In this document: in pieces, positions 1 through 64,000 of the stretch
Layout of the letters: each line of letters starts with the position of its first letter
Position numbering within the stretch: position 1 is the stretch's first letter
DNA from: Thioalkalivibrio sp. ALJT
Lineage (GTDB): Bacteria; Pseudomonadota; Gammaproteobacteria; Ectothiorhodospirales; Ectothiorhodospiraceae
Assembly (NCBI RefSeq): GCF_000381825.1
Contig: NZ_KB907121.1
Span: 144,001 to 208,000 of the forward strand
Length of the DNA: 64,000 nucleotides
Reading direction: 5' to 3'
The notes under the pieces: model-generated
Databases searched by the model: none
What the model was told of the DNA's origin: nothing
Seen by the model: the letters and a program-made list of their open reading frames with translations, nothing else
Program-made: the position numbers and the translations under genes

Positions 1-45
1 CGCCCGTTACGACTCGGGGCGCCCCGCCCCGCCCATGGCGGCGTG

Positions 46-855
46 TCAGCCGGGGCGGCTCATGTTCTTGCCGTAGAAGATCTCCATCATCTCGTGCTTG
101 AGCAGCTTGGAGATGCGCTTGGCCTCCCTGGCCGAGTAGTCGTCCTTGCCCAGCCCGAACAGGTAACTGTCCAGGTCAAAGTCCTTCAGCACCATCTTGG
201 TGTGGAACAGGTACTCCTGGTACACGTTCACGTCCACCATCTGGTACTTCTCCTTGGTATCGCGGGAGAGGAAGTCCTGGATGGAATTGATCTTGTGATC
301 GATGAAGTGCTTCTTGCCACGCACGTCGCGGGTGAAGCCACGCACGCGGTAATCCATGATCACGATGTCCGATTCGAAGCTGTGGATCAGGTAGTTCAGC
401 GCGCGCAGCGGCGAGATGCGGCCACAGGTGGACACATCGATATCGGCACGGAAGGTCGCGATCCCGCCCTCCGGATGGGCCTCCGGGTAGGTATGGACGG
501 TGATGTGGCTCTTGTCGAGGTGGCCGACCACCGTCTCCGGCAGCGGACCCGGGCCCTCGGTGTAGCCGATCTGCTCGGTCGCCACCGGCTCCTCCGAGAT
601 CAGCATCGTCACCGACGCCCCCTGCGGGTCGTAGTCCTGGCGCGAGATATCCAGGATGTTGGCCCCGATCAGGTGCGCCACATCGGAAAGGATCTGCGTC
701 AGACGCTGGGCATTGTACGCCTCGTCGATATACGCAATGTACTCATCGCGATGCCGCTCACCCGAGGCATAGCAGATGTCGTAGATATTGAAGCTCAGGC
801 TCTTGGTCAGGTTGTTGAAACCGTGGAGCTTGATCTGCTTCTTGTGACGAGGCAT
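46..855 (-). CDS. speD: S-adenosylmethionine decarboxylase proenzyme (E. coli-type)
   Basis: Decarboxylates S-adenosylmethionine to provide the aminopropyl donor for spermidine synthesis. The 269-residue product has the usual length of the proteobacterial SpeD class (about 264). The self-cleavage region is clear: [17 protein letters not shown] around residues 109-125, with Lys115-Ser116 as the expected cleavage pair and Ser116 becoming the pyruvoyl cofactor. The ATG at 855 ([10 protein letters not shown]) is chosen because the upstream frame to a GTG at 924 is unconserved in character. In Pseudomonas the same order vfr, OsmC gene, speD occurs, so this placement is ancestral. It draws on the SAM made by metK further along the window. 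Confidence 0.96.
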
Positions 856-954
856 GGCGTGTCCTCTTGCCCGGGCCGCAGCGAGCGGCGAATTGTAGAC
901 GCCCCGGCCCCACCAGGGAAACACGGAGCAATGTACACGCTCGCGTTGGCGCCG

Positions 955-1383
955 TCAGCGCGGGGCCGGGCCCTCGATAATCTCGAAGTCGTGGGTCACC
1001 TTTGCGGATGCGCCCAGCATCAGCGAGGCCGAGCAGTACTTTTCCGCCGAAAGCGCCACCGCCCGTCCTACGCGCTTCTCCGAAAGCTCGTGGCCGTAGA
1101 CCCGAAAGTGCACATGGATATCGGTAAACACCTTGGGGACCGTTTCTGCCCGCGTACCATCCACCGTCACCACGCAGTCCAGCACCTCCTGGCGCGCCTT
1201 CCTGAGCATCGCGATCACGTCAAAGCTGGTGCAGCCGCCCATGCCCAGCAGCAGCATCTCCATGGGCCGAGCCCCCAGATTGCGGCCACCGGCATCCGGT
1301 GCGCCATCCATCACGACCGCATGGCCGCTGTCGGTCTCACCAACGAACGCCACCTGGTCCAGCCATTTCACTTTCACCTGCAT
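955..1383 (-). CDS. OsmC family protein (YhfA-like)
   Basis: A 142-residue OsmC/Ohr-fold protein. Family members are small cytoplasmic proteins, some of them thiol peroxidases for organic hydroperoxides. Two cysteines sit where the family has its pair: Cys51 in MGGCTSFD and Cys117 in SAEKYCSAS, so a redox role is possible. The start MQVKVKW at 1383 matches the N-terminus of the YhfA subgroup; an in-frame ATG three codons upstream at 1392 is an alternative, with AGGAG just before it. It lies between speD and divergent vfr, the same neighbourhood as in Pseudomonas. The precise substrate cannot be read from sequence. Confidence 0.9.
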   Translation of the reverse strand: MQVKVKWLDQVAFVGETDSGHAVVMDGAPDAGGRNLGARPMEMLLLGMGGCTSFDVIAMLRKARQEVLDCVVTVDGTRAETVPKVFTDIHVHFRVYGHELSEKRVGRAVALSAEKYCSASLMLGASAKVTHDFEIIEGPAPR

Positions 1384-1458
1384 CGGGCTCATCCTCTCCT
1401 GCCGCTGGATCGAAGCATCCACGCCTATACTCGGGGACTGTACTCAGGCCGGACCTGC

Positions 1459-1495
1459 GGCACAAAATCGGCATCCTGGTACCGGATTTTGTGCC
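1459..1495. promoter_or_regulatory. Perfect 11-bp inverted repeat in divergent OsmC/vfr promoter region
   Basis: The arms GGCACAAAATC (1459-1469) and GATTTTGTGCC (1485-1495) are exact reverse complements with a 15-base spacer. They lie in the roughly 200-bp region between two divergent genes. The AT-rich half-sites stand out from the GC-rich surroundings. The repeat does not match the CRP/Vfr consensus TGTGA-N6-TCACA. It could be an operator for another regulator or an RNA hairpin in the 5' leader of either gene. Confidence 0.55.
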
Positions 1496-1580
1496 TTGCA
1501 CCTGACCGGTCCGGCTGGTGGGCAGCGAATGCTGCATTACACTGACGCCCATCCTCACAGACCTGCCACCGGACGTGAAC

Positions 1581-2228
1581 ATGGAAGCCATGCACAACCC
1601 GTTCGTCTACCGCCCGTCCCAGCCCTCGCCGGCGCTGGAGCGTTTTCTTGGCCACTGCCACCACCGCCAGTATCGCAAGCGCACCACCATCATCCATTCC
1701 GGCACGGTGCCGGACACGCTGTACTACGTGGTGAACGGGTCGGTATCGGTGCTGGGGGAGAACAACGGTCAGGAACTCGTCCTCGCCTACCTGAACAAGG
1801 GCGAGTTCTTTGGTGAACTCGGCATGTTCGAGGACGATCCGCGTTCGGCCACGGTCGTCACCCGCGAGGATACCGAGACCGCCGAGATCCCCTACACCCA
1901 GTTCTGCGAAATCGCGCAGCGGGACCCGGAAATCCTGATACTGCTGACCAGCCAGATCGCCGCCCGCCTGCGCCAGACCTCGCGCAAGGTGATGGACTTG
2001 GCCTTTGTCGATGTCACCGGCCGCATTGCCCACACCCTCCTGGATCTGGCCCGCCAGCCCGACGCCATGACCCACCCGGACGGCATGCAGCTGCGCATCA
2101 CCCGTCAGGAGATCGCCCGCATCGTCGGCTGCTCGCGTGAGATGGCCGGACGGGTGTTGAAGGATCTGGAGGAGCGCGGACTGATCACCGCCCGCGGCAA
2201 GACCATCGTGGTGTTCGGCACCCGCTGA
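1581..2228 (+). CDS. vfr: cAMP-activated transcription factor Vfr/Crp
   Basis: CRP/FNR-family regulator, 215 residues from the ATG at 1581; a second ATG lies at 1590. The N-terminal cyclic-nucleotide domain carries the phosphate-binding pocket (GEL at 78-80, Arg88-Ser89) and the C-helix Thr133-Ser134 that contacts adenine in CRP. The long hinge helix leads to a helix-turn-helix at about 172-193 (ITRQEIARIVGCSREMAGRV). The ending GKTIVVFGTR is typical of Vfr/CRP. In Pseudomonas Vfr controls twitching, quorum sensing and virulence, so with the Chp and PilT genes in this window a role in type IV pilus control is plausible. It faces trpC convergently. No strong Shine-Dalgarno sequence precedes either start. 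Confidence 0.95.
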   Translation: MEAMHNPFVYRPSQPSPALERFLGHCHHRQYRKRTTIIHSGTVPDTLYYVVNGSVSVLGENNGQELVLAYLNKGEFFGELGMFEDDPRSATVVTREDTETAEIPYTQFCEIAQRDPEILILLTSQIAARLRQTSRKVMDLAFVDVTGRIAHTLLDLARQPDAMTHPDGMQLRITRQEIARIVGCSREMAGRVLKDLEERGLITARGKTIVVFGTR

Positions 2229-2266
2229 CCGGCACCCTGGCGAAAACCTGTCCGCAGACAATGCGG

Positions 2267-2283
2267 GCGGGCGCTGCGCCCGC
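2267..2283. terminator. GC-rich hairpin between convergent vfr and trpC
   Basis: GCGGGCG (2267-2273) pairs with CGCCCGC (2277-2283) across a 3-base loop, in the 91-bp gap between the two convergent stop codons. The location suits a bidirectional terminator, but there is no T-run on either side, so it may only slow polymerase or protect the 3' ends. Confidence 0.35.
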
Positions 2284-2319
2284 AAGTATGCAATCCCCGG
2301 GCGACTTATTGCCGTGGTA

Positions 2320-3126
2320 CTAGTCTTCGCCGCGGAACAGCCGGCCCAGCGCCAGCCCCGGATCTTCGGTGCGCATGAAGGCCTCGCCCACCAGAAAGGC
2401 GTTCACCCCCGCTGCCTGCATGCGTGCGACATCCTCACGGGTATGGATACCACTCTCGGTGACCAGTAGCGCCGAGTCCGGCACCTGGCCCTGCAGCTCC
2501 AGCGTGGTCTCCAGGCGCGTCTCGAAGCTGCGCAGATCGCGGTTGTTGATGCCGATCAGGTCGGCACCAATCTTGTTCGCACGTTCGAGCTCCGCGGCAT
2601 CATGCACCTCGACCAGGGCATCCATGCCCAGCTCGCGGGTCAGGAAGTACAGCTCGTGCAACGCGGTGTCATCCAGCGCAGCGGCAATCAGCAGCACACA
2701 GTCCGCGCCCAGCACCCGCGCCTCGTAGACCTGATAGAGATCGATCACAAAGTCCTTGCGCAGGATGGGAAGCTGACAGGCGACGCGCGCATCACGCAGA
2801 TCCCCGTCGCGCCCCTTGAAGAAGTCCACGTCCGTCAGCACCGACAGGCAGGTGGCCCCGTGCTGCTCGTAGCTGCGGGCGAAGGCGTCCGGGTTGAAGT
2901 TGGGACTGATCTGCCCCTTGCTGGGACTGGCCTTCTTGATCTCCGCGATCACCGCCGCGCGGCCGGCATCGACATCGCGTTGCAGCGCAGCCCGGAATCC
3001 CCGCGGCTCCGGGGCCGAGCCCATCCAGCCACGCAGCTCGCGCAGGGGCCAGTAGGCCTCGCGTTCCTTCAACTCCTCGCGCTTGCGCTCGAGGATACGC
3101 TTGAGGATGTCCGGGACGTCGTTCAT
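2320..3126 (-). CDS. trpC: Indole-3-glycerol-phosphate synthase
   Basis: Closes the indole ring of carboxyphenylamino-deoxyribulose phosphate in tryptophan synthesis. The monofunctional TIM barrel has 268 residues. Catalytic motifs are intact: IAEIKKASPSKG (Glu62, Lys64), ILRKDF (Lys124), ALVEVHD (Glu173) and INNRDL (Asn195). The ATG at 3126 is preferred over the TTG immediately before it because AAGGAG sits at a suitable distance. It follows trpD by 15 bp, so the two are surely cotranscribed; TrpF is not fused to it and not in this window. Confidence 0.97.
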   Translation of the reverse strand: MNDVPDILKRILERKREELKEREAYWPLRELRGWMGSAPEPRGFRAALQRDVDAGRAAVIAEIKKASPSKGQISPNFNPDAFARSYEQHGATCLSVLTDVDFFKGRDGDLRDARVACQLPILRKDFVIDLYQVYEARVLGADCVLLIAAALDDTALHELYFLTRELGMDALVEVHDAAELERANKIGADLIGINNRDLRSFETRLETTLELQGQVPDSALLVTESGIHTREDVARMQAAGVNAFLVGEAFMRTEDPGLALGRLFRGED

Positions 3127-3141
3127 CAAAGTTCCTGCTCC

Positions 3142-4173
3142 TTAATCCTGTTGGGTAGTCAGTCGCGCGCTGGTCGCCTGCAGCCGCTCCAGGCGCTCGC
3201 GGGCAGCGCCGGAGTCGATCGCCTCGGCCGCACGGCCCACCCCCGCAGCCAGCGACTCGGCGCCACCCCCGGCGTAGATCGCTGCCCCGGCGTTCAGCAG
3301 GACGATCTCGCGGGCGGCGCCGACCTGCCCCTCCAGCACACCGCGCAGCATCGCGGCGGAGGCCTCCACACTATCGACGCGGATCGCATCCAGGCCGCTC
3401 CGTGCCAGCCCGAAATCCTCCGGCGTTACGGTGTACTCCTCGATTGCGCTGTCCTTCAGCTCGGCCACACGGGTCGGGGCAGCGATGCTGATCTCGTCCA
3501 GTCCGTCCTCGGCGTGGACGACCAGCACATGTTCGCTGCCCAGCCCCTTCAGGGCCTCGGCCAGCGGCCGCACCCAGGCTGCGGAGAACACGCCCAGCAC
3601 TTGATTCGGCGCCCCGGCGGGGTTGGTCAGCGGCCCCAGCACGTTGAACAGGGTGCGCACACCCAGCTCCTTGCGCGGGCCGATGGCATGTTTCATCGCA
3701 CCATGATGCGCGGGGGCAAACAGGAAGCCGACGCCGACCTCCTCGATGCAGGACCCCACCGCCTCCGGCGACAGCCCGAGATGCACACCCAGGTGTTCCA
3801 GCACGTCCGCGGAACCGGACTTCGACGACACCGAACGGTTTCCGTGCTTGGCCACCCGCACCCCCCCCGCCGCTGCGACCAGCGCCGAGGCCGTGGAGAT
3901 ATTGAAGGTGCCGGAGGCATCGCCGCCGGTACCGCAGGTATCGACCAGGCCGGTCCGCGGCACATCCACCCGCGTCGCCAGTTCGCGCATCACGCCCGCG
4001 GCGGCGCGGATTTCCTCGATGGTTTCGCCCTTCATGCGCAGGGCCACCAGCAGCCCGCCAATCTGGGCATCGGTGGTCGCGCCGGTCATCACGGCCTGCA
4101 TGACGGCGGTCATGGTGGCCGCATCCAGATCCTGACGCTCAATGAGGGCCGCTATCGCTTGTTGCACGGTCAC
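3142..4173 (-). CDS. trpD: Anthranilate phosphoribosyltransferase
   Basis: Transfers phosphoribose from PRPP to anthranilate, the second step of the tryptophan branch. The 343-residue product has the family motifs in order: PRPP loop GTGGD (81-85), NIST (91-94) and KHGNR (109-113), plus the glycine-rich SKSGSADVLEHLG. The start is a GTG at 4173, supported by AGGAG seven bases upstream and by the absence of a nearby ATG. The usual partner trpG is separated from it by an MFS exporter gene rather than lying directly upstream. Confidence 0.97.
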   Translation of the reverse strand: MTVQQAIAALIERQDLDAATMTAVMQAVMTGATTDAQIGGLLVALRMKGETIEEIRAAAGVMRELATRVDVPRTGLVDTCGTGGDASGTFNISTASALVAAAGGVRVAKHGNRSVSSKSGSADVLEHLGVHLGLSPEAVGSCIEEVGVGFLFAPAHHGAMKHAIGPRKELGVRTLFNVLGPLTNPAGAPNQVLGVFSAAWVRPLAEALKGLGSEHVLVVHAEDGLDEISIAAPTRVAELKDSAIEEYTVTPEDFGLARSGLDAIRVDSVEASAAMLRGVLEGQVGAAREIVLLNAGAAIYAGGGAESLAAGVGRAAEAIDSGAARERLERLQATSARLTTQQD

Positions 4174-4262
4174 AGGGCTGCTCCTGCCGGGAAGTCGATC
4201 AGGCGGCTAGTGTAACGCCCACGTAGTCCCGGCACGACCGGAGACGCCGCGCGGGCAGACAC

Positions 4263-5456
4263 TCAGTGCCGCACGGGGACAAACTGCCAGGCCAGCAGGG
4301 CAAGCCCCCATATCAGCAGCGCCGCCAGCACCAGATGGCCCATGGCATCATCCAGCCAGTCCACCAGGAAGAGCGCGAGCAAAGCACTGAAGCCGAGCTG
4401 CACGAAGGCCTGCATCGCCGCTGCCATGCCACGGGCACCGGGGTAGCAATCGAGCGCCAACAGGGTCAGCGACGGCATCGCCGTGGCCAGGGCAAAACTG
4501 TACAGGGCGAACGGCATGGTGATGGCGACCACCGGCCCCCGGGCCAGCACCGCAAGCCCAACCAGCGCCAGAGCCAGACCGGTCAGTGCAAGACCGATCG
4601 CCACCGCCCGCGGCGGGCTCACCACACCCGCCACACGCCCGGCAACAAAGCCACCCGCAACCAGCCCCGCCACCAGGGGTCCGAACAGCCACCAGAAATC
4701 CCGCTCGCCGCCCCCGAGGTGCTCGTAGATGATGCTCGGAGAGGCGGCGATAAACAGGAACATGGCCCCGAACATCCCTGCGTGCACCACCACCGGAAAC
4801 AGGAAGGCCGGGTTACGCAGCGTGCCCAGGTAGCCGCGGATCACCGCACGTGGCCGGCTGGAGACCCGCCCCACCGGTGGCAGGGTCTCCGGCAAGCCGA
4901 TCCGGATCGCCACCAGCAGCGCCACCCCGTACAGCGTCAGAAAGGCGAACACCGAACGCCAGCCGAATGCGGACTGCAACCAGCCACCGATGATCGGGGC
5001 GGCGGCCGGACCGACCGCGAACATCATGGTCACCAGGGCGAATACGCGGCGCGCCTCGGTCGGGTCGAAACGGTCCCGGATCAACGCCCGCCCGACCACC
5101 ACACCGGCAGCCGCCGCAAGCCCCTGCCCCATGCGCAGCACCAGCACCTGCCAGTACTCCACCGCAACGACCAGCAGGGCCGAGGTCAGTACATAGGCCA
5201 GCAAGGCCCACAACACGACCGGACGCCGCCCGTGCGCATCCGACAGCGGACCGGCAACCAGCGTGGCAACGGCGAATGCGACCAGGTAAGCCGACAGTGT
5301 GGCCTGCATGGCCACACTGTCGACGGCCAGGGCCTGGGCCATCGCCGGAAACGAAGGCAGATAGGTATCCAGCGAGAACGGCGCCAGCATGGACAACGGC
5401 GCCACCAGAAGCGCAAAACGCAACCGCGTTCGCCGCTCGTCGACGGTGCCCGTCAC
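4263..5456 (-). CDS. MFS drug/amino-acid exporter, Bcr/CflA type
   Basis: A 397-residue inner-membrane protein with about twelve predicted hydrophobic helices. The early segment FSLDTYLPSFPAMA and the loop GPLSDAHGRRPV after helix 2 are typical of the Bcr/CflA group of proton-driven exporters. GTG at 5456 is the likely start; its ribosome binding site is weak. The gene interrupts the normally adjacent trpG-trpD pair and is in the same orientation, so it probably shares their transcript. Export of an aromatic intermediate, amino acid or drug is possible; the substrate cannot be deduced. Confidence 0.85.
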   Translation of the reverse strand: MTGTVDERRTRLRFALLVAPLSMLAPFSLDTYLPSFPAMAQALAVDSVAMQATLSAYLVAFAVATLVAGPLSDAHGRRPVVLWALLAYVLTSALLVVAVEYWQVLVLRMGQGLAAAAGVVVGRALIRDRFDPTEARRVFALVTMMFAVGPAAAPIIGGWLQSAFGWRSVFAFLTLYGVALLVAIRIGLPETLPPVGRVSSRPRAVIRGYLGTLRNPAFLFPVVVHAGMFGAMFLFIAASPSIIYEHLGGGERDFWWLFGPLVAGLVAGGFVAGRVAGVVSPPRAVAIGLALTGLALALVGLAVLARGPVVAITMPFALYSFALATAMPSLTLLALDCYPGARGMAAAMQAFVQLGFSALLALFLVDWLDDAMGHLVLAALLIWGLALLAWQFVPVRH

Positions 5457-5468
5457 ACCACGCGCCCT

Positions 5469-5492
5469 GGCGCCGGGCGGGTACCCGGCGCC
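5469..5492. other. 9-bp GC hairpin in the trpG-MFS interval
   Basis: GGCGCCGGG (5469-5477) pairs perfectly with CCCGGCGCC (5484-5492) over a six-base loop, directly upstream of the exporter start and downstream of trpG on the minus strand. No T-run follows. It may partially terminate or stabilise the trpG transcript end, which would lower exporter and trpDC expression relative to trpG. Confidence 0.4.
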
Positions 5493-5547
5493 GCCATCAA
5501 CTCTGTGCAGTCCGGACGGTGTAAGGGTATTGCGCCGAACCCGGGGG

Positions 5548-6141
5548 TCACGCCGGCTGGGGCAGGCGGCGCAGGAAGTTGTCGAGGAGCTCGTGCCCCT
5601 GGCGGGTCAGGATGGACTCGGGATGAAACTGCACCCCCTCGACGTCCAGCTCCCGGTGGCGCAAACCCATGATCTCGTCACGGGTGCCATCCTCACGCCG
5701 GGTCCAGGCGGTGACCTCCAGACAATCCGGCAGGCTGGCGGCCTCCACAACCAGCGAGTGGTAGCGCGTGGCCTCCAGCGGGTTCTCCAGACCGGCGAAC
5801 ACCCCCACCCCGGTGTGGTGAACGGGCGAAGTCTTGCCATGCATGATCTCGCGCGCCCGCACGACCCGGCCGCCGAAGACCTGGCCAATCGCCTGGTGTC
5901 CGAGGCAGACCCCGAGGATCGGGACTGCCCCTGCGAAGCGGCGAATCACCTCCAGCGACACGCCCGCTTCGTTCGGCGTGCAGGGGCCGGGCGAGATCAC
6001 AATCCCCTCCGGCTCCAGCTCCGCGATCTGGTCCGGGGTAATGCAGTCGTTGCGGTGCACCACCACCTCTGCCCCCAGCTCCCCCAGATACTGGACCAGA
6101 TTGAAGGTGAAGGAGTCATAGTTGTCGAGCATCAAGATCAT
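5548..6141 (-). CDS. trpG: Anthranilate synthase glutaminase component
   Basis: Class I glutamine amidotransferase subunit that feeds ammonia to TrpE. The 197-residue protein shows the nucleophile elbow GVCLGHQ (Cys79) and the His173/Glu175 pair in VQFHPESIL. The start [11 protein letters not shown] at 6141 matches the conserved N-terminus and has AGGA about nine bases upstream; longer in-frame starts run through non-conserved sequence. PabA-type enzymes look the same, so it may also serve p-aminobenzoate synthesis. A 400-bp gap separates it from trpE, so it may have its own promoter. Confidence 0.95.
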
Positions 6142-6541
6142 GACCATACGTCCTGCTGATCGGAGGCATCGGAAGACACGGCGGCGCAGGCCGCTATCAC
6201 CCCGGTAAACCTGTGCAAATTGAGAGAGCGATGCAACCAGCATACCCCGGGCCCGGCCCCGCCACCGGGCAACCCCAAGGGAAACACTGATCCAGGCGCA
6301 CGCGCTGGTGCCATGCTTCTTCCGAGGCCAGGGGCCCGGCAGGGCGTGGCACGCTCAGTACGGCAACAACCGCGCCGCCAGCAGGGCACCTCCAGACGGC
6401 ACCCGCCGGGGCCGGGCAGGGTCTGTGCACGCCCGCGCAATGCCGGCAGCGGCCACAGGCCGCGGACTAAGGTCTACTAAAGCCCGCCGACGCCCGCCCC
6501 GGGGGCGTGAAAGATCCGTGTGCCCACGGTTCCGGGCGCTC
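6142..6541. other. 400-bp non-coding gap between trpE and trpG
   Basis: GC-rich and without a convincing gene on either strand. It contains ACCCCAAGGGAAACACTGAT at 6272-6291, which recurs with two changes at 40395-40414. Read on the minus strand it is the leader of trpG, and a promoter is expected here, but I could not identify a clear -35/-10 pair. No leader peptide with tandem Trp codons was seen. Confidence 0.5.
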
Positions 6542-8029
6542 TCAGTCGTTGTGGCGTCGGGGGCTCAGGCCGCCCAGGGCGGTCTCGGCCGCGCGCACCA
6601 CGGCGCGCCCCTTGTTCAGGGTCTCCTGCCATTCGTTCTCGGGCACCGAGTCATGCACCACTCCGGCCCCGGCCTGGATATGCAATTCGCCGTCATGCAG
6701 CACCGCCGTACGGATCGCGATTGCGGTATCCATGTTGCCGGACCAGGAGAGATAGCCAACCGCGCCGGAATACGGGCCGCGCTTGACCGGTTCCAGTTCG
6801 TCGATGATCTCCAGCGCGCGGATCTTGGGTGCGCCGGAGACGGTCCCGGCCGGGAAAGTCGCGCGCAGCACGTCCATCGGCGAGTGCCCGGGAGCGAGGC
6901 GGCCCTCCACATTGGACACGATGTGCATCACATGCGAGTAGCGCTCGATGGTCATGGTGTCCGTCACCTCCACCGAGCCGATCTCGCAGACCCGACCGAC
7001 ATCGTTGCGTCCGAGGTCGATCAGCATCAGGTGCTCGGCGCGCTCCTTCGGGTCCGCCAGCAGCTCGGCCTCCAGCGCGCGGTCCTCCTCCTCGGTGCGC
7101 CCGCGCGGACGGGTACCGGCGATCGGCCGCACGGTCACGCGGTCGTCCTCCAGGCGCACCAGGATTTCCGGCGAGGCCCCGACCACGTGGTGGTCGCCCA
7201 GGTCCAGGTAGTACATGTAGGGCGACGGGTTCAGCGCGCGCAGCGCGCGGTAGAGATTCAGCGGCGGCGCCGAGAACGGCACGCTCATGCGCTGCGCCAG
7301 CACCACCTGCATCACGTCGCCGTCCATGATGTATTCCTGCGCCCGCGCCACGGCCGCCTTGAATCCCCCGGCCGACCAGCCGGGCACATACTCCGGAACG
7401 GCATGCGGATGCGGCGGATCATCCGGGGGCACCAGGGGCTCGCCGAGACGCGTCTCCAGCACGTCCAGACGCGCCGCGGCCTTTGCCTGGCCATCCGCCC
7501 GCGTGGCATCAGCGTGCACCACCAGGTACAGCCGCCCGGAGAGGTTGTCGTAGACCACGACCTCCTCCGAGAGCATCAGCAGGATATCGGGCAGCCCCAG
7601 GGCATCGGGCTTTTCCGGGCCCTCCAGACGCGGCTCGATCAGACGCACGGTCTCGAAGCCGAAGTAGCCGACCAGCCCCCCGGTAAAACGGGGCAGCCCC
7701 GGCAGCTCGGCCACCTTGAAGCGCGCCTGGTAGGCCTCGATCCAGGCCAGCGGGTCGGCCTCGGTGGTCTGTTCGACCACCGCGCCGTCGGTCTCCACCG
7801 TGATGTCGTGACCGTGCACCCGCACGCGGGTACGTGCCGGCAGACCGATAAAGGAATAGCGCCCCCAGCGTTCCCCGCCCTGCACCGACTCGAACAGGTA
7901 GGAATATGGCCGGTTGGCCAGCTTCAGGAAAATGGACAGGGGGGTCTCGAGATCCGCAAGAACCTCGCGCACCAGCGGGATGCGGTTATAGCCCTCACGG
8001 GCGAGCTGATCGAACTGTTCGGGGGTCAT
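6542..8029 (-). CDS. trpE: Anthranilate synthase component I
   Basis: Converts chorismate plus ammonia (from TrpG) to anthranilate, the committed tryptophan step. 495 residues from the ATG at 8029, preceded by AGGAACC; an upstream TTG at 8047 is less likely. The N-terminal regulatory half contains LFESVQGG (residues 45-52), the position of the tryptophan feedback site. The C-terminal chorismate-binding half shows the expected [18 protein letters not shown] and TVSGAPK motifs. Upstream lie gph and rpe, the gammaproteobacterial order rpe-gph-trpE. Confidence 0.97.
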
Positions 8030-8147
8030 CACAACGGTTCCTGACAAGAGAAGGGAAGACAGCGCGGCGGATCAGTCGCCGTTTCGCCATCGCCCCGCTG
8101 TCCGGTCCATTCGCTGGCCGATTGGGCGACCCGTTGCGATCATCCGC

Positions 8148-8831
8148 TTATGCCGCCCGGGCGGGCAGCAGTCCGGGCAGCTCGTCCAGCCGGTCGAGCA
8201 CCGCGTCGGGATCTTCAGCGCGGATATCGCAACCGTGATTGTAGCCGTAGGTCATGCAGACGATCTGGAAGCCGGCCGCACGCGCCGCCTTCACGTCGCT
8301 CTTCGAATCTCCGACCATCAGCGCCTCGGATGCGTCCACACCCAGTTCCTTCGCCGCGTGCAGAAGCGGCGCCGGGTCCGGTTTCTTCTGCGGCAGGGCA
8401 TCCCCGGCGACCACGATCTCGAAGTCGTCGAGGATGCCCTTTTCGCGCAATAGCGGCACGGTGAAGCGCTCGGCCTTGTTGGTCACGCAGCCGAGACGGA
8501 AACCGGCGGCCTTCAACTGATCCAGCCCCTCGCGCACCCCCGGATACAGCGGCGAGCGCCCGGCGGTGTTTTCCTGGTAGATGCGCATGAAGACGGGCAG
8601 TGCCCGCTCGAAGACCTCCGGGTCCGGCTCGCCGTCGAGCGCATTGAGCAGCGCCCGCTTGACCAGTCGTTCCACGCCGTTGCCCACCCAGTTGCGCACG
8701 GCCGCCTCGCCACGCTCGGGCAGCCCCAGCTCGCGCATCATCGCGTCCACGCTGTAGGCCAGGTCCGGCACGCTGTCAATCAGCGTGCCGTCCAGGTCGA
8801 TCAGGATCATGCGGGGGCGTTTCAGGGACAT
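8148..8831 (-). CDS. gph: Phosphoglycolate phosphatase (HAD family)
   Basis: Dephosphorylates 2-phosphoglycolate, the product of Rubisco oxygenation or DNA repair. HAD superfamily, 227 residues: motif I DLDGT at 12-16 with the nucleophilic aspartate, KKPDPAP as motif III, and the terminal acidic GDSKSDV. The ATG at 8831 has GGAGA six bases upstream. It lies 23 bp after rpe, so they are cotranscribed. If the host fixes CO2, this gene is needed for photorespiratory salvage. Confidence 0.93.
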   Translation of the reverse strand: MSLKRPRMILIDLDGTLIDSVPDLAYSVDAMMRELGLPERGEAAVRNWVGNGVERLVKRALLNALDGEPDPEVFERALPVFMRIYQENTAGRSPLYPGVREGLDQLKAAGFRLGCVTNKAERFTVPLLREKGILDDFEIVVAGDALPQKKPDPAPLLHAAKELGVDASEALMVGDSKSDVKAARAAGFQIVCMTYGYNHGCDIRAEDPDAVLDRLDELPGLLPARAA

Positions 8832-8854
8832 CCCGGTCTCCAGTGGCCGTCAAT

Positions 8855-9544
8855 TCAGGCCTTGGCCAGCTCGTCGCGCATTTGCTGGACGATGCTGTTG
8901 TAGCGATTGGCGTCGGCGTCACTGGACGCGCCGAAGATCGCGGAGCCGGCCACAAAGGTATCGGCTCCGGCGGCCTTGATCTCGCGGATGTTGTCGGCCT
9001 TCACGCCGCCGTCGATCTCGAGACGGATATCGCGCCCGGATGCGTCGATCATCTTGCGCGCGGCGCGCAGCTTGTCGAGGGTGTTCGGGATGAACTTCTG
9101 GCCGCCAAAGCCCGGGTTCACCGACATCAGCAGGATCATGTCGACCTTGTCCATCACGTATTCCAGGTAGGACAACGGGGTCGCCGGGTTGAACACCAGC
9201 CCGGCCTTGCAGCCCTCTGCGTGGATCAACTGCAGGGTGCGGTCGATATGGTCGGAGGCTTCCGGGTGGAAGGTGATGTAGCTGGCACCGGCCTGGGCGA
9301 AGTCCGGGATGATGCGATCCACCGGCTTGACCATCAGGTGCACGTCGATCGGCGCCGTCACGCCGTGCTTGCGCAGGGCATCGCAGACCAGCGGGCCGAT
9401 GGTCAGATTCGGCACGTAGTGGTTGTCCATCACGTCAAAGTGGACGATGTCTGCTCCGGAGGCCAGAACATTGTCGACCTCTTCACCCAGACGGGCGAAG
9501 TCGGCGGAGAGGATGGACGGGGCGATGAAATCGGGTTGTGCCAT
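8855..9544 (-). CDS. rpe: Ribulose-phosphate 3-epimerase
   Basis: Interconverts ribulose-5-phosphate and xylulose-5-phosphate in the pentose phosphate and Calvin cycles. The 229-residue TIM barrel has the family signatures [14 protein letters not shown] at the N-terminus, [12 protein letters not shown] with metal ligands, [10 protein letters not shown] and EIDGGV. The ATG at 9544 has GCGAGG six bases upstream; the longer frame to 9586 is rejected. First gene of the rpe-gph-trpE group, so its promoter should lie in 9545-9850. Confidence 0.96.
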
Positions 9545-9920
9545 GGGAAGCCTCGCAGGAATCGCTGGGATAGCGGGACCGACCACCGGCCACGCTCTCG
9601 GAATCGCGAAACTTTACCGGATGCCGCCATATCAGGCAAAAGACGAGGAAATGATGCCCTCCGGGAACCGGTCGGGTTGGGGGCGATCGTTGCGGGAGTG
9701 GTGACACCGCCTTCATCGCAGGGAGCCGGCCCGTTTTGCGCGGCGCCGCCGTTACGGCGGGTAGCAGAACATGGCACGGCCGTCGCCGTGCATTAACCGC
9801 TTGCCAAGGCGACGAAACCGCGAGCGCAGAAATGGATCAGGGTTCCCCTGACGCAAACGGGCCGGGGAAACCCCGGCCCGCTCACTCTCTTGCCCGCCGG
9901 CCGCCGGCAGAGCGACGGGT
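9545..9920. other. Non-coding interval upstream of rpe
   Basis: Holds the cytochrome c terminator (9851-9880) and presumably the rpe promoter on the minus strand. No convincing gene was found on either strand; the open frames across it are short and have no family features. I could not place a promoter with confidence. Confidence 0.45.
9851..9880 (-). terminator. Intrinsic terminator of the cytochrome c gene
   Basis: CGGGCCGGGG (9858-9867) and CCCCGGCCCG (9871-9880) form a perfect 10-bp stem with a three-base loop about 40 bp downstream of the stop. On the minus strand the stem is followed by TTTGCGT, a short T-tract. The position and stability support termination, though the T-run is weak. 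Confidence 0.7.
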
Positions 9921-10244
9921 TCAGTTGAACTCCTCCGCGATATAGGCGGAGACATTGGCGATATCCTCGTCACTCAGGCCCTGGGCCTGCGGACGCATCA
10001 GCGCCGTGTTGTCACCGACCTCTTCACCGGCACGGTAGCGCTCCATGATGTCGACCAGGTAGTCCATGTCCTTGCCTGTCAGCGCCGGGAAGATCGCCTG
10101 GCCCTGACCCTCTGCGCCATGGCAGCTCGCGCAGACATTCTGATACATCGACTGCCCCGCCTGGACATCGGCGGCCTGGACAGTGGTGGACAACATCAGG
10201 GCACTCCCCGCGAGCCCGGCCAGAACGAACAACTTGGTTTTCAT
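9921..10244 (-). CDS. Small periplasmic class I cytochrome c
   Basis: Single-haem electron carrier of 107 residues. A Sec signal peptide (residues 1-24/25, ending TVQA) is followed by the haem motif CASCH at 38-42, and Met83 in NTALMRPQA is the likely sixth ligand. The layout is that of cytochrome c5/c553-like proteins, which shuttle electrons between membrane complexes and terminal oxidases or dehydrogenases. GAGGAGA precedes the ATG at a suitable distance. It is flanked by gaps of more than 200 bp on both sides and ends in a hairpin terminator, so it is probably monocistronic. Its redox partner is unknown. Confidence 0.9.
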   Translation of the reverse strand: MKTKLFVLAGLAGSALMLSTTVQAADVQAGQSMYQNVCASCHGAEGQGQAIFPALTGKDMDYLVDIMERYRAGEEVGDNTALMRPQAQGLSDEDIANVSAYIAEEFN

Positions 10245-10472
10245 TTTTATCGTCTCCTCATTCTCTTTGCAGATCGGGTTTACCCCGTCTTGAAGCGAAC
10301 GTTAGCAGGGCCTTCCTGAATGGTGCATTAACATAGAAACTAATGGGCCAATGCCCGCATGACGCCAACCACGACCCCTGCGCGCCTCATGAAAACACGC
10401 CTCGATGGACACGCTTGCCGTGGCACCTCGCGCCCTCGGGGAAAGGCGCGACGCGCGGTCGGGAGGGGGGGG

Positions 10473-11138
10473 TTATCGGCCGTGGATGTAGCGTTCGTCC
10501 GACCAGGTCGCCAGCCATTCCGGACGCACCATGACCAGGCCCGTGATCACGATCCCGTTGACCACCGCCTCCGGCAGCACCAGCAAGGCCAGATAGCGCA
10601 GGTAGTCGCGGTAGATATCCTGCCAGGCCAGATCGGTGAACAGGCCGTAGATCAGCGCCGAACCCAGTACGGTTGCCACCACCGACAACGCCCCGCCCAG
10701 AAAACCGACCGCATACAGGTAAATGAACATGTGCGCGGGCAGGTAGGCCTGGGACAGCCGCAGCAAAGCCCACGTAACCATGACCGGCAGGAAGCCGGCC
10801 AGCAACACCGTCAGCGGAACGGCCGCCAGAGGCAGCAGGCCGAACAGCCCCAGGGTCGCCACCACCAGAAAGGCCATCAGGATGGCCAGCTGCCAGCCGA
10901 ACATCAGCGTGACCACGGTCATGCCGAGGAAATGCAGGGCAAGGCCGTCGAGGGTCTGTGCCCGCAGGCTCCAGATGAGCAGCAGACACAGCGTGGCAAT
11001 CACGAGAAGCTGGGCGCGGCCGGGCACGAACAAGGCCTCCCAGGGCATGCGCCGGAGCACCACCAGCATGGTGACACCCAGCAGCACACCGGACAGTACG
11101 CGCAGCGCGACCGGCAGTTCGCCCGCCCCCTCGATCAT
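10473..11138 (-). CDS. Energy-coupling-factor ABC transporter permease-like membrane protein (COG3235 type)
   Basis: A 221-residue integral membrane protein with about six hydrophobic segments. The features are those of the CbiM-like group: HFLGMTVVTLMFGWQLAILM in the middle, PAHMFIYLYAVGFLGGALSV and LPEAVVNGIVIT near the end. Members are annotated as substrate-binding subunits of metal or vitamin uptake systems, but no ECF ATPase or T component is nearby, so the substrate and mechanism are unclear. The start ATG is two bases from the stop of the methyltransferase gene, so it is the last gene of the purE-purK-methyltransferase transcript. Confidence 0.75.
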   Translation of the reverse strand: MIEGAGELPVALRVLSGVLLGVTMLVVLRRMPWEALFVPGRAQLLVIATLCLLLIWSLRAQTLDGLALHFLGMTVVTLMFGWQLAILMAFLVVATLGLFGLLPLAAVPLTVLLAGFLPVMVTWALLRLSQAYLPAHMFIYLYAVGFLGGALSVVATVLGSALIYGLFTDLAWQDIYRDYLRYLALLVLPEAVVNGIVITGLVMVRPEWLATWSDERYIHGR

Positions 11139-11140
11139 GC

Positions 11141-11758
11141 TCAGTCGGGCTCGCGTATGGCGGCCGCAACGGTGTATTCGCGACCCTGTTTGATCTTGTC
11201 GTAGTTGCCAAACACGTCCTTGAATCCCTTCTCGATAAAACGTCGCAGCCCGGTAATGGTAACGACATAGATACGCCCGCCGGGGTTCATCTGTTCGTGG
11301 GCATCCAGCAGGTAGGTCTGCAGCATCTCCCGCCCCACCTTGGCCGGCAGGTTGGAGGTCACCAGATCAAAGCGCCGGTCGCGAATGCGCGAGAAGCCAT
11401 TGCTGGTCAGGCATTCCACATTGGTGATGCCGTTGAGCTCGGCATTACGCTGACTGTACTCCACGGCCAGATAGTTGGTATCCACCAGTGTGGTCAGGCC
11501 CTGCGGGGCCTTGCGCGCCAGGGTCAGGCCAATCGGGCCATAGCCACAGCCCAGATCGAGACAGTCGTCGTCCGCGCGAATCTCGATCCGCTCGAGCAGC
11601 ATCCGAGTACCGTCGTCGATCCGCCGCGGCGAGAACAGCCCCCAGGTACTGCGAAAGCGCAAATGCTCGCCCGCCAGGGTGTCCTCGAACTCGAGATCGC
11701 GCTTGAGCTCCGCCTGCCTCGCGCGCCGCGCCTGGAGACTGGGGAACGCCTCGCTCAT
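11141..11758 (-). CDS. Class I SAM-dependent methyltransferase (RsmC/MTS-like)
   Basis: 205 residues with the SAM-binding motif DLGCGYGPIG at 68-77 and the MTS-type fold. The catalytic-loop position reads SNLPAK (135-140) instead of the NPPF seen in RsmC/RlmG guanine-N2 methyltransferases, so the substrate may differ. It overlaps the purK stop by the ATGA arrangement and runs straight into the ECF-like gene, so translation is coupled. An RNA target is the best guess from the fold; not proven by sequence. Confidence 0.8.
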   Translation of the reverse strand: MSEAFPSLQARRARQAELKRDLEFEDTLAGEHLRFRSTWGLFSPRRIDDGTRMLLERIEIRADDDCLDLGCGYGPIGLTLARKAPQGLTTLVDTNYLAVEYSQRNAELNGITNVECLTSNGFSRIRDRRFDLVTSNLPAKVGREMLQTYLLDAHEQMNPGGRIYVVTITGLRRFIEKGFKDVFGNYDKIKQGREYTVAAAIREPD

Positions 11759-12924
11759 GCCACGCCCTCCTCAACGGCACGGGCCAGGCCATGCCACAAG
11801 TCCTCGGCGCTGGCGACCACGGCGCTGGCGTCGGCCTGGCCCGGCCGGCCCAGCACACTGATGTGCCCCATCTTGCGCCCCGGCCGCGCAACGGCCTTGC
11901 CATAAAGATGCAACCGCGCCCGGCCGTCCGCCAGCACGTCCTGCCAGCCGGGCGTACCGCCTGCGGGCCAGAGATCGCCCAACAGATTCACCATCGCGAC
12001 CGGCGTGGTCAGCCGGGCCGGCGCCAGCCCGAGCCCGCAGACCGCACGCACCTGCTGCTCGAACTGACTGACGGTGCAGGCATCCAGGCTGTAGTGGCCG
12101 GAGTTGTGCGGGCGCGGCGCGATCTCGTTGACCAGCAACTCGCCATCGCTGGTGAGAAAGAACTCGACCGCCAGCACCCCCTGGTAGTCGAGCTGGTCGA
12201 CAACCTCCCGGGCAATCGCCGTCGCCTGCGTGCACACCGCATCCCCCACTCGCGCCGGGACCTGCGTCAGATGCAGGATGCCGTCGCGGTGCGCGTTCTC
12301 CGCAACCGGAAACGACTCGGTGGCACCCTCCGCTGTACGCGCAATCAGTACCGACAATTCGCGCTCCAGCTCTACCCGGGATTCCAGCACGCAATCGACC
12401 TGGCCCAGTTCTGCATGCGCAGCCGGCAGCGCGTCGGGCGTATCCAGACGAACCTGCCCCTTGCCGTCATAGCCAAGGCGCGCGGTCTTCAGAATGGCCG
12501 GGAAGGCGAGCCCGCCGGCACCGGTTCGCAACTCGGGCACCGCACCCGCCAGGACCGCCTGCCAGGGCGCCACGGCCACACCCATCTCCCCCAGGAAGGC
12601 CTTTTCCTCGAGACGGTCCTGGGCAACGGCCAGGGCGCGCGGCCCCGGATACAGTCGGACGCGCGCATCCAGCCAGTCCAGCGCCGCGCGCGGGATATTC
12701 TCGAATTCGGTGGTAATGACAGCGCATTCACCGGCCAGGGCCTCCAGCGCGGCCGTGTCATCAAAGGCCTGACACAGATGTCGCGTTGCCAGACGGCCGG
12801 CCGGGCTGTCCGGGTCCGGGTCGAGCACCCACACCGAGTAACCCATGGCCTGCGCGGCCTGCACAAAATAGCGGCCGAGCTGCCCGCCACCGAGCAGCCC
12901 GAGGGTCGCAGGCGGCTGGATCAT
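11755..12924 (-). CDS. purK: 5-(carboxyamino)imidazole ribonucleotide synthase
   Basis: ATP-dependent carboxylation of AIR to N5-CAIR in purine synthesis. ATP-grasp protein of 389 residues: N-terminal Rossmann-like [11 protein letters not shown], central ATP-binding lobe with LGYDGKGQ, and C-terminal [17 protein letters not shown], the PurK signature. It overlaps purE upstream by four bases and the methyltransferase downstream by four bases, so the three are tightly coupled. Its product is passed to PurE. Confidence 0.97.
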
Positions 12925-13436
12925 GACGCTTCCGGCGGGAGCGTCTGGCCCAGCACCGCCTGACTCTGGGCGTGGCGGAACGCATCCAGGCGCGCGCGCA
13001 GCGCGGCGTCGTCATTGGCCAGCATCGCGGCCGCAAACAGCGCCGCGTTGGCGGCCCCCGCCTCCCCGATCGCGAACGTGGCCACCGGGACACCGCGTGG
13101 CATCTGCACAATGGACAGCAGCGAATCCTGCCCCTTCAGGTGGCGCGAGGCAACCGGTACACCGAGCACCGGCACCGAGGTCTTGGAAGCCAGCATACCG
13201 GGCAGATGGGCCGCTCCGCCGGCACCCGCGATAATGGCCTGCAACCCGCAGCCGCGGGCCTGTTCGGCGTATTCGAACAGCAAGTCCGGCGTGCGATGGG
13301 CGGAGACCACACGCGCCTCGCACGGGATACCGAGTTGATCCAGCACTTCCACCGCGCGCTCCATGGTCGCCCAGTCGGAAGTACTACCCATTACCACGCC
13401 CACACGGGGCGCCATACTGCCAGCTGTCTCTGTCAT
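12921..13436 (-). CDS. purE: N5-CAIR mutase
   Basis: Class I PurE converts N5-CAIR to CAIR. Core motifs: [11 protein letters not shown] with the phosphate-binding SDW, SAHRTPD, and [13 protein letters not shown]. The start is uncertain: MTETAGS at 13436 gives 171 residues, and MAPRVGV at 13415 gives 164, closer to the family norm of about 165; neither has a strong ribosome binding site. The gene heads the purE-purK transcript and is divergent from purC, with a repeat element in the shared upstream region. Confidence 0.95.
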
Positions 13437-13514
13437 GGCCCGAACCATAGCGACCCCGGCCGCACCCGACAAGCCACACCGCCAACCGCACCCGGCGAGC
13501 CTCCGGAAAATCCA

Positions 13515-13639
13515 TTCACAGGCAGACGGGAAGCGTTCCGGAGAATCGGGACTGGCTCACCGGGCTGGCGCCGCCGGGTCGTCGCGACCCCACCCAGTCA
13601 GATCATCGAACCCTTCCCGCCTTCAAACCTTCCTGTGAA
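13515..13639. repeat. 125-bp element with terminal inverted repeats (TTCACAGG...CCTGTGAA)
   Basis: Left end TTCACAGG (13515-13522) and right end CCTGTGAA (13632-13639) are perfect inverses, and the similarity continues inward for about 40 bases with small gaps (GGGAAG blocks, then ACTGG/CCAGT). It lies between purE and purC. The ends resemble those at 51808-52042 and 53498-53551. It has no coding capacity, so a MITE-like or REP-like element is the most likely reading. Confidence 0.6.
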
Positions 13640-13702
13640 CGCCTTTCGGCGCGCGGCGAGCACCGCGTGGTGCGCAGGAGCCGCGCCCGGTAGAATCGCG
13701 GC

Positions 13703-14599
13703 ATGACCGATACCCTGCTTGAAAGCCATATCCCCGACCTGGAACTCGTGCATCGCGGCAAGGTGCGCGATCTCTACGCGGTGGATGCCGACCACTGGCT
13801 GATGGTCACCACTGACCGCCTGTCCGCGTTCGACGTGATCCTGCCCACCGCAATCCCCGACAAGGGGCGGGTACTGACCGAGATCACCCAGTTCTGGATG
13901 CACAAGGTGGAACGCGAACTGGGGATCCCCCACCAGCTCACCGACATCCCGCTGGAGCAGGTGGTGCCGGACCCATTGTTGCGGGCACCACTGCAGGGAC
14001 GCAGCCTGGTAATCCGGCGCCTGCAGGCCCTGCCCGTGGAGGCCGTAGTGCGGGGTTACCTGATTGGCTCGGGCTGGCAGGATTACCAGGCCACCGGCGC
14101 GGTATGCGGGCTCCCGCTACCGGACGGCCTCGAGCTGGCATCGCCATTGCCCGAGGCCATCTTCACCCCGAGCACCAAGGCAGCCGTGGGCGAACACGAC
14201 GCCAATATCGACTTCGACGCGGTGAGCGCGTGCATCGGCCGGGAACGGGCCGAACAGGTGCGCACGGCGGCCCTGAAGATCTATGCCATGGCGCGCGCAT
14301 ATGCCGCCGAGCGCGGCATCATCATCGCCGACACCAAGTTCGAGTTCGGGATCGACGCCAACGGCACCCTGCACCTGATCGACGAGGTCCTGACGCCGGA
14401 TTCTTCCCGCTTCTGGCCCGCTGATCAGTACGCACCGGGGCGCAGCCCCGAGTCGTTCGACAAGCAATATGTGCGCGACTACCTGGAGACCCTGGACTGG
14501 GACAAGCAGGCGCCCGGCCCCGAACTGCCCACGGCCGTGGTAGAACAAACCGCCGCACGCTACCGCGAGGCCCTGGAGCGCCTCACCCGCGGCGCATGA
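13703..14599 (+). CDS. purC: Phosphoribosylaminoimidazole-succinocarboxamide synthase
   Basis: Joins aspartate to CAIR to give SAICAR in purine synthesis. 298 residues, the longer form of the family found in many Gram-negatives and yeast (the E. coli form is 237). Motifs: HRGKVRDLY at 18-26, [22 protein letters not shown], and IADTKFEFG followed by [12 protein letters not shown]. It overlaps bioD by four bases and is divergent from purE-purK. Confidence 0.97.
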
Positions 14600-15318
14600 G
14601 CGAGGCAACCCGGGGCCTGTTCGTCACCGGAACCGACACCGGCGTCGGCAAGACCTTTGTCGGCTGCGCCCTGCTGCAGCACTGGCGCGAGCGCGGGCTG
14701 GCGCCGCAGCCCCGCAAACCGGTGGAATCCGGCTGCCCGGAACATGCGGGGGCACTGTTCCCCGAAGATGGCGCCGCCCTGACCCGCGCAGCGGGCCTGC
14801 CGGACATGGCCATGGCACAGGTCACCCCCTGGCGCTTCCCCGACGCCATTGCCCCGGACCAGGCCGCCGCAAACCAGGGCGTACAGCTGAACCTGGCGCA
14901 ACTGGTCGCGGCCTGCACCGGGGCCGGCGCCGGCACGGACACCCGGCCGCTCCTGGTGGAAGGGGCCGGGGGCTTCTACTCCCCCTTGTGCGCAGACGGA
15001 CTGAACGCGGACCTGGCCACGCGCCTGGGGCTGCCGGTGCTGCTGGTGGCCGAGGACCGCCTGGGCACACTGAACACCTGTCTGCTGACGCTCGAGGCGT
15101 TGCAGCGCCGTGGTCTGCAGCTGGCCGGGATCGTACTGAACCGGCGCCGGTCAGACATCGACCCGCGTCTGGACAATCACGGCGCCCTGCGCAAACACAC
15201 CGCGGCACCGATCATCACTGCGGCGGAAGGGATCTCCCGCGCGGCCCTGGTTCAGAAACTCTCCACCTCGAAGCTCTCCGGACCAACCGGCGCCACCGGG
15301 ACCGCACCAAACGCCTGA
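14596..15318 (+). CDS. bioD: ATP-dependent dethiobiotin synthetase
   Basis: Forms the ureido ring of dethiobiotin from DAPA, CO2 and ATP, the penultimate biotin step. 240 residues: P-loop [10 protein letters not shown] (11-20), KPVESG (41-46) for the substrate and [11 protein letters not shown] for the Mg site. It overlaps purC by four bases, so the two are cotranslated; the other bio genes are not here. Its last 67 bp overlap antisense with the convergent SYLF gene, which suggests a 3' extension past the usual C-terminus. Confidence 0.93.
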
Positions 15319-16010
15319 TCGCTGGACGCGGCATCCTCACGAAAACCGGCCAGGGTTTCGCGCAACGCGCGGGTGCCCTCGTGGTCCACGCGGCGGGTCT
15401 CGATGATGTGCACCGGGCGCACCGATTCTTCGTAGTAGGACTCATTGAAATCGTCGCGCACGCGCATGCGCGAGCCCGACAGGCTCATGCCCAGATAAGC
15501 CCCGCGCGAACGGGAATACGACAGGAAGTCCGCCGTGGGCGTGGTACTGCGCCCCGCACCTACGGGGCCAGCCGCAACCGAGGCCTCCCCGCCCAGCCGG
15601 ATCGCGGACCCGAACATCGAATCCACCGCGTCCTGGGTGCGAGCGACCATCACGACCTCGGCGGCATCGCCCCCGAACTGCATGCCAAAGCTGACCGAGC
15701 CGAGCGAATAGAAGCCCACAGGGGAATAATCACCGCGCTCGTCGTCCCAGGCGAGAAATACGCCGATACCACCGGAGCCCCCGACCAGAAAAGCGCCACG
15801 TGTCACCCGCGGGAAGATCACCACGCCACGGGCATCGCGAAGATCCTCCTTCAGGGCCTCGTATTCGGGGTGGGTGGCCATACTCTCGACCGTCGCCTGC
15901 GCCCGATCGATGATGTCCTGCGGCTCGATCTCGCGGCTGAACGGGTTGGCCTGGGCAGTCCCGGCGAGCACCAGGAGCAGCAACAGGACCAGGGGCAACC
16001 TTCGATACAT
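15252..16010 (-). CDS. Exported SYLF/Ysc84-domain protein
   Basis: 252 residues from the ATG at 16010, chosen over 16025 because GGAGG sits nine bases upstream. Signal peptide at 1-21 (LLLLLVLAGTAQA). The mature part is the SYLF (Ysc84, DUF500) domain: ARGVVIFPRVTRGAFLVGG, then SVSFGMQFGGDAAEVVMV, and a third conserved block LSYSRSRGAYLGMSLSGS. Eukaryotic SYLF domains bind phosphoinositides; bacterial ones are periplasmic or lipid-associated and poorly understood. The tail is low-complexity and overlaps the end of bioD. Confidence 0.88.
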   Translation of the reverse strand: MYRRLPLVLLLLLVLAGTAQANPFSREIEPQDIIDRAQATVESMATHPEYEALKEDLRDARGVVIFPRVTRGAFLVGGSGGIGVFLAWDDERGDYSPVGFYSLGSVSFGMQFGGDAAEVVMVARTQDAVDSMFGSAIRLGGEASVAAGPVGAGRSTTPTADFLSYSRSRGAYLGMSLSGSRMRVRDDFNESYYEESVRPVHIIETRRVDHEGTRALRETLAGFREDAASSDQAFGAVPVAPVGPESFEVESF

Positions 16011-16053
16011 CGACAAACCCTCCATAACAGCATTCGGATCCCGTCATCATGGC

Positions 16054-16083
16054 ATAAAAAAAGGGGGCCGAAGCCCCCTTTTT
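16054..16083 (-). terminator. Rho-independent terminator of the tkt-gap-pgk-pyk-fba cluster
   Basis: AAGGGGGC (16061-16068) and GCCCCCTT (16073-16080) form an 8-bp stem with a four-base loop. On the minus strand it is followed by seven T residues, a textbook terminator 20 bp after fba. The plus-strand side also has T residues, but no plus-strand gene ends here. Confidence 0.9.
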
Positions 16084-16102
16084 CGTGCTGCCTTCCGCAA
16101 GA

Positions 16103-17167
16103 TCAGTTGACCTTGGGATCCAGCTCGCCGGACTGGTAACGCTTGACCATGTCGTCCAGGGAGATCGGCTTGATCTTGGACGCCATGCCGGCGCAACCAA
16201 AGGCCTCGTAACGGGCCTGGCAGATGTCCTTCATGGCCGCGGTCGAGGCCTTCAGGAATTTGCGCGGGTCGAATTCCTTCGGGTTCTCGGCCAGGAACTT
16301 GCGCACCGCACCGGTGGAGGCCATACGCAGGTCGGTGTCGATGTTGACCTTGCGCACGCCGTGCTTGATGCCTTCCTGGATCTCTTCGACCGGGACACCA
16401 TAGGTCTCGCCCATGTCGCCGCCGTAGTTGTTGATGATCTCCAGCCACTCCTGCGGAACGGAGGAGGAGCCGTGCATGACCAGATGGGTATCCGGGATGC
16501 GCTTGTGGATCTCCTTGATGCGCTCGATGGCAAGGATGTCACCGGTCGGCGGACGGGTGAACTTGTAGGCGCCGTGGGAGGTACCGATGGCGATCGCCAG
16601 GGCGTCGCACTTGGTGTTCTTCACGAAGTCGGCCGCCTCGTCCGGGTCGGTCAGCAGCTGGTCGTGGGACAGCTTGCCTTCGGCACCGGAGCCGTCTTCC
16701 TCGCCGGCCATGCCGGTTTCCAGGGAACCCAGGCAGCCGAGCTCGCCTTCCACGGACACGCCGCAGGCGTGGGCGATCTCGGAGACCTTGGCGGTCACGT
16801 CACGGTTGTAGTCGTAGGTGGCCGGGGTCTTCATGTCGGGCATCAGGGAGCCATCCATCATCACGGAGCTGAAGCCGGACTGGATGGAGCGCAGGCACAC
16901 CGCGGGCTCGGAGCCGTGATCCTGGTGCAGCACGACCGGGATGTCCGGGTACTGCTCGATCGCGGCGATGATGTTGTGACGCAGGAAGGGCTCGCCGGCG
17001 TACTTGCGGGCACCGGCGGAGGCCTGAATGATCACCGGGGAGTCGACCGCAGCGGCCGCTTCCATGATCGAGTGGACCTGCTCCATGTTGTTGGCGTTGT
17101 AGGCCGGCATGCCATAACCGTGCTCGGCGGCATGGTCCAGAAGCTGGCGAAGTGAGATCAGTGCCAT
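16103..17167 (-). CDS. fba: Fructose-bisphosphate aldolase, class II (CbbA type)
   Basis: Zn-dependent aldol condensation of dihydroxyacetone phosphate with glyceraldehyde-3-phosphate. 354 residues. HQDHG (81-85) supplies the catalytic Asp83 and Zn ligand His84; further active-site parts are [19 protein letters not shown] and [10 protein letters not shown]. This is the form found in autotrophic proteobacteria as CbbA. AAGGAGG lies six bases before the ATG, implying high expression. Last gene of the cluster, with a strong terminator after it. Confidence 0.97.
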
Positions 17168-17246
17168 GGATTCCTCCTTACGGGATTCGGACTGAGAGAG
17201 TAGAAAATTCGCTTGGTAATCGGATGACTGCCGGGCAGTGCGCGGG

Positions 17247-18677
17247 TCAGGCGAGTTCGCCCACGCGCACGACCTTCATGGCATTGGTCCCGCCATGTTC
17301 GCCCTGCAGGTCTCCCTTGGTGATGATAACCAGCTCGCCATCCTGCACGACGCCCTCGGCCTTGAGCAAGTTCACGGCCTCACGGTTCACGCCCTCGTGA
17401 CTCTCCGGGAGAGGGCTCAGGATCACGGGATAAACCCCGCGATAAAGCGTCATGCGACGGCTGGTGGACTCGTGCTGGGTCAGCGCGTAGATCGGGATGC
17501 CGGAACTGATCCGCGACATCCAGAGCGCGGTGGAGCCGGACTCGGTCAACGCGGCAATAGCGGCCACGTCCAGGTGATTCGCGGTGTACATCGTGGCCAT
17601 CGCAATCGCCTCGTCGACCCGCCCGAAGACCGAATCCATGCGGTGATCCGACTGCCGCGCCGCGCGCTGGCGCTCTGCCGCTTCACAGATCCGGTGCATG
17701 CTGGTGACCACGCGGCCGGGATAGCGCCCCGTCGCGGTCTCCCCGGAGAGCATCACCGCGTCAGTGCCGTCGAGCACGGCGTTGGCGACATCAAAGACCT
17801 CGGCGCGGGTCGGGATCGGATTCTGGATCATGGTCTCCATCATCTGGGTCGCGGTAATGACCAGACGATTGAGGGTCCGTGCCCGGGTGATCAGGGTCTT
17901 CTGCACGCCCGGCAGTTCGGCATCGCCGATCTCCACACCGAGATCGCCGCGCGCGATCATGATCACCTCGGAGGCGGCGATGATCTCGTCGATCACCTCC
18001 AGCGCTTCGGAGCGTTCGATCTTCGCGCAGATCCCGGCTTCCCAGCCGGCCTCCTTCAGCAGGCTGCGCGCGAGATGCAGATCCTGCGCGGAACGCGGGA
18101 AGGAAACGGCGAGGTAATCCACCTGCAGCTCGGCCGCCAGACGGATGTCCTCGCGGTCCTTGTCGGTGATCGCCGGAGCGGAGAGTCCGCCACCCTGGCG
18201 GTTGATACCCTTGTTATTGGACAGTTCGCCACCAACCTCCACCGTGGTCTCGATCCGGCCGCCGTTCACGGCCGTGACCTTGAGCACGATCCGGCCATCA
18301 TCCAGCAGGAGGACATCCTCCGGCTGCACGTCGGCCGGGAGTTCCTTGTAAGTCAGACCGACCTGGGTCTGATCCCCGGCATCGCGGGCCAGTTCGGCAT
18401 CCAGTGCGAACGGTGCGCCCTCTTCCAGGTACACCTTCCCCTCCTGGAAACGGTCGATGCGGATCTTCGGGCCCTGGAGATCACCGAGGACCCCGACACA
18501 GCGGCCCACACGTCCGGCGGCAGCCCGCAGGCGCGCGAGCCGCTGGCGGTGGTCATCCGGGTCACCATGCGAGAAATTCAGCCGGACCACATCCACACCC
18601 GCCCGGATGATGGCCTCCATGGCCTCGTCGGTATCCGTGGCCGGCCCGAGGGTTGCAACAATCTTGGTGCGTCTCAT
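17247..18677 (-). CDS. pyk: Pyruvate kinase
   Basis: Makes pyruvate and ATP from phosphoenolpyruvate. 476 residues: N-terminal [14 protein letters not shown], the K/Mg site [11 protein letters not shown], the catalytic signature region around [11 protein letters not shown], and a C-terminal allosteric domain. It lies between pgk (37 bp upstream) and fba (79 bp downstream), all on the minus strand. With tkt, gap, pgk and fba it forms a carbon cluster often seen in CO2-fixing gammaproteobacteria. Confidence 0.97.
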
Positions 18678-18714
18678 CCGCGCGTCTCTCCGTCAGGGGC
18701 GCGAGCAGCGGGCC

Positions 18715-19893
18715 TCAGCCCTTTGCCCGCTCTTCCAGCATGGCCACGGCCGGCAGGGTCTTGCCTTCCAGGAACTCGAGGAAGGCACCTCCACCGGTGG
18801 AGATGTAGCTGATGCGGTCGGCCAGGTTGTACTTGTCGATCGCGGCCAGGGTGTCACCACCGCCGGCAATGGAGAACGCGTTGCTCTCGGCGATCGCCTC
18901 GCCCAGGGCCCTGGTACCCCCGGCGAACTGATCGAACTCGAACACGCCAACCGGGCCGTTCCAGACGATGGTGCCCGCATTGCGCAGGGCCTCGGCGTAG
19001 GTGGCGGCGGTCTCGGGACCGACGTCGAAGATCATGTCGTCAGCGGCCACCGCGTCGACGGCCTTGGTCTCGGCCGAGGTCGACTCGGAGAATTCCTTGC
19101 CCACGGTCACATCGGTGGGCACCGGGATCTCGCCACCCTTGGCACGAGCGGCCTCCATCAGGCGCCTGGACTCGTCCACCAGGTCGGACTCGTACAGCGA
19201 CTTGCCGACGCCGTGGCCCTGGGCGGCGATGAAGGTGTTGGCGATCCCGCCACCGACGATCAGCTGGTCGACGACCTCGGACAGCGATTCCAGCACGGTC
19301 AGTTTGGTCGAGACCTTGGAGCCGCCGACAATCGCCACCAGCGGGCGCTTCGGGGTCTCCAGGGCCTTGCCGAGGGCCTCGAGCTCCTTGGCCAGCAGCG
19401 GGCCGGCGCAGGCCTGCGGGGCGAACTTCGCCACGCCGTGGGTCGAGGCCTGGGCGCGGTGGGCGGTGCCGAAGGCATCCATCACGAAGACGTCGCACAG
19501 GGCGGCGTATTGCTTCGCCAGGGCCTCGTCGTCCTTCTTCTCGCCGGCATTGAAACGCACGTTCTCGAGCAGGATGACCTCGCCCGGCTGGGCGTCCACG
19601 CCGTCGAGGTAGTCGCGCACCAGACGCACCTCGCGGCCCAGCAGACCGGCCATATGCTCGGCAACCGGGGCCAGGGAATCTTCTTCGGAGAACTCGCCCT
19701 CGGTCGGGCGGCCCAGGTGCGACATCAGCATTACCGCCGCGCCGGCATCGAGTGCCTTCTGCACGGTCTCAAGGCTCGCACGAATACGGGCGTCGGACGT
19801 GACCTTGCCGTCCTTGACGGGGACGTTCAGATCCTGGCGCACCAGCACACGGCGACCCTGCAGGTCGAGATCGGTCATCTTGATGACGGACAT
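18715..19893 (-). CDS. pgk: Phosphoglycerate kinase
   Basis: Reversible transfer of phosphate between 1,3-bisphosphoglycerate and ADP. 392 residues with the bilobed layout: N-lobe [14 protein letters not shown] and LMSHLGRPT, hinge region [13 protein letters not shown], and C-lobe nucleotide site GPVGVFE and [20 protein letters not shown] precedes the ATG by seven bases. A strong palindrome lies between it and gap upstream. Confidence 0.98.
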
Positions 19894-19936
19894 GGGAGTA
19901 CCTCTCGAAAGACGGTTGAAAAGGAAGAAGGCTTCG

Positions 19937-19960
19937 GGCCAGTCCCCGCGGGGACTGGCC
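19937..19960. other. 24-nt perfect palindrome in the gap-pgk intergenic region
   Basis: Each half is a 12-mer (GGCCAGTCCCCG and its exact complement), so the RNA can form a hairpin of about ten GC-rich pairs. It lies in the 129-bp region between the gap stop and pgk start, with no T-run after it. A stem here could protect the 3' end of the gap message and allow gap to be expressed above pgk, as described for other gap-pgk operons; this role is inferred. Confidence 0.6.
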
Positions 19961-20022
19961 CCAGGCCTCCGGGCCCGGGAAGAGCAACGGCCGAGCCCCG
20001 CAAGGGACCCGGCCGCTCGCCG

Positions 20023-23063
<3,041 letters not shown>

Positions 23064-23471
23064 GCTGATCTCCTGCTCTAAGTAGTATTGGGTTCGGCTG
23101 ATGGCGGGTGGCGGCGCGAGGCGCCTGCGGCGGCCGACCCGGACGAATCGGCCGATCGAGGGTTAAACCGGTACCGGCCGGCGCTCCGGGGCAAGACATC
23201 ACCCGAGCAGCCTGCGGGAGCGCGTCCCTCTTCCGGCGACGCGAGCGCGCGGCGGACGGTGCATCCCCATCAAAGGCGGTGCATTTTGGCCACTTTCGGG
23301 CGGCGGGGCAAGTCGGCTGCAAACCGCGTCATGCCGCGCCCTGGGCGCCGGCGGGCACGCGCATCGACCGACTGTCGCCGGCCGGGGGCTTAGAAAATTG
23401 CGGCGAGTTGCGTTACAGTACTGGTCGTTTTGCGCAAAACTAAATCGAAACGACCCACAAAGGAACGCTTA
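23064..23471. other. Divergent tkt/metK promoter region
   Basis: 408 bp with no credible gene. It becomes AT-richer towards metK. The last 50 bp hold the metK leader structure (23423-23455). I looked for a CbbR-type or MetJ-type operator and saw no convincing match. Promoters for both flanking genes must lie here but cannot be fixed by eye. Confidence 0.5.
23423..23455 (+). promoter_or_regulatory. Alternative hairpins in the metK 5' leader
   Basis: A perfect 14-nt palindrome GTTTTGCGCAAAAC (23427-23440) overlaps an outer inverted repeat GGTCGTTT (23423-23430) / AAACGACC (23448-23455). The two pairings share bases, so they are mutually exclusive in RNA. The right arm ends only six bases before the AAGGA ribosome binding site. 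The palindrome could equally be a protein-binding site. No known SAM riboswitch class was recognised. Confidence 0.45.
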
Positions 23472-24644
<1,173 letters not shown>

Positions 24645-24674
24645 GAGCGCCCGACATTTTGTAAGCGAAATACC

Positions 24675-24753
24675 CATCCGGCTGAGGAGCGCTGCAGCGG
24701 TTTAACCGTCAGGCTCAGCCGGATGTCCCCTGAAATATGAATACGGCGCTCAT
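24675..24753 (+). ncRNA. S-adenosylhomocysteine (SAH) riboswitch upstream of ahcY
   Basis: P1 is a perfect 12-bp helix (24675-24686 with 24714-24725). It encloses the conserved core GAGGAGCGCTGC and a P2 stem-loop CGGTTTAACCG (24698-24708) followed by TCAGGCTC, which together are the published SAH-riboswitch consensus. GCGCTC at 24746-24751 can pair with GAGCGC (24687-24692) to make the pseudoknot helix. The motif stands 25 bp before the start of ahcY, whose enzyme removes SAH. Known members turn expression on when SAH accumulates. Confidence 0.93.
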
Positions 24754-24777
24754 CCAGATAGACGGAGAAGTTAATCC

Positions 24778-26190
24778 ATGAATGCTGTGATGAACGACAA
24801 GAAAACGACCGATTACGTCGTCAAGGACATCAACCTTGCCGAGTTCGGCCGCAAGGAAATTGCGATCGCCGAAACCGAGATGCCCGGTCTGATCCAGACC
24901 CGCGAAGAGTTCGCGGCCTCCAAGCCGCTGAAGGGCGCGAAGATTGCCGGCTCCCTGCACATGACCATCCAGACCGCGGTCCTGATCCAGACCCTGGAAG
25001 CCCTGGGTGCCGACGTGCGCTGGGCCTCCTGCAACATCTACTCCACCCAGGACCACGCCGCGGCCGCGATCGCCGACAACGGCACCCCGGTCTTCGCCGT
25101 GAAGGGCGAGACCCTGGAAGAGTACTGGGACTACTGCCACCGCATCTTCGAATTCGACGGCGGCGCCAACATGATCCTGGACGACGGTGGTGACGCCACG
25201 CTGCTCCTGCACATCGGCGCCAAGGCCGAGAAGGACCCGTCCGTCATCTCCAACCCGGAGAATGAAGAAGAGATCGCCCTGTTTGCCTCGATCAAGGATC
25301 GTCTGGCCAAGCAGCCGAACTGGTACTCCGAGCAGCTCGCCAAGATCCAGGGCGTGACCGAAGAGACCACCACCGGTGTCCATCGCCTGTACCAGATGGC
25401 GAAGGACGGCGAGCTGGCCTTCCCGGCGATCAACGTCAACGACTCGGTCACCAAGTCCAAGTTCGACAACCTGTACGGCTGCCGCGAGTCCACCGTGGAC
25501 TCCATCAAGCGCGCCACCGACGTGATGATCGCGGGCAAGATCGCCGTGGTCGCCGGTTATGGTGACGTCGGCAAGGGTGCCGCCCAGTCGCTGGCCGGCC
25601 TCGGTGCCACCGTGTGGATCACCGAGATCGACCCGATCTGCGCCCTGCAGGCCTCGATGGAAGGCTTCCGCGTGGTCACGATGGACGAGGCCGCCGACAA
25701 GGCCGAGATCTTCGTTACCGCCACCGGTAACAAGGACGTGATCACCGAAGATCACATGACCCGCATGAAGGACCAGGCCATCGTCTGCAACATCGGTCAC
25801 TTCGACTCCGAGATTGCCGTGGCTGCGATGCGCAAGTACGACTGGGAGAACATCAAGCCGCAGGTTGACCACATCATCCTGCCGAACGGCAACCGGATCA
25901 TCATGCTGGCCGAAGGCCGTCTGGTGAACCTGGGCTGCGGCACCGGCCATCCGAGCTTCGTGATGTCCAACTCCTTCACCAACCAGACCCTGGCTCAGAT
26001 CGAGCTGTGGACCAAGGGTGACCAGTACGACAAGAACGTCTACGTGCTGCCGAAGCACCTGGACGAGAAGGTCGCGCAGCTGCACCTGAAGAAGCTGGGT
26101 GCCAACCTGACCCGTCTGACCGACGAACAGTCCAAGTACCTGGGTCTGCCGGTGGATGGCCCGTTCAAGCCGGAACACTACCGCTACTGA
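24778..26190 (+). CDS. ahcY: Adenosylhomocysteinase
   Basis: NAD-dependent hydrolysis of S-adenosylhomocysteine to adenosine and homocysteine, which relieves product inhibition of methyltransferases. 470 residues, the longer proteobacterial form with an insert after the Glu-rich segment near residue 170. NAD site GYGDVGKG at about 260-267; substrate region includes [14 protein letters not shown]-terminal KPEHYRY lysine-tyrosine tail closes the neighbouring NAD site. Expression is expected to be controlled by the SAH riboswitch just upstream. Confidence 0.98.
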
Positions 26191-26234
26191 TCGGCCAGCC
26201 TCACATTTCAATTCGTTGTTAATGTGAACGCCGG

Positions 26235-26270
26235 GGCGGGCCGCATGTTCGTGCGGTCCGCCTTCTTTTT
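26235..26270 (+). terminator. Terminator-like hairpin between ahcY and metF
   Basis: GGCGGGCCGCA (26235-26245) pairs with TGCGGTCCGCC (26252-26262), 11 bp with one G-U, and TTCTTTTT follows at once. This has the full form of an intrinsic terminator, placed between two functionally linked genes and just before the metF ribosome binding site GGAGG. It may give partial read-through. Confidence 0.8.
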
Positions 26271-26285
26271 GTCTGGAGGACAAAC

Positions 26286-27140
26286 ATGTCTGCACAAGAA
26301 CGCGTCTACAGCGTTGAATTCTTCCCGCCCAAGGACGAGGCCGGAGCCGAGCGACTGGCCAAGGCCCGCAAGCGTCTGGGCGCCCTGAACCCCGAGTTCT
26401 ACTCCGTCACCTTCGGCGCCGGGGGATCCACCCGCGACCGCACCCTGGAGACGGTCAAGGACATCATCACCAACGACGGCATCCCCGCCGCCCCGCACGT
26501 CTCCTGCATCTCCTCGACCCGAGGCGAACTGCACGAGCTGCTGTCGACCTACCGCGATATTGGCGTCAACCGCATCGTCGCCCTGCGCGGTGACCTGCCG
26601 TCCGGCACCCGGAACTCCGGCGGTGACTTCCGCTACGCCTCGGAACTCGTCGAGTTCGTGCGCGCCGAGTTCGACGACCAGTTCAAGATCGAGGTGGCAG
26701 CCTATCCGGAATTCCACCCGCAGGCCCCGAACGCCGAGAAGGACCTGGAGAACTTCAAGACCAAGGTGGACGCCGGCGCGGACGCCGCGATCACCCAGTA
26801 CTTCTACAACGTGGATGCCTACGAGGCCTTCATGGAACGGGTGGAGAAGATGGGTATCACCATTCCGATCATTGTCGGGATCATGCCGATCACCAACTAC
26901 ACCCAGATCGTGCGCTTCTCCGAGATGTGCGGCGCCGAGATCCCGCGCTACATCCGCAAGCGGATGGAGGCCTATGGCGACGACAAGGAGTCGATCCGCA
27001 AGTTCGGCATCGAGGTCGCCACGCGCCTGACCGACGACGTGCTGAACAAGGGTGCCCCCGGGATCCACTTCTATTCGATGAACCAGGCCGGCCCGACCGA
27101 ACAGATCTGGAAGGCCCTGGACCTCGCCAACCGGAAATAG
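26286..27140 (+). CDS. metF: 5,10-methylenetetrahydrofolate reductase
   Basis: FAD enzyme that makes 5-methyltetrahydrofolate for re-methylation of homocysteine. 284 residues, the usual bacterial length. Signatures: N-terminal YSVEFFPPKDE (active-site Glu), SVTFGAGGSTRDRT, ALRGDLPSG and AGADAAITQYFYN. GGAGGACAAAC precedes the ATG. It completes the methyl cycle with metK and ahcY, but a terminator-like hairpin separates it from ahcY. Confidence 0.97.
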   Translation: MSAQERVYSVEFFPPKDEAGAERLAKARKRLGALNPEFYSVTFGAGGSTRDRTLETVKDIITNDGIPAAPHVSCISSTRGELHELLSTYRDIGVNRIVALRGDLPSGTRNSGGDFRYASELVEFVRAEFDDQFKIEVAAYPEFHPQAPNAEKDLENFKTKVDAGADAAITQYFYNVDAYEAFMERVEKMGITIPIIVGIMPITNYTQIVRFSEMCGAEIPRYIRKRMEAYGDDKESIRKFGIEVATRLTDDVLNKGAPGIHFYSMNQAGPTEQIWKALDLANRK

Positions 27141-27146
27141 CCGCGC

Positions 27147-27893
27147 ATGCGCTGCCCCCGGCTATTGCTGGATTCCGAGCCACTGGCCGCGGGGCAGTCC
27201 CTCCCCGCCCCTCCGGACCGTCTGCATTACGCCACCGCGGTCCTGCGACTGAAGAGCGGCGCCCCCTGCCGCGTGTTCGACGGCTGCGGCAACGAGTTCC
27301 ACGCGACCCTCGAACTCACCGGTCGCCGCCACGGTGCCTTCCAGCTGGGCGAGCGTGCCGCCGCACCGACCTGGCCCGCATTCCCGATCCACCTCCTTCA
27401 GGGGGTCGCCCGAGGCGACCATATGGACCTGGCGGTACAGAAGGCCGTGGAACTGGGCGCCAGCTCGATCCGCCCGGTCCTCTGCGAACGCTCACGCTCG
27501 GCCGCGGCGCACAAGGCCCTGGAGAAACGCCAGCGCCACTGGCAGGGCATTCTGCAGGCGGCCGCGGAACAATGCGGGCGCAACGAATTGCCAACACTGC
27601 ACGCAGCCCTGCCCCCGGAACGCGCCCTGAGCGATCTCCCGAACGGCATTCGGCTGCTGGCCGATGCTGATGGTTCCGGGCTGGACCGGCACCTGCAGAT
27701 CCTGCCGGCCCCACCGCCGGGCGCCCTGCTCTATGTCGGCCCCGAGGGGGGGCTGACACCCGAGGAACGCGAACAGGCGCGTGCCAGCGGGTTTGCCGGC
27801 ATCCGCATGGGACCGCGCACCCTGCGTACGGAGACCGCAACCATCGCCCTGATGACCCTGCTGCAGGCCCGCCTCGGCGACCTCCGCGGTTGA
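27147..27893 (+). CDS. rsmE: 16S rRNA (uracil-1498-N3)-methyltransferase
   Basis: SPOUT-class enzyme, 248 residues: an N-terminal PUA-like RNA-binding domain, then the knotted SAM-binding domain with QKAVELGASSIRPVLCERS, EQCGRNELP, YVGPEGGLTPEE and the terminal ILRTETAT-like LRTETATIALMTLLQ. It modifies U1498 near the decoding centre. It follows metF by six bases, so they are probably cotranscribed. It ends convergently to the Chp cluster. Confidence 0.95.
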   Translation: MRCPRLLLDSEPLAAGQSLPAPPDRLHYATAVLRLKSGAPCRVFDGCGNEFHATLELTGRRHGAFQLGERAAAPTWPAFPIHLLQGVARGDHMDLAVQKAVELGASSIRPVLCERSRSAAAHKALEKRQRHWQGILQAAAEQCGRNELPTLHAALPPERALSDLPNGIRLLADADGSGLDRHLQILPAPPPGALLYVGPEGGLTPEEREQARASGFAGIRMGPRTLRTETATIALMTLLQARLGDLRG

Positions 27894-27944
27894 CCCTCGC
27901 TCCGGGCCGGGGGGGGGAGCGGATGCCATGTGCGGTCACTGAAT

Positions 27945-28436
27945 TCAGGCGGAGCGGGGCGCGGTGGTCTCCAGCAAACTCTGCTCGATCGTGTCCAGCC
28001 GCAGCAGGTGGGTCGTCACGCCCGAGGCCTTCACCCGCCACGACCACGGCGTCGCCTCGGCATCCTCCAGGGCATAGATATTCTGCGGCGTAATCTGCAC
28101 CGGATGTGGCGTTCCGCGCACCTCCAGGGCATAGAACGGCAGCCGCTCCGGCTCCGTCACCGCCTGCATCACCAGCAGCCGGCTGAAACGACGCCGATCC
28201 TGGTCACGGTCACGGGCTGGGTCCAGCAACTGGTCGACGTTGACGACCGGAACCTCAACGTCCTGCCAGACAAAACTGGGCGCATGCCACGGGACTTCGG
28301 GGTCCATCGAATGCCGCACCACCACCCCGGGGCGCGTGGCGACTTCCAGGAAGGCGCTGCGCGGCAGCAGGATCGAACCCTGCTCCAGCTGCGCGATCAC
28401 CGCCTCGAGGGTCGCGTCCGTTGTCGGTTCACTCAC
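27945..28436 (-). CDS. chpC: CheW-like adaptor of the Chp system (ChpC-like)
   Basis: 163-residue CheW-domain protein. CheW proteins couple the receptor to the histidine kinase. Recognisable parts: LLPRSAFLEVATRPGV near the N-terminus and VPVVNVDQLLDP in the second beta subdomain. It overlaps the chpA stop by four bases and ends the cluster; this is the position of chpC in Pseudomonas. A second CheW protein, PilI, sits at the other end of the cluster. Confidence 0.85.
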   Translation of the reverse strand: MSEPTTDATLEAVIAQLEQGSILLPRSAFLEVATRPGVVVRHSMDPEVPWHAPSFVWQDVEVPVVNVDQLLDPARDRDQDRRRFSRLLVMQAVTEPERLPFYALEVRGTPHPVQITPQNIYALEDAEATPWSWRVKASGVTTHLLRLDTIEQSLLETTAPRSA

Positions 28437-31400
28437 GCCGGCACCTCCTGCAACTGCTCGTGGATAGCAGCCAGCAGGTCATTCTCCAGATAGGGCTTGC
28501 CGAGATAGGCATTCACCCCCAGACGGTACGCACGTTCGCGGTGCTTGGCACCACTGCGCGAGGTAATCATGATAATCGGCACCTCGGCGAAATCCGGATG
28601 GTCACGCACATGACCGGCGAACTCGAAGCCGTCCATGCGCGGCATCTCGACGTCCAGCAAGATCAACTGCGGGCGCCGCTCGTCGAGCAGGCCCATCGCA
28701 TCCAGGCCATCGCGGGCCGTCACCACGTCATAGCCATGGCGCGCGAGCAGACGCGCGGTGACCTTGCGAATCGTGATCGAGTCGTCGACCACCATGATGC
28801 GCCGCGTGCTCGCCGGCTCCGGCGTCGGTTGCGCGGCCTCCGGCCTTGTGGCCGCCGCGGAACGCACCAGTACGCCCAGGTCGAGCATCAACATCACCGA
28901 GCCATCGCCCCGGAGGGTGGCGCCGGCCACGCCCGGGATACGACTCAGGACCGGGCCCACGGACTTCACCACCACCTCCTGGCTGCCCAGCAAAGCGTCG
29001 ATGCGCAGTGCGACTCGCTGATCGTCGGCCCGTACCAGGAGGAGCGGGAACGGCTGCTCCGGGAACTGATCCACGCCGGCCTGGCTCTCGACACCCACCA
29101 GGTCACCCAGGCACCGGATCTGGTAGTCCTCGCCAATGTAGTTGTAGTAGACCGTATCCGCGCGCGACTCGAGCTCTTCGGCACGCACTCGAACCACACC
29201 CTCGACCGCGGCCATCGGGATGGCAAAGGTCTCCTCGCCCACCTGCACCAGCAGGGTCTGAGAGATCGCGAGGGTAAACGGCAGGCGCATGGTGAAGCGC
29301 GAACCGCGGCCGGGCGTGGACTGGATATCCAGGGAGCCACCCAGCTGCTTCACATCGCTGTTGACCACGTCCAGCCCGACCCCGCGCCCGGCGATCTGTG
29401 ATACCTCCAGGGCGGTGGAAAACCCCGGCTGCAGGATGAGCTGCAGGATCTGGACATCGCTCAACTCGGCATCTGCAGCAATCAGCGCGCGCTCCAGCGC
29501 GCGGGCCCGGATCGATTCGGCATCGATACCCCTCCCATCGTCGCGAACCTGCAGCCGAACCTCGCCCCCCGACTGCTCCAGGCTGACATCGATCCGGCCG
29601 TGAACCGGCTTGCCCGCGCGCTCGCGTTCTTCCCGGCTTTCAATGCCGTGGGCGATCGCGTTGCGTAACAGGTGCTCCAGGGGCGCCACCACGCGCTCGA
29701 GCAGGGCCCGATCGATCTCCGCGCTCAGGCCATTGAACTCCACCGCCACCGGCTTGCCCAGATCCTCACCTACCTGGCGCGCGACCCGCCGCAAACGCGG
29801 GGCCGTGCGCGCGAAACGCACCATGCGCTGCCGCATCAACTGGTCCTGCAGATCGGTCCCGACCCGGCGCTGCTGCAACAGGATGCCGCCGGCAGTTTGC
29901 AGCTCGTCGTAGACTTCCTGCTTCAGCGCCTCAAGGTCACTGACACTCTCCGCCAGCGCGCGTGACAGCTGCTGGATACCGGAGTAGCGGTCCATCTCCA
30001 GCGGGTCGAAGTCGAGGGCGCCCTCCCCGCTCTCTTCCTCGACCCGGAACAGAATCTGCGCCTCGGTCTCGATCTCCAGTTTGCGCAGCTGGTCGCGCAA
30101 ACGGGCAATAGTGCGCTCGAGTTCGTCCACCTGACCATCAACGCGCCCGACGGTCTGTTCGAAACGGCGGTAGAAGCTCGCCAGCTCGCCAGCATTGTTG
30201 ACCATGCGATCCAGGACATCGGCATCCATGCGGACCTGATCCTGAATGCGGCGCCCATGGGCCTCAGGCGGCTCCTGGCTGCGCAAGTCTTCCATGGGCG
30301 CCGCCGTATCAGGACCGGACTCCGCGTCGCTCCCGGTCTCTTCCGTCCCGGCCGCAAGTGGCGGCCCCCGGGTCTCGCCGGCGGCCCATTGGCGCAGGGC
30401 CGGCAGGGATTCGCTGGAGGCTTCGTCCATCTGCCAGACGCCAATACCGCGCTCGACCAGCCCCTGAACATCGGTCAATGCACGCTCGGCAAGCTGGAAA
30501 AACCCTTCTCGCGGCTCCAGCCCCGTCTCGGTTTCCACGTTGAGTGCGCTCTCCAGCGCATGCGCGATGGCACCTACAACCGTGAATCCGGCCATACGTG
30601 CACTGCCCTTCAGGGTGTGCAGCTCGCGCTGGAAGGCGCTCTGATCAGGCCCCGGCTGTCCCCTGGCCTCACGCCAGCCGTGCAGCGCCGGGAAGGCCGC
30701 CTCCAGGATATCCCGGGCCTCCTCGACGAAGACCTCGGCAAACTCCAGGTCGATTGTGCCCACCGCTGCGGCTTCGGGCTCCGCAGCAGCGGCCAGCCCG
30801 ACCGGTTCGGGCGGCTTTTCGCGGTCCGGCTCCGCCGCATCGGATGTCGCTGCGTTTTCCGCAGCATACGCCAGCTGTTCGGCTGTAGCCTGATCCAGCA
30901 ACGCATAAAGCTCGGAGGCCCAGGCCGGCGGGTCCAGCAGCTTGGCCGGAGATGGTTCGGCGTCCTCTACCGCACTCGCTACATAAACCTCGAGCCGTCG
31001 CAACAACTCCGTCGCCGGGGACGGCAACGCCCATCCCATATCGCGGTGAATCCGGATCAGGCGTTCAAACGGCCCGCAGACCGAATAGATGCCCCGAATA
31101 TCCGCGGTACGCGCACTCCCGTTCAAGGTATGCAGGGCCCGCTCCAGGTCCCGGCTCGGGGTCCAGTCCGAACGCCGCCGGGATTCCTCCAGCCAGTCGC
31201 GCACCGTCTGCAAATGCGTTTGCGCCTCGGCGGCAAACAACTCCCAGAGCTGCGGATCGACCTCCATGCGGGCGACCGCCACAGGATCGGCAGGCTCCGC
31301 CTCCTCCCGCGGTTCCGACTCGGATTCCACCGGCACCGCGAGATCCGCATCAACCTCTGCGGGCTTGGGCTCAGGCTCGTTCTCCACCGCCTCGAGCGCA

Positions 31401-33769
31401 TCCAGGGTCCGCGCCAGGGCCTCGAATTCCTTCACGGCACCCTCTGGTACCTCGGGTGCCATTTCTTCGGACTCCGAATCCGACTCGAGCGGGGGCTCGA
31501 GCTCGGCCTCACCCGCGCCCCCGGCCAGTGCCCGCAGACGCAGGGCAATATCGAGCACCGGCGTCTCCGGACCGCGGCCGTCCCGCACCTCGGCCACCAG
31601 CCCCGGGAGCACGGCAATGGCGTCCTCGATCACCTGCAGAGCGGCATGATCGGCTTCCTGCCCTGCGTCCAGCAGCCCGTTGAGGAAGGACTCAACCGCC
31701 CAGGCAAATTCACCCAGGCGCAAGGCCCCGGCAAGCCGACCGGACCCCTTCAAGGTGTGGAAAGAGCGGCGGACAACCGTCAGGGCGTCGAGATCAGCCG
31801 GATTGGACTGCCAGCGCGGGAAGTGCCCGTCCAGCCTTGCAAACTCCTCGTCGGCCTCCTCCAGGAATATCTCCTGGATCTCCGGATCCGCGTCCGGACC
31901 ACGCACCTGCTCCGCCAGCACCTGCTCGTCAAAGGGCAGGGAGTCGCGACCACGGTCCGGTACCGAAACGGCCCCGCCGGAAGATGCCTCATCCGCCTCG
32001 GACACCTGTTCCACAGCAGGCACCTCAGGCACATCCAGCGCGGAGATCGTCGCGTCGAACGCGGGCTCGGGCTCGGGCGCAGCGTCCGTCGGGCCTACCT
32101 CTTGATCCCCAGCGTCCGGGATTGCACCGATCCGACGCAGCGCCGCAATCCCGCGCTCGTGAACACTGTACAATTCGCGCCACGGCTGGCCAAAGGACTC
32201 CAGGGCGACCTCAATGCTGCTGAGCACCTCGGCCAGTGCCTCGACCTCGCCCTCATCGAGCGCGCTGGCCTGCATGCCGGCGCGTGCATCCAGGTGCCGG
32301 CGCAACGGCCCCAGCAACGTCTGCAGGGCCTCGACCCCGGACATCGCCATCGCACCTTCGATCCGGCGCAGACCGGCCCGAGCCTCATCCAGCCCGTCCG
32401 CGGTCGCCTCGGCAGCAGGATCGAAGTACTCGAGGAGGGTATCGCGAACCCGGCGCACATCGACCAGGGCCTCCCGGGACACTGCAGCGACCAGGGTACG
32501 ATCAAGCTCGGGCTCCTGTGCCCGATCGACACTGCGGCGACGCAGCCCGGACTCCAGCAAGGATTCCAGCGCCAGCAGGTGTTCGGCCAGCACCATGTCG
32601 ACCTGGTTATCCGCAGTGCCCGCGTGCTCGGGTACCAGCAAGCCGACGAGTGCGGCGGTATGTTCCTGACCGGCATCCAGGCCCACCAGATTAAGCGTGG
32701 AACCAATACGCTCGACCTGCTCGCGCAGCGTCTCGAGGGACTCGGGGTCGCGGACGGGCGAACGCACAATCACGTCCAGGCGTTCACGGACCTCTGCAAG
32801 GTCGTCCTCCAGCGCCTGGCGCAGGCTGGCGTAGACCGAGTGACTGACGCTGCCGCCATCGACCTCCAGACCCAGACGGTCCAGCCCGAACACTTCGCGC
32901 ACGGCCCGAACCTGCCCGCCCCTGGAGGTTGCACAGGCAACGTGGAACAACAGGGTCTTGATCAGGTCGCCCGGTGCCACATACTCGGGCTCCGAGGCGT
33001 CCCCGGCGGTTTCCACGTGGCCGGACAGCAGGTTCAGGTACCGTCCCAGTTCGCGGTCGATCCGGCCGATCAGGCGGCGGATATCGGTATCGGCCGCAAC
33101 CCCGCCCTCGGCGATCGCCTCGAGCACGGCACCGGCCACCCAGACAAGCCGCCGCGCATCGCCCGCCGGGAGCATTTCTTCGATGCTGTGCACCGTCGCC
33201 AGCAGGGACGCAGCATGGGCTGGCGCGTCATCACCGCGGACCAGTCCCAGCAAGTCGCGCTGAAAGCCCTTGCGCGCCCGGAGCAGCGCAGCCAGCCGCT
33301 CCGTCGGCTCCAGCACCCGGGCACCGGAGCCAATCTGCGCATCATCCACCTCGCGCGGGTCGGGCATCAGGGTCGCCACGTCCAGCAGCAGCGAGGCACC
33401 ACGGCTGCTACGCAGCTCGTTCAGTAGCGGCACCAGGGACAATGGCGGAGGCAACTCGCCATCCACCTCGTTCTCGAGATAGTCGGGCAGCTGCAGGGCA
33501 GCCCGCAACAAGGGTGCCGCGGAGGCCGGGTCCGGTGCCTCTGCCTGTTCAAGGTCCTCAAGGGCCTGGAGCATTTCGTCCAGGACCATGACCACGTTTT
33601 CCATCTCCAGTATGACCAGCGTATTGCGGATCTGCTTGACCCGGCTACGGGCCTCGGCGAGGCAGTCGCGGCAGGCCAGATCCTCCGAATACCGCCGCAA
33701 CGCGTCCTGGACCTCGGCAAAGAGTTTTCCGAGCTCGTCGCGGACCCAGTTCAGTGCGCTGGATGCCAT
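28433..33769 (-). CDS. chpA: ChpA-like hybrid sensor kinase with multiple Hpt domains
   Basis: Central kinase of the twitching chemosensory pathway, 1778 residues (the Pseudomonas aeruginosa protein is longer). Order: N-terminal degenerate Hpt-like helices without histidine (around 45-70), a long helical region, three canonical Hpt domains with phospho-acceptor His near 672 (FHTLKGS), 879 (LHTLNGS) and 1051 (LHTLKGS), dimerisation helices, HATPase (HLLRNAIAHGIE near 1364; DDGRGID near 1413; GRGVGLDVV), CheW-like domain (about 1510-1640) and a C-terminal receiver with VDDS near 1660 and phospho-acceptor Asp near 1705 (LLDVEMPRMDG). It should phosphorylate PilG, PilH and its own receiver. Confidence 0.93.
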   Translation of the reverse strand: MASSALNWVRDELGKLFAEVQDALRRYSEDLACRDCLAEARSRVKQIRNTLVILEMENVVMVLDEMLQALEDLEQAEAPDPASAAPLLRAALQLPDYLENEVDGELPPPLSLVPLLNELRSSRGASLLLDVATLMPDPREVDDAQIGSGARVLEPTERLAALLRARKGFQRDLLGLVRGDDAPAHAASLLATVHSIEEMLPAGDARRLVWVAGAVLEAIAEGGVAADTDIRRLIGRIDRELGRYLNLLSGHVETAGDASEPEYVAPGDLIKTLLFHVACATSRGGQVRAVREVFGLDRLGLEVDGGSVSHSVYASLRQALEDDLAEVRERLDVIVRSPVRDPESLETLREQVERIGSTLNLVGLDAGQEHTAALVGLLVPEHAGTADNQVDMVLAEHLLALESLLESGLRRRSVDRAQEPELDRTLVAAVSREALVDVRRVRDTLLEYFDPAAEATADGLDEARAGLRRIEGAMAMSGVEALQTLLGPLRRHLDARAGMQASALDEGEVEALAEVLSSIEVALESFGQPWRELYSVHERGIAALRRIGAIPDAGDQEVGPTDAAPEPEPAFDATISALDVPEVPAVEQVSEADEASSGGAVSVPDRGRDSLPFDEQVLAEQVRGPDADPEIQEIFLEEADEEFARLDGHFPRWQSNPADLDALTVVRRSFHTLKGSGRLAGALRLGEFAWAVESFLNGLLDAGQEADHAALQVIEDAIAVLPGLVAEVRDGRGPETPVLDIALRLRALAGGAGEAELEPPLESDSESEEMAPEVPEGAVKEFEALARTLDALEAVENEPEPKPAEVDADLAVPVESESEPREEAEPADPVAVARMEVDPQLWELFAAEAQTHLQTVRDWLEESRRRSDWTPSRDLERALHTLNGSARTADIRGIYSVCGPFERLIRIHRDMGWALPSPATELLRRLEVYVASAVEDAEPSPAKLLDPPAWASELYALLDQATAEQLAYAAENAATSDAAEPDREKPPEPVGLAAAAEPEAAAVGTIDLEFAEVFVEEARDILEAAFPALHGWREARGQPGPDQSAFQRELHTLKGSARMAGFTVVGAIAHALESALNVETETGLEPREGFFQLAERALTDVQGLVERGIGVWQMDEASSESLPALRQWAAGETRGPPLAAGTEETGSDAESGPDTAAPMEDLRSQEPPEAHGRRIQDQVRMDADVLDRMVNNAGELASFYRRFEQTVGRVDGQVDELERTIARLRDQLRKLEIETEAQILFRVEEESGEGALDFDPLEMDRYSGIQQLSRALAESVSDLEALKQEVYDELQTAGGILLQQRRVGTDLQDQLMRQRMVRFARTAPRLRRVARQVGEDLGKPVAVEFNGLSAEIDRALLERVVAPLEHLLRNAIAHGIESREERERAGKPVHGRIDVSLEQSGGEVRLQVRDDGRGIDAESIRARALERALIAADAELSDVQILQLILQPGFSTALEVSQIAGRGVGLDVVNSDVKQLGGSLDIQSTPGRGSRFTMRLPFTLAISQTLLVQVGEETFAIPMAAVEGVVRVRAEELESRADTVYYNYIGEDYQIRCLGDLVGVESQAGVDQFPEQPFPLLLVRADDQRVALRIDALLGSQEVVVKSVGPVLSRIPGVAGATLRGDGSVMLMLDLGVLVRSAAATRPEAAQPTPEPASTRRIMVVDDSITIRKVTARLLARHGYDVVTARDGLDAMGLLDERRPQLILLDVEMPRMDGFEFAGHVRDHPDFAEVPIIMITSRSGAKHRERAYRLGVNAYLGKPYLENDLLAAIHEQLQEVPA

Positions 33770-33784
33770 CGGCCGCGTCCGCCG

Positions 33785-35872
33785 TCAGGCCCGCGGGTCG
33801 TCGGCAGGCGGCGCCCCGGATTCGCGGTCCGCAGCACCTTCTTCGGGGGCCGCGCCCGCAGCGGCGATCGCGGCACCGGACTCCGGCAGTTTGAAGCCGG
33901 ACACCGAGGACTGCAGCTGCACCGAAAGCTGAGCCAGATCCCCGATCGCGGCCGCAGTGGACTGGGTTCCCTGCGTGGTCTCGGAAGTGATCGCGCGGAT
34001 CTGCGCCATGATGGACGTCACGCCCCGGGCCATCTCGGACTGCTGACGCGCCGACGAGGAGATCCCGTCAATCAGGTCGGCCAGGTCGGCAGAGACCTGC
34101 TCGATCTCCGATAGCGCCTCGCCCGCGGCCTGGGCCAGTTCGGCCCCCTGAACCACATGAGCAGTACTCTGCTCCATCGAGCTTACGGCCTCGCTGGTGT
34201 CGGCCTGGATGGCCTTGACCAGGCCCTCGACCTGGCGGGTCGCGGAGGACGAACGTTCCGCGAGGCGCTGGACTTCGTCGGCCACGACCGCGAAACCCCG
34301 CCCCGCCTCGCCCGCAGCAGAGGCCTGGATCGCCGCATTCAATGCCAGCACGTTGGTCTGTTCCGCGATGTCGTTGATCAGGCCGATGATGTCACCGACC
34401 TCCTGCGACGACTCACCCAGGCGTTTGACCCGCTTCGCAGTCTCCTGGATCTGTTCGCGGATGCTGTCCATACCCTCCATCGAGCGGCGTACGGTACCCG
34501 CCCCACGGGATGCAATCGCGACCGAGTTACGGGCCACGGAGGCCGACCGCTCGGCGTCCGTGGCAACGCTCTCGACCGAGCGCGACATCTCGGCAATCGC
34601 GTCGTCACCGCGCTGGATCTCGCGCGCCTGTTCCTCCGACTTCTCGGCCAGCCCCAGGACCTGCGAACGCGTGGCGGCCGAGGACTCGCCGATATCGGCC
34701 GCCACCGTATTGATAGTCGCGACCAGGGTACGCAGGTTCTCGATCGCATAGTTCATCGAGTCTGCGATGGCACCGGTAAAGTCCTCGGTCACGGTCGCGT
34801 TCACGGTGAGATCCCCGTCGGCGAGATTCATCATCTCGTCCAGCAGACGCAGAATCGCCTGCTGATTACGCTCGTTCTGGGCCTCGGTCTCGGCCAGTTC
34901 ACGCTTGGTATCGCGGTAGAGGGACAGCCCCATCATGAACAGCAGCAACAACGACAAACCGCCCAGACCGAAACCCGCCAGGACGGTCATCCCGGCGCGC
35001 TCGGCCTCCCGGGCAAGGGCGGCCTCGAACGCGCCAGTCGTCTCGAGCATCGCCCGGCTGTCAGTCTCGACACCGGATGCGGCAGCATTGACCTCGAATA
35101 CCCGGACGGAGGCCTCCAGGACACCTTCCACAGCCTCGCTGAAGGCCACGAACAGGGTTGCGATTTCCCCCAGCTGCGCCTGCGCCTGCGGGTCGTTGAC
35201 CGGCTGGACATCCAGCGGCTCGAAACCCTCGATCAGGCCATCCAGCACCTGGCCGTACCGCGTCGCATCGCTCTCGAATCGCTCAATGGCGGCAGCGGCC
35301 TCGGATTCCCCCTGCACCTCCCGACCAAGGTTGTTGGCGATCCGCTCGATCAGCATGGCCTGGCGCGCCGCCACGTAGATTTGTGCCGCGGGCTCCCCGA
35401 TCTCGGTCATACGCTGCACCACGGCATCGGACAGCCGCGACAATTCCGGTGTCAGGTTCTGGACCACTCCCGAGGATTCAGTGAACAACTGGATGTCCGA
35501 GCGGCCCTGGATGACCGTATTCACATGATCACGGTACGTCGACCATTCCCGGTCGACCGCGGCAAGATCGCCGTCCAGCACCTCCGGAAGCGGCTGCAGT
35601 CCGTCGCCCCCATCGCGAATCCGGTCGAGACGGCTATCAAAGTCATCGCGCAGGGTTTGCAGGTTACGGGACGCCTGCTCGGAACCAGCGGCCGCCTCCA
35701 GCGAGCGGGTTGCAATCTGCTGCGACACCAGCCGCAAATCATTGGCAAGGGCGATGCGATCCCGGTACTGGCCCTGCTCGTACTCATGGTAGATAAAAGC
35801 CCCGCCCGTCGCGATCAAGGCAAGCACGAGCAAAACCCCGAGGACGAAATTGCGTGCGCGACTCGATCCCAT
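33785..35872 (-). CDS. pilJ: Methyl-accepting chemotaxis protein PilJ
   Basis: Inner-membrane receptor of the Chp pathway, 695 residues. TM helix 1 at about 10-29, a periplasmic helical region of some 260 residues with PilJ-type repeats, TM helix 2 at about 293-318, a HAMP segment (about 340-390) and the signalling hairpin with [20 protein letters not shown]. In Pseudomonas PilJ senses surface contact through pilin. No obvious CheB/CheR tethering pentapeptide ends the protein (it ends PPADDPRA), and no pilK or chpB gene is in the cluster. Confidence 0.95.
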
Positions 35873-35908
35873 CAGTTCATACCCCCTGTTTCAGGCCTAC
35901 TGTCCGCA

Positions 35909-36490
35909 CTAGCCACCAGCGGCTGCGGCCTGTTCACGATTGGTTGCCCCAGCCAGGCCTGTGCCGGCAAGGCGATTGACGTCATTCAATAACAGGTCCA
36001 GATCCAGTACCGGGTGCAACCGGTGGCCAAGATCAAACCCGCCCTTGATCAGTGGCTGCACGGTCTCCGGGACCGAAACATCGAGCCGCCGCTGCGACGG
36101 ATTGCAGCGGCGCATGCCCTCGACCTGGCTGACCAGCAGCCCCGCCACGCCCTGCCCCTGGGCGGCAACCACGATCCGCTGGCCACTGGCGGCCTTCGCC
36201 AGCGGACGGCCCAGCAGCAACTGGCCCATATCGAATACCGGCAGGACCTGCCCGCGCAGGTTGCCAACACCCAGAACCGTGGATTCGGCCAACGGGACCC
36301 GGGTCAGCGCCATGGGGTCGGCCACCTCGGCAATCGAATCCATGTCGACGAGAAAACGGAAATCGCCGACCCGCAGCAGCACCCCGCGCCAGCCGCTGCC
36401 GAGCTCGCGCCGCAACTCGCGATTGCCGCAGCGCCCTTCGCGATCAAGGCTCGCGAGCAGGGCATACGGCGAGGACAGGTCGATATTCAT
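35909..36490 (-). CDS. pilI: CheW-like adaptor PilI
   Basis: 193-residue CheW-domain protein linking PilJ to ChpA. The start MNIDLSSPY at 36490 overlaps the pilH stop as ATGA, so it is translationally coupled; the longer frame upstream lies inside pilH. Conserved core: LLRVGDFRFLVDMDSIAEV, GVGNLRGQVLPVFDM, and VAGLLVSQVEGM. It ends 36 bp before pilJ. Confidence 0.94.
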   Translation of the reverse strand: MNIDLSSPYALLASLDREGRCGNRELRRELGSGWRGVLLRVGDFRFLVDMDSIAEVADPMALTRVPLAESTVLGVGNLRGQVLPVFDMGQLLLGRPLAKAASGQRIVVAAQGQGVAGLLVSQVEGMRRCNPSQRRLDVSVPETVQPLIKGGFDLGHRLHPVLDLDLLLNDVNRLAGTGLAGATNREQAAAAGG

Positions 36491-36852
36491 GCCGCCAGGT
36501 ATTTGCCGATGGTGTCCAGCAGGTTCTTCTCCGCCACGGGCTTGGTGAGGTAGTCCCGCGCCCCCTGGCGCATCGCCCACACCCGGTCCGTGGCCTGATC
36601 CTTGGTGCTGACCACCACCACCGGAACATGCGCCGTCTCCTGGGCACGGGCCAGCTGACGGGTCGCCTGGAACCCGTTCAGACCCGGCATCACAACGTCC
36701 ATCAGAATCAGATCCGGAACCTGCTCCTTCGCAGCCGCAATACCGGCCTCACCACTCCCGGCGGTCGTCACCGAATGTCCATGCTTCTCAAGCATCTTGC
36801 GCAGGGCATGAATCTCGGTCGGCGAATCGTCGACGATGAGGATGCGGGCCAT
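36487..36852 (-). CDS. pilH: Response regulator PilH
   Basis: Stand-alone receiver domain, 121 residues, from the ATG at 36852 (AAGGAAGGA upstream). It has ILIVDDSPTEI with the acidic pair, phospho-acceptor Asp in LILMDVVMPGLNG, a Thr/Ser switch in VVVVSTKDQ and KPVAEK. In Pseudomonas PilH opposes or tunes PilG and affects retraction. It overlaps pilI and follows pilG by 38 bp. Confidence 0.95.
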   Translation of the reverse strand: MARILIVDDSPTEIHALRKMLEKHGHSVTTAGSGEAGIAAAKEQVPDLILMDVVMPGLNGFQATRQLARAQETAHVPVVVVSTKDQATDRVWAMRQGARDYLTKPVAEKNLLDTIGKYLAA

Positions 36853-36890
36853 GGGCTTCGTCCTTCCTTGTGCAGTAATCACATGGTACG

Positions 36891-37307
36891 TCATACCGAC
36901 GGATGGGCGTGCTGACGCATGGCGCCCAGGAGGTCGTCCCTGGTGAATGGCTTGGTGAGATAGTCCTCCGACCCCACAACACGGCCCTTCGCCTTGTCGA
37001 ACACACTGTCCTTGCTCGACAGCATGATGATCGGGGTCTCGCGGAACTGCTTGTTGTTCTTGATCAGCGCGCAGGTCTGGTAGCCATCCAGACGCGGCAT
37101 CATGACGTCAATGAAGATGATATCCGGGTGGGATTCGGCAACCTTGGACAGCGCCTCGAAGCCATCCACGGCCGTGATGACCTCGGCCCCGTGCTTTTGC
37201 AGCAAGGACTCGGCCGTGCGCCGGATCGTCTTGCTGTCATCAATAACCATGACCTTGAGCCCCTGAAACTCGACGGTCGCGTCCGCTTCGGCAAGCGCGT
37301 CAGACAC
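36891..37307 (-). CDS. pilG: Response regulator PilG
   Basis: Single receiver domain, 138 residues with a short N-terminal extension. Motifs: VMVIDDSKTIRRTAESLL, phospho-acceptor Asp in IIFIDVMMPRLDGYQ, IIMLSSKD and TKPFTRDD. It starts at a GTG (37307) with GGAGAG close upstream. PilG is the output that promotes pilus extension and cAMP synthesis in Pseudomonas. First gene of the cluster; the promoter lies in the 161 bp shared with divergent gshB. Confidence 0.95.
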   Translation of the reverse strand: MSDALAEADATVEFQGLKVMVIDDSKTIRRTAESLLQKHGAEVITAVDGFEALSKVAESHPDIIFIDVMMPRLDGYQTCALIKNNKQFRETPIIMLSSKDSVFDKAKGRVVGSEDYLTKPFTRDDLLGAMRQHAHPSV

Positions 37308-37468
37308 GTTCTCTCCCCCCTCAGGTCATTTCCGATCGAATCTAGCGGAAGCCGGAGCGCGTGACAAACCGGGCGTGCCGATATGTGCACGCCACCGGAC
37401 CGTGCGCGAACACGCCGCCCCCGGGCGCCGTGGCATACTCGCGGGACACCCTGCTTGGACGAGGCAAA

Positions 37469-38428
37469 GTGACCCGTAACATCGCCATCCTGATGGACCC
37501 GATCCAGGGCATCAAACCCGCGAAGGACACCACCTTTGCGATGATGCTGGCGGCCCGGGCCCGCGGCCACCGGCTGCATTATCTCGAGCCCGGCGACCTG
37601 TGGATCGCCGACGGCCACGCCATGGCCCGCAGCCGCCCGGTGACGGTGCGTGACGACAGCACGGACTTCTACCACCTGGGGGAAGCCGAAACCGGGCCTG
37701 CGCAGCGCTTCGACCTGCTGTTGATGCGCAAGGACCCGCCGTTTGACCTCGAATACATCTACGCCACTTACGCCCTCGACCTGGCCGAGCGCGACGGCGT
37801 GCGCGTCTCCAACCGCCCGGGCGCGCTGCGCGACGTGAACGAAAAGGCCTTCACCGCACATTTCCCGCAATGCTGCCCGCCTACCCTGATCACGCGCGAC
37901 CGCCAGCGCATTCGCGACTTCCTGGAGACACAGGGCGATATCGTCGTGAAGCCCCTGGACGGCATGGGAGGGGCCTCGGTGTTTCGCGTCCGCCAGGGCG
38001 ACCCGAACACCTCAGTAATCCTCGAGACCATCACCGAATTCGACGGCCGCAGCGTGGTCGCGCAGCGCTTTCTGCCGGAGTTCACCGCCGGTGACAAGCG
38101 CATTATCCTGATCGGTGGCAAACCCTGCGACCACGCCCTCGCGCGTATCCCGGCCGCCGGTGAAAGCCGCGCCAACCTGGCCGCCGGCGGGCGCGGCGAG
38201 GCCGTGCCGCTGACGACCCGCGATCGCTGGATCTGCGAGCAGATCGCCCCGGAGCTGCGGGCCCGCGGACTGGATTTCGTTGGCATCGACGTGATCGGGG
38301 ACTTCCTCACCGAGATCAACGTGACCAGCCCGACCGGCGTACGCGAACTGGACGCGGCCTGCGGCCTGGACCTTGCAGGGCAGTACATCGACCATCTCAC
38401 CGGAACGGACCTGCGGGACCCCGGATGA
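37469..38428 (+). CDS. gshB: Glutathione synthetase
   Basis: Joins glycine to gamma-glutamylcysteine. ATP-grasp protein of 319 residues: N-terminal ILMDPIQGIKPAKDTTFAMM, LMRKDPPFDLEYIY, DIVVKPLDGMGGASVFR for ATP, and IDVIGDFLTEINVTSPTG for Mg and substrate. It starts at the GTG at 37469, with GAGG five bases upstream, because the frame before it is unconserved. Divergent from pilG as in Pseudomonas; overlaps apbE by four bases. Confidence 0.97.
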   Translation: MTRNIAILMDPIQGIKPAKDTTFAMMLAARARGHRLHYLEPGDLWIADGHAMARSRPVTVRDDSTDFYHLGEAETGPAQRFDLLLMRKDPPFDLEYIYATYALDLAERDGVRVSNRPGALRDVNEKAFTAHFPQCCPPTLITRDRQRIRDFLETQGDIVVKPLDGMGGASVFRVRQGDPNTSVILETITEFDGRSVVAQRFLPEFTAGDKRIILIGGKPCDHALARIPAAGESRANLAAGGRGEAVPLTTRDRWICEQIAPELRARGLDFVGIDVIGDFLTEINVTSPTGVRELDAACGLDLAGQYIDHLTGTDLRDPG

Positions 38429-39471
38429 TCCACAAGGCCCCCACCCTGATACGCCCCCTGATTCTGCTGCTCGCCGTCAGCCTGCTCGCGGCCTGCGGTC
38501 GCGACGAATCCGACACCGAACAGCTCGCCTTTTACGCCTTCGGCACCCTGGTAGACCTCACCCTGCACCCGCCCGGCGTCTACGACATCGAGACCATCGA
38601 AGCCGCGGTGCAGGAGGAACTGGACGTCCTGCACGCATCCTGGCACGCCTGGGAACCGGGCTCCCTCGGACGCACCAACGAATTGCTGGCCCTGCAGGGC
38701 GAGTTCAGCGCCCCGCCATCGGTATTGCCGCTGATCGAACGCGGCCGCGCAATGCAAGACCTCAGCGCCGGCCTGTTCAACCCCGCGCTGGGCAAACTGG
38801 TGGCGGCCTGGGGCTTCCACCAGGACGAGCCTCGGGGTCCGCCGCCGGACGCGGCAACCCTGGCAGAACTGCTCGACGACCCACCAGGCATGCAGGACAT
38901 CGAACGCAGTGGCGTGCGCCTGCGCGGCACCCACCCGGACCTGCAGCTCGACTTCGGTGGTCTCGCCAAGGGGCTGGCCGTCGAACGCATACTGGAGCTG
39001 CTGGACGAACTCGGGGTCGAGGCGGCCATCTTCAACGCGGGCGGCGACCTGATGACCCTCGGGCGACCGCAGGAGCGCGCATGGCGGGTCCGTATCCGTC
39101 ACCCGCGGGGCGGCACGCTCGGCGGCATCGAGCTGGAGGCCGGCGAGGCGCTGTTCACCTCCGGCGACTACGAGCGCGGCTACGAATGGGACGGGGAATA
39201 CATCCACCATGTCATCGACCCGCGCAGCGGGCGTCCCAGCCAGGGCGTTGCCAGCGCCACCATACTGCACCGGGACCCGGCCCTGGCCGACGCCGCCGCC
39301 ACAACACTGATGATCGCCGGCCCCGATGCCTGGCCCGAATATGCCCGGAAGATGGGGATCGAATACGCCCTGCTGGTCCTGGATGACCGGATCGAGGCAA
39401 CTGCCGCCCTGGCCGAACGGGTCGAGCTCAACCCCGACCACGACCCCCTCGTGGTACGCGAGCAGCCATGA
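38425..39471 (+). CDS. apbE: FAD:protein FMN transferase lipoprotein
   Basis: Attaches FMN covalently to Thr/Ser residues of exported redox proteins. 348 residues. A lipoprotein signal with lipobox SLLAAC places Cys24 at the membrane; the mature enzyme has the expected AFGTLVDLTLH, LDFGGLAKGLAVERI, FNAGGDLMTLG and SGDYERGYEWDGEYIHHVIDP motifs. It overlaps gshB and the NusG-II gene by four bases each. No NqrC/RnfG-type substrate protein is in the window, so its target is unknown. Confidence 0.93.
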   Translation: MIHKAPTLIRPLILLLAVSLLAACGRDESDTEQLAFYAFGTLVDLTLHPPGVYDIETIEAAVQEELDVLHASWHAWEPGSLGRTNELLALQGEFSAPPSVLPLIERGRAMQDLSAGLFNPALGKLVAAWGFHQDEPRGPPPDAATLAELLDDPPGMQDIERSGVRLRGTHPDLQLDFGGLAKGLAVERILELLDELGVEAAIFNAGGDLMTLGRPQERAWRVRIRHPRGGTLGGIELEAGEALFTSGDYERGYEWDGEYIHHVIDPRSGRPSQGVASATILHRDPALADAAATTLMIAGPDAWPEYARKMGIEYALLVLDDRIEATAALAERVELNPDHDPLVVREQP

Positions 39472-39842
39472 ATCCGGGCGACCTGCGCTGGGGCGACGCC
39501 GTCATCGGCATCCTGGCCTCGGCACTGGTCATCGCGGCCTTCGTGCTGGCCTACTTTCCGGCTGGCGAGGCGCGGGTGCTGGTGATCAGCCAGGCCGGGG
39601 CCAGCCCTCAGCACGAACCCCTGGACCGGCACCGGGTGCTGGAGGTGAACGGACCCGCCGGGACGACCCGGATCGAGATCGAACCCGGCCGCGCCCGCTG
39701 CGCCGAATCGCCCGGACAGCGCAACATCTGCGAGGCCAGCGGCTGGCTGCAGGCACACGGGGACATGGCCGTGAGCCTGCCCAACCGACTCACGCTGCAG
39801 GTCCTGGGGTCCGAACCCGGCTTTGACAGCCTGCACTACTGA
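39468..39842 (+). CDS. Membrane-anchored NusG domain II protein
   Basis: 124 residues: one N-terminal TM helix (about 11-31), then a beta-rich NusG-II domain outside the membrane. The family pattern is visible in GPAGTTRIEIEPGRARCAES followed by a second cysteine in RNICEASGWL, so the pair Cys-x(n)-Cys may form a disulfide. It is unrelated to transcription factor NusG in function. The family occurs beside ApbE and Gx transporter genes in several phyla; its role is not known. Overlaps apbE by four bases. Confidence 0.82.
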   Translation: MNPGDLRWGDAVIGILASALVIAAFVLAYFPAGEARVLVISQAGASPQHEPLDRHRVLEVNGPAGTTRIEIEPGRARCAESPGQRNICEASGWLQAHGDMAVSLPNRLTLQVLGSEPGFDSLHY

Positions 39843-39853
39843 CCCGCCCCCCG

Positions 39854-40417
39854 ATGACCGGGAATCCGCTCCCCGACCCCGTCCGGCGCGACCGGACGAT
39901 CGCCGCCCTCGCCGCCATCGCCATCGGGATCCAGGTCCTGGAGGCCGCCATCCCCAGCCCCGTGCCCGGTATCAAGCCGGGCCTGGCCAACATCGTCACG
40001 CTGGTGGCGCTGCTCGTACTGGGCTGGCGCGCGGCGGTCGCCGTCACCCTGATCCGGGTAGTCGGCAGCAGCCTGCTGCTGGGCACGCTCCTCAGCCCCG
40101 CCTTCTGGCTGTCGCTGGCCGGCGCACTCGCCAGCCTCGCCATGCTCGCCCTCCTGCGCCCGCTGGCGCCGCGCCACCTGGGGCCGGTCGGACTGGCCAT
40201 CGCCGCCGCCCTGGCCCACACCAGCGGCCAGTTCCTGCTGGCCTGGGTGATCATCATCCCGCATCCCAACCTCCCCCTGGTGCTGCCCCCGCTGCTGCTG
40301 GCCGCACTGATCACCGGTGGCCTGACCGGTATACTGGCAGCCCATGTCCTCGCCGATCCGCGAATCCAGCGCCATGTCCGCACCCGCAAGCCGGACCCTA
40401 AGGGAAACACCGATTAA
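39854..40417 (+). CDS. Gx transporter family membrane protein (heptaprenyl-diphosphate-synthase-component-I-like)
   Basis: 187 residues with about five hydrophobic helices. The signature segment IPSPVPGIKPGLANIVTLV is typical of the Gx / HepS1-like family, related to the S components of ECF transporters. It follows the NusG-II gene by 11 bp, forming a three-gene unit with apbE. The last codons, encoding DPKGNTD, lie within a short repeat that recurs at 6272-6291, so the C-terminus may have been altered by an insertion. Substrate unknown; a flavin or quinone precursor is a possibility from context only. Confidence 0.82.
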   Translation: MTGNPLPDPVRRDRTIAALAAIAIGIQVLEAAIPSPVPGIKPGLANIVTLVALLVLGWRAAVAVTLIRVVGSSLLLGTLLSPAFWLSLAGALASLAMLALLRPLAPRHLGPVGLAIAAALAHTSGQFLLAWVIIIPHPNLPLVLPPLLLAALITGGLTGILAAHVLADPRIQRHVRTRKPDPKGNTD

Positions 40418-40474
40418 GGAGAACGCCCGCGGCTGCGTCGCTTTTGCGTGCCGCCGGGGGCGAAGGGTGCCGAC

Positions 40475-41419
40475 GTGAACACGAACCCCGTTGCCAGTGC
40501 GCCCGGCTCGCCCCCACCGGGGCCACCCCGCGCCCGCGACCACCTGGGGACGATGCTCTTCCTCGCAGTGGTCGCCCATGCCCTGATCATTCTGGGGATC
40601 GGCTTCGCCGTGGATGCAATCGACCCGCCCGCGCGCGAGCCGCTGGACATCACCTGGGTCGCCGATCCGGACGCCCCGCCACCGGAACTCGACGACGCCG
40701 TGGAGCACATTGCCACCCGGGATCAGGCCGCCAGCGGCGCGGGAGAGGAGGCCCGCGAGGCACAGGCCCCGGATGCGGACGCCGCCGGGGTGGGCGACCC
40801 CGAACCCGAAGGCATGGAAGCCCCGCTGCCGGAGGCCGCCCAACCACTCCCGGAACCGGCCCCGACGGCACCCGACCCGGAGCCGGTCACCACTGCCCCC
40901 CGGGACGAAACGGCAGCCGCACCCGAACTGGCCGACCCCGAACCGCTGGAACCCTCCGACGCCGAAGACGCGCCCTCCGCCGCGGCCCTGATGAACCGAG
41001 GCCTGGAAAGCGCCCGCGCGGCCCCGGCCGAGGAACGCCAGACCTTCTCCGCCCGCACCACCCGCACCCGCTACCTGGACAGTCTGGCCGCGCGCAGCGC
41101 CCCCGAGGCCGCCTATTTGCAGGCCTGGATCAACAAGGTGGAACGGCTGGGCAACCTGAATTACCCGGACGATGCGCGCCGGCGCGGACTGTCCGGCACC
41201 CTGGTGCTGTCGGTACGCCTGGACCCCGAGGGCGAACTGCTCGACGTTCAGGTCGCGCGCAGCTCCGGGGAGCCGATACTCGACCAGGCCGCGATTCGCA
41301 TCGTGGAGCTGGCCGCCCCGTACGCCCCGTTCACCGAAGCGATGCGGGAGCAGTACGACGAACTGGTCATCACCCGCACCTGGGCCTTCCGCCGCGACCA
41401 GATGGAGCGGGTGCGCTGA
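40475..41419 (+). CDS. tonB: TonB family energy transducer
   Basis: 314 residues from a GTG at 40475 (GAAGGG upstream); a GTG at 40448 is an alternative. One N-terminal TM helix at about 25-47, a long Pro/Glu/Ala-rich spacer to about residue 190 that can cross the periplasm, and a C-terminal TonB domain with YLQAWINKVERLGNLNYPDD and GTLVLSVRLDPEGELLDVQV. It should transmit proton-motive force to outer-membrane receptors. No exbB/exbD here. In Pseudomonas the gene at this site is tonB3, needed for twitching. Confidence 0.88.
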   Translation: MNTNPVASAPGSPPPGPPRARDHLGTMLFLAVVAHALIILGIGFAVDAIDPPAREPLDITWVADPDAPPPELDDAVEHIATRDQAASGAGEEAREAQAPDADAAGVGDPEPEGMEAPLPEAAQPLPEPAPTAPDPEPVTTAPRDETAAAPELADPEPLEPSDAEDAPSAAALMNRGLESARAAPAEERQTFSARTTRTRYLDSLAARSAPEAAYLQAWINKVERLGNLNYPDDARRRGLSGTLVLSVRLDPEGELLDVQVARSSGEPILDQAAIRIVELAAPYAPFTEAMREQYDELVITRTWAFRRDQMERVR

Positions 41420-41457
41420 GCCCGAACATTTCATAAATTCGCGCGCTAATCGCGCAG

Positions 41458-41593
41458 CGTGTGGAGATCCCGGCGCTGCGCGACGGCCGGGATGGTGACC
41501 TGCCCGGGAAGGCCTCGATCAACACAATCCGGGACGTCCGTGCACGTCCCCGAATGGGCCCTGCCACTGGCGGACGCCCGTTGCGAATCAGGT
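41458..41593. repeat. Interspersed repeat, copy A (partner at 62611-62718)
   Basis: The first 37 bases (41458-41494, beginning CGTGTGGAGATCCCGGCGCT) match 62611-62647 with a single mismatch. A second block (41541-41593, containing CCACTGGCGGACGC and TTGCGAATCAGG) matches 62668-62718 closely. Between the blocks the copies differ in length and sequence. The first block contains an internal dyad CCCGGC...GCCGGG. No transposase or coding role is seen. Confidence 0.75.
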
Positions 41594-41730
41594 TTCCGAA
41601 GAAACGGTGCAGGGGGGCATACACGCGACCGAGGGAAATGCCCCGGGCAATCAACAGACGCGCCAGGGCGCACGCAATGGGTGAAATGTTCGGGTGAGCA
41701 ACCCGGCTGGCTTTGTTCCCCCCGTTTCCG

Positions 41731-41789
41731 CAGGAGCCTGTGCACAGGCGGGCGCGCGCCAGGGCCTTCGCCGGCGGGCAGGCTCCTGC
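41731..41789. repeat. REP-like inverted repeat
   Basis: GCAGGAGCCTG (41731-41741) and CAGGCTCCTGC (41779-41789) are perfect inverses flanking GC-rich sequence with CCTTCGCCGGCGGGC. The words AGGAGCC and CTTCGCCGGC resemble REP units known from Pseudomonas. A related single unit lies at 46567-46600. It is 40 bp upstream of yqgE, so it may act as a transcript end for the repeat region or as a nuclease barrier. Confidence 0.65.
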
Positions 41790-41831
41790 ACGTTTCTTGC
41801 GACCCGGCGGGACAGGGTCGATACTGAGGGC

Positions 41832-42410
41832 ATGATGTCCAGCGGCCCACGCCATGAACCCGACCGCCTGCGCGATCACTTCCTGATCGCCATGCCCAGT
41901 CTCAACGATGGCTACTTCGGCCATGCGGTCACCTACGTCTGCGACCACGATGAGGAAGGCGCGCTGGGCCTGGTCATCAACCAGCCCACGGAATTCTCCC
42001 TGCGCGAACTCCTGCAGCACGTGGAACTGGAACCCGACCCCGACCTGCCGGAGATCCCCGTCTACCGCGGCGGGCCGGTACAGCCGGAACACGGCTTCGT
42101 GCTGCACTCTGCGGAACAGACCTGGCGCGGCAGTCAGCCCATCACCGACTCCATCGTGCTGACCACCTCGCGCGACGTCCTCGAGGCCATCAACGCCGGA
42201 CAGGGCCCGCGCCAGGTGCTGATCGCGCTGGGTCATGCCGGCTGGGGCCCCGGCCAGCTGGAGAGCGAACTGGCAGAGAACGCCTGGCTGACCGCCCGCG
42301 CCGACTCCGACATCCTGTTCAACCGCCCGAGCGCCGAGCGCTGGCGCGCCGCCGCCGAACTGATCGGCATCGACGTCAATCTGATCAGTCCGGCCCCCGG
42401 CCACGCCTGA
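41832..42410 (+). CDS. yqgE: YqgE/AlgH family protein
   Basis: 192 residues from the ATG at 41832 (another ATG follows at once). The UPF0301 pattern is present: HFLIAMPSLNDGYFGHAVTY, GPVQPEHGFVLH, LIALGHAGWGPGQLESELAEN and ADSDILF. The biochemical role is unresolved; in Pseudomonas the AlgH name comes from an effect on alginate regulation. It is followed by ruvX after two bases, the conserved bacterial pair. Confidence 0.93.
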   Translation: MMSSGPRHEPDRLRDHFLIAMPSLNDGYFGHAVTYVCDHDEEGALGLVINQPTEFSLRELLQHVELEPDPDLPEIPVYRGGPVQPEHGFVLHSAEQTWRGSQPITDSIVLTTSRDVLEAINAGQGPRQVLIALGHAGWGPGQLESELAENAWLTARADSDILFNRPSAERWRAAAELIGIDVNLISPAPGHA

Positions 42411-42412
42411 AC

Positions 42413-42808
42413 GTGGGACTGCTGGCGTTCGACTATGGCCGCCGTCGCATCGGCATTGCGGTCGGCGAGGAGCTGACCGGCGCGGCACGCGGCCTGCGTA
42501 CTCTGGCGACCGCCGCGCCCGACCTGTGGCCGACCCTGGACCGGCTGGTCGCCGAGTGGAACCCCGAGGGTTTCGTGGTTGGCTGGCCCACCCAGGCGGA
42601 TGGCAAGCCCACGCCGCTGGCACGACGCATCCGGGCCTTTGCCCGCACCCTCGAAGAGCGCTATCACCTGCCGGTATACTGGTGCGACGAGCACCTGACA
42701 TCCCACCTGGCCCGCGAGCGCAGCCGGTCGGGACGCAACGACCCGGGGCTGGATGCCCACGCCGCCGCGGTCATCCTCGAAGGCTGGTTTCTGGAGAACG
42801 CATCATGA
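42413..42808 (+). CDS. ruvX: RuvX/YqgF RNase H-fold nuclease (Holliday junction resolvase-like)
   Basis: 131 residues starting at a GTG. RNase H-like core: AFDYGRRRIGIAVG with the first catalytic Asp, VVGWPTQADG, and DEHLTS followed by DAHAAAVIL with the last acidic residue. The E. coli enzyme takes part in processing of 16S rRNA 5' end; other homologues resolve junctions. Overlaps pyrR by ATGA. Confidence 0.93.
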   Translation: MGLLAFDYGRRRIGIAVGEELTGAARGLRTLATAAPDLWPTLDRLVAEWNPEGFVVGWPTQADGKPTPLARRIRAFARTLEERYHLPVYWCDEHLTSHLARERSRSGRNDPGLDAHAAAVILEGWFLENAS

Positions 42809-43323
42809 CGCCGGACGTCCCGACCCTGCTCGACGACATGGCCGAACAGGCCCGCCACTACCTCAAGACCCGCGGGATCACGGACCCCGTCGTGGTGGGC
42901 ATCCATTCCGGCGGGGTTTGGATCGCCGAACACCTGCGCAACCGCCTGGGTGTGGAGCGCCCGCTGGGGCGGCTGGACATCAGCTTCTACCGCGACGACT
43001 TCTCACGCATCGGCATGCACCCTCAGGTGCGCCCATCGGAGCTTCCGGAAGATCTCGACGGCGAACATGTCCTGCTGGTGGACGATGTGCTGTTTACCGG
43101 GCGCACGATCCGCGCCGCGCTGAACGAGCTGTTCGACTATGGCCGGCCGGCATCGGTGGCCCTGGCCGCACTGGTGGAACGCGACGGCCGCGAACTGCCC
43201 ATCGAGGCCGCAATCGTGGGGGCCCACATGGAACTGGGCGGCAGCGAGCAGATCAAGCTGCGCGGCCCCGAGCCGCTGCGCCTGGAGCGGGTGGCCATCG
43301 AGCCCGAGGAGCCGGAGGCCTGA
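42805..43323 (+). CDS. pyrR: PyrR: pyrimidine operon regulator / uracil phosphoribosyltransferase
   Basis: 172 residues of PRTase type I fold, with the PRPP-binding motif LLVDDVLFTGRTIRAAL and upstream flexible-loop region ISFYRDDFSRIG. In Bacillus PyrR binds pyr mRNA; in Pseudomonas it is linked to pyrBC' expression. No PyrR-binding attenuator was recognised in the short gap before pyrB, so RNA binding here is unproven. It follows ruvX by overlap and precedes pyrB by 18 bp. Confidence 0.94.
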   Translation: MTPDVPTLLDDMAEQARHYLKTRGITDPVVVGIHSGGVWIAEHLRNRLGVERPLGRLDISFYRDDFSRIGMHPQVRPSELPEDLDGEHVLLVDDVLFTGRTIRAALNELFDYGRPASVALAALVERDGRELPIEAAIVGAHMELGGSEQIKLRGPEPLRLERVAIEPEEPEA

Positions 43324-43341
43324 GCGGCCGGACGCAGCCAC

Positions 43342-44355
43342 ATGAATGACTCCCTGATCGCCCGTCCCGGCGCGCGGCTCCCGCTGCCGGGTCCGCTGCC
43401 GAATCGCCTGCAGCTGACCGACGACGGCCAGCTGCGCCACATGCTGACCATCGAGGGGCTGAACCGCGACCTCCTGAACGAGATCCTGGACACCGCCGAG
43501 TCGTTCGCGAACATGAACGAGAAGGCGGTGAAGAAGGTTCCGCTGCTGCGCGGCAAGACCATCGTCAACCTGTTCTTCGAGGCCAGCACCCGCACCCGCA
43601 CCACCTTCGAGCTGGCCGCCAAGCGCCTGTCCGCCGACGTGCTCAACGTAAACATCAGCACCTCCTCGGCCGTGAAGGGCGAGAGCCTGCTGGATACCCT
43701 GCGCAACATCGAGGCGATGAACGTGGACATGTTCGTCGTGCGCCATGAGGAGAGCGGGGCCGCGCATTTCGTCGCCCGCCACGTGGCGCCCGGGATCAGC
43801 GTGCTGAACGCCGGCGACGGCCGCCACGCGCACCCCACTCAGGCCCTGCTGGACATGTTTACCATCCGCCGCCACAAGGGCGACTTCACCAAGCTGAAGG
43901 TCGCCATCGTCGGCGACATCCTGCACTCGCGCGTCGCGCGCTCGCAGATCCATGCGCTCAACATCCTGCAAACCGGCGAGGTGCGCGTGGTCGCGCCCTG
44001 TTCGCTGCTGCCGGCGGATGTCGACCAGCTCGGCGTGCACGTCTACAACGACCTCGACGCGGGGCTTGAGGGCGTCGACGTGATCATCATGCTGCGCCTG
44101 CAGCGCGAACGCATGGAACACGCTCACCTGCCCTCCGAGCACGAGTACTACCAGCTGTTCGGCCTGACCTCGCGCCGCCTGCAGCTGGCGCACCCCACCT
44201 GCCTGGTGATGCACCCGGGCCCGGCCAACCGCGGCGTCGAGATCGAATCCGCCGTGGCCGATGGCCCCCACTCGGTGATCCTGGAACAGGTCACCTACGG
44301 GATCTCAGTACGCATGGCCGTGATGTCCATGGTCATGGGGGCGCACCAGGCATGA
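43342..44355 (+). CDS. pyrB: Aspartate carbamoyltransferase catalytic chain
   Basis: Commits carbamoyl phosphate and aspartate to pyrimidine synthesis. 337 residues; the N-terminal extension of about 30 residues is typical of the Pseudomonas-type enzyme that assembles with PyrC'. Motifs: carbamoyl-phosphate loop [41 protein letters not shown] and [12 protein letters not shown]. Overlaps pyrC' by four bases. No pyrI regulatory chain is present. Confidence 0.97.
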
Positions 44356-45656
44356 GCGTACTGATCGAGAACGCCCGCATCCTCGACCCGGTGGACGGGT
44401 ACGACACCATTGGCGCCCTCTGCGTGCAGGGCAGCGAGATCCTCACGCGCGGCCAGGTCCCCGCGGGATTCGAGCCCCGCCGGCGAATCGACGCACGCGG
44501 GCTCTGGCTGCTACCCGGCATCGTCGATCTCGCAGCGCGCCTGCGCGAACCCGGCCAGGAGCACAAGGCCACCATCGCCAGCGAGACCCTGGCCGCCGCC
44601 CGCGGCGGCATCACCAGCGTGGTCGTGCCACCGGATACCGTACCCCCCATCGATTCGCCGGCCGAGGTGGAACTGATCAACCGCCGCGCACGCCAGGCCT
44701 GTGGTGTACGCGTGTATGTGCTCGGGGCACTGACCCACCGGCTCGAGGGACAGCAACTTGCGGAGATGGCCGCTCTGGTACAGGCGGGGGCACGTGGTGT
44801 CAGCAACGCCGACCACCCGCTGGCCAGCCTGCTGGTCCTGCGACGCGCACTGGAATACGCCAACACCTTCGGGCTGACCACCGTGCTTTCCGCCCAGGAC
44901 CCGTCCCTTACCGGGTCCGGATGCATGCACGAGGGCGCGGTATCCACCCGCCTGGGTCTGGCCGGCATCCCCGAGGCTGCCGAGACCGCCGCACTGGGCG
45001 CGATCCTGGCGCTGGTGGAACAGACCGGGGCGCGGGTTCACGTGGCCCGATTGTCGACTCGGCGCGGCGCCGAGATGATTGCCAAGGCCCGTGCCGAGGG
45101 TCTGCCCGTCAGCGCGGACGTCGCCGCCCACCAGCTGTTCCTGACCGAGGTCGATGTCGCGGAGTACGACCCGAATGGCCACGTCATTCCACCGCTGCGT
45201 GGCCAGCGCGACCGCGACGGGCTGCGTGCCGCGGTCGCGCGCGGCGACATCAGTGCCATCTGCTCCGACCACCAGCCCCACGAGCCGGACAGCAAACTGG
45301 GCCCCTTCGCCAGCACCGAGCCCGGCATCTCCGCCCTGGAGACCCTGCTCCCGCTGACCCTGCGCCTGGTCGAAGACGGCCTGATGAGCCTGCACGAGGC
45401 CCTGGCCCGGGTGACCATCGGACCGGCGGATATCCTCGGCTTCGCCCAGGGCCGGCTGACCCCCGGGGCACGCGCTGACTTCGTGCTCTGGGACCCGAAC
45501 GCGATGCACGAGGTGCGCCGCGCGGACTGGCTGAGCGCAGGCCACAACTCCCCCTTCTTCGACTGGACCTTCGCCGGCCAGGTCCGCGAGACCTGGGTGG
45601 CCGGCCGCCCGGTCTGGACCCTGCCCACCGAGGGAAACCCCGAGGACACCGCATGA
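44352..45656 (+). CDS. pyrX: Dihydroorotase-like protein PyrC' (probably inactive)
   Basis: 434 residues of the amidohydrolase fold. The active enzymes have a metal-binding HxH after strand 1 (usually D-x-H-x-H-x-R); here the site reads [12 protein letters not shown], with both histidines lost. Later positions are partly kept ([11 protein letters not shown]). This matches the non-catalytic PyrC' subunit that stabilises the PyrB dodecamer in Pseudomonas, so a separate active pyrC should exist elsewhere. It overlaps pyrB and the PyrK-like gene by four bases each. Confidence 0.92.
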
Positions 45657-46561
45657 ACGCGCCCGAAACCGCCTCCCGCCCGCACCGCGGCACGATCTTC
45701 CAGGAAGAAGGCCGCATTCTGGACCATCACGATGCCGGCGCGGATCAGTGGATACTGCGCGTGCACGCGCCGGAGTGCGCCCGGGCGGCGCAGCCCGGGC
45801 AGTTCGCCCACCTCCAGTGTGCGCCACGCCTGCTGATGCGGCGTCCACTGTCCATCCAGCGTGTGGACCGCGAGGCGGGCTGGGTGGAGTTTCTCTACAA
45901 GGTCGTGGGCGACGGCACCCGCGCGCTGTCACAGCAGGTAAAGGGCACCACCCTGAGCGTACTCGGCCCGATCGGGCAGCCGTTCCGGTTGCACCCGGAG
46001 CGTCCGCAACGGCTGCTGCTGGGCGGTGGCGTCGGCATCCCGCCGATGATCTTTCTGGCTCACCAACTGCACCTGCAGGGCGCGGCGGGCCAGACCCACG
46101 CAGTACTGGGCTCGGAAGTGCCATTTCCGTTCCAGCCGCGCCCGTCCGAGATCCTCTGGCCCGGCCTGCCGGACGGCGCAATTGCGACCCTGCCGCTGCT
46201 GGAAGACTGGGGTGTCGCCTGCCGCCTGACCTCGAAGGCCGGCATCCCCGGCGCCCACGACGGCTTCGTGACGGATCTCGCCCGGGCCTGGCTGAAGACA
46301 CTGGCACCGGCAGAGCGCGAGCAGGTCGAGCTCTACGCCTGCGGGCCGCATCCGATGCTCGCGGCCTGCGCGGAGCTGGCGGCCGAGTTCGACCTGCCCT
46401 GCCAGGTCTCGCTGGAGGAGTTCATGGCCTGCGCGGTGGGCGGCTGTGCCGGCTGCACGGTCCCGGTGCGAACCCCCGAAGGGGTGGCCATGAAACGGGT
46501 CTGCGTGGACGGGCCGGTGTTTGCGGCCGCCGATGTCTTTCCGGAGCCGGAACGCGCCTGA
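45653..46561 (+). CDS. PyrK-like ferredoxin-reductase-type flavoprotein (dihydroorotate dehydrogenase electron-transfer subunit)
   Basis: 302 residues: N-terminal FAD-binding barrel (LLMRRPLSIQRVD), NAD-binding domain (GGGVGIPPMIFLA, YACGPHPML), and a C-terminal [2Fe-2S] site with Cys260, Cys265, Cys268 and Cys284 (ACAVGGCAGC). This is the PyrK layout. It overlaps pyrC', so it is part of the pyr transcript. A class 1B PyrD partner is not adjacent, and Pseudomonas lacks this gene at this place, so its electron acceptor is open. Confidence 0.88.
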   Translation: MNAPETASRPHRGTIFQEEGRILDHHDAGADQWILRVHAPECARAAQPGQFAHLQCAPRLLMRRPLSIQRVDREAGWVEFLYKVVGDGTRALSQQVKGTTLSVLGPIGQPFRLHPERPQRLLLGGGVGIPPMIFLAHQLHLQGAAGQTHAVLGSEVPFPFQPRPSEILWPGLPDGAIATLPLLEDWGVACRLTSKAGIPGAHDGFVTDLARAWLKTLAPAEREQVELYACGPHPMLAACAELAAEFDLPCQVSLEEFMACAVGGCAGCTVPVRTPEGVAMKRVCVDGPVFAAADVFPEPERA

Positions 46562-46566
46562 GAAAA

Positions 46567-46600
46567 CAGCAGGGACTTCGCCGGCGAGCCGGCTGCTACC
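46567..46600. repeat. Single REP-like unit between convergent pyrK-like and pilU-paralogue genes
   Basis: GCAGGGACTTCGCCGGCGAG followed by CCGGCTGCTACC forms an imperfect stem around GCCGGCGAGCCGGC. It shares CTTCGCCGGCG with the hairpin at 41731-41789. It fills the 34-bp gap between the two stop codons and covers the TAG of the ATPase gene, a typical REP position, and may terminate both transcripts. Confidence 0.6.
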
Positions 46601-47714
46601 GGTCCGGCGGTTTCAGTTCTTCCTCGGCCTCGTCCGCCGCAGCCACCCCGCCGCCGAAATTCAGGCGCCATTCGAGATCGGCGCGCGAATCCGCCTTGTT
46701 CAGCGCCTCGTCCAGCATCACGTTGCCGGTCTTGAACAGTTTGACGATCGCCTGATCGAAGGTCTGCATGCCCACCGACCGGCCCTTGGCCATCACCTCC
46801 TTGATCTCGCTGATCTTTTCATCACGGATCAGCTCGGAGATATAAGGGGTGTTGATCAGAATCTCCAGCGCGGCGACGCGGCCCCCGTCCTTGGTCTGCA
46901 GCAGACGCTGGGCGACGATAGCCCGCAGGTTCAGGGACAGGTCCGACAGGATTTGCGAGCGGTTGTCCTCGGGGAACAGGTTGATCACCCGGTCCAGGGC
47001 CTGGGTCGCGTTGGTCGCGTGCAGCGTGGTCAGCACCAGGTGGCCCGTATCGGCATAGGTGAGTGCGGCGCGCATGGTCTCGCGCGAACGCACCTCGCCG
47101 ATCATGATGACATCGGGTGCCTCGCGCATGCCTTCCTGCAGGGCGTGATCATAGCTGGGGGTATCGATCCCCACCTCGCGCTGCCCGACGATCGAACGCT
47201 TGTGCGAGAACAGGAACTCGATCGGGTCCTCCACCGTCAGAATATGGCCACTCCGGTCCATGCTGCGATGATCGATCATCGCTGCCAGCGTGGTGGACTT
47301 GCCGGTCCCGGTCGCCCCGACAATCAGCACCAGGCCATCGTTGTGCGAGACGAATTGCTTGAGCACGGGCGGCAGGCCCAGTTGCTCGATGGTGGGGATC
47401 ACCACGCGGATAAAGCGGATGACCATCGCCACCTCGCCGCGCTGGCGATAGACGTTCACACGGAAGCGCCCCATGCCGGCGCGCGAAAGGCCGAAGTTGA
47501 CCGCCTTCTCGCGCTCGAAGGTCTCCGCCTGGTGTGCGGTCATCATCTCGCGGGCGATGTTCTCCGCCTGGCCCGGGACAAGCGCCTTGCGCGAAATCGG
47601 CTGGAGCTGGCCGTCCACCTTGATGCTGGCCGGGGCTCCGGTCAGGAAAAAAAGGTCCGACGCGGACTTCTGCGCCATCAACTTGAGATAAGGCTCGATC
47701 TGCAACTGGCTCAT
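46596..47714 (-). CDS. PilT/PilU-family retraction ATPase, extra paralogue
   Basis: 372 residues. N-terminal PAS-like half, then Walker A GATGTGKS (133-140), Asp box/Walker B region VEDPIEFLFSHK, and DVIMIGEVRSRETM and HLVLTTLHATNA, all intact. It lacks the PilT-specific AIRNLIRE; the same place reads TPYISELIRDEK. It is closer to PilU than to PilT. It lies 18 bp downstream of pilU, so it is probably a duplication within the operon. The C-terminal tail is acidic. Confidence 0.9.
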   Translation of the reverse strand: MSQLQIEPYLKLMAQKSASDLFFLTGAPASIKVDGQLQPISRKALVPGQAENIAREMMTAHQAETFEREKAVNFGLSRAGMGRFRVNVYRQRGEVAMVIRFIRVVIPTIEQLGLPPVLKQFVSHNDGLVLIVGATGTGKSTTLAAMIDHRSMDRSGHILTVEDPIEFLFSHKRSIVGQREVGIDTPSYDHALQEGMREAPDVIMIGEVRSRETMRAALTYADTGHLVLTTLHATNATQALDRVINLFPEDNRSQILSDLSLNLRAIVAQRLLQTKDGGRVAALEILINTPYISELIRDEKISEIKEVMAKGRSVGMQTFDQAIVKLFKTGNVMLDEALNKADSRADLEWRLNFGGGVAAADEAEEELKPPDR

Positions 47715-47732
47715 GGTTTCCGCACTCCACGC

Positions 47733-48905
47733 CTAACGCAGGTTGAAGTCCTCGGGGCGCTCGTCCACGGCCAGGCCCTCGCCTCCGTCCTTGATCGCCG
47801 GCGTACCATCATCCTGGGCACGCTGGCTGTCGAGCTTGATACGCAGACGCAGGTCGTTCATCGAATCGGCGTTACGCAGGGCCTCGTCGTAGCTGATCTG
47901 GCGATTTTCGTAGAGATCGAACAGGGCCTGGTCGAAGGTCTGCATCCCCTGCTCGCGCGAACGCGACATCAGCTCCTTCATCTCGTGCACCTGTCCCTTG
48001 AGGATCAGATCCGACATCAGCGGGGTGTTGATCATGATTTCCACTGCGGGAACGCGACCTTCGCCGCCTTCCTTGCGCACCAGACGCTGCGAGACCACCG
48101 CCTTCAGGTTCAGCGACAGATCCATCAGGAGCTGCTCGCGCCGGTCCTCGGGGAAGAAATTGATGATGCGGTCCAGCGCCTGATTGGTGCTGTTGGCATG
48201 CAGGGTGGACAGGCACAGGTGCCCGGTCTCGGCGAAGGCGATACCGTAATCCATGGTCTCGCGATCCCGAATCTCCCCGATCAAGATCACGTCCGGCGCC
48301 TGACGCAGGGTATTCTTCAGCGCGATCTCGTAGCTCTCGGTATCCACCCCGACTTCGCGCTGGGTGACGATGCTCTTTTTGTGCTCGTGGACAAACTCGA
48401 TCGGGTCCTCGATCGTGACAATGTGATCGGCCGCGGTACGGTTACGATGACCGATCATTGCCGCCAGCGAGGTGGACTTGCCCGATCCGGTGGCGCCGAC
48501 AAAGATCACCAGACCACGTCGTTCCATGGTGATCTGTTCCAGCTGCGGCGGCATCTGGATGTCCTCGAAATTCGGGATCACCGAGTTGATTACACGCAGG
48601 ACCATGCCGGGGCTGCCCCGCTGGGTAAAGACGCTGACGCGAAAGCGCGAGACCCCCGAAAGTCCGATGGCGAAATTGCATTCCTGGTGGCGCTCGAACT
48701 CGGCCGACTGCTTGTCGTTCATCAGTGACCGCACCAGTGCCTGGGTATGCGACGGGGAGAGCTTTTGCTCGGTCATCGGCACCACGTGCCCGTCGATCTT
48801 GGCCGCCGGCGGCATCCCCACCGTAATGAACAGATCCGACCCGCCCCGGGCCACCAGGGCCCGCAACAGGTCATGCATGTACTTGATCGCCTTGTCACGG
48901 TCCAT
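47733..48905 (-). CDS. pilU: PilU, type IV pilus retraction ATPase
   Basis: 390 residues from the ATG at 48905 (GGAGGGGG upstream). Walker A GATGSGKS (137-144), IEDPIEFVHEHKKSIVTQREVG, and HLCLSTLHANSTNQALDRII closely follow Pseudomonas PilU, including the ending ADSMNDLRLRIKL. PilU works with PilT to retract pili under load. It follows pilT after 191 bp and precedes a second PilU-like gene. Confidence 0.94.
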   Translation of the reverse strand: MDRDKAIKYMHDLLRALVARGGSDLFITVGMPPAAKIDGHVVPMTEQKLSPSHTQALVRSLMNDKQSAEFERHQECNFAIGLSGVSRFRVSVFTQRGSPGMVLRVINSVIPNFEDIQMPPQLEQITMERRGLVIFVGATGSGKSTSLAAMIGHRNRTAADHIVTIEDPIEFVHEHKKSIVTQREVGVDTESYEIALKNTLRQAPDVILIGEIRDRETMDYGIAFAETGHLCLSTLHANSTNQALDRIINFFPEDRREQLLMDLSLNLKAVVSQRLVRKEGGEGRVPAVEIMINTPLMSDLILKGQVHEMKELMSRSREQGMQTFDQALFDLYENRQISYDEALRNADSMNDLRLRIKLDSQRAQDDGTPAIKDGGEGLAVDERPEDFNLR

Positions 48906-49096
48906 CACGTCCCCCTCCGGGAAGCGCCGAGCAAAGCCATCCCGGCCTTATCAGCGTACGCGGCGCTGCATGAAGTGGTATGTCCTTGCACTGGCAAAAA
49001 CTTGCAGCTTGCTTCGGAGTCCACCGCCCTTGCAGTGGGCAATTCCGGCGGCTCCTGACACCCGGCGCGGCGTTCACGCCCGGCGTATCGTGGCGA

Positions 49097-50131
49097 TCAA
49101 ATGGCGTCCGGATTGGCGGCCTTGCGGCGGGCATCCTCACGACTGATCACCCCCTGCGCCAGCATGTCTTTCAGGCACTGGTCCAGGGTCTGCATGCCGG
49201 TACCGGCACTGGTCTGGATCGTCGAATACATCTGCGCAATCTTGTTCTCGCGGATCAGGTTCCGGATCGCCGGCGTGCCCAGCATGATCTCGTGCGCCGC
49301 GATTCGCCCGCCGCCGATCTTCTTCATCAGGGTCTGCGCGATGACCGCCCGCAGCGACTCTGACAGCATCGCGCGGACCATGTCCTTCTCCGCAGCCGGG
49401 AACACGTCGACGATGCGGTCGATCGTCTTGGCCGCGGAACTGGTGTGCAGGGTGCCGAACACGAGGTGTCCGGTCTCGGCCGCGGTCAGCGCCAGGCGAA
49501 TGGTCTCGAGGTCACGCAGCTCGCCGACCAGGATGGTATCCGGGTCCTCGCGCAACGCCGAACGCAGGGCCTCGGAAAACCCGTGGGTGTCGCGGTGCAC
49601 CTCGCGCTGGTTAACCAGCGACTTCTTCGACTCATGCACGAATTCGATCGGGTCCTCGATGGTGAGGATATGCCCGTAGTCGTTTTCGTTGCGGTGGTTG
49701 ACCATGCCCGCCAGCGTAGTCGACTTCCCCGAGCCGGTCGGCCCGGTCACCAGCACGATGCCGCGCGGGTAGTTCGAAATCTCCTCGAAGATGCGCGGCG
49801 CGCCCAGCTCCTCCAGCGTCAGCACCTTGGAGGGGATGGTACGAAAGACCGCAGCCGCGCCCCGATCCTGGCTGAAGGCATTGACCCGAAAGCGCGCCAG
49901 CCCCGATACCTCGAACGAGAAGTCCGTCTCCAGGAACTCCTCGTAATCCTTGCGCTGGCGGTCGTTCATGATGTCGTAGATCAGGCCCTGGACCTCCTTG
50001 TGGTCCATGACCGGCACATTGACCCGGCGCATGTCGCCGTCGATGCGCACCATCGGCGGCATCCCCGCGGAGATATGCAGGTCGGAGGCCCCGTTCTTGA
50101 CCGAAAACGCCAGCAGCTGCGTGATATCCAT
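49097..50131 (-). CDS. pilT: PilT, type IV pilus retraction motor
   Basis: Hexameric ATPase powering pilus disassembly, 344 residues, the canonical length. Walker A GPTGSGKS (130-137), His-box HLVFGTLHTSSAAKTIDRI, and the PilT-defining AIRNLIRE near residue 286. It starts MDITQLLAFSVKNGASDLH as in other PilT proteins. Divergent from yggS, as in Pseudomonas. Control by Chp signalling is expected from the genes at 28-37 kb. Confidence 0.97.
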   Translation of the reverse strand: MDITQLLAFSVKNGASDLHISAGMPPMVRIDGDMRRVNVPVMDHKEVQGLIYDIMNDRQRKDYEEFLETDFSFEVSGLARFRVNAFSQDRGAAAVFRTIPSKVLTLEELGAPRIFEEISNYPRGIVLVTGPTGSGKSTTLAGMVNHRNENDYGHILTIEDPIEFVHESKKSLVNQREVHRDTHGFSEALRSALREDPDTILVGELRDLETIRLALTAAETGHLVFGTLHTSSAAKTIDRIVDVFPAAEKDMVRAMLSESLRAVIAQTLMKKIGGGRIAAHEIMLGTPAIRNLIRENKIAQMYSTIQTSAGTGMQTLDQCLKDMLAQGVISREDARRKAANPDAI

Positions 50132-50246
50132 GCATCCCCCTGTGATCGGGCCTGCGGGTCGGGCCTGGCGCCCGGCCGCACCGCAAACCCGCCAGCCCCG
50201 AAAAACCGCGGTGCCGTTAAGCTCTTCGGGACTATATCATAGGGCA

Positions 50247-50942
50247 ATGAGTGCACCAGACCATGCCCTGAAGGCCGTCCGCGACCGTATCGAAAGCGCC
50301 TGCCGCGAGGCCGGGCGCGACCCCGATTCGGTCCGCCTGCTGGCCGTCAGCAAGACCCGCGACAGTGACGAAATCCGGGCACTGCACACACGGGGCCAGA
50401 CGGCCTTTGGCGAGAACTACGTACCGGAACTGGTCGCCAAACACGACACCCTCGAGGCGCCCCCGGCGCCGCTCGGGCTGGAATGGCATTTCATCGGTGC
50501 CCTGCAGGGCAACAAGACTCGCGCCGTAGCCGAGCGCGCCACCTGGGTGCACACCATCGACCGCGAACGCATCGCCCGGCGACTGTCCGCGCAGCGCCCG
50601 GCCGGCATGCCGCCGCTGCAGGTCTGCCTCCAGGTCAACATCAGCACGGAACCCCAAAAGGCCGGCGTGGCGCCCGCCGAGGCCGCCGCCCTGGCCGCTG
50701 CCGTACACGACCTGCCGGGCCTCGTTCTGCGCGGCCTGATGGCCATACCCGCCGCCGCGGAAAGCCCGCAACGCCAGCGGGAACCCTTCGCGCGTCTGCG
50801 CGCCCTGCGCGATCACCTGAACGCCCGGGGGCATACGCTGGACACACTGTCCATGGGCATGTCCGGCGATCTCGAGGCCGCGATCCTCGAGGGTGCCACC
50901 GTGGTCCGCATCGGCACGGCCCTTTTCGGCCCCCGCCCGTAA
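50247..50942 (+). CDS. yggS: YggS/PLPBP family pyridoxal-phosphate homeostasis protein
   Basis: 231 residues. PLP attachment at Lys36 in LLAVSKTRDSDE; later blocks GENYVPELVAKH, WHFIGALQGNKTR and LSMGMSGDLEAAI are the family signature. It is a single-domain PLP carrier that balances B6 vitamers and amino acid pools, not an enzyme with known turnover. Upstream the AT-rich ACTATATCATAG at 50231-50242 could hold a -10 element. It runs into proC 15 bp later. Confidence 0.95.
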   Translation: MSAPDHALKAVRDRIESACREAGRDPDSVRLLAVSKTRDSDEIRALHTRGQTAFGENYVPELVAKHDTLEAPPAPLGLEWHFIGALQGNKTRAVAERATWVHTIDRERIARRLSAQRPAGMPPLQVCLQVNISTEPQKAGVAPAEAAALAAAVHDLPGLVLRGLMAIPAAAESPQRQREPFARLRALRDHLNARGHTLDTLSMGMSGDLEAAILEGATVVRIGTALFGPRP

Positions 50943-50957
50943 TACTCAGGAGTCCAT

Positions 50958-51776
50958 ATGACCGAGCATCGATACGAGATCGGCTTCATCGGAGCCGGCA
51001 ACATGGGTGAAGCCCTGATCCAGGGGCTCATCCAGTCCGGCCACGCCGCCAGCCGCATCGCCATCGCCGACAAGAACGCGGAACGCGTGCGCGACCTGCA
51101 GGGGCGCTATGCGGGCCTCGCCAGCGCGGAGGCCGAGGCGCTTGCAGCCACCTGCGCCACCCTGGTGCTCGCAGTCAAGCCGCAGACGCTGCCCGACCTG
51201 GCCCCCGTGCTGCGCGCCGCGATCGAACGCGGGCAGCCCCTGGTGATCTCCGTGGCGGCCGGCATCACCACCCGCCAGCTATCGGACTGGCTGGGCGCAT
51301 CCACACGCCTGATCCGTGCGATGCCGAACACCCCGGCACTGGTGGGCGCCGGCGTCACTGGCCTGTATGCCGCCGCCACGGCCAGCCCCGCGGACCGCAC
51401 CACGGCCACCCGCCTGCTGGAAGCGGCCGGGCGCGCCATCTGGGTGGAGGACGAGGAGCAGATGCACGCGGTCACCGCGACCTCCGGCAGTGGCCCCGCC
51501 TACGTCTTCCTGATGATCGAGGCCATGCAGGAGGCGGCGCAGTCCCTGGGCCTGCCGGCAGATACCGCCCTGGAGCTGACCCTCGGCACCCTGGCCGGCG
51601 CCACCCGGCTGGCGGCGGAGAGCGACGAGAGCGCCGCCGAATTGCGCCACCGCGTGACATCCCCCGGCGGCACCACCGAACGCGCCCTGCAGGTGCTGGA
51701 GGAAGGCGACCTGCGCGAACTGATGCGCCGCGCGATGACGGCCGCCGCCGAGCGCTCGCGCGAACTCGGCCGCTGA
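50958..51776 (+). CDS. proC: Pyrroline-5-carboxylate reductase
   Basis: Last step of proline synthesis. 272 residues: Rossmann motif IGFIGAGNMGEALIQG, LAVKPQTL, IRAMPNTPALVGAG, and C-terminal VTSPGGTTERALQVLEEGDL. CAGGAGT precedes the ATG at a good distance. It forms the conserved yggS-proC pair; the usual yggT is missing downstream, where a repeat region begins instead. Proline can also serve as a compatible solute in salt-stressed hosts. Confidence 0.96.
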   Translation: MTEHRYEIGFIGAGNMGEALIQGLIQSGHAASRIAIADKNAERVRDLQGRYAGLASAEAEALAATCATLVLAVKPQTLPDLAPVLRAAIERGQPLVISVAAGITTRQLSDWLGASTRLIRAMPNTPALVGAGVTGLYAAATASPADRTTATRLLEAAGRAIWVEDEEQMHAVTATSGSGPAYVFLMIEAMQEAAQSLGLPADTALELTLGTLAGATRLAAESDESAAELRHRVTSPGGTTERALQVLEEGDLRELMRRAMTAAAERSRELGR

Positions 51777-51777
51777 A

Positions 51778-52042
51778 AAATCCACCACGAAGGACAAAAA
51801 AGGGCGCTTCACAGGACGCCGGGGAGTCAGAAGGCATCCGGCATGGGTGGCGCGGGGCATAGCCCCCGCTATCTCCCTTGCCGTTGCAGCCGGGACTGTC
51901 GGCGACGGCTTGCCGGGCGGGGCCGACAGACCGCATTCATTGCAAGCGGCCGCTGCAGACAGACACGCCCTGGCGCAGGCGCCCCGGCGGCCCCGCCCGG
52001 CAACCCATCGGCCGCCTTCCGACCTTCAAGCCTTCCTGTGAA
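51778..52042. repeat. Repeat region with TTCACAGG...CCTGTGAA ends, filling the proC to fructosamine kinase gap
   Basis: TTCACAGG at 51808-51815 and CCTGTGAA at 52035-52042 are perfect inverses. The right end CTTCAAGCCTTCCTGTGAA matches the right end of the 13515-13639 element with one change. The left flank CACCACGAAGGACAAAA resembles that before the copy at 53498. The interior holds further dyads (CTGTCGGC...GCCGACAG). The convergent gap of 304 bp holds nothing else that I can identify. Confidence 0.6.
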
Positions 52043-52080
52043 TCGCCCTTGACCTTCTTCGCAAGCCTCGGGGCGAGCCA

Positions 52081-52998
52081 TCAGCGCAATTCGGCCAGTA
52101 GCTGACGAGTCATGCGCTCCGCCTGCGCCGCATAGCCGCCGCCGAACAGGTGGTCGTGGTTGAGGATGTGGTAGAGGTTGTAGAGCGTGCGCCGCACACC
52201 ATAACCGGGGTCGATCGGCAGGATCTCCGCGTAGGCGGTCAGGAAGTCCTGACCGGGGTGACCGAACAGTTCCATCATCGCCAGATCGGCCTCGCGGTCG
52301 CCGTAGTACACCGCCGGGTCGAAGATCGTGGCCCGTCCATCGGTCAGAAATCCCCAGTTCCCGCTCCACAGGTCGCCGTGCAGCAGCGACGGTTCGGGGC
52401 GGTAGTCGCTAAAGAACCCGGCCAGCGAGGCCTCCAGTTCTTCCAGCACCCCCAACAGCGAGCCCGCGGCCCCACGCTCGCGCGCAAGCCGACGCTGAAA
52501 ACCGAGCCGTTCGTCACGGTAAAACGAAACCCAGTCGTCGTGCTCGGCATTCGACTGCGGCGTGCTGCCGATGAAATTGTCGTGCTCCAGGCCAAAACGC
52601 GTTCGCGTCTTCCGGTGCATGTCGGCGACCCCGTAGCCCAGGGCTGCGCCATCACGGCGTCCGCCCAGCGCGAGGGCCTCCATCACCAGAAAGTGGGTGC
52701 CACCGGCAGAGCCCGCCCCCACCACTGCGGGGATCTTGAGTTGTTCACAGCGGGCCAGCTCCTCCAGCCCGCGCGCCTCGGCCGCAAACATCGCGGCGCC
52801 GCCCGCGCCACTGAGCTTCACGAAGAACTCGCGGCCGTCAGTCCCGGTCAGGCGCTGTGCCTGGTTGATGGAGCCCCCGGAACAGGTCTGGCTTCCTGTC
52901 GGCTCGAACGGCGTTCCGGTATGGTCGGCAATGCACTGGGCCACCGCCGCCGTCACGGCATCGGGGCCCGCTGAATCGAATCGGTTCATCCTCGGCAT
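52081..52998 (-). CDS. Fructosamine/ketosamine-3-kinase family protein
   Basis: 305 residues of the aminoglycoside-phosphotransferase-like kinase fold. GREFFVKLSG carries the ATP-binding Lys; LLHGDLWSGNWGF holds the catalytic Asp and metal-binding Asn; IFDPAVYYGDREADLAM is the DFG-like loop of FN3K proteins. The family removes sugar adducts (Amadori products) from proteins by phosphorylation. Starts possible at 52998 or 52989. Divergent from the truncated haemoglobin gene. Confidence 0.9.
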   Translation of the reverse strand: MPRMNRFDSAGPDAVTAAVAQCIADHTGTPFEPTGSQTCSGGSINQAQRLTGTDGREFFVKLSGAGGAAMFAAEARGLEELARCEQLKIPAVVGAGSAGGTHFLVMEALALGGRRDGAALGYGVADMHRKTRTRFGLEHDNFIGSTPQSNAEHDDWVSFYRDERLGFQRRLARERGAAGSLLGVLEELEASLAGFFSDYRPEPSLLHGDLWSGNWGFLTDGRATIFDPAVYYGDREADLAMMELFGHPGQDFLTAYAEILPIDPGYGVRRTLYNLYHILNHDHLFGGGYAAQAERMTRQLLAELR

Positions 52999-53059
52999 CC
53001 GGGTTGCTCTGCGAGCTGTGCAGGGTACCGACTGCCGCAGGATTCGTCAGGAGACCTGC

Positions 53060-53443
53060 ATGGCCTTTCGCAAGCTCGAACCCCTTTGCGACAAGATCGG
53101 CACCGAGCGCATCCGCGCGGTGATCGACGACTTCTACCGCCGCCTGTCAGCCGATCCGGACATCGGCCAGCACTTCGAGCGGATCCAGGACTTCCCGGAG
53201 CACGTGAACCGGATCGCCGACTTCTGGTACATGAATCTGGGCGGCCGCCTGGAACAGCCCCCGACCATCGACATGGTCGGCAAACATGCACCGCTCCAGC
53301 TGACCGAGGCCGATCTCGCCGTCTGGATGCGCCACTTCAAGGCCACCACGGAAGAACACCTGGAAGCCCCGCTCGCCGCCGAATGGCAGCAACTGGCCAA
53401 CGGCATCGCCAGCCGCATGCGCGAGGACATCATCCGCGGCTGA
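53060..53443 (+). CDS. Group III truncated haemoglobin
   Basis: 127 residues from the ATG at 53060, with AGGAGA upstream. Globin positions fitting the group III pattern: Tyr26 (B10) in DDFYRRLSADP, His48 (E7) in FPEHVNRIADFW, Trp56, and proximal His76 in KHAPLQLTEADL. Group III proteins bind oxygen or NO tightly, and roles in microaerobic respiration or NO detoxification have been proposed; the function here is unknown. It stands alone, with a repeat just after it. Confidence 0.92.
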   Translation: MAFRKLEPLCDKIGTERIRAVIDDFYRRLSADPDIGQHFERIQDFPEHVNRIADFWYMNLGGRLEQPPTIDMVGKHAPLQLTEADLAVWMRHFKATTEEHLEAPLAAEWQQLANGIASRMREDIIRG

Positions 53444-53458
53444 CCGGTGCCTGTGCGC

Positions 53459-53551
53459 ACACCACGAAGCCCCCGCAGAAGGATCGGGTCAAAAGCAATT
53501 CACAAGCAGGCGGGACAGGGAAGAAGGATGCCTGATGGGGTGACGCCGGGG
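53459..53551. repeat. Third partial copy of the TTCACAGG-type repeat
   Basis: From ACACCACGAAG through ATTCACAAGCAGGCGGGA to GATGGGGTGACGCCGGGG. It shows the left end of the elements at 13515 and 51808 in the same order, without a matching right end in the remaining six bases before the slt stop codon. Probably a truncated element or a single arm between the haemoglobin and slt genes. Confidence 0.55.
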
Positions 53552-53556
53552 GGTAG

Positions 53557-55614
53557 TCAGCAGTCGTTGTCCGTGTAGCCCGGGGCATCACAGAAGGCAT
53601 GGCTCAGGGCGATGCCCTGCGGTCCCTGCAGGTTCGCCAGGTGCTGCTCGCGGCTGGCGGCAAGACGGTCCTCTGGCGTCACCGGGTACAGCAGGGTCGA
53701 CAGTGACGGTGGCTCCTGCCCCAGACGCACCGCGTACAGGATGCGATAGGCAAAGACCCGGCGCACGTAGTCGCGGGTCTCCGAGAACGGGATCAGTTCC
53801 GCCCAGATGTCCGGGTCCAGCGTCCGGTCATCCGGCAACCAGGAACGTACGCGGTGGGCCCCGGCGTTGTAGGCCGCGGTGGACAGCAGGCTGTGTCCGC
53901 CGAAGCGGTCCAGGTTGCGCCGCAGATAATAGGTCCCGAGACGGGCGTTGGTCGCCGGGTCGAGGATATCCCAGTCCGAATTCACCCGAACCCCGGCGGC
54001 CGTGGCGATGGAACGGCCGGTTGCCGGCATCACCTGCATGACCCCGAGGGCCCCAGCGCCGGAGCGCACATCATGGAGAAAGGCACTCTCCTGGCGCGCG
54101 ATGGCCATGGCCCAGGCGGGGTCGATGGCCTGCTCGCGGGCTCCGCCAACGATCAGGTCGTCAAAGGCGAGGGGAAAACGCAATTCGATGTCATCCCAGA
54201 CGCGCGCCCGAGCGGCCGTGAAGATCGCGCGATCGTGCCAGCCCCAGTCGGCAAAGGTGCGCGCCGCCGCCGCCAGCTCGTCCGCATCCATGGTGGCCAC
54301 CGCATGGGTCCACTCACGCCGCGCCTCGGCGTTACGATCCAGGCGCACCAGCTCGCGCATGCGCTGCATGCCGGCATGCCCCCGAATCTCCGCGCGCCGC
54401 GCATCATCAATCAGCAGCGACTCGTGACCAATCCGGTACGGCTGGCCCAGGCGATCGGCGGCGAGAAAGCCGTAGAAATTGCGTTCGCGCGCGGCACGCT
54501 CGTAGAAGCTCCGGGCCGCCTCCCGGGAATCGGTCTGCTCAAGGGCGCGCGCAAACCAGTATTGCCAGGCGCCCTCTCTGCGCACCTCGCCATCCATCGC
54601 GCGGATTGCATCCAGGACCGTGTCCCACGCACCCTCGTAGAGCGCAGCCCGCACCTGCCACTGGCGCAGCTGGGTATCGAAGACATCTGCATCCAGCTCC
54701 GCCATGAAATCCAGCGTCTCGGGGCGGTAGCGCAACGCCAGCCGCAGGGCCAGCGCATGCTGTATGCGCGCGGCCGCTTCCGTCCCCAGTTCCAGGCGCT
54801 CGCCACGCTGCTCCCAGGCCGCCAATGCGGCATCCAGATCCTGGGGCACCCAGCGGATAAACGCCTGTTCCAGCATGGTCTCGGCGGCCTGATGATCCCC
54901 GGCACCGAAGTCGACCTCCGCCACTCGTGCCGGCTGACCGGCCAGCCGCAGCCAGCGCTCCGCCCAGGGGCGATCGTCCGCCGCCAGATAGCGGCGCAGA
55001 TACCGTGCCAGGCCGCTCTGCCCGGCCTCCATTGCCAGGGCAAAACGATCCCATGCAAGGGCATCCGTCAGGCGGTCGGCATCGCGCCAGGCATCCAGGG
55101 CGACGTCGCAGGCGGAAGGCCGGGACTGCCCGTGCAACCAGATCGATTCCATGCCCTCAAGAGCAGCCTCGCGCTCGCCGGTCTCCAGCAGGGCCTGGCG
55201 CCGGTGACAGTCCTGGGTCACCGATAGCGGGCGGTCCGCATCCATGAACTCGAGGTAGCGTGACCACTGCTTCTCGTCCGCGAGGTGATTCAGATAGCTG
55301 CTGTACAGGCGCCCGGACAACGGCGTATCGGGGTGCCCACGCACGAACTCGCGGACCGCATCGGGATCGGCACGACTGAGGTTGCGTGCCAGCTCGCGAT
55401 AGTCCAGGTAGGGCGTCAACGGGTACCCGGACAGGGTGCTGCGGGCGGCTCGGTAGGCTGTCATGTCACCGCGGTTGAGCGCACGCTCGGCCAACAGGAA
55501 CAGGCTGCGCTCGAACCCGTAGCGGTCATCCTCAGCGGCAAGAACCGGAGGTGCCAGCCACACGGCCAGCAACAGGCACGCCAGCGCGACGAATGGAATC
55601 CCGGAAAGGCGCAT
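53557..55614 (-). CDS. slt: Soluble lytic murein transglycosylase (Slt70 family)
   Basis: Cleaves peptidoglycan glycosidic bonds in the periplasm to form anhydro ends. 685 residues from the ATG at 55614 (GAGGG upstream). Signal peptide about 1-26 (LACLLLAVWLAPPVLA); a long alpha-superhelical U-domain of about 420 residues; then the C-terminal SLT domain with catalytic Glu509 in AIARQESAF, GALGVMQVMPATG and STAAYNAGAHRVRSW. Length is slightly above E. coli Slt70. Monocistronic by position. Confidence 0.95.
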   Translation of the reverse strand: MRLSGIPFVALACLLLAVWLAPPVLAAEDDRYGFERSLFLLAERALNRGDMTAYRAARSTLSGYPLTPYLDYRELARNLSRADPDAVREFVRGHPDTPLSGRLYSSYLNHLADEKQWSRYLEFMDADRPLSVTQDCHRRQALLETGEREAALEGMESIWLHGQSRPSACDVALDAWRDADRLTDALAWDRFALAMEAGQSGLARYLRRYLAADDRPWAERWLRLAGQPARVAEVDFGAGDHQAAETMLEQAFIRWVPQDLDAALAAWEQRGERLELGTEAAARIQHALALRLALRYRPETLDFMAELDADVFDTQLRQWQVRAALYEGAWDTVLDAIRAMDGEVRREGAWQYWFARALEQTDSREAARSFYERAARERNFYGFLAADRLGQPYRIGHESLLIDDARRAEIRGHAGMQRMRELVRLDRNAEARREWTHAVATMDADELAAAARTFADWGWHDRAIFTAARARVWDDIELRFPLAFDDLIVGGAREQAIDPAWAMAIARQESAFLHDVRSGAGALGVMQVMPATGRSIATAAGVRVNSDWDILDPATNARLGTYYLRRNLDRFGGHSLLSTAAYNAGAHRVRSWLPDDRTLDPDIWAELIPFSETRDYVRRVFAYRILYAVRLGQEPPSLSTLLYPVTPEDRLAASREQHLANLQGPQGIALSHAFCDAPGYTDNDC

Positions 55615-55765
55615 GCCCGACCCTCGCATTAATGGCTCTCCATCATCCGCCAGCTACCCGCATGACGCAACGCAAAGGCAACAGTTTCGCCTGACTGCCC
55701 GGGCAATTCACGCACCGTGCCATGACAGGGTGCTTTGTCGCGGAGGGGCACTGACTCCGCCCGCC

Positions 55766-56308
55766 TCAGGTGGCCTCTAGCAGGCGGGCCTCGCCGCGCA
55801 CGAGACCGTCCAGAGTCCAGGAGCCGACACGGTAACGCACCAGGCGCAGGGTCGGATGCCCCACCGCCGCGGTCATGCGCCGCACCTGACGATTGCGACC
55901 CTCGCGCAGGGTGATCGCCAGCCAGCGGGTCGGGATATGGCGGCGAAAACGCACCGGCGGATCGCGCTCCGGGATATCCGGCGGGTCCATGCGTTCCACC
56001 CGGGCGGGCCGCGTCAGGCCATCCTTCAACTCCACCCCCTTGCGCAGGGCCTCCAGCGCGCCCTCCTCGGGCGCGCCCTCGACCTGAACCCAGTAGGTCT
56101 TGCTGGTCTTGTGCCGTGGCTGCGTCAGACGGGCGTTCAGGCGCCCGTCGTCAGTCAGGACCATCAGCCCCTCGCTGTCGCGGTCGAGACGGCCAGCCGG
56201 GTAGACGCCGGGGATCTGGATGTAGTCGGCCAGCGTCGGTCGTCCCTCGGGGTCGGTGAACTGCGGCAGCACACCCCAGGGCTTGTGGAACAGGACGATC
56301 CGGGCCAT
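55766..56308 (-). CDS. RsuA/RluE-family pseudouridine synthase
   Basis: 180 residues, lacking an S4 domain, as in RluE, which makes pseudouridine 2457 in 23S rRNA. Catalytic Asp42 in [23 protein letters not shown] at the N-terminus; [20 protein letters not shown] near the end. The ATG at 56308 ([10 protein letters not shown]) is chosen because upstream frame sequence overlaps the DUF1007 gene and is not conserved. Called RluE-like because of size; RluB/RluF/RsuA would be longer. Confidence 0.9.
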
Positions 56309-56318
56309 GAACGGCGTG

Positions 56319-56978
56319 TCAGTCGCAACGCAGGGTGACGCGCTCGGCAAAGTAGCGGCCGAGGTCGTAATCGACGCTGGCACCGTAGTCCAGCGCCAGT
56401 GCGCGCGCCACCATCGCGGGGTCCGGGCGCGGGCGATCGAGCCGGGCCCGGCAGGTTGCGTCGGCAAGCCCGGCCGCATCGACAATGCGCGTGCCGTGGG
56501 GCTCCTGGTGCAGGATCTCGATGAAATATGTCGGATCGTAGACCTTGTACTCCAGCGGCTCGGCGGCCGGGTCCACCGGGGTCTGCAACTGCAGCCGGAA
56601 ACGGAAATGCAGCAACCCGTCGTCCTCCATCGTCATGCGCGGCTCCATGGCCGCGGCGAGGTCGACGCGCTCGTCCTCCACCTGCAGGTGGCTGTACCAG
56701 CGATATTCGTCGAGGTTGTCGAGGATCTCGTCCGCCAGCGCCTGCAGACGCGCCTCCGGGGTCTCACCGGGCTGGTGTTCCTGGGCGTCGTCGTACAGGT
56801 ACTGTCCGTAGGTCGGATCGAAGCGCCAGTGGTGCAGCATGTGCGTAAGCTGCCCGTCTGCATCACGTTGGAAGTCGATGCGCAGGTCGATCCAGGCGTG
56901 CGGGTGGGCCTGTACGGCCGCCGGCAGCAACAGTGCCGTCAGGATCAGGATTGCGGCCAATATGCGGTTACGGTTCAT
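56319..56978 (-). CDS. DUF1007 family periplasmic protein
   Basis: 219 residues. Signal peptide ends at LLLPAAVQA; the mature protein begins [10 protein letters not shown], the hallmark of DUF1007. The middle is acidic and beta-rich. Family members usually lie beside a nickel/cobalt efflux-type permease and may bind metal via the N-terminal histidines, but no such partner gene is here. It overlaps the exonuclease gene by four bases. Function unknown. Confidence 0.85.
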
Positions 56979-57889
56979 GCAGTCTGTCTCGTGTCGGCCC
57001 GCGGCCAGGCATTGGCGGCGGCCAGCAGCGGCGCGTGATAATCGGGGGCCACCCCCAGCTCCCGCAGCCAGACAGGCGCCTCCGGCTCGGGCCCCCGGGG
57101 GCGCAACTGCCCCGTCGGCGGAAGGTCCGGGATACGGTCCGCAAGACCGGTCAGGCGGCGCGCGCGGCGCAGGCGATCGGCCGCTCCGGCGATGGCCGTG
57201 GCGATCACCGGGGCGCGACGGATATTACAGCGGGCCACCGCCGTCGGGTCTGCCAGCACGGTCTCCAGGTCATGCAGCCGGCGCAGGATGCGCGCGGCGC
57301 TCTTCGGGCCCACGCCATCGATCCCCGGGATGTTGTCGCTGGCGTCCCCGGCCAGCGCCAGCATGTCGGCGACCTGCTCCGGGCGGATGCGGAAGCGTTT
57401 CTCGATCGCGCGCCGATCCAGGTCGGGGCCGCGTTCCGGGTCATGCAGCCGGTCCGCGGACCCGAGGATGACCTGGGCCAGATCCTTGTCGGCACTCTTC
57501 ACATCAATGCGATAACCGGCCTCGCGCCCGGATCGCGCCAGGCTGGCGATCAGGTCGTCCGCCTCGTACTCCGGGTCCGCCAGGGTCGTGAAGCCGAGCC
57601 GCCCCAGAAGCACGCGGATCCGTTCGAACTGCTCGCGCAACTCGGGCGGCGCCGGCGGACGATGGGCCTTGTAGGCCGGATCGATGCGGTGACGAAAGCC
57701 CTGGCGCAGCCCGGTATCAAAGCAGAACGCCACGGGCCCGGGCGCGCAGGCCGGCAACCACTGACACAACGAATGCACCAGGCCGTGCAGGGCACCCCCG
57801 GGGCGGCCCTGCGGATCCGGATCCAGACCGCGGGCAAACCAGGCGCGAAACACGAAGATGCTGCTGTCGACCAGGGTCAGCGTCGGCAA
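56975..57889 (-). CDS. Stand-alone 5'-3' exonuclease/flap endonuclease domain protein (Xni-like)
   Basis: About 304 residues of the PolA N-terminal nuclease type without a polymerase. Acidic metal-binding motifs: LTLVDSSIFVFRAWF, DPEYEADDLIASLA, DVKSADKDLAQVI; then the helix-hairpin-helix LAGDASDNIPGIDGVGPKSA. The start is uncertain: TTG at 57889 fits the family N-terminus but lacks a ribosome binding site and lies 7 bp after the mdh stop. Translational coupling with mdh is likely. Confidence 0.87.
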   Translation of the reverse strand: MPTLTLVDSSIFVFRAWFARGLDPDPQGRPGGALHGLVHSLCQWLPACAPGPVAFCFDTGLRQGFRHRIDPAYKAHRPPAPPELREQFERIRVLLGRLGFTTLADPEYEADDLIASLARSGREAGYRIDVKSADKDLAQVILGSADRLHDPERGPDLDRRAIEKRFRIRPEQVADMLALAGDASDNIPGIDGVGPKSAARILRRLHDLETVLADPTAVARCNIRRAPVIATAIAGAADRLRRARRLTGLADRIPDLPPTGQLRPRGPEPEAPVWLRELGVAPDYHAPLLAAANAWPRADTRQTA

Positions 57890-57896
57890 CCGGGAT

Positions 57897-58820
57897 TCAG
57901 GCGAGACGCGCAAGGTCCTTCCGCACCCCGGCGATGGACTGGTCGAAGGCGGCGCGCTCCTCCGCATTCAGCTCCAGTTCGATGGCGCGCTCCATGCCGC
58001 CCTGCCCCAGGATACAGGGCACCCCCATGGCGACATCGCGCTCGCCGTACTCGCCGTCCAGCAGGGCGACGGTGGGCAATACGCGGCGGCGATCCAGCGC
58101 GATCGCCTCGACCATCTCGGCGATGGCCGCGGCCGGGGCCCCGTAGGCACTGGAGGTCTGCTTCAGGGCCAGGATCTCGGCCCCGCCGTGGCGGGTGCGC
58201 TCCACGATGGAATCCAGCGTGGCCTGATCCATGAACTGGTCCAGGGGCACGCCATTGACCGAGGAATAGCGCAGCATCGGGACCATCGCATCGCCATGAC
58301 CGCCCAGCACCAGGGCCTGGATGTCGTGGGTCGACAATCCGGTCTCCAGCGCGATGAAGGCGGCCATCCGCGAGGTGTCCAGCACCCCGGCCTGCCCGAA
58401 CACGCGGTCCCGGCTCCAGCCCGTCTTTTGCCAGGCACGATAGGTCAGCACATCCACCGGGTTGGACACCACCAGGATGCGGCTCTGCGGGGCGTGGACC
58501 AGGACGTCCTGCAGGATCCGGTCAAGGATCTCCACGTTCGCGTCCAGCACATCCGAACGCGACATGCCGGGCTTGCGCGGCAGGCCGGCGGTAACAATCA
58601 CCAGCTCGGCACCCGCGATCACCGAGGCCTCGTGGCTGCCGCTCAGCCGGGTATCGAAGCGCAGCAGCGGCGCGGTCTCCTGGATATCCAGGGCGGCCCC
58701 CGCGGCCGCCCCCTCGCGCACGTCCAGCAGGGCGATCTCGCGAGCGACGTCGCGCCGTGCGAGGAACTGGGCGGTGGATTCTCCGACGCGTCCGGCGCCG
58801 ATAATGGCGATTTTCTGCAT
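57897..58820 (-). CDS. mdh: Malate dehydrogenase (LDH-like type)
   Basis: NAD-dependent oxidation of malate to oxaloacetate. 307 residues from the ATG at 58820, with GAGGAGG upstream. Motifs: KIAIIGAGRVGE, GLPRKPGMSRSDVL with substrate arginines, VSNPVDVLT and GGHGDAMVP with the catalytic His. The GLPRKPGMSR pattern indicates malate rather than lactate. The class resembles the tetrameric MDH of Chlorobi/Chloroflexi instead of the E. coli dimer. Next gene upstream is malic enzyme, so the two C4 enzymes lie together. Confidence 0.92.
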   Translation of the reverse strand: MQKIAIIGAGRVGESTAQFLARRDVAREIALLDVREGAAAGAALDIQETAPLLRFDTRLSGSHEASVIAGAELVIVTAGLPRKPGMSRSDVLDANVEILDRILQDVLVHAPQSRILVVSNPVDVLTYRAWQKTGWSRDRVFGQAGVLDTSRMAAFIALETGLSTHDIQALVLGGHGDAMVPMLRYSSVNGVPLDQFMDQATLDSIVERTRHGGAEILALKQTSSAYGAPAAAIAEMVEAIALDRRRVLPTVALLDGEYGERDVAMGVPCILGQGGMERAIELELNAEERAAFDQSIAGVRKDLARLA

Positions 58821-58857
58821 GCGCTGTACCTCCTCGGGTGGGTCGCCGACCAGTGGC

Positions 58858-60078
58858 TTACAGGCGGGCGACCCCGCTGTCACGGGCGGCCTGTCGAATC
58901 GCCTCCGGCACGGTGTCGATCAGGCGCGGATCAAACGGAGTCGGCAGGATATAGTTCGGGCCGAACTCCAGGCTCTCCAGACCGTAGGCCTCCAGCACCG
59001 CCTGCGGCACGGGCTCGCGGGCCAGTCCGGCCAGGGCATGAACCGCGGCCACCAGCATCTCGTCATTAATGCGTCGCGCGCGCACATCCAGCGCGCCGCG
59101 GAAGATGAACGGGAAGCCGAGCACGTTGTTCACCTGGTTCGGGTAGTCCGAGCGCCCGGTGGCCATGATCAGGTCATCGCGGGTCGCGTGCGCCAGTTCC
59201 GGCCGAATCTCCGGGTCCGGGTTGGACAGCGCGAAGACCACGGGCTTCGGGGCCATGGACTGCAGCATCTCCGGGGTCAGCAGGTCCGGACCGGACAGCC
59301 CGATAAAGACATCGGCGTCACGGCAGGCATCGGCCAGACTGCGCGCCTCGGTGTCCACCGCGAAGATCTGCTTGTACTCGTTCAGGTCGTCGCGCTGGCT
59401 GTGGATCACGCCCTTGCGATCCACCATGTACAGGTTTTTCTTGGCCGCCCCCAGACGGACCAGCAACTGCATGGAGGCGATCCCGGCAGCGCCCGCCCCG
59501 ACGCAGACGATCTTCGCCTCACTGAGCGTCTTGCCCTGGATCTCCAGCGCATTGACCAGGCCGGCCGCGGTGATGATCGCAGTCCCGTGCTGGTCATCAT
59601 GGAAAACCGGGATGTCGAGTCGCTCGGACAGGCGGCGCTCGATCTCGAAACAGTGTGGCGCCGCGATGTCCTCAAGGTTGATACCACCGAAACCACCCGC
59701 AATGCGCGCAACGGTGTTGATGAAGTCCTCCGGCTGCGGCGCATCCACCTCGATGTCGAATACGTCGATATTGGCGAAGGCCTTGAACAGCACCCCCTTG
59801 CCCTCCATCACCGGCTTGGAAGCCAGCGCCCCCGTATTGCCCAGACCCAGGACAGCGGTGCCGTCAGTGATAACCGCAACCAGGTTGCCCTTTCCGGTAT
59901 AGCGATAAGCGGCCTCCGGGTCTTCGGCGATGGCCCGTACCGGAGCCGCGACACCCGGAGAATAGGCCAGCGACAGGTCTTCCTGCGTGGCAGTAGGTTT
60001 GGTGATATGGATGGCCAGCTTCCCGGCCGGCTGCTGCTCGTGGTAATCCAGCGCGCGCTGGGTGAAATCCTTGGACAT
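58858..60078 (-). CDS. NAD(P)-dependent malic enzyme, short form
   Basis: Decarboxylates malate to pyruvate. 406 residues; no C-terminal phosphotransacetylase-like domain as in E. coli MaeB. Motifs: [29 protein letters not shown], metal site [11 protein letters not shown], and [13 protein letters not shown] for the cofactor; [10 protein letters not shown] near the end. The cofactor preference cannot be read with confidence. It is 37 bp upstream of mdh in the same direction. Confidence 0.94.
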
Positions 60079-60159
60079 GATGTAGCGGGGCCTTTTTTCG
60101 ATCGGGAACAGATAAACGGCGTGCCGCCCGGCGCGAGTCCGGGCGACGGGACAGATCCG

Positions 60160-61026
60160 TCAGTTGACCGGGTGCGTGGGGACGCGGCGGTTGCGCGCCT
60201 CCTCGTACAGCGGCCGGAAGCGGTCGGCCATGCGGGTGAGGTCACGCTGGCGCGATTCCGGCGCCGGGTGGGTGCTGAGGAAGACCGGGTGGCGCCCGTT
60301 GGACTGGGCCGCCATCTTGCGCCACAGGCTCGCCGCGGCGTCGGGGTTGTAACCCGCGCGGGCCGCCAGCTCCATGCCGATCTCGTCGGCCTCCGCCTCC
60401 ATCGCGCGACTGTGCGGCAGCTGCAAGGCCAGCGCCGCGCCCAGCGCTGCCCCGGTCAGGGCAATCTGCGAACGATCCCCCGTCATGGCGTAGCCGGCAA
60501 CCGCCATGTTGCTGGCCAGCGCCACCGACATCTTCTCTGCCGTATGGGCCGACAGCGCGTGGGCAATCTCGTGCCCGATGATCTGGGCCAGTTCGTCATC
60601 GGTCAGCTCCAGCTGTTCGATGATGCCCGAATAGATCGCCATCTTGCCGCCCGCCATCGCGAAGGCGTTGACGGTATCCGGGGCCTCGATGACCACGATC
60701 TCCCAGTCCCAGTCCGCCGTCTCCGCACGGTACTTCACGGCCTGGGCGACGACCTTTTCGGTAATGCCATGCACGCGCGCGGTCATCTCGGGATCGGCAT
60801 TGATCCGGCCTTCCTCCCGTGCCGGTTCCAGCATCTCCACGTAGGCAGTACGCGAGGCACTGATCGCCTGGCTCTCGGAGACCAGCATCAACTGTGAGCG
60901 CCCGGTCACCGGGTTGGTCGTGCAGCCGGGGATCGCCACCGCGAGGCCGCCCGCAATAACCAGCGTCAGGAGCAAGGACCCGAGACGACTCCGGATCACC
61001 CGCCATGAATTGGGAATTGATCGCAT
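60160..61026 (-). CDS. M48 family metallopeptidase lipoprotein
   Basis: 288 residues. Lipobox AIPGC puts a lipidated Cys35 at the membrane. Zinc site HEIAH (152-156) with the third ligand probably the Glu in EAEADEIGMELAARAGYNP. This fits the BepA/LoiP group, which checks outer-membrane proteins; the C-terminal TPR part of BepA is missing, so it is closer to LoiP/YcaL. GAGGTG stands nine bases before the ATG. Last upstream neighbour of malic enzyme. Confidence 0.92.
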   Translation of the reverse strand: MRSIPNSWRVIRSRLGSLLLTLVIAGGLAVAIPGCTTNPVTGRSQLMLVSESQAISASRTAYVEMLEPAREEGRINADPEMTARVHGITEKVVAQAVKYRAETADWDWEIVVIEAPDTVNAFAMAGGKMAIYSGIIEQLELTDDELAQIIGHEIAHALSAHTAEKMSVALASNMAVAGYAMTGDRSQIALTGAALGAALALQLPHSRAMEAEADEIGMELAARAGYNPDAAASLWRKMAAQSNGRHPVFLSTHPAPESRQRDLTRMADRFRPLYEEARNRRVPTHPVN

Positions 61027-61041
61027 TATTTCAGCACCTCG

Positions 61042-61917
61042 CTAATCCACCACCTCAAGATCGAGGGGATGCCGTATGCGCACCCGGAGTCGATCTCGCC
61101 AAGCATACACCTGGCCTCGCAGAATGACCGATTCGCCAACCAGATTCGCGGGTTCCAGGGCCGGCTCGAAATCGCGCCAGTGTTCGCGATCGGCCTGCCT
61201 GATCAGAGCATCCAGCGGCCCCTCCAGTTCCAGCACCCAGTGACGTTCCGTCGCGCGCACCGCGACCACCTCACCCTGAAGGCGCAGAAGTCCCGGCTGC
61301 CACGCAGGGCTGCGCCGCTCCAGCGCCGCAACCGGCAGGGTTGCCGGACGCTCCAGCCACAGCCCCCGGCTGGCGTCCCGCGCCGCGGCCTCGGCGGCGT
61401 CAAAACAGGCATCCAGCGGATCGGGTTCCGGCCCCGGACGCGCCATCGCGGCGCCGGCCGCAATCAGTTCGGCCGCCAGAAGCGAGCCATCGGGCAACCA
61501 CGCATGCATGCGCAGACGCCCCGCTGCATCCCGGGCCGGCCACCCCGGTCGCAGCGTCAGACGCCCGTCGGCGGCATCCAGCCGTTGTTCCAGCGCCGCG
61601 CGCAACCCCGCGTGCGGTCGCAGCGGACGGGCCACGGTTGCCGTTCCCGGGAGCGGCGCAGCCAGCGCCAGGCCCGGCAACCGAACACTGCGCCCGTCGC
61701 GCAGCTGCAGGACATCCACGCCCTGCACGGCCGCGACCCGAACCTCCTGCAGGCCGCGCGCATCCTGCTCGACCAGGTCGCATCCGCCCCGCGCGGTTGC
61801 GGCCAGAAACGCCAGAGCGCCCCCCAGAACGCAGACGAGGGCGCCCCGCAGGACGCCCTCGTCGAGTCGGACCCGGCCCGCCGCAGCGGTCACGCGTCCC
61901 GTCGCGTCGCGCGCCAT
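61042..61917 (-). CDS. Thermonuclease-fold protein with a degenerate active site
   Basis: 291 residues from an ATG at 61917. One N-terminal TM helix or signal (about 24-41), then a staphylococcal-nuclease-like (SNc) domain: VRLPGLALAAPLPG (78-91), GRLRMHAWLPDGSLLAAELI, and AAEAAARDASRGLW. In active nucleases the first motif is VRLxGIDAPE, whose Asp and Glu bind calcium and act as base; both are absent. The C-terminal 100 residues look like an OB-type domain. A non-catalytic, nucleic-acid- or protein-binding role is more likely. It follows rpmE by 16 bp. Confidence 0.8.
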   Translation of the reverse strand: MARDATGRVTAAAGRVRLDEGVLRGALVCVLGGALAFLAATARGGCDLVEQDARGLQEVRVAAVQGVDVLQLRDGRSVRLPGLALAAPLPGTATVARPLRPHAGLRAALEQRLDAADGRLTLRPGWPARDAAGRLRMHAWLPDGSLLAAELIAAGAAMARPGPEPDPLDACFDAAEAAARDASRGLWLERPATLPVAALERRSPAWQPGLLRLQGEVVAVRATERHWVLELEGPLDALIRQADREHWRDFEPALEPANLVGESVILRGQVYAWRDRLRVRIRHPLDLEVVD

Positions 61918-61933
61918 CCGGCGCGCCGCGGCT

Positions 61934-62137
61934 TCAGAACGCGAAGCGGCGATTAAACTTGTCGACCTGGCCGGCGGTATCAACGATCTTCTGCTTGCCG
62001 GTGTAGAACGGGTGGCACTGCGAACACACGTCCAGGTGCATCTCCTGATCAGAGAGCGTGGAACGCGTCTGGAACTGCGCGCCGCAGCTGCAGATGACCT
62101 TGACTTCGTGATAGTTCGGATGGATGTCGGCTTTCAT
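61934..62137 (-). CDS. rpmE: 50S ribosomal protein L31, zinc-binding form
   Basis: 67 residues. Cysteines at ICSCGAQF and [13 protein letters not shown] give the four-Cys zinc site of the C+ type, so this is the zinc-replete paralogue; a C- form (ykgM type) is not in this window. The start [18 protein letters not shown] at 62137 matches the family. The longer upstream frame is spurious. Confidence 0.97.
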
Positions 62138-62172
62138 GATCGGCTCACGCAGGTTCTGGCGAAAAGTCCGAT

Positions 62173-62202
62173 AGCATAGTCCGGCCACACGACCAAACGC
62201 AA
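62173..62202 (-). promoter_or_regulatory. Candidate rpmE promoter
   Basis: On the minus strand TTGCGT (62202-62197) and TATGCT (62178-62173) are spaced by 18 bp and lie 36 bp before the rpmE ATG. This fits a sigma-70 promoter with a good -10 element. Position and spacing are the only support. Confidence 0.4.
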
Positions 62203-62291
62203 GGCCCGGTTGCAGACCATTGTGCAGAACCCCTTTCAGGATTGTGCGACAACTGCCTGAATAAGAGCGGGGTTTTACCCACCGCGCAACC

Positions 62292-62300
62292 TGTGGATAA
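62292..62300. promoter_or_regulatory. DnaA-box sequence in AT-rich region
   Basis: TGTGGATAA is the exact complement of the consensus DnaA box TTATCCACA. A weaker copy TGTGGACGA (two mismatches) follows at 62304-62312. Only one perfect box is visible, so this is more likely a DnaA-responsive site or chance than an origin. Confidence 0.4.
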
Positions 62301-62610
62301 CTTTGTGGACGAATTGTTGACTTTGCCTCCGAGCCAAGGGAAGAAAGCGCTCCCCACTTGGCCCCAACGCGCCAAAAATATACACACAACACTGACTTTA
62401 AAGAAACTTTTATTGCTCGGAAGTCCCGCCCCGAACACCCCGAAGGCCCCGACCGCATCCTCTCCTGCACCAACCTGAGCTGTGCATAAAACCCACGCGG
62501 GGAAGCGCCCGGACGGTTCCTCCGCCCCCTGCTTCGCCATCCCGGAGACCACGCAGCGGTGATCCGGAATCGCCATGGGCTGAGGTACCCGCACGTTCGG
62601 GCCGGACCGG

Positions 62611-62718
62611 CGTGTGGAGATCCCGGCGCTGCGCTACGGCCGGGATGACGAAGAGGGGGCTGGCCATGCACGCCCCGAACAGACCCCGCCACTGGCGGAC
62701 GCTCGTTGCGAATCAGGT
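62611..62718. repeat. Interspersed repeat, copy B (partner at 41458-41593)
   Basis: Starts CGTGTGGAGATCCCGGCGCT and, as in the other copy, is followed by a block containing CCACTGGCGGACGC and TTGCGAATCAGG. The first 37 bases differ from copy A by one. The spacer between blocks is shorter here (20 versus 46 bases). It lies between the beta-hydroxyacid dehydrogenase stop and the AT-rich region. Confidence 0.75.
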
Positions 62719-62771
62719 CAGGGGTTCCCCGGCCAGGGGGGGGGCAGCCAACGCCGGGGCAGAGGCGTGAG

Positions 62772-63668
62772 TCAGTCGGCATCTTCTCGCGTGCCGGGGC
62801 ATTCCGGGGCAATCGCGGTATACACAGCCGAATAGTCCGCATCGGCCAGCCCCTGGGTAGCCGTCTGCTCCAGCAATCCCGCCAGCAGAGGCAGCCAGGG
62901 CGCGGACAGGTCGGCATCCTCGACGGCGCGTTCGGTCAGACGCACATCCTTCAGCAGGTGCTTGACCGGGAAATTGGCCACACCAAAATCGCCGCCAAGC
63001 ATCTTGCCCAGTTTCTTGTCGAAGGTGGGCGCATACAGGGCACTGGCGCGCAGGATCTCCATGAAGGTATCCACCGGCACACCCTCACGCCGCACCAGCC
63101 CCAGGCTCAGGGAAAAGGCCGCCGTAAGACTGGCAATCAGCTGATTGAACGCCAGCTTCAGGGCCGCCCCCTGCCCCACCGCGCCGACATGCCGCGGCTG
63201 TTCCCCCAGGGCCGCCAGCACGGGCTCGGCCCGGGCAAAATCGGCTGCGCTGTCGGCACCCGCCATGATCAGCAGGCGACCGTCGCGCGCCTCCGGGATC
63301 GATCCCAGCACCGGGGCTTCCAGATAGCAGGCCCCGGCCGCACGGATACGCTGCGCCAGCGCGCGACTCTCGGCCGGCAGGATGGTCGCCATCTGAATCA
63401 CGCAGCGCCCGGCCAGCCCTCCGGGGGGAAGTTCGTCCAGCACCGCGTCGATGGCGGCGGCATCGCTCAGCATCAACAGGATGATGTCGGCTGCGGCCAC
63501 GGCCGCGTCGGGCCGGCTGTGCACCACTACGCCTTCCGCCGCCAGATCGGCGGCGCGCGCAGGCGTACGGTTGTAGGCCACCAGCGGGAAGCCGGCCTGC
63601 AAAAGACGCAGGCCCATGGGTTGCCCCATGAGCCCGCAGCCCAGCAGCGCCACTTGCGACGCCGCCAT
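62772..63668 (-). CDS. NAD(P)-dependent beta-hydroxyacid dehydrogenase (3-hydroxyisobutyrate dehydrogenase-like)
   Basis: 298 residues from the ATG at 63668; an upstream GTG at 63674 is less likely. N-terminal Rossmann motif [12 protein letters not shown], the substrate region [15 protein letters not shown], and catalytic Lys in [11 protein letters not shown]. The GSIPEARDG form differs from the GSK/SGG pattern of true HIBADH, placing it in the wider GLYR1/tartronate-semialdehyde-reductase group. Substrate unknown. It starts 9 bp after the BCCT stop, so both are one operon. Confidence 0.85.
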
Positions 63669-63677
63669 CGTCACGCC

Positions 63678-64000
63678 CTACCTGATCTTGTCATCAAGAT
63701 CCTCCGAATACCCGAACAGCGTATGCGGAGGCGGCGCCTCCTTCTGGTATTTGGTCGGAGTCACCGCCTCGGTCTCCTGCAGGCTCTTCCAGAGGCCAAT
63801 CATCATGATCAGCATCACGATGGAGAACGGCAGGCCGACACTGATCGCCGCGGCCTGCAGTGCAGCCAGACCACCAGCCAGCAGCAGGATGGATGCGACC
63901 ACGCCCTCGAGGATGGCCCAGTACACGCGCTGGGTCACGGTCGGGTTGCGCACATCCCCCGAGGCCAGGGTGTCAATGACCAGCGAACCGGAGTCCGACG
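63678..64000 (-). CDS. BCCT family betaine/choline/carnitine transporter (C-terminal part; cut by window edge)
   Basis: The frame is open to the right edge, so only the last 107 residues are seen. They contain SDSGSLVIDTLASGD, the conserved extracellular segment before TM11, then TQRVYWAILEG and the last two TM helices, ending with a short charged cytosolic tail. BCCT carriers take up glycine betaine or similar osmolytes by sodium or proton symport, consistent with a saline habitat. The 5' end and substrate type lie outside. Confidence 0.9.
   Translation of the reverse strand, partial: SDSGSLVIDTLASGDVRNPTVTQRVYWAILEGVVASILLLAGGLAALQAAAISVGLPFSIVMLIMMIGLWKSLQETEAVTPTKYQKEAPPPHTLFGYSEDLDDKIR

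Follow-up and report, generated by a model that had tools for sequence, protein, structure and literature searches.

ERIC- and NEMIS-type repeats are imperfect palindromes of about 100-200 bp that occupy shared intergenic sites, as do the elements described here. To our knowledge no partner protein has been assigned to palindromes of this type, whereas for the present elements we propose a cognate nuclease gene. Bacterial miniature inverted-repeat transposable elements (MITEs) offer a second comparison, because they too are short, non-coding, intergenic and multicopy, possess terminal inverted repeats and are orphaned in some genomes. Unlike MITEs, the elements studied here show no target-site duplication (46 elements) and have variable, exchanged cores, and no DDE transposase was found for them. 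A third comparison is with the system of RAYTs and REPs. In the available text of Nunvar et al. 2010 (PMC2817692) and Bertels and Rainey 2011 (PMC3116915), a single-copy gene is flanked by inverted repeats, repeat and protein co-vary, and repeat abundance tracks the gene. The same features were found here: dispersed non-coding palindromes, a gene with inverted flanking copies, co-variation of repeat and protein, and a copy number that is tracked by the presence of the gene. There are two differences. A RAYT is a Y1 HUH transposase, whereas the protein proposed as the partner of the present elements, GxxExxY, is a predicted PD-(D/E)XK nuclease. In addition, REPs are GTAG-tagged palindromes of 20-40 bp, whereas the arms here are tandem arrays of 7-mers whose spacers keep no stem.

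We analyzed a 64-kb stretch of Thioalkalivibrio DNA (the window) in which one such repeat lies between two purine genes. This repeat is a worn copy with arms that match those flanking GxxExxY genes across many bacteria, which suggests a nuclease-and-repeat system that acts like a mobile element. The interest of the analysis rests on this wider system and not on the copies in the window.

Element copies in the window and at orthologous sites

The window holds three copies, numbered as sites 1 to 3, and the features concerned are as follows.

12921-13436, reverse strand: purE (AIR carboxylase; PF00731, E 8.8e-62), flanking site 1
about 13476-13673, no strand: site 1, whole ancestral extent in the purE-purC intergenic gap, from alignment with six same-genus orthologous sites and three element-free sites
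13515-13639, no strand: site 1, inner module, which starts with TTCACAGG, finishes with CCTGTGAA and pairs imperfectly inwards
13613-13639, reverse strand: site 1, best-preserved arm, reading TTCACAGGAAGGTTTGAAGGCGGGAAG on the reverse strand, with three GAAG boxes at an 8-bp period
13703-14599, forward strand: purC (SAICAR synthetase; PF01259, E 4.7e-74), flanking site 1
51783-52061 (right end approximate), no strand: site 2, with the left outer arm CACCACGAAG at 51783, an inner module at 51808-52042 and a partial right outer arm
53460-53556, no strand: site 3, a decayed left half, with the outer arm CACCACGAAG at 53460-53469 and the inner arm TTCACAAGCAG at 53499

A sequence-only reading of the window had described 13515-13639 as a 125-bp element with perfect terminal inverted repeats and imperfect inward pairing, placed between divergent purine genes. 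The TTCACAGG/CCTGTGAA ends are indeed present, and purE and purC diverge around them. The sequence is as described, but the 125 bp turned out to be the inner module of a larger composite element of about 13476-13673. Alignment of orthologous sites shows that the outer arms of this composite, at 13476-13514 and at 13640-13673, have eroded in the window's own genome. The element appears to lie upstream of a -10-like box of purC (TAGAAT) that is common to the relatives.

The ends had also been reported to recur at two further places. This holds for site 2, where the module at 51808-52042 has the same ends as site 1 and the matching extends past them (17-nt arms, 94% complementary). It holds only in part for site 3, where 53498-53551 is a decayed left half, with TTCACAAGCAG and no right end; the right half is missing in the window's genome and present in five relatives. 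Both sites lie between convergent genes, those at site 2 being a pyrroline-5-carboxylate reductase-like gene and a fructosamine kinase gene. When folded as RNA, the 125-bp inner module of site 1 gains modestly over its shuffles (z -1.90; 6 out of 200 as good), and the site 2 copy at 51808-52042 gains much more (z -4.41).

Counts within the window alone are not decisive for family membership: allowing up to two mismatches, CCTTCCTGTGAA has 6 matches against 3.05 expected, and 7 out of 100 shuffles reach 6. In the whole of the window's own genome, the 19-bp end AAGGGCGATTCACAGGAAG (up to three mismatches) has 16 copies and the reversed pattern none, and the exact 11-bp end TTCACAGGMRG gives 12 versus 3. 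Together with the many copies in relatives, this bears out the earlier proposal of a family and not a chance palindrome. Neither outcome that the sequence-only reading had named as refuting a family was seen: copies are found genome-wide beyond the three places, and their presence varies between species. The window's three copies are ordinary, decayed members of a wider dispersed family.

We compared the syntenic stretch covering the window in five relatives of the same genus. Sites 1, 2 and 3 are occupied in all five, with the exception that site 2 of genome G002 has outer arms only. Because the three sites are common to all five relatives, the insertions are old. The purE-purC gap was inspected in 10 genomes; seven of these (the window's own and six relatives) have the element and three (G019, G013 and G007) have a short gap that lacks it. 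Five of the six relatives with the element share the inner module, and most retain the outer arms CACCACGAAG...CTTCGTGGTGC. In G004 the same outer arms enclose a different inner module, of the CACAGAG type. Cores also change orientation: at site 3, the core of G011 reads by eye as largely the reverse complement of that of G002. Since cores differ or are inverted between species at one site, they appear to have been inverted or exchanged. Two long elements, L142 (in G022) and L152 (in G336), share a 311-bp stretch of core at 78% identity in opposite orientation.

Repeat arms and the GxxExxY gene

The arms are short tandem arrays, built either of ACAGGAAG-N4-GAAG-N4-GAAG or of CACGAAG or CACAGAG units, repeated every 8-9 bp. 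We aligned the 62 arms of 31 genus elements in which both inner arms are present. Positions 1-19 belonged to the search pattern, so that the recurrence of GAAG was read downstream of them. The GAAG boxes are nearly invariant, with an 8-bp period, at positions 24-27 and 32-35. The four-base spacers behave differently from the boxes: identity between the two arms of an element is 0.666, against 0.668 after shuffling (31 elements), with no co-variation. Because spacers differ as much within as between elements, recognition of the repeated boxes by a protein is favored over a conserved stem. The arms are thus conserved as sequence and not as a base-paired stem, and a function as an RNA stem or structured RNA was rejected because compensatory changes are absent from these 31 elements. 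A search of Rfam returned no family match to the element. The consensus of the 62 arms has neither a GTAG nor a CGTC tag at the foot of the palindrome (the tag as defined in the available text of PMC3733652).

Like MITEs, the elements have terminal inverted repeats, small size (inner length 130-530 bp) and no coding capacity. The sequence-only reading had suggested looking for target-site duplication. We scanned 46 elements at every offset from 0 to 5 and every length from 2 to 10, and none was found, the best z (3.07) lying below the 95th percentile of the shuffles (3.37). On this basis a classical MITE with target-site duplication was ruled out.

Element ends (up to three mismatches) are unevenly distributed in the genus. 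They number 6-61 in eight of 30 genomes (16 in the window's own, 61 in G022, 50 in G011, 45 in G023, 31 in each of G004 and G336, 11 in G002 and 6 in G009) and 0-2 in the other 22, with 0-2 for the reversed-pattern control. Among 274 sampled Gammaproteobacteria genomes the inner module was found in two, both Thioalkalivibrio, and the TTCACAGG arm type looks genus-bound. The CACGAAG type of the outer module is cross-phylum: at least 118 such stretches occur across the named genome collection. Among the matches listed, its hosts include Methylobacter, Planctomycetota, Lentisphaerae, Deltaproteobacteria, relatives of Gallionella and Ferrigenium, and Thioalkalivibrio ALE14 and ALE31. The exact 26-bp CACGAAG pattern matched just three of 299 phylum genomes, so the strict pattern undercounts; relaxed to three mismatches in the window's own genome, CACGAAG gave mostly noise (28 matches, control 8) and was set aside. 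Neither the inner nor the outer module pattern has an exact match in viral_contigs, and a tblastn search with GxxExxY found no match in 50,697 phage records; a phage origin was rejected on these grounds. In IMG/VR, six contigs encode a relative of GxxExxY.

The sequence-only reading had also called for a parent transposase with the same termini. A gene with such termini was found, and it encodes the predicted PD-(D/E)XK nuclease GxxExxY, not a classical transposase. Among the matches listed, we selected 118 CACGAAG-arm loci by their arms alone, and 10 of them have GxxExxY, as a gene or a fragment of one, at a distance of up to about 530 bp. For instance, L224:294-665 is an intact open reading frame of 123 residues (TIGR04256, 149.3 bits against a cut-off of 35; PF13366, 144.7 bits), and a broken gene at L202 has one of the two arms at each end. 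An arm-flanked open reading frame in G022 likewise matches PF13366 (146.7 bits).

Within the genus, GxxExxY scores above the curated cut-off in nine of 30 genomes, with one gene in each. It is present in seven of the eight element-rich genomes and in two of the 22 others (Fisher p 1.3e-4, uncorrected for kinship), and the association persists when restricted to the 23 near-complete genomes (p 0.001, likewise uncorrected). The only element-rich genome without the gene is the window's own. Some of these counts speak against the explanation that we favor. G010 and G012 possess a GxxExxY gene with CACGGAT-type arms yet have 0-1 TTCACAGG ends, and G023 has 45 TTCACAGG ends though its resident gene has CACAGAG arms.

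We then assessed the flanks of GxxExxY genes in a phylum-wide sample. Matches were present in 64 of its 398 genomes, and 81 loci were examined, short partial matches being left out. A de novo comparison of the upstream flank with the reverse complement of the downstream flank, with no motif assumed, gave an inverted-repeat score of at least 30 at 32 out of 79 loci. The same score was reached by none of 77 windows displaced by 600 bp, by one of 79 loci when the best of 20 shuffles was taken, and by 13 of 79 in direct orientation, the last probably reflecting hairpins near the gene. With a unit pattern (at least two tandem CRCRRA[AGT] units) that was written after some loci had been seen, 69 of the 79 genes have an inward tandem arm, 47 have both arms and three have both arms outward; no inward arm was found at the remaining 10. 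The controls were 0 out of 71 at 600 bp away and 12 out of 66 with an inward arm at 1000 bp, where extra hairpins near GxxExxY genes are the probable cause. The upstream arm often lies within the start of the open reading frame and is translated (MNHKDTK..., MHEGHEG...), and some arms sit within larger repeat clusters.

A later set of 13 plasmid or viral records, from which L422 was left out as a copy of L421, gave 8 out of 13 against 0 out of 13 when displaced; three viral records of this set have AT-rich units outside the unit pattern. In the IMG/VR contigs L418, L420 and L421, inverted tandem repeats rich in AT (for instance, ACTTAAAATTT units) enclose the GxxExxY gene and are possibly a further class of arm. 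Two plasmid loci are clean cases for comparison with empty sites. In L426 (Sphingomonas plasmid NZ_CP155749.1) an arm-flanked GxxExxY gene lies between fabD and fabG, and in L423 (Bacteroides plasmid record NZ_OY725952.1) one lies between radA and a gene for an FAD-dependent protein.

The unit of the arms corresponds closely to the protein that they flank. Its last base is identical in both arms at 53 out of 53 loci where the two arms could be read (5000 shuffles: mean 32.3, maximum 42), and the whole 7-mer consensus is the same in both arms at 40 out of 53 (shuffled mean 7.5). We mapped the units onto a tree of 84 proteins, of which 73 rows were labelled and from which six proteins without the searched motif had been left out; the tree comes from a quick search on few columns and has many open forks. 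On this tree the last base (three states) needs two changes, against a shuffled mean of 20.2 and minimum of 16, and the whole 7-mer needs 28, against a mean of 50.3 and minimum of 46. The arm unit matches the protein clade. Protein type and repeat type evolved together, as recognition predicts.

GxxExxY (TIGR04256 / PF13366, PDDEXK_3) is a family of about 120 residues. A sequence search for a relative of solved structure found none. An AlphaFold model from five sequences (pLDDT 83.5, pTM 0.78) gave no Foldseek match below E 0.001. With VIA-align its best match was SSO0001 (Z 8.8; 4.0 A for 99 residues), and archaeal Holliday-junction resolvases gave Z 6-7, most Z values falling in a range that the tool calls common. 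D67, E77 and Q91...Y95 are invariant in the five-sequence alignment, and they may form the RecB/Cas4-type motif. A PADLOC scan returned only weak Cas4-type matches (E 0.003). The modelled fold resembles those of PD-(D/E)XK nucleases; we claim no Hjc- or Cas4-specific identity. The predicted fold, the invariant residues and the weak PADLOC match liken the protein to Cas4/RecB-type and Hjc-type nucleases, from which it differs in its length of about 120 residues, its own family and its being bounded by its own repeats.

In the seven element-rich relatives, GxxExxY occupies one home locus, with a FemAB-like gene on one side and a glycosyltransferase gene on the other. The gene has TTCACAGG-type arms in G022 and G011, CACAGAG arms in G023 and G002, and CACGAAG arms in G004, G336 and G009, the last of which has a truncated gene. 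The enclosure is less simple in G022 and G011 than elsewhere, because the upstream arm pair is a complete miniature element beside the gene and the downstream side is a single arm. The GxxExxY proteins are 83-96% identical within these types and 56-68% between them, and the DNA at the start of the glycosyltransferase gene of G022 is 84-86% identical to that of G023, G002, G004 or G011. The gene is absent from this locus in G013 and G007, and in the window's own genome 13 bp separate the two neighbors, with no GxxExxY between them. Three subtypes, each with its own arms, together with the empty sites, indicate that the subtypes occupy one site alternately. Because GxxExxY is absent from the window's own genome and its home site is empty, the window copies are probably orphaned.

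A probable nuclease-and-repeat system and its alternatives

From the observed gene-arm association, the match of arm subtype to protein phylogeny, the copy-number correlation, the alternative alleles with an empty site and the conservation of the arms as sequence, we infer that GxxExxY binds and cuts and that the elements move. At a probability of roughly 0.7, the elements in the window are non-autonomous members of a GxxExxY nuclease system that resembles REPIN/RAYT and uses an unrelated nuclease. Two inverted tandem-array arms (ACAGGAAG/GAAG, CACGAAG or CACAGAG units) would enclose a variable core and serve as recognition sites of GxxExxY, whose own gene, one per genome in the genus, carries the same arms. 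The nuclease would presumably cut at or near its cognate arms, after which repair or replication could move or exchange the arm-bounded segment, much as RAYTs are proposed to spread REPINs. Intergenic dispersal, inversion and loss of cores, and orphaned, decaying copies like those of the window would be the outcome. Weighing against this reading are the absence of target-site duplication from the 46 elements, the age of the three insertions in the window, the exceptions G010, G012 and G023, the 10 genes with no inward arm, the scores of the direct-orientation and 1000-bp controls, the less simple enclosure in G022 and G011, and the outcome of the Foldseek and VIA-align comparisons.

Two of the alternatives invoke a known transposase. 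Ordinary MITEs, derived by internal deletion from a DDE insertion sequence and moved with target-site duplication, would account for the terminal inverted repeats, the non-coding core, the intergenic dispersal and the inner length of 130-530 bp. However, the duplication signal is absent from the 46 elements, the arms consist of 8-9 bp units in tandem and the sole coding gene found between them is GxxExxY, which makes this origin distinctly improbable. Mobilization of a REP/REPIN family by a RAYT (Y1 HUH) transposase fits the REPIN-like organization in inverted pairs, and Thioalkalivibrio carries RAYTs and REPs according to the available text of PMC3116915 and PMC3733652. The REPs described for Thioalkalivibrio in the same text are, however, of the GTAG-1 and GTAG-5 types, whereas the 62 arms have no conserved GTAG and the gene that they flank is GxxExxY. 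We consider a RAYT-driven family very improbable.

The other two alternatives leave the nuclease without a role in the repeats. The elements might be functional hairpins under selection (bidirectional terminators, or sites for RNA stability or nucleoid proteins), with GxxExxY as a passenger. The position of sites 2 and 3 between convergent genes, the folding of site 2 beyond its shuffles (z -4.41) and the retention of sites across species all agree with this, but the spacers of the two arms show no co-variation, one site has cores that differ or are inverted from species to species, and arm type tracks the phylogeny of the nuclease; hairpins of this kind are therefore an improbable explanation. 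GxxExxY genes might also insert beside, or hitch-hike with, pre-existing repeats that they do not recognize, as the 10 of 79 genes with no clear arm and the arms within larger repeat clusters would allow. The agreement of unit with clade (two changes versus 20) and the shared last base at 53 of 53 loci are not expected by chance, and we give hitch-hiking a correspondingly small chance.

Beyond the window, we lean slightly towards a broader form of the nuclease-and-repeat reading, in which GxxExxY defines a cross-phylum class. A lone PD-(D/E)XK protein would be the mobility enzyme, would read a C-R-C-R-R-A-N unit code in its own inverted termini and would disperse arm-bounded palindromes without target duplication, and rival subtypes would replace it at the home locus together with their arms. 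Its footprints would then be the cryptic CACGAAG, CGCAAAG, CACAGAG and CACGGAT repeats found in, among others, Planctomycetota, methanotrophs and relatives of Gallionella. If confirmed, the link between nuclease and repeats would amount to an independent second answer to the REPIN/RAYT problem, in which a single-copy nuclease sustains dispersed palindromes, apparently without known transposase chemistry. We found no paper in the open-access literature that links GxxExxY to these repeats; the available text names the family or its Pfam accession in passing, and gives no function for GxxExxY and no explanation for CACGAAG-type palindromes. Linking the two gives each a testable role, and the correspondence of protein clade and repeat unit forms a natural specificity code that can be checked by binding and cleavage assays.

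Other insertions and features of the window

Comparison with the five relatives revealed further differences in the window. An insertion of about 350 bp at 41419-41793, with ends CCCGAACATTTCA...TGAAATGTTCGGG, is a different MITE-like element. Most or all of the five also lack two insertions that the window carries, one of about 190 bp (9646-9846) and one of about 140 bp (48905-49054). Three other indels between the window and its relatives were considered and are not members of the family studied here. A repeat with ends GGGAGACGCTGATTTAAT...ATTAAGTCAGCGTCTCCC adjoins studied elements at site 2 of G004 (L096/L097) and at L043 and L045 of the window's own genome, and also occurs in G002 at the 41.4-kb site. 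Finally, 24678-24758 matches the SAH riboswitch (RF01057, 57.1 bits).
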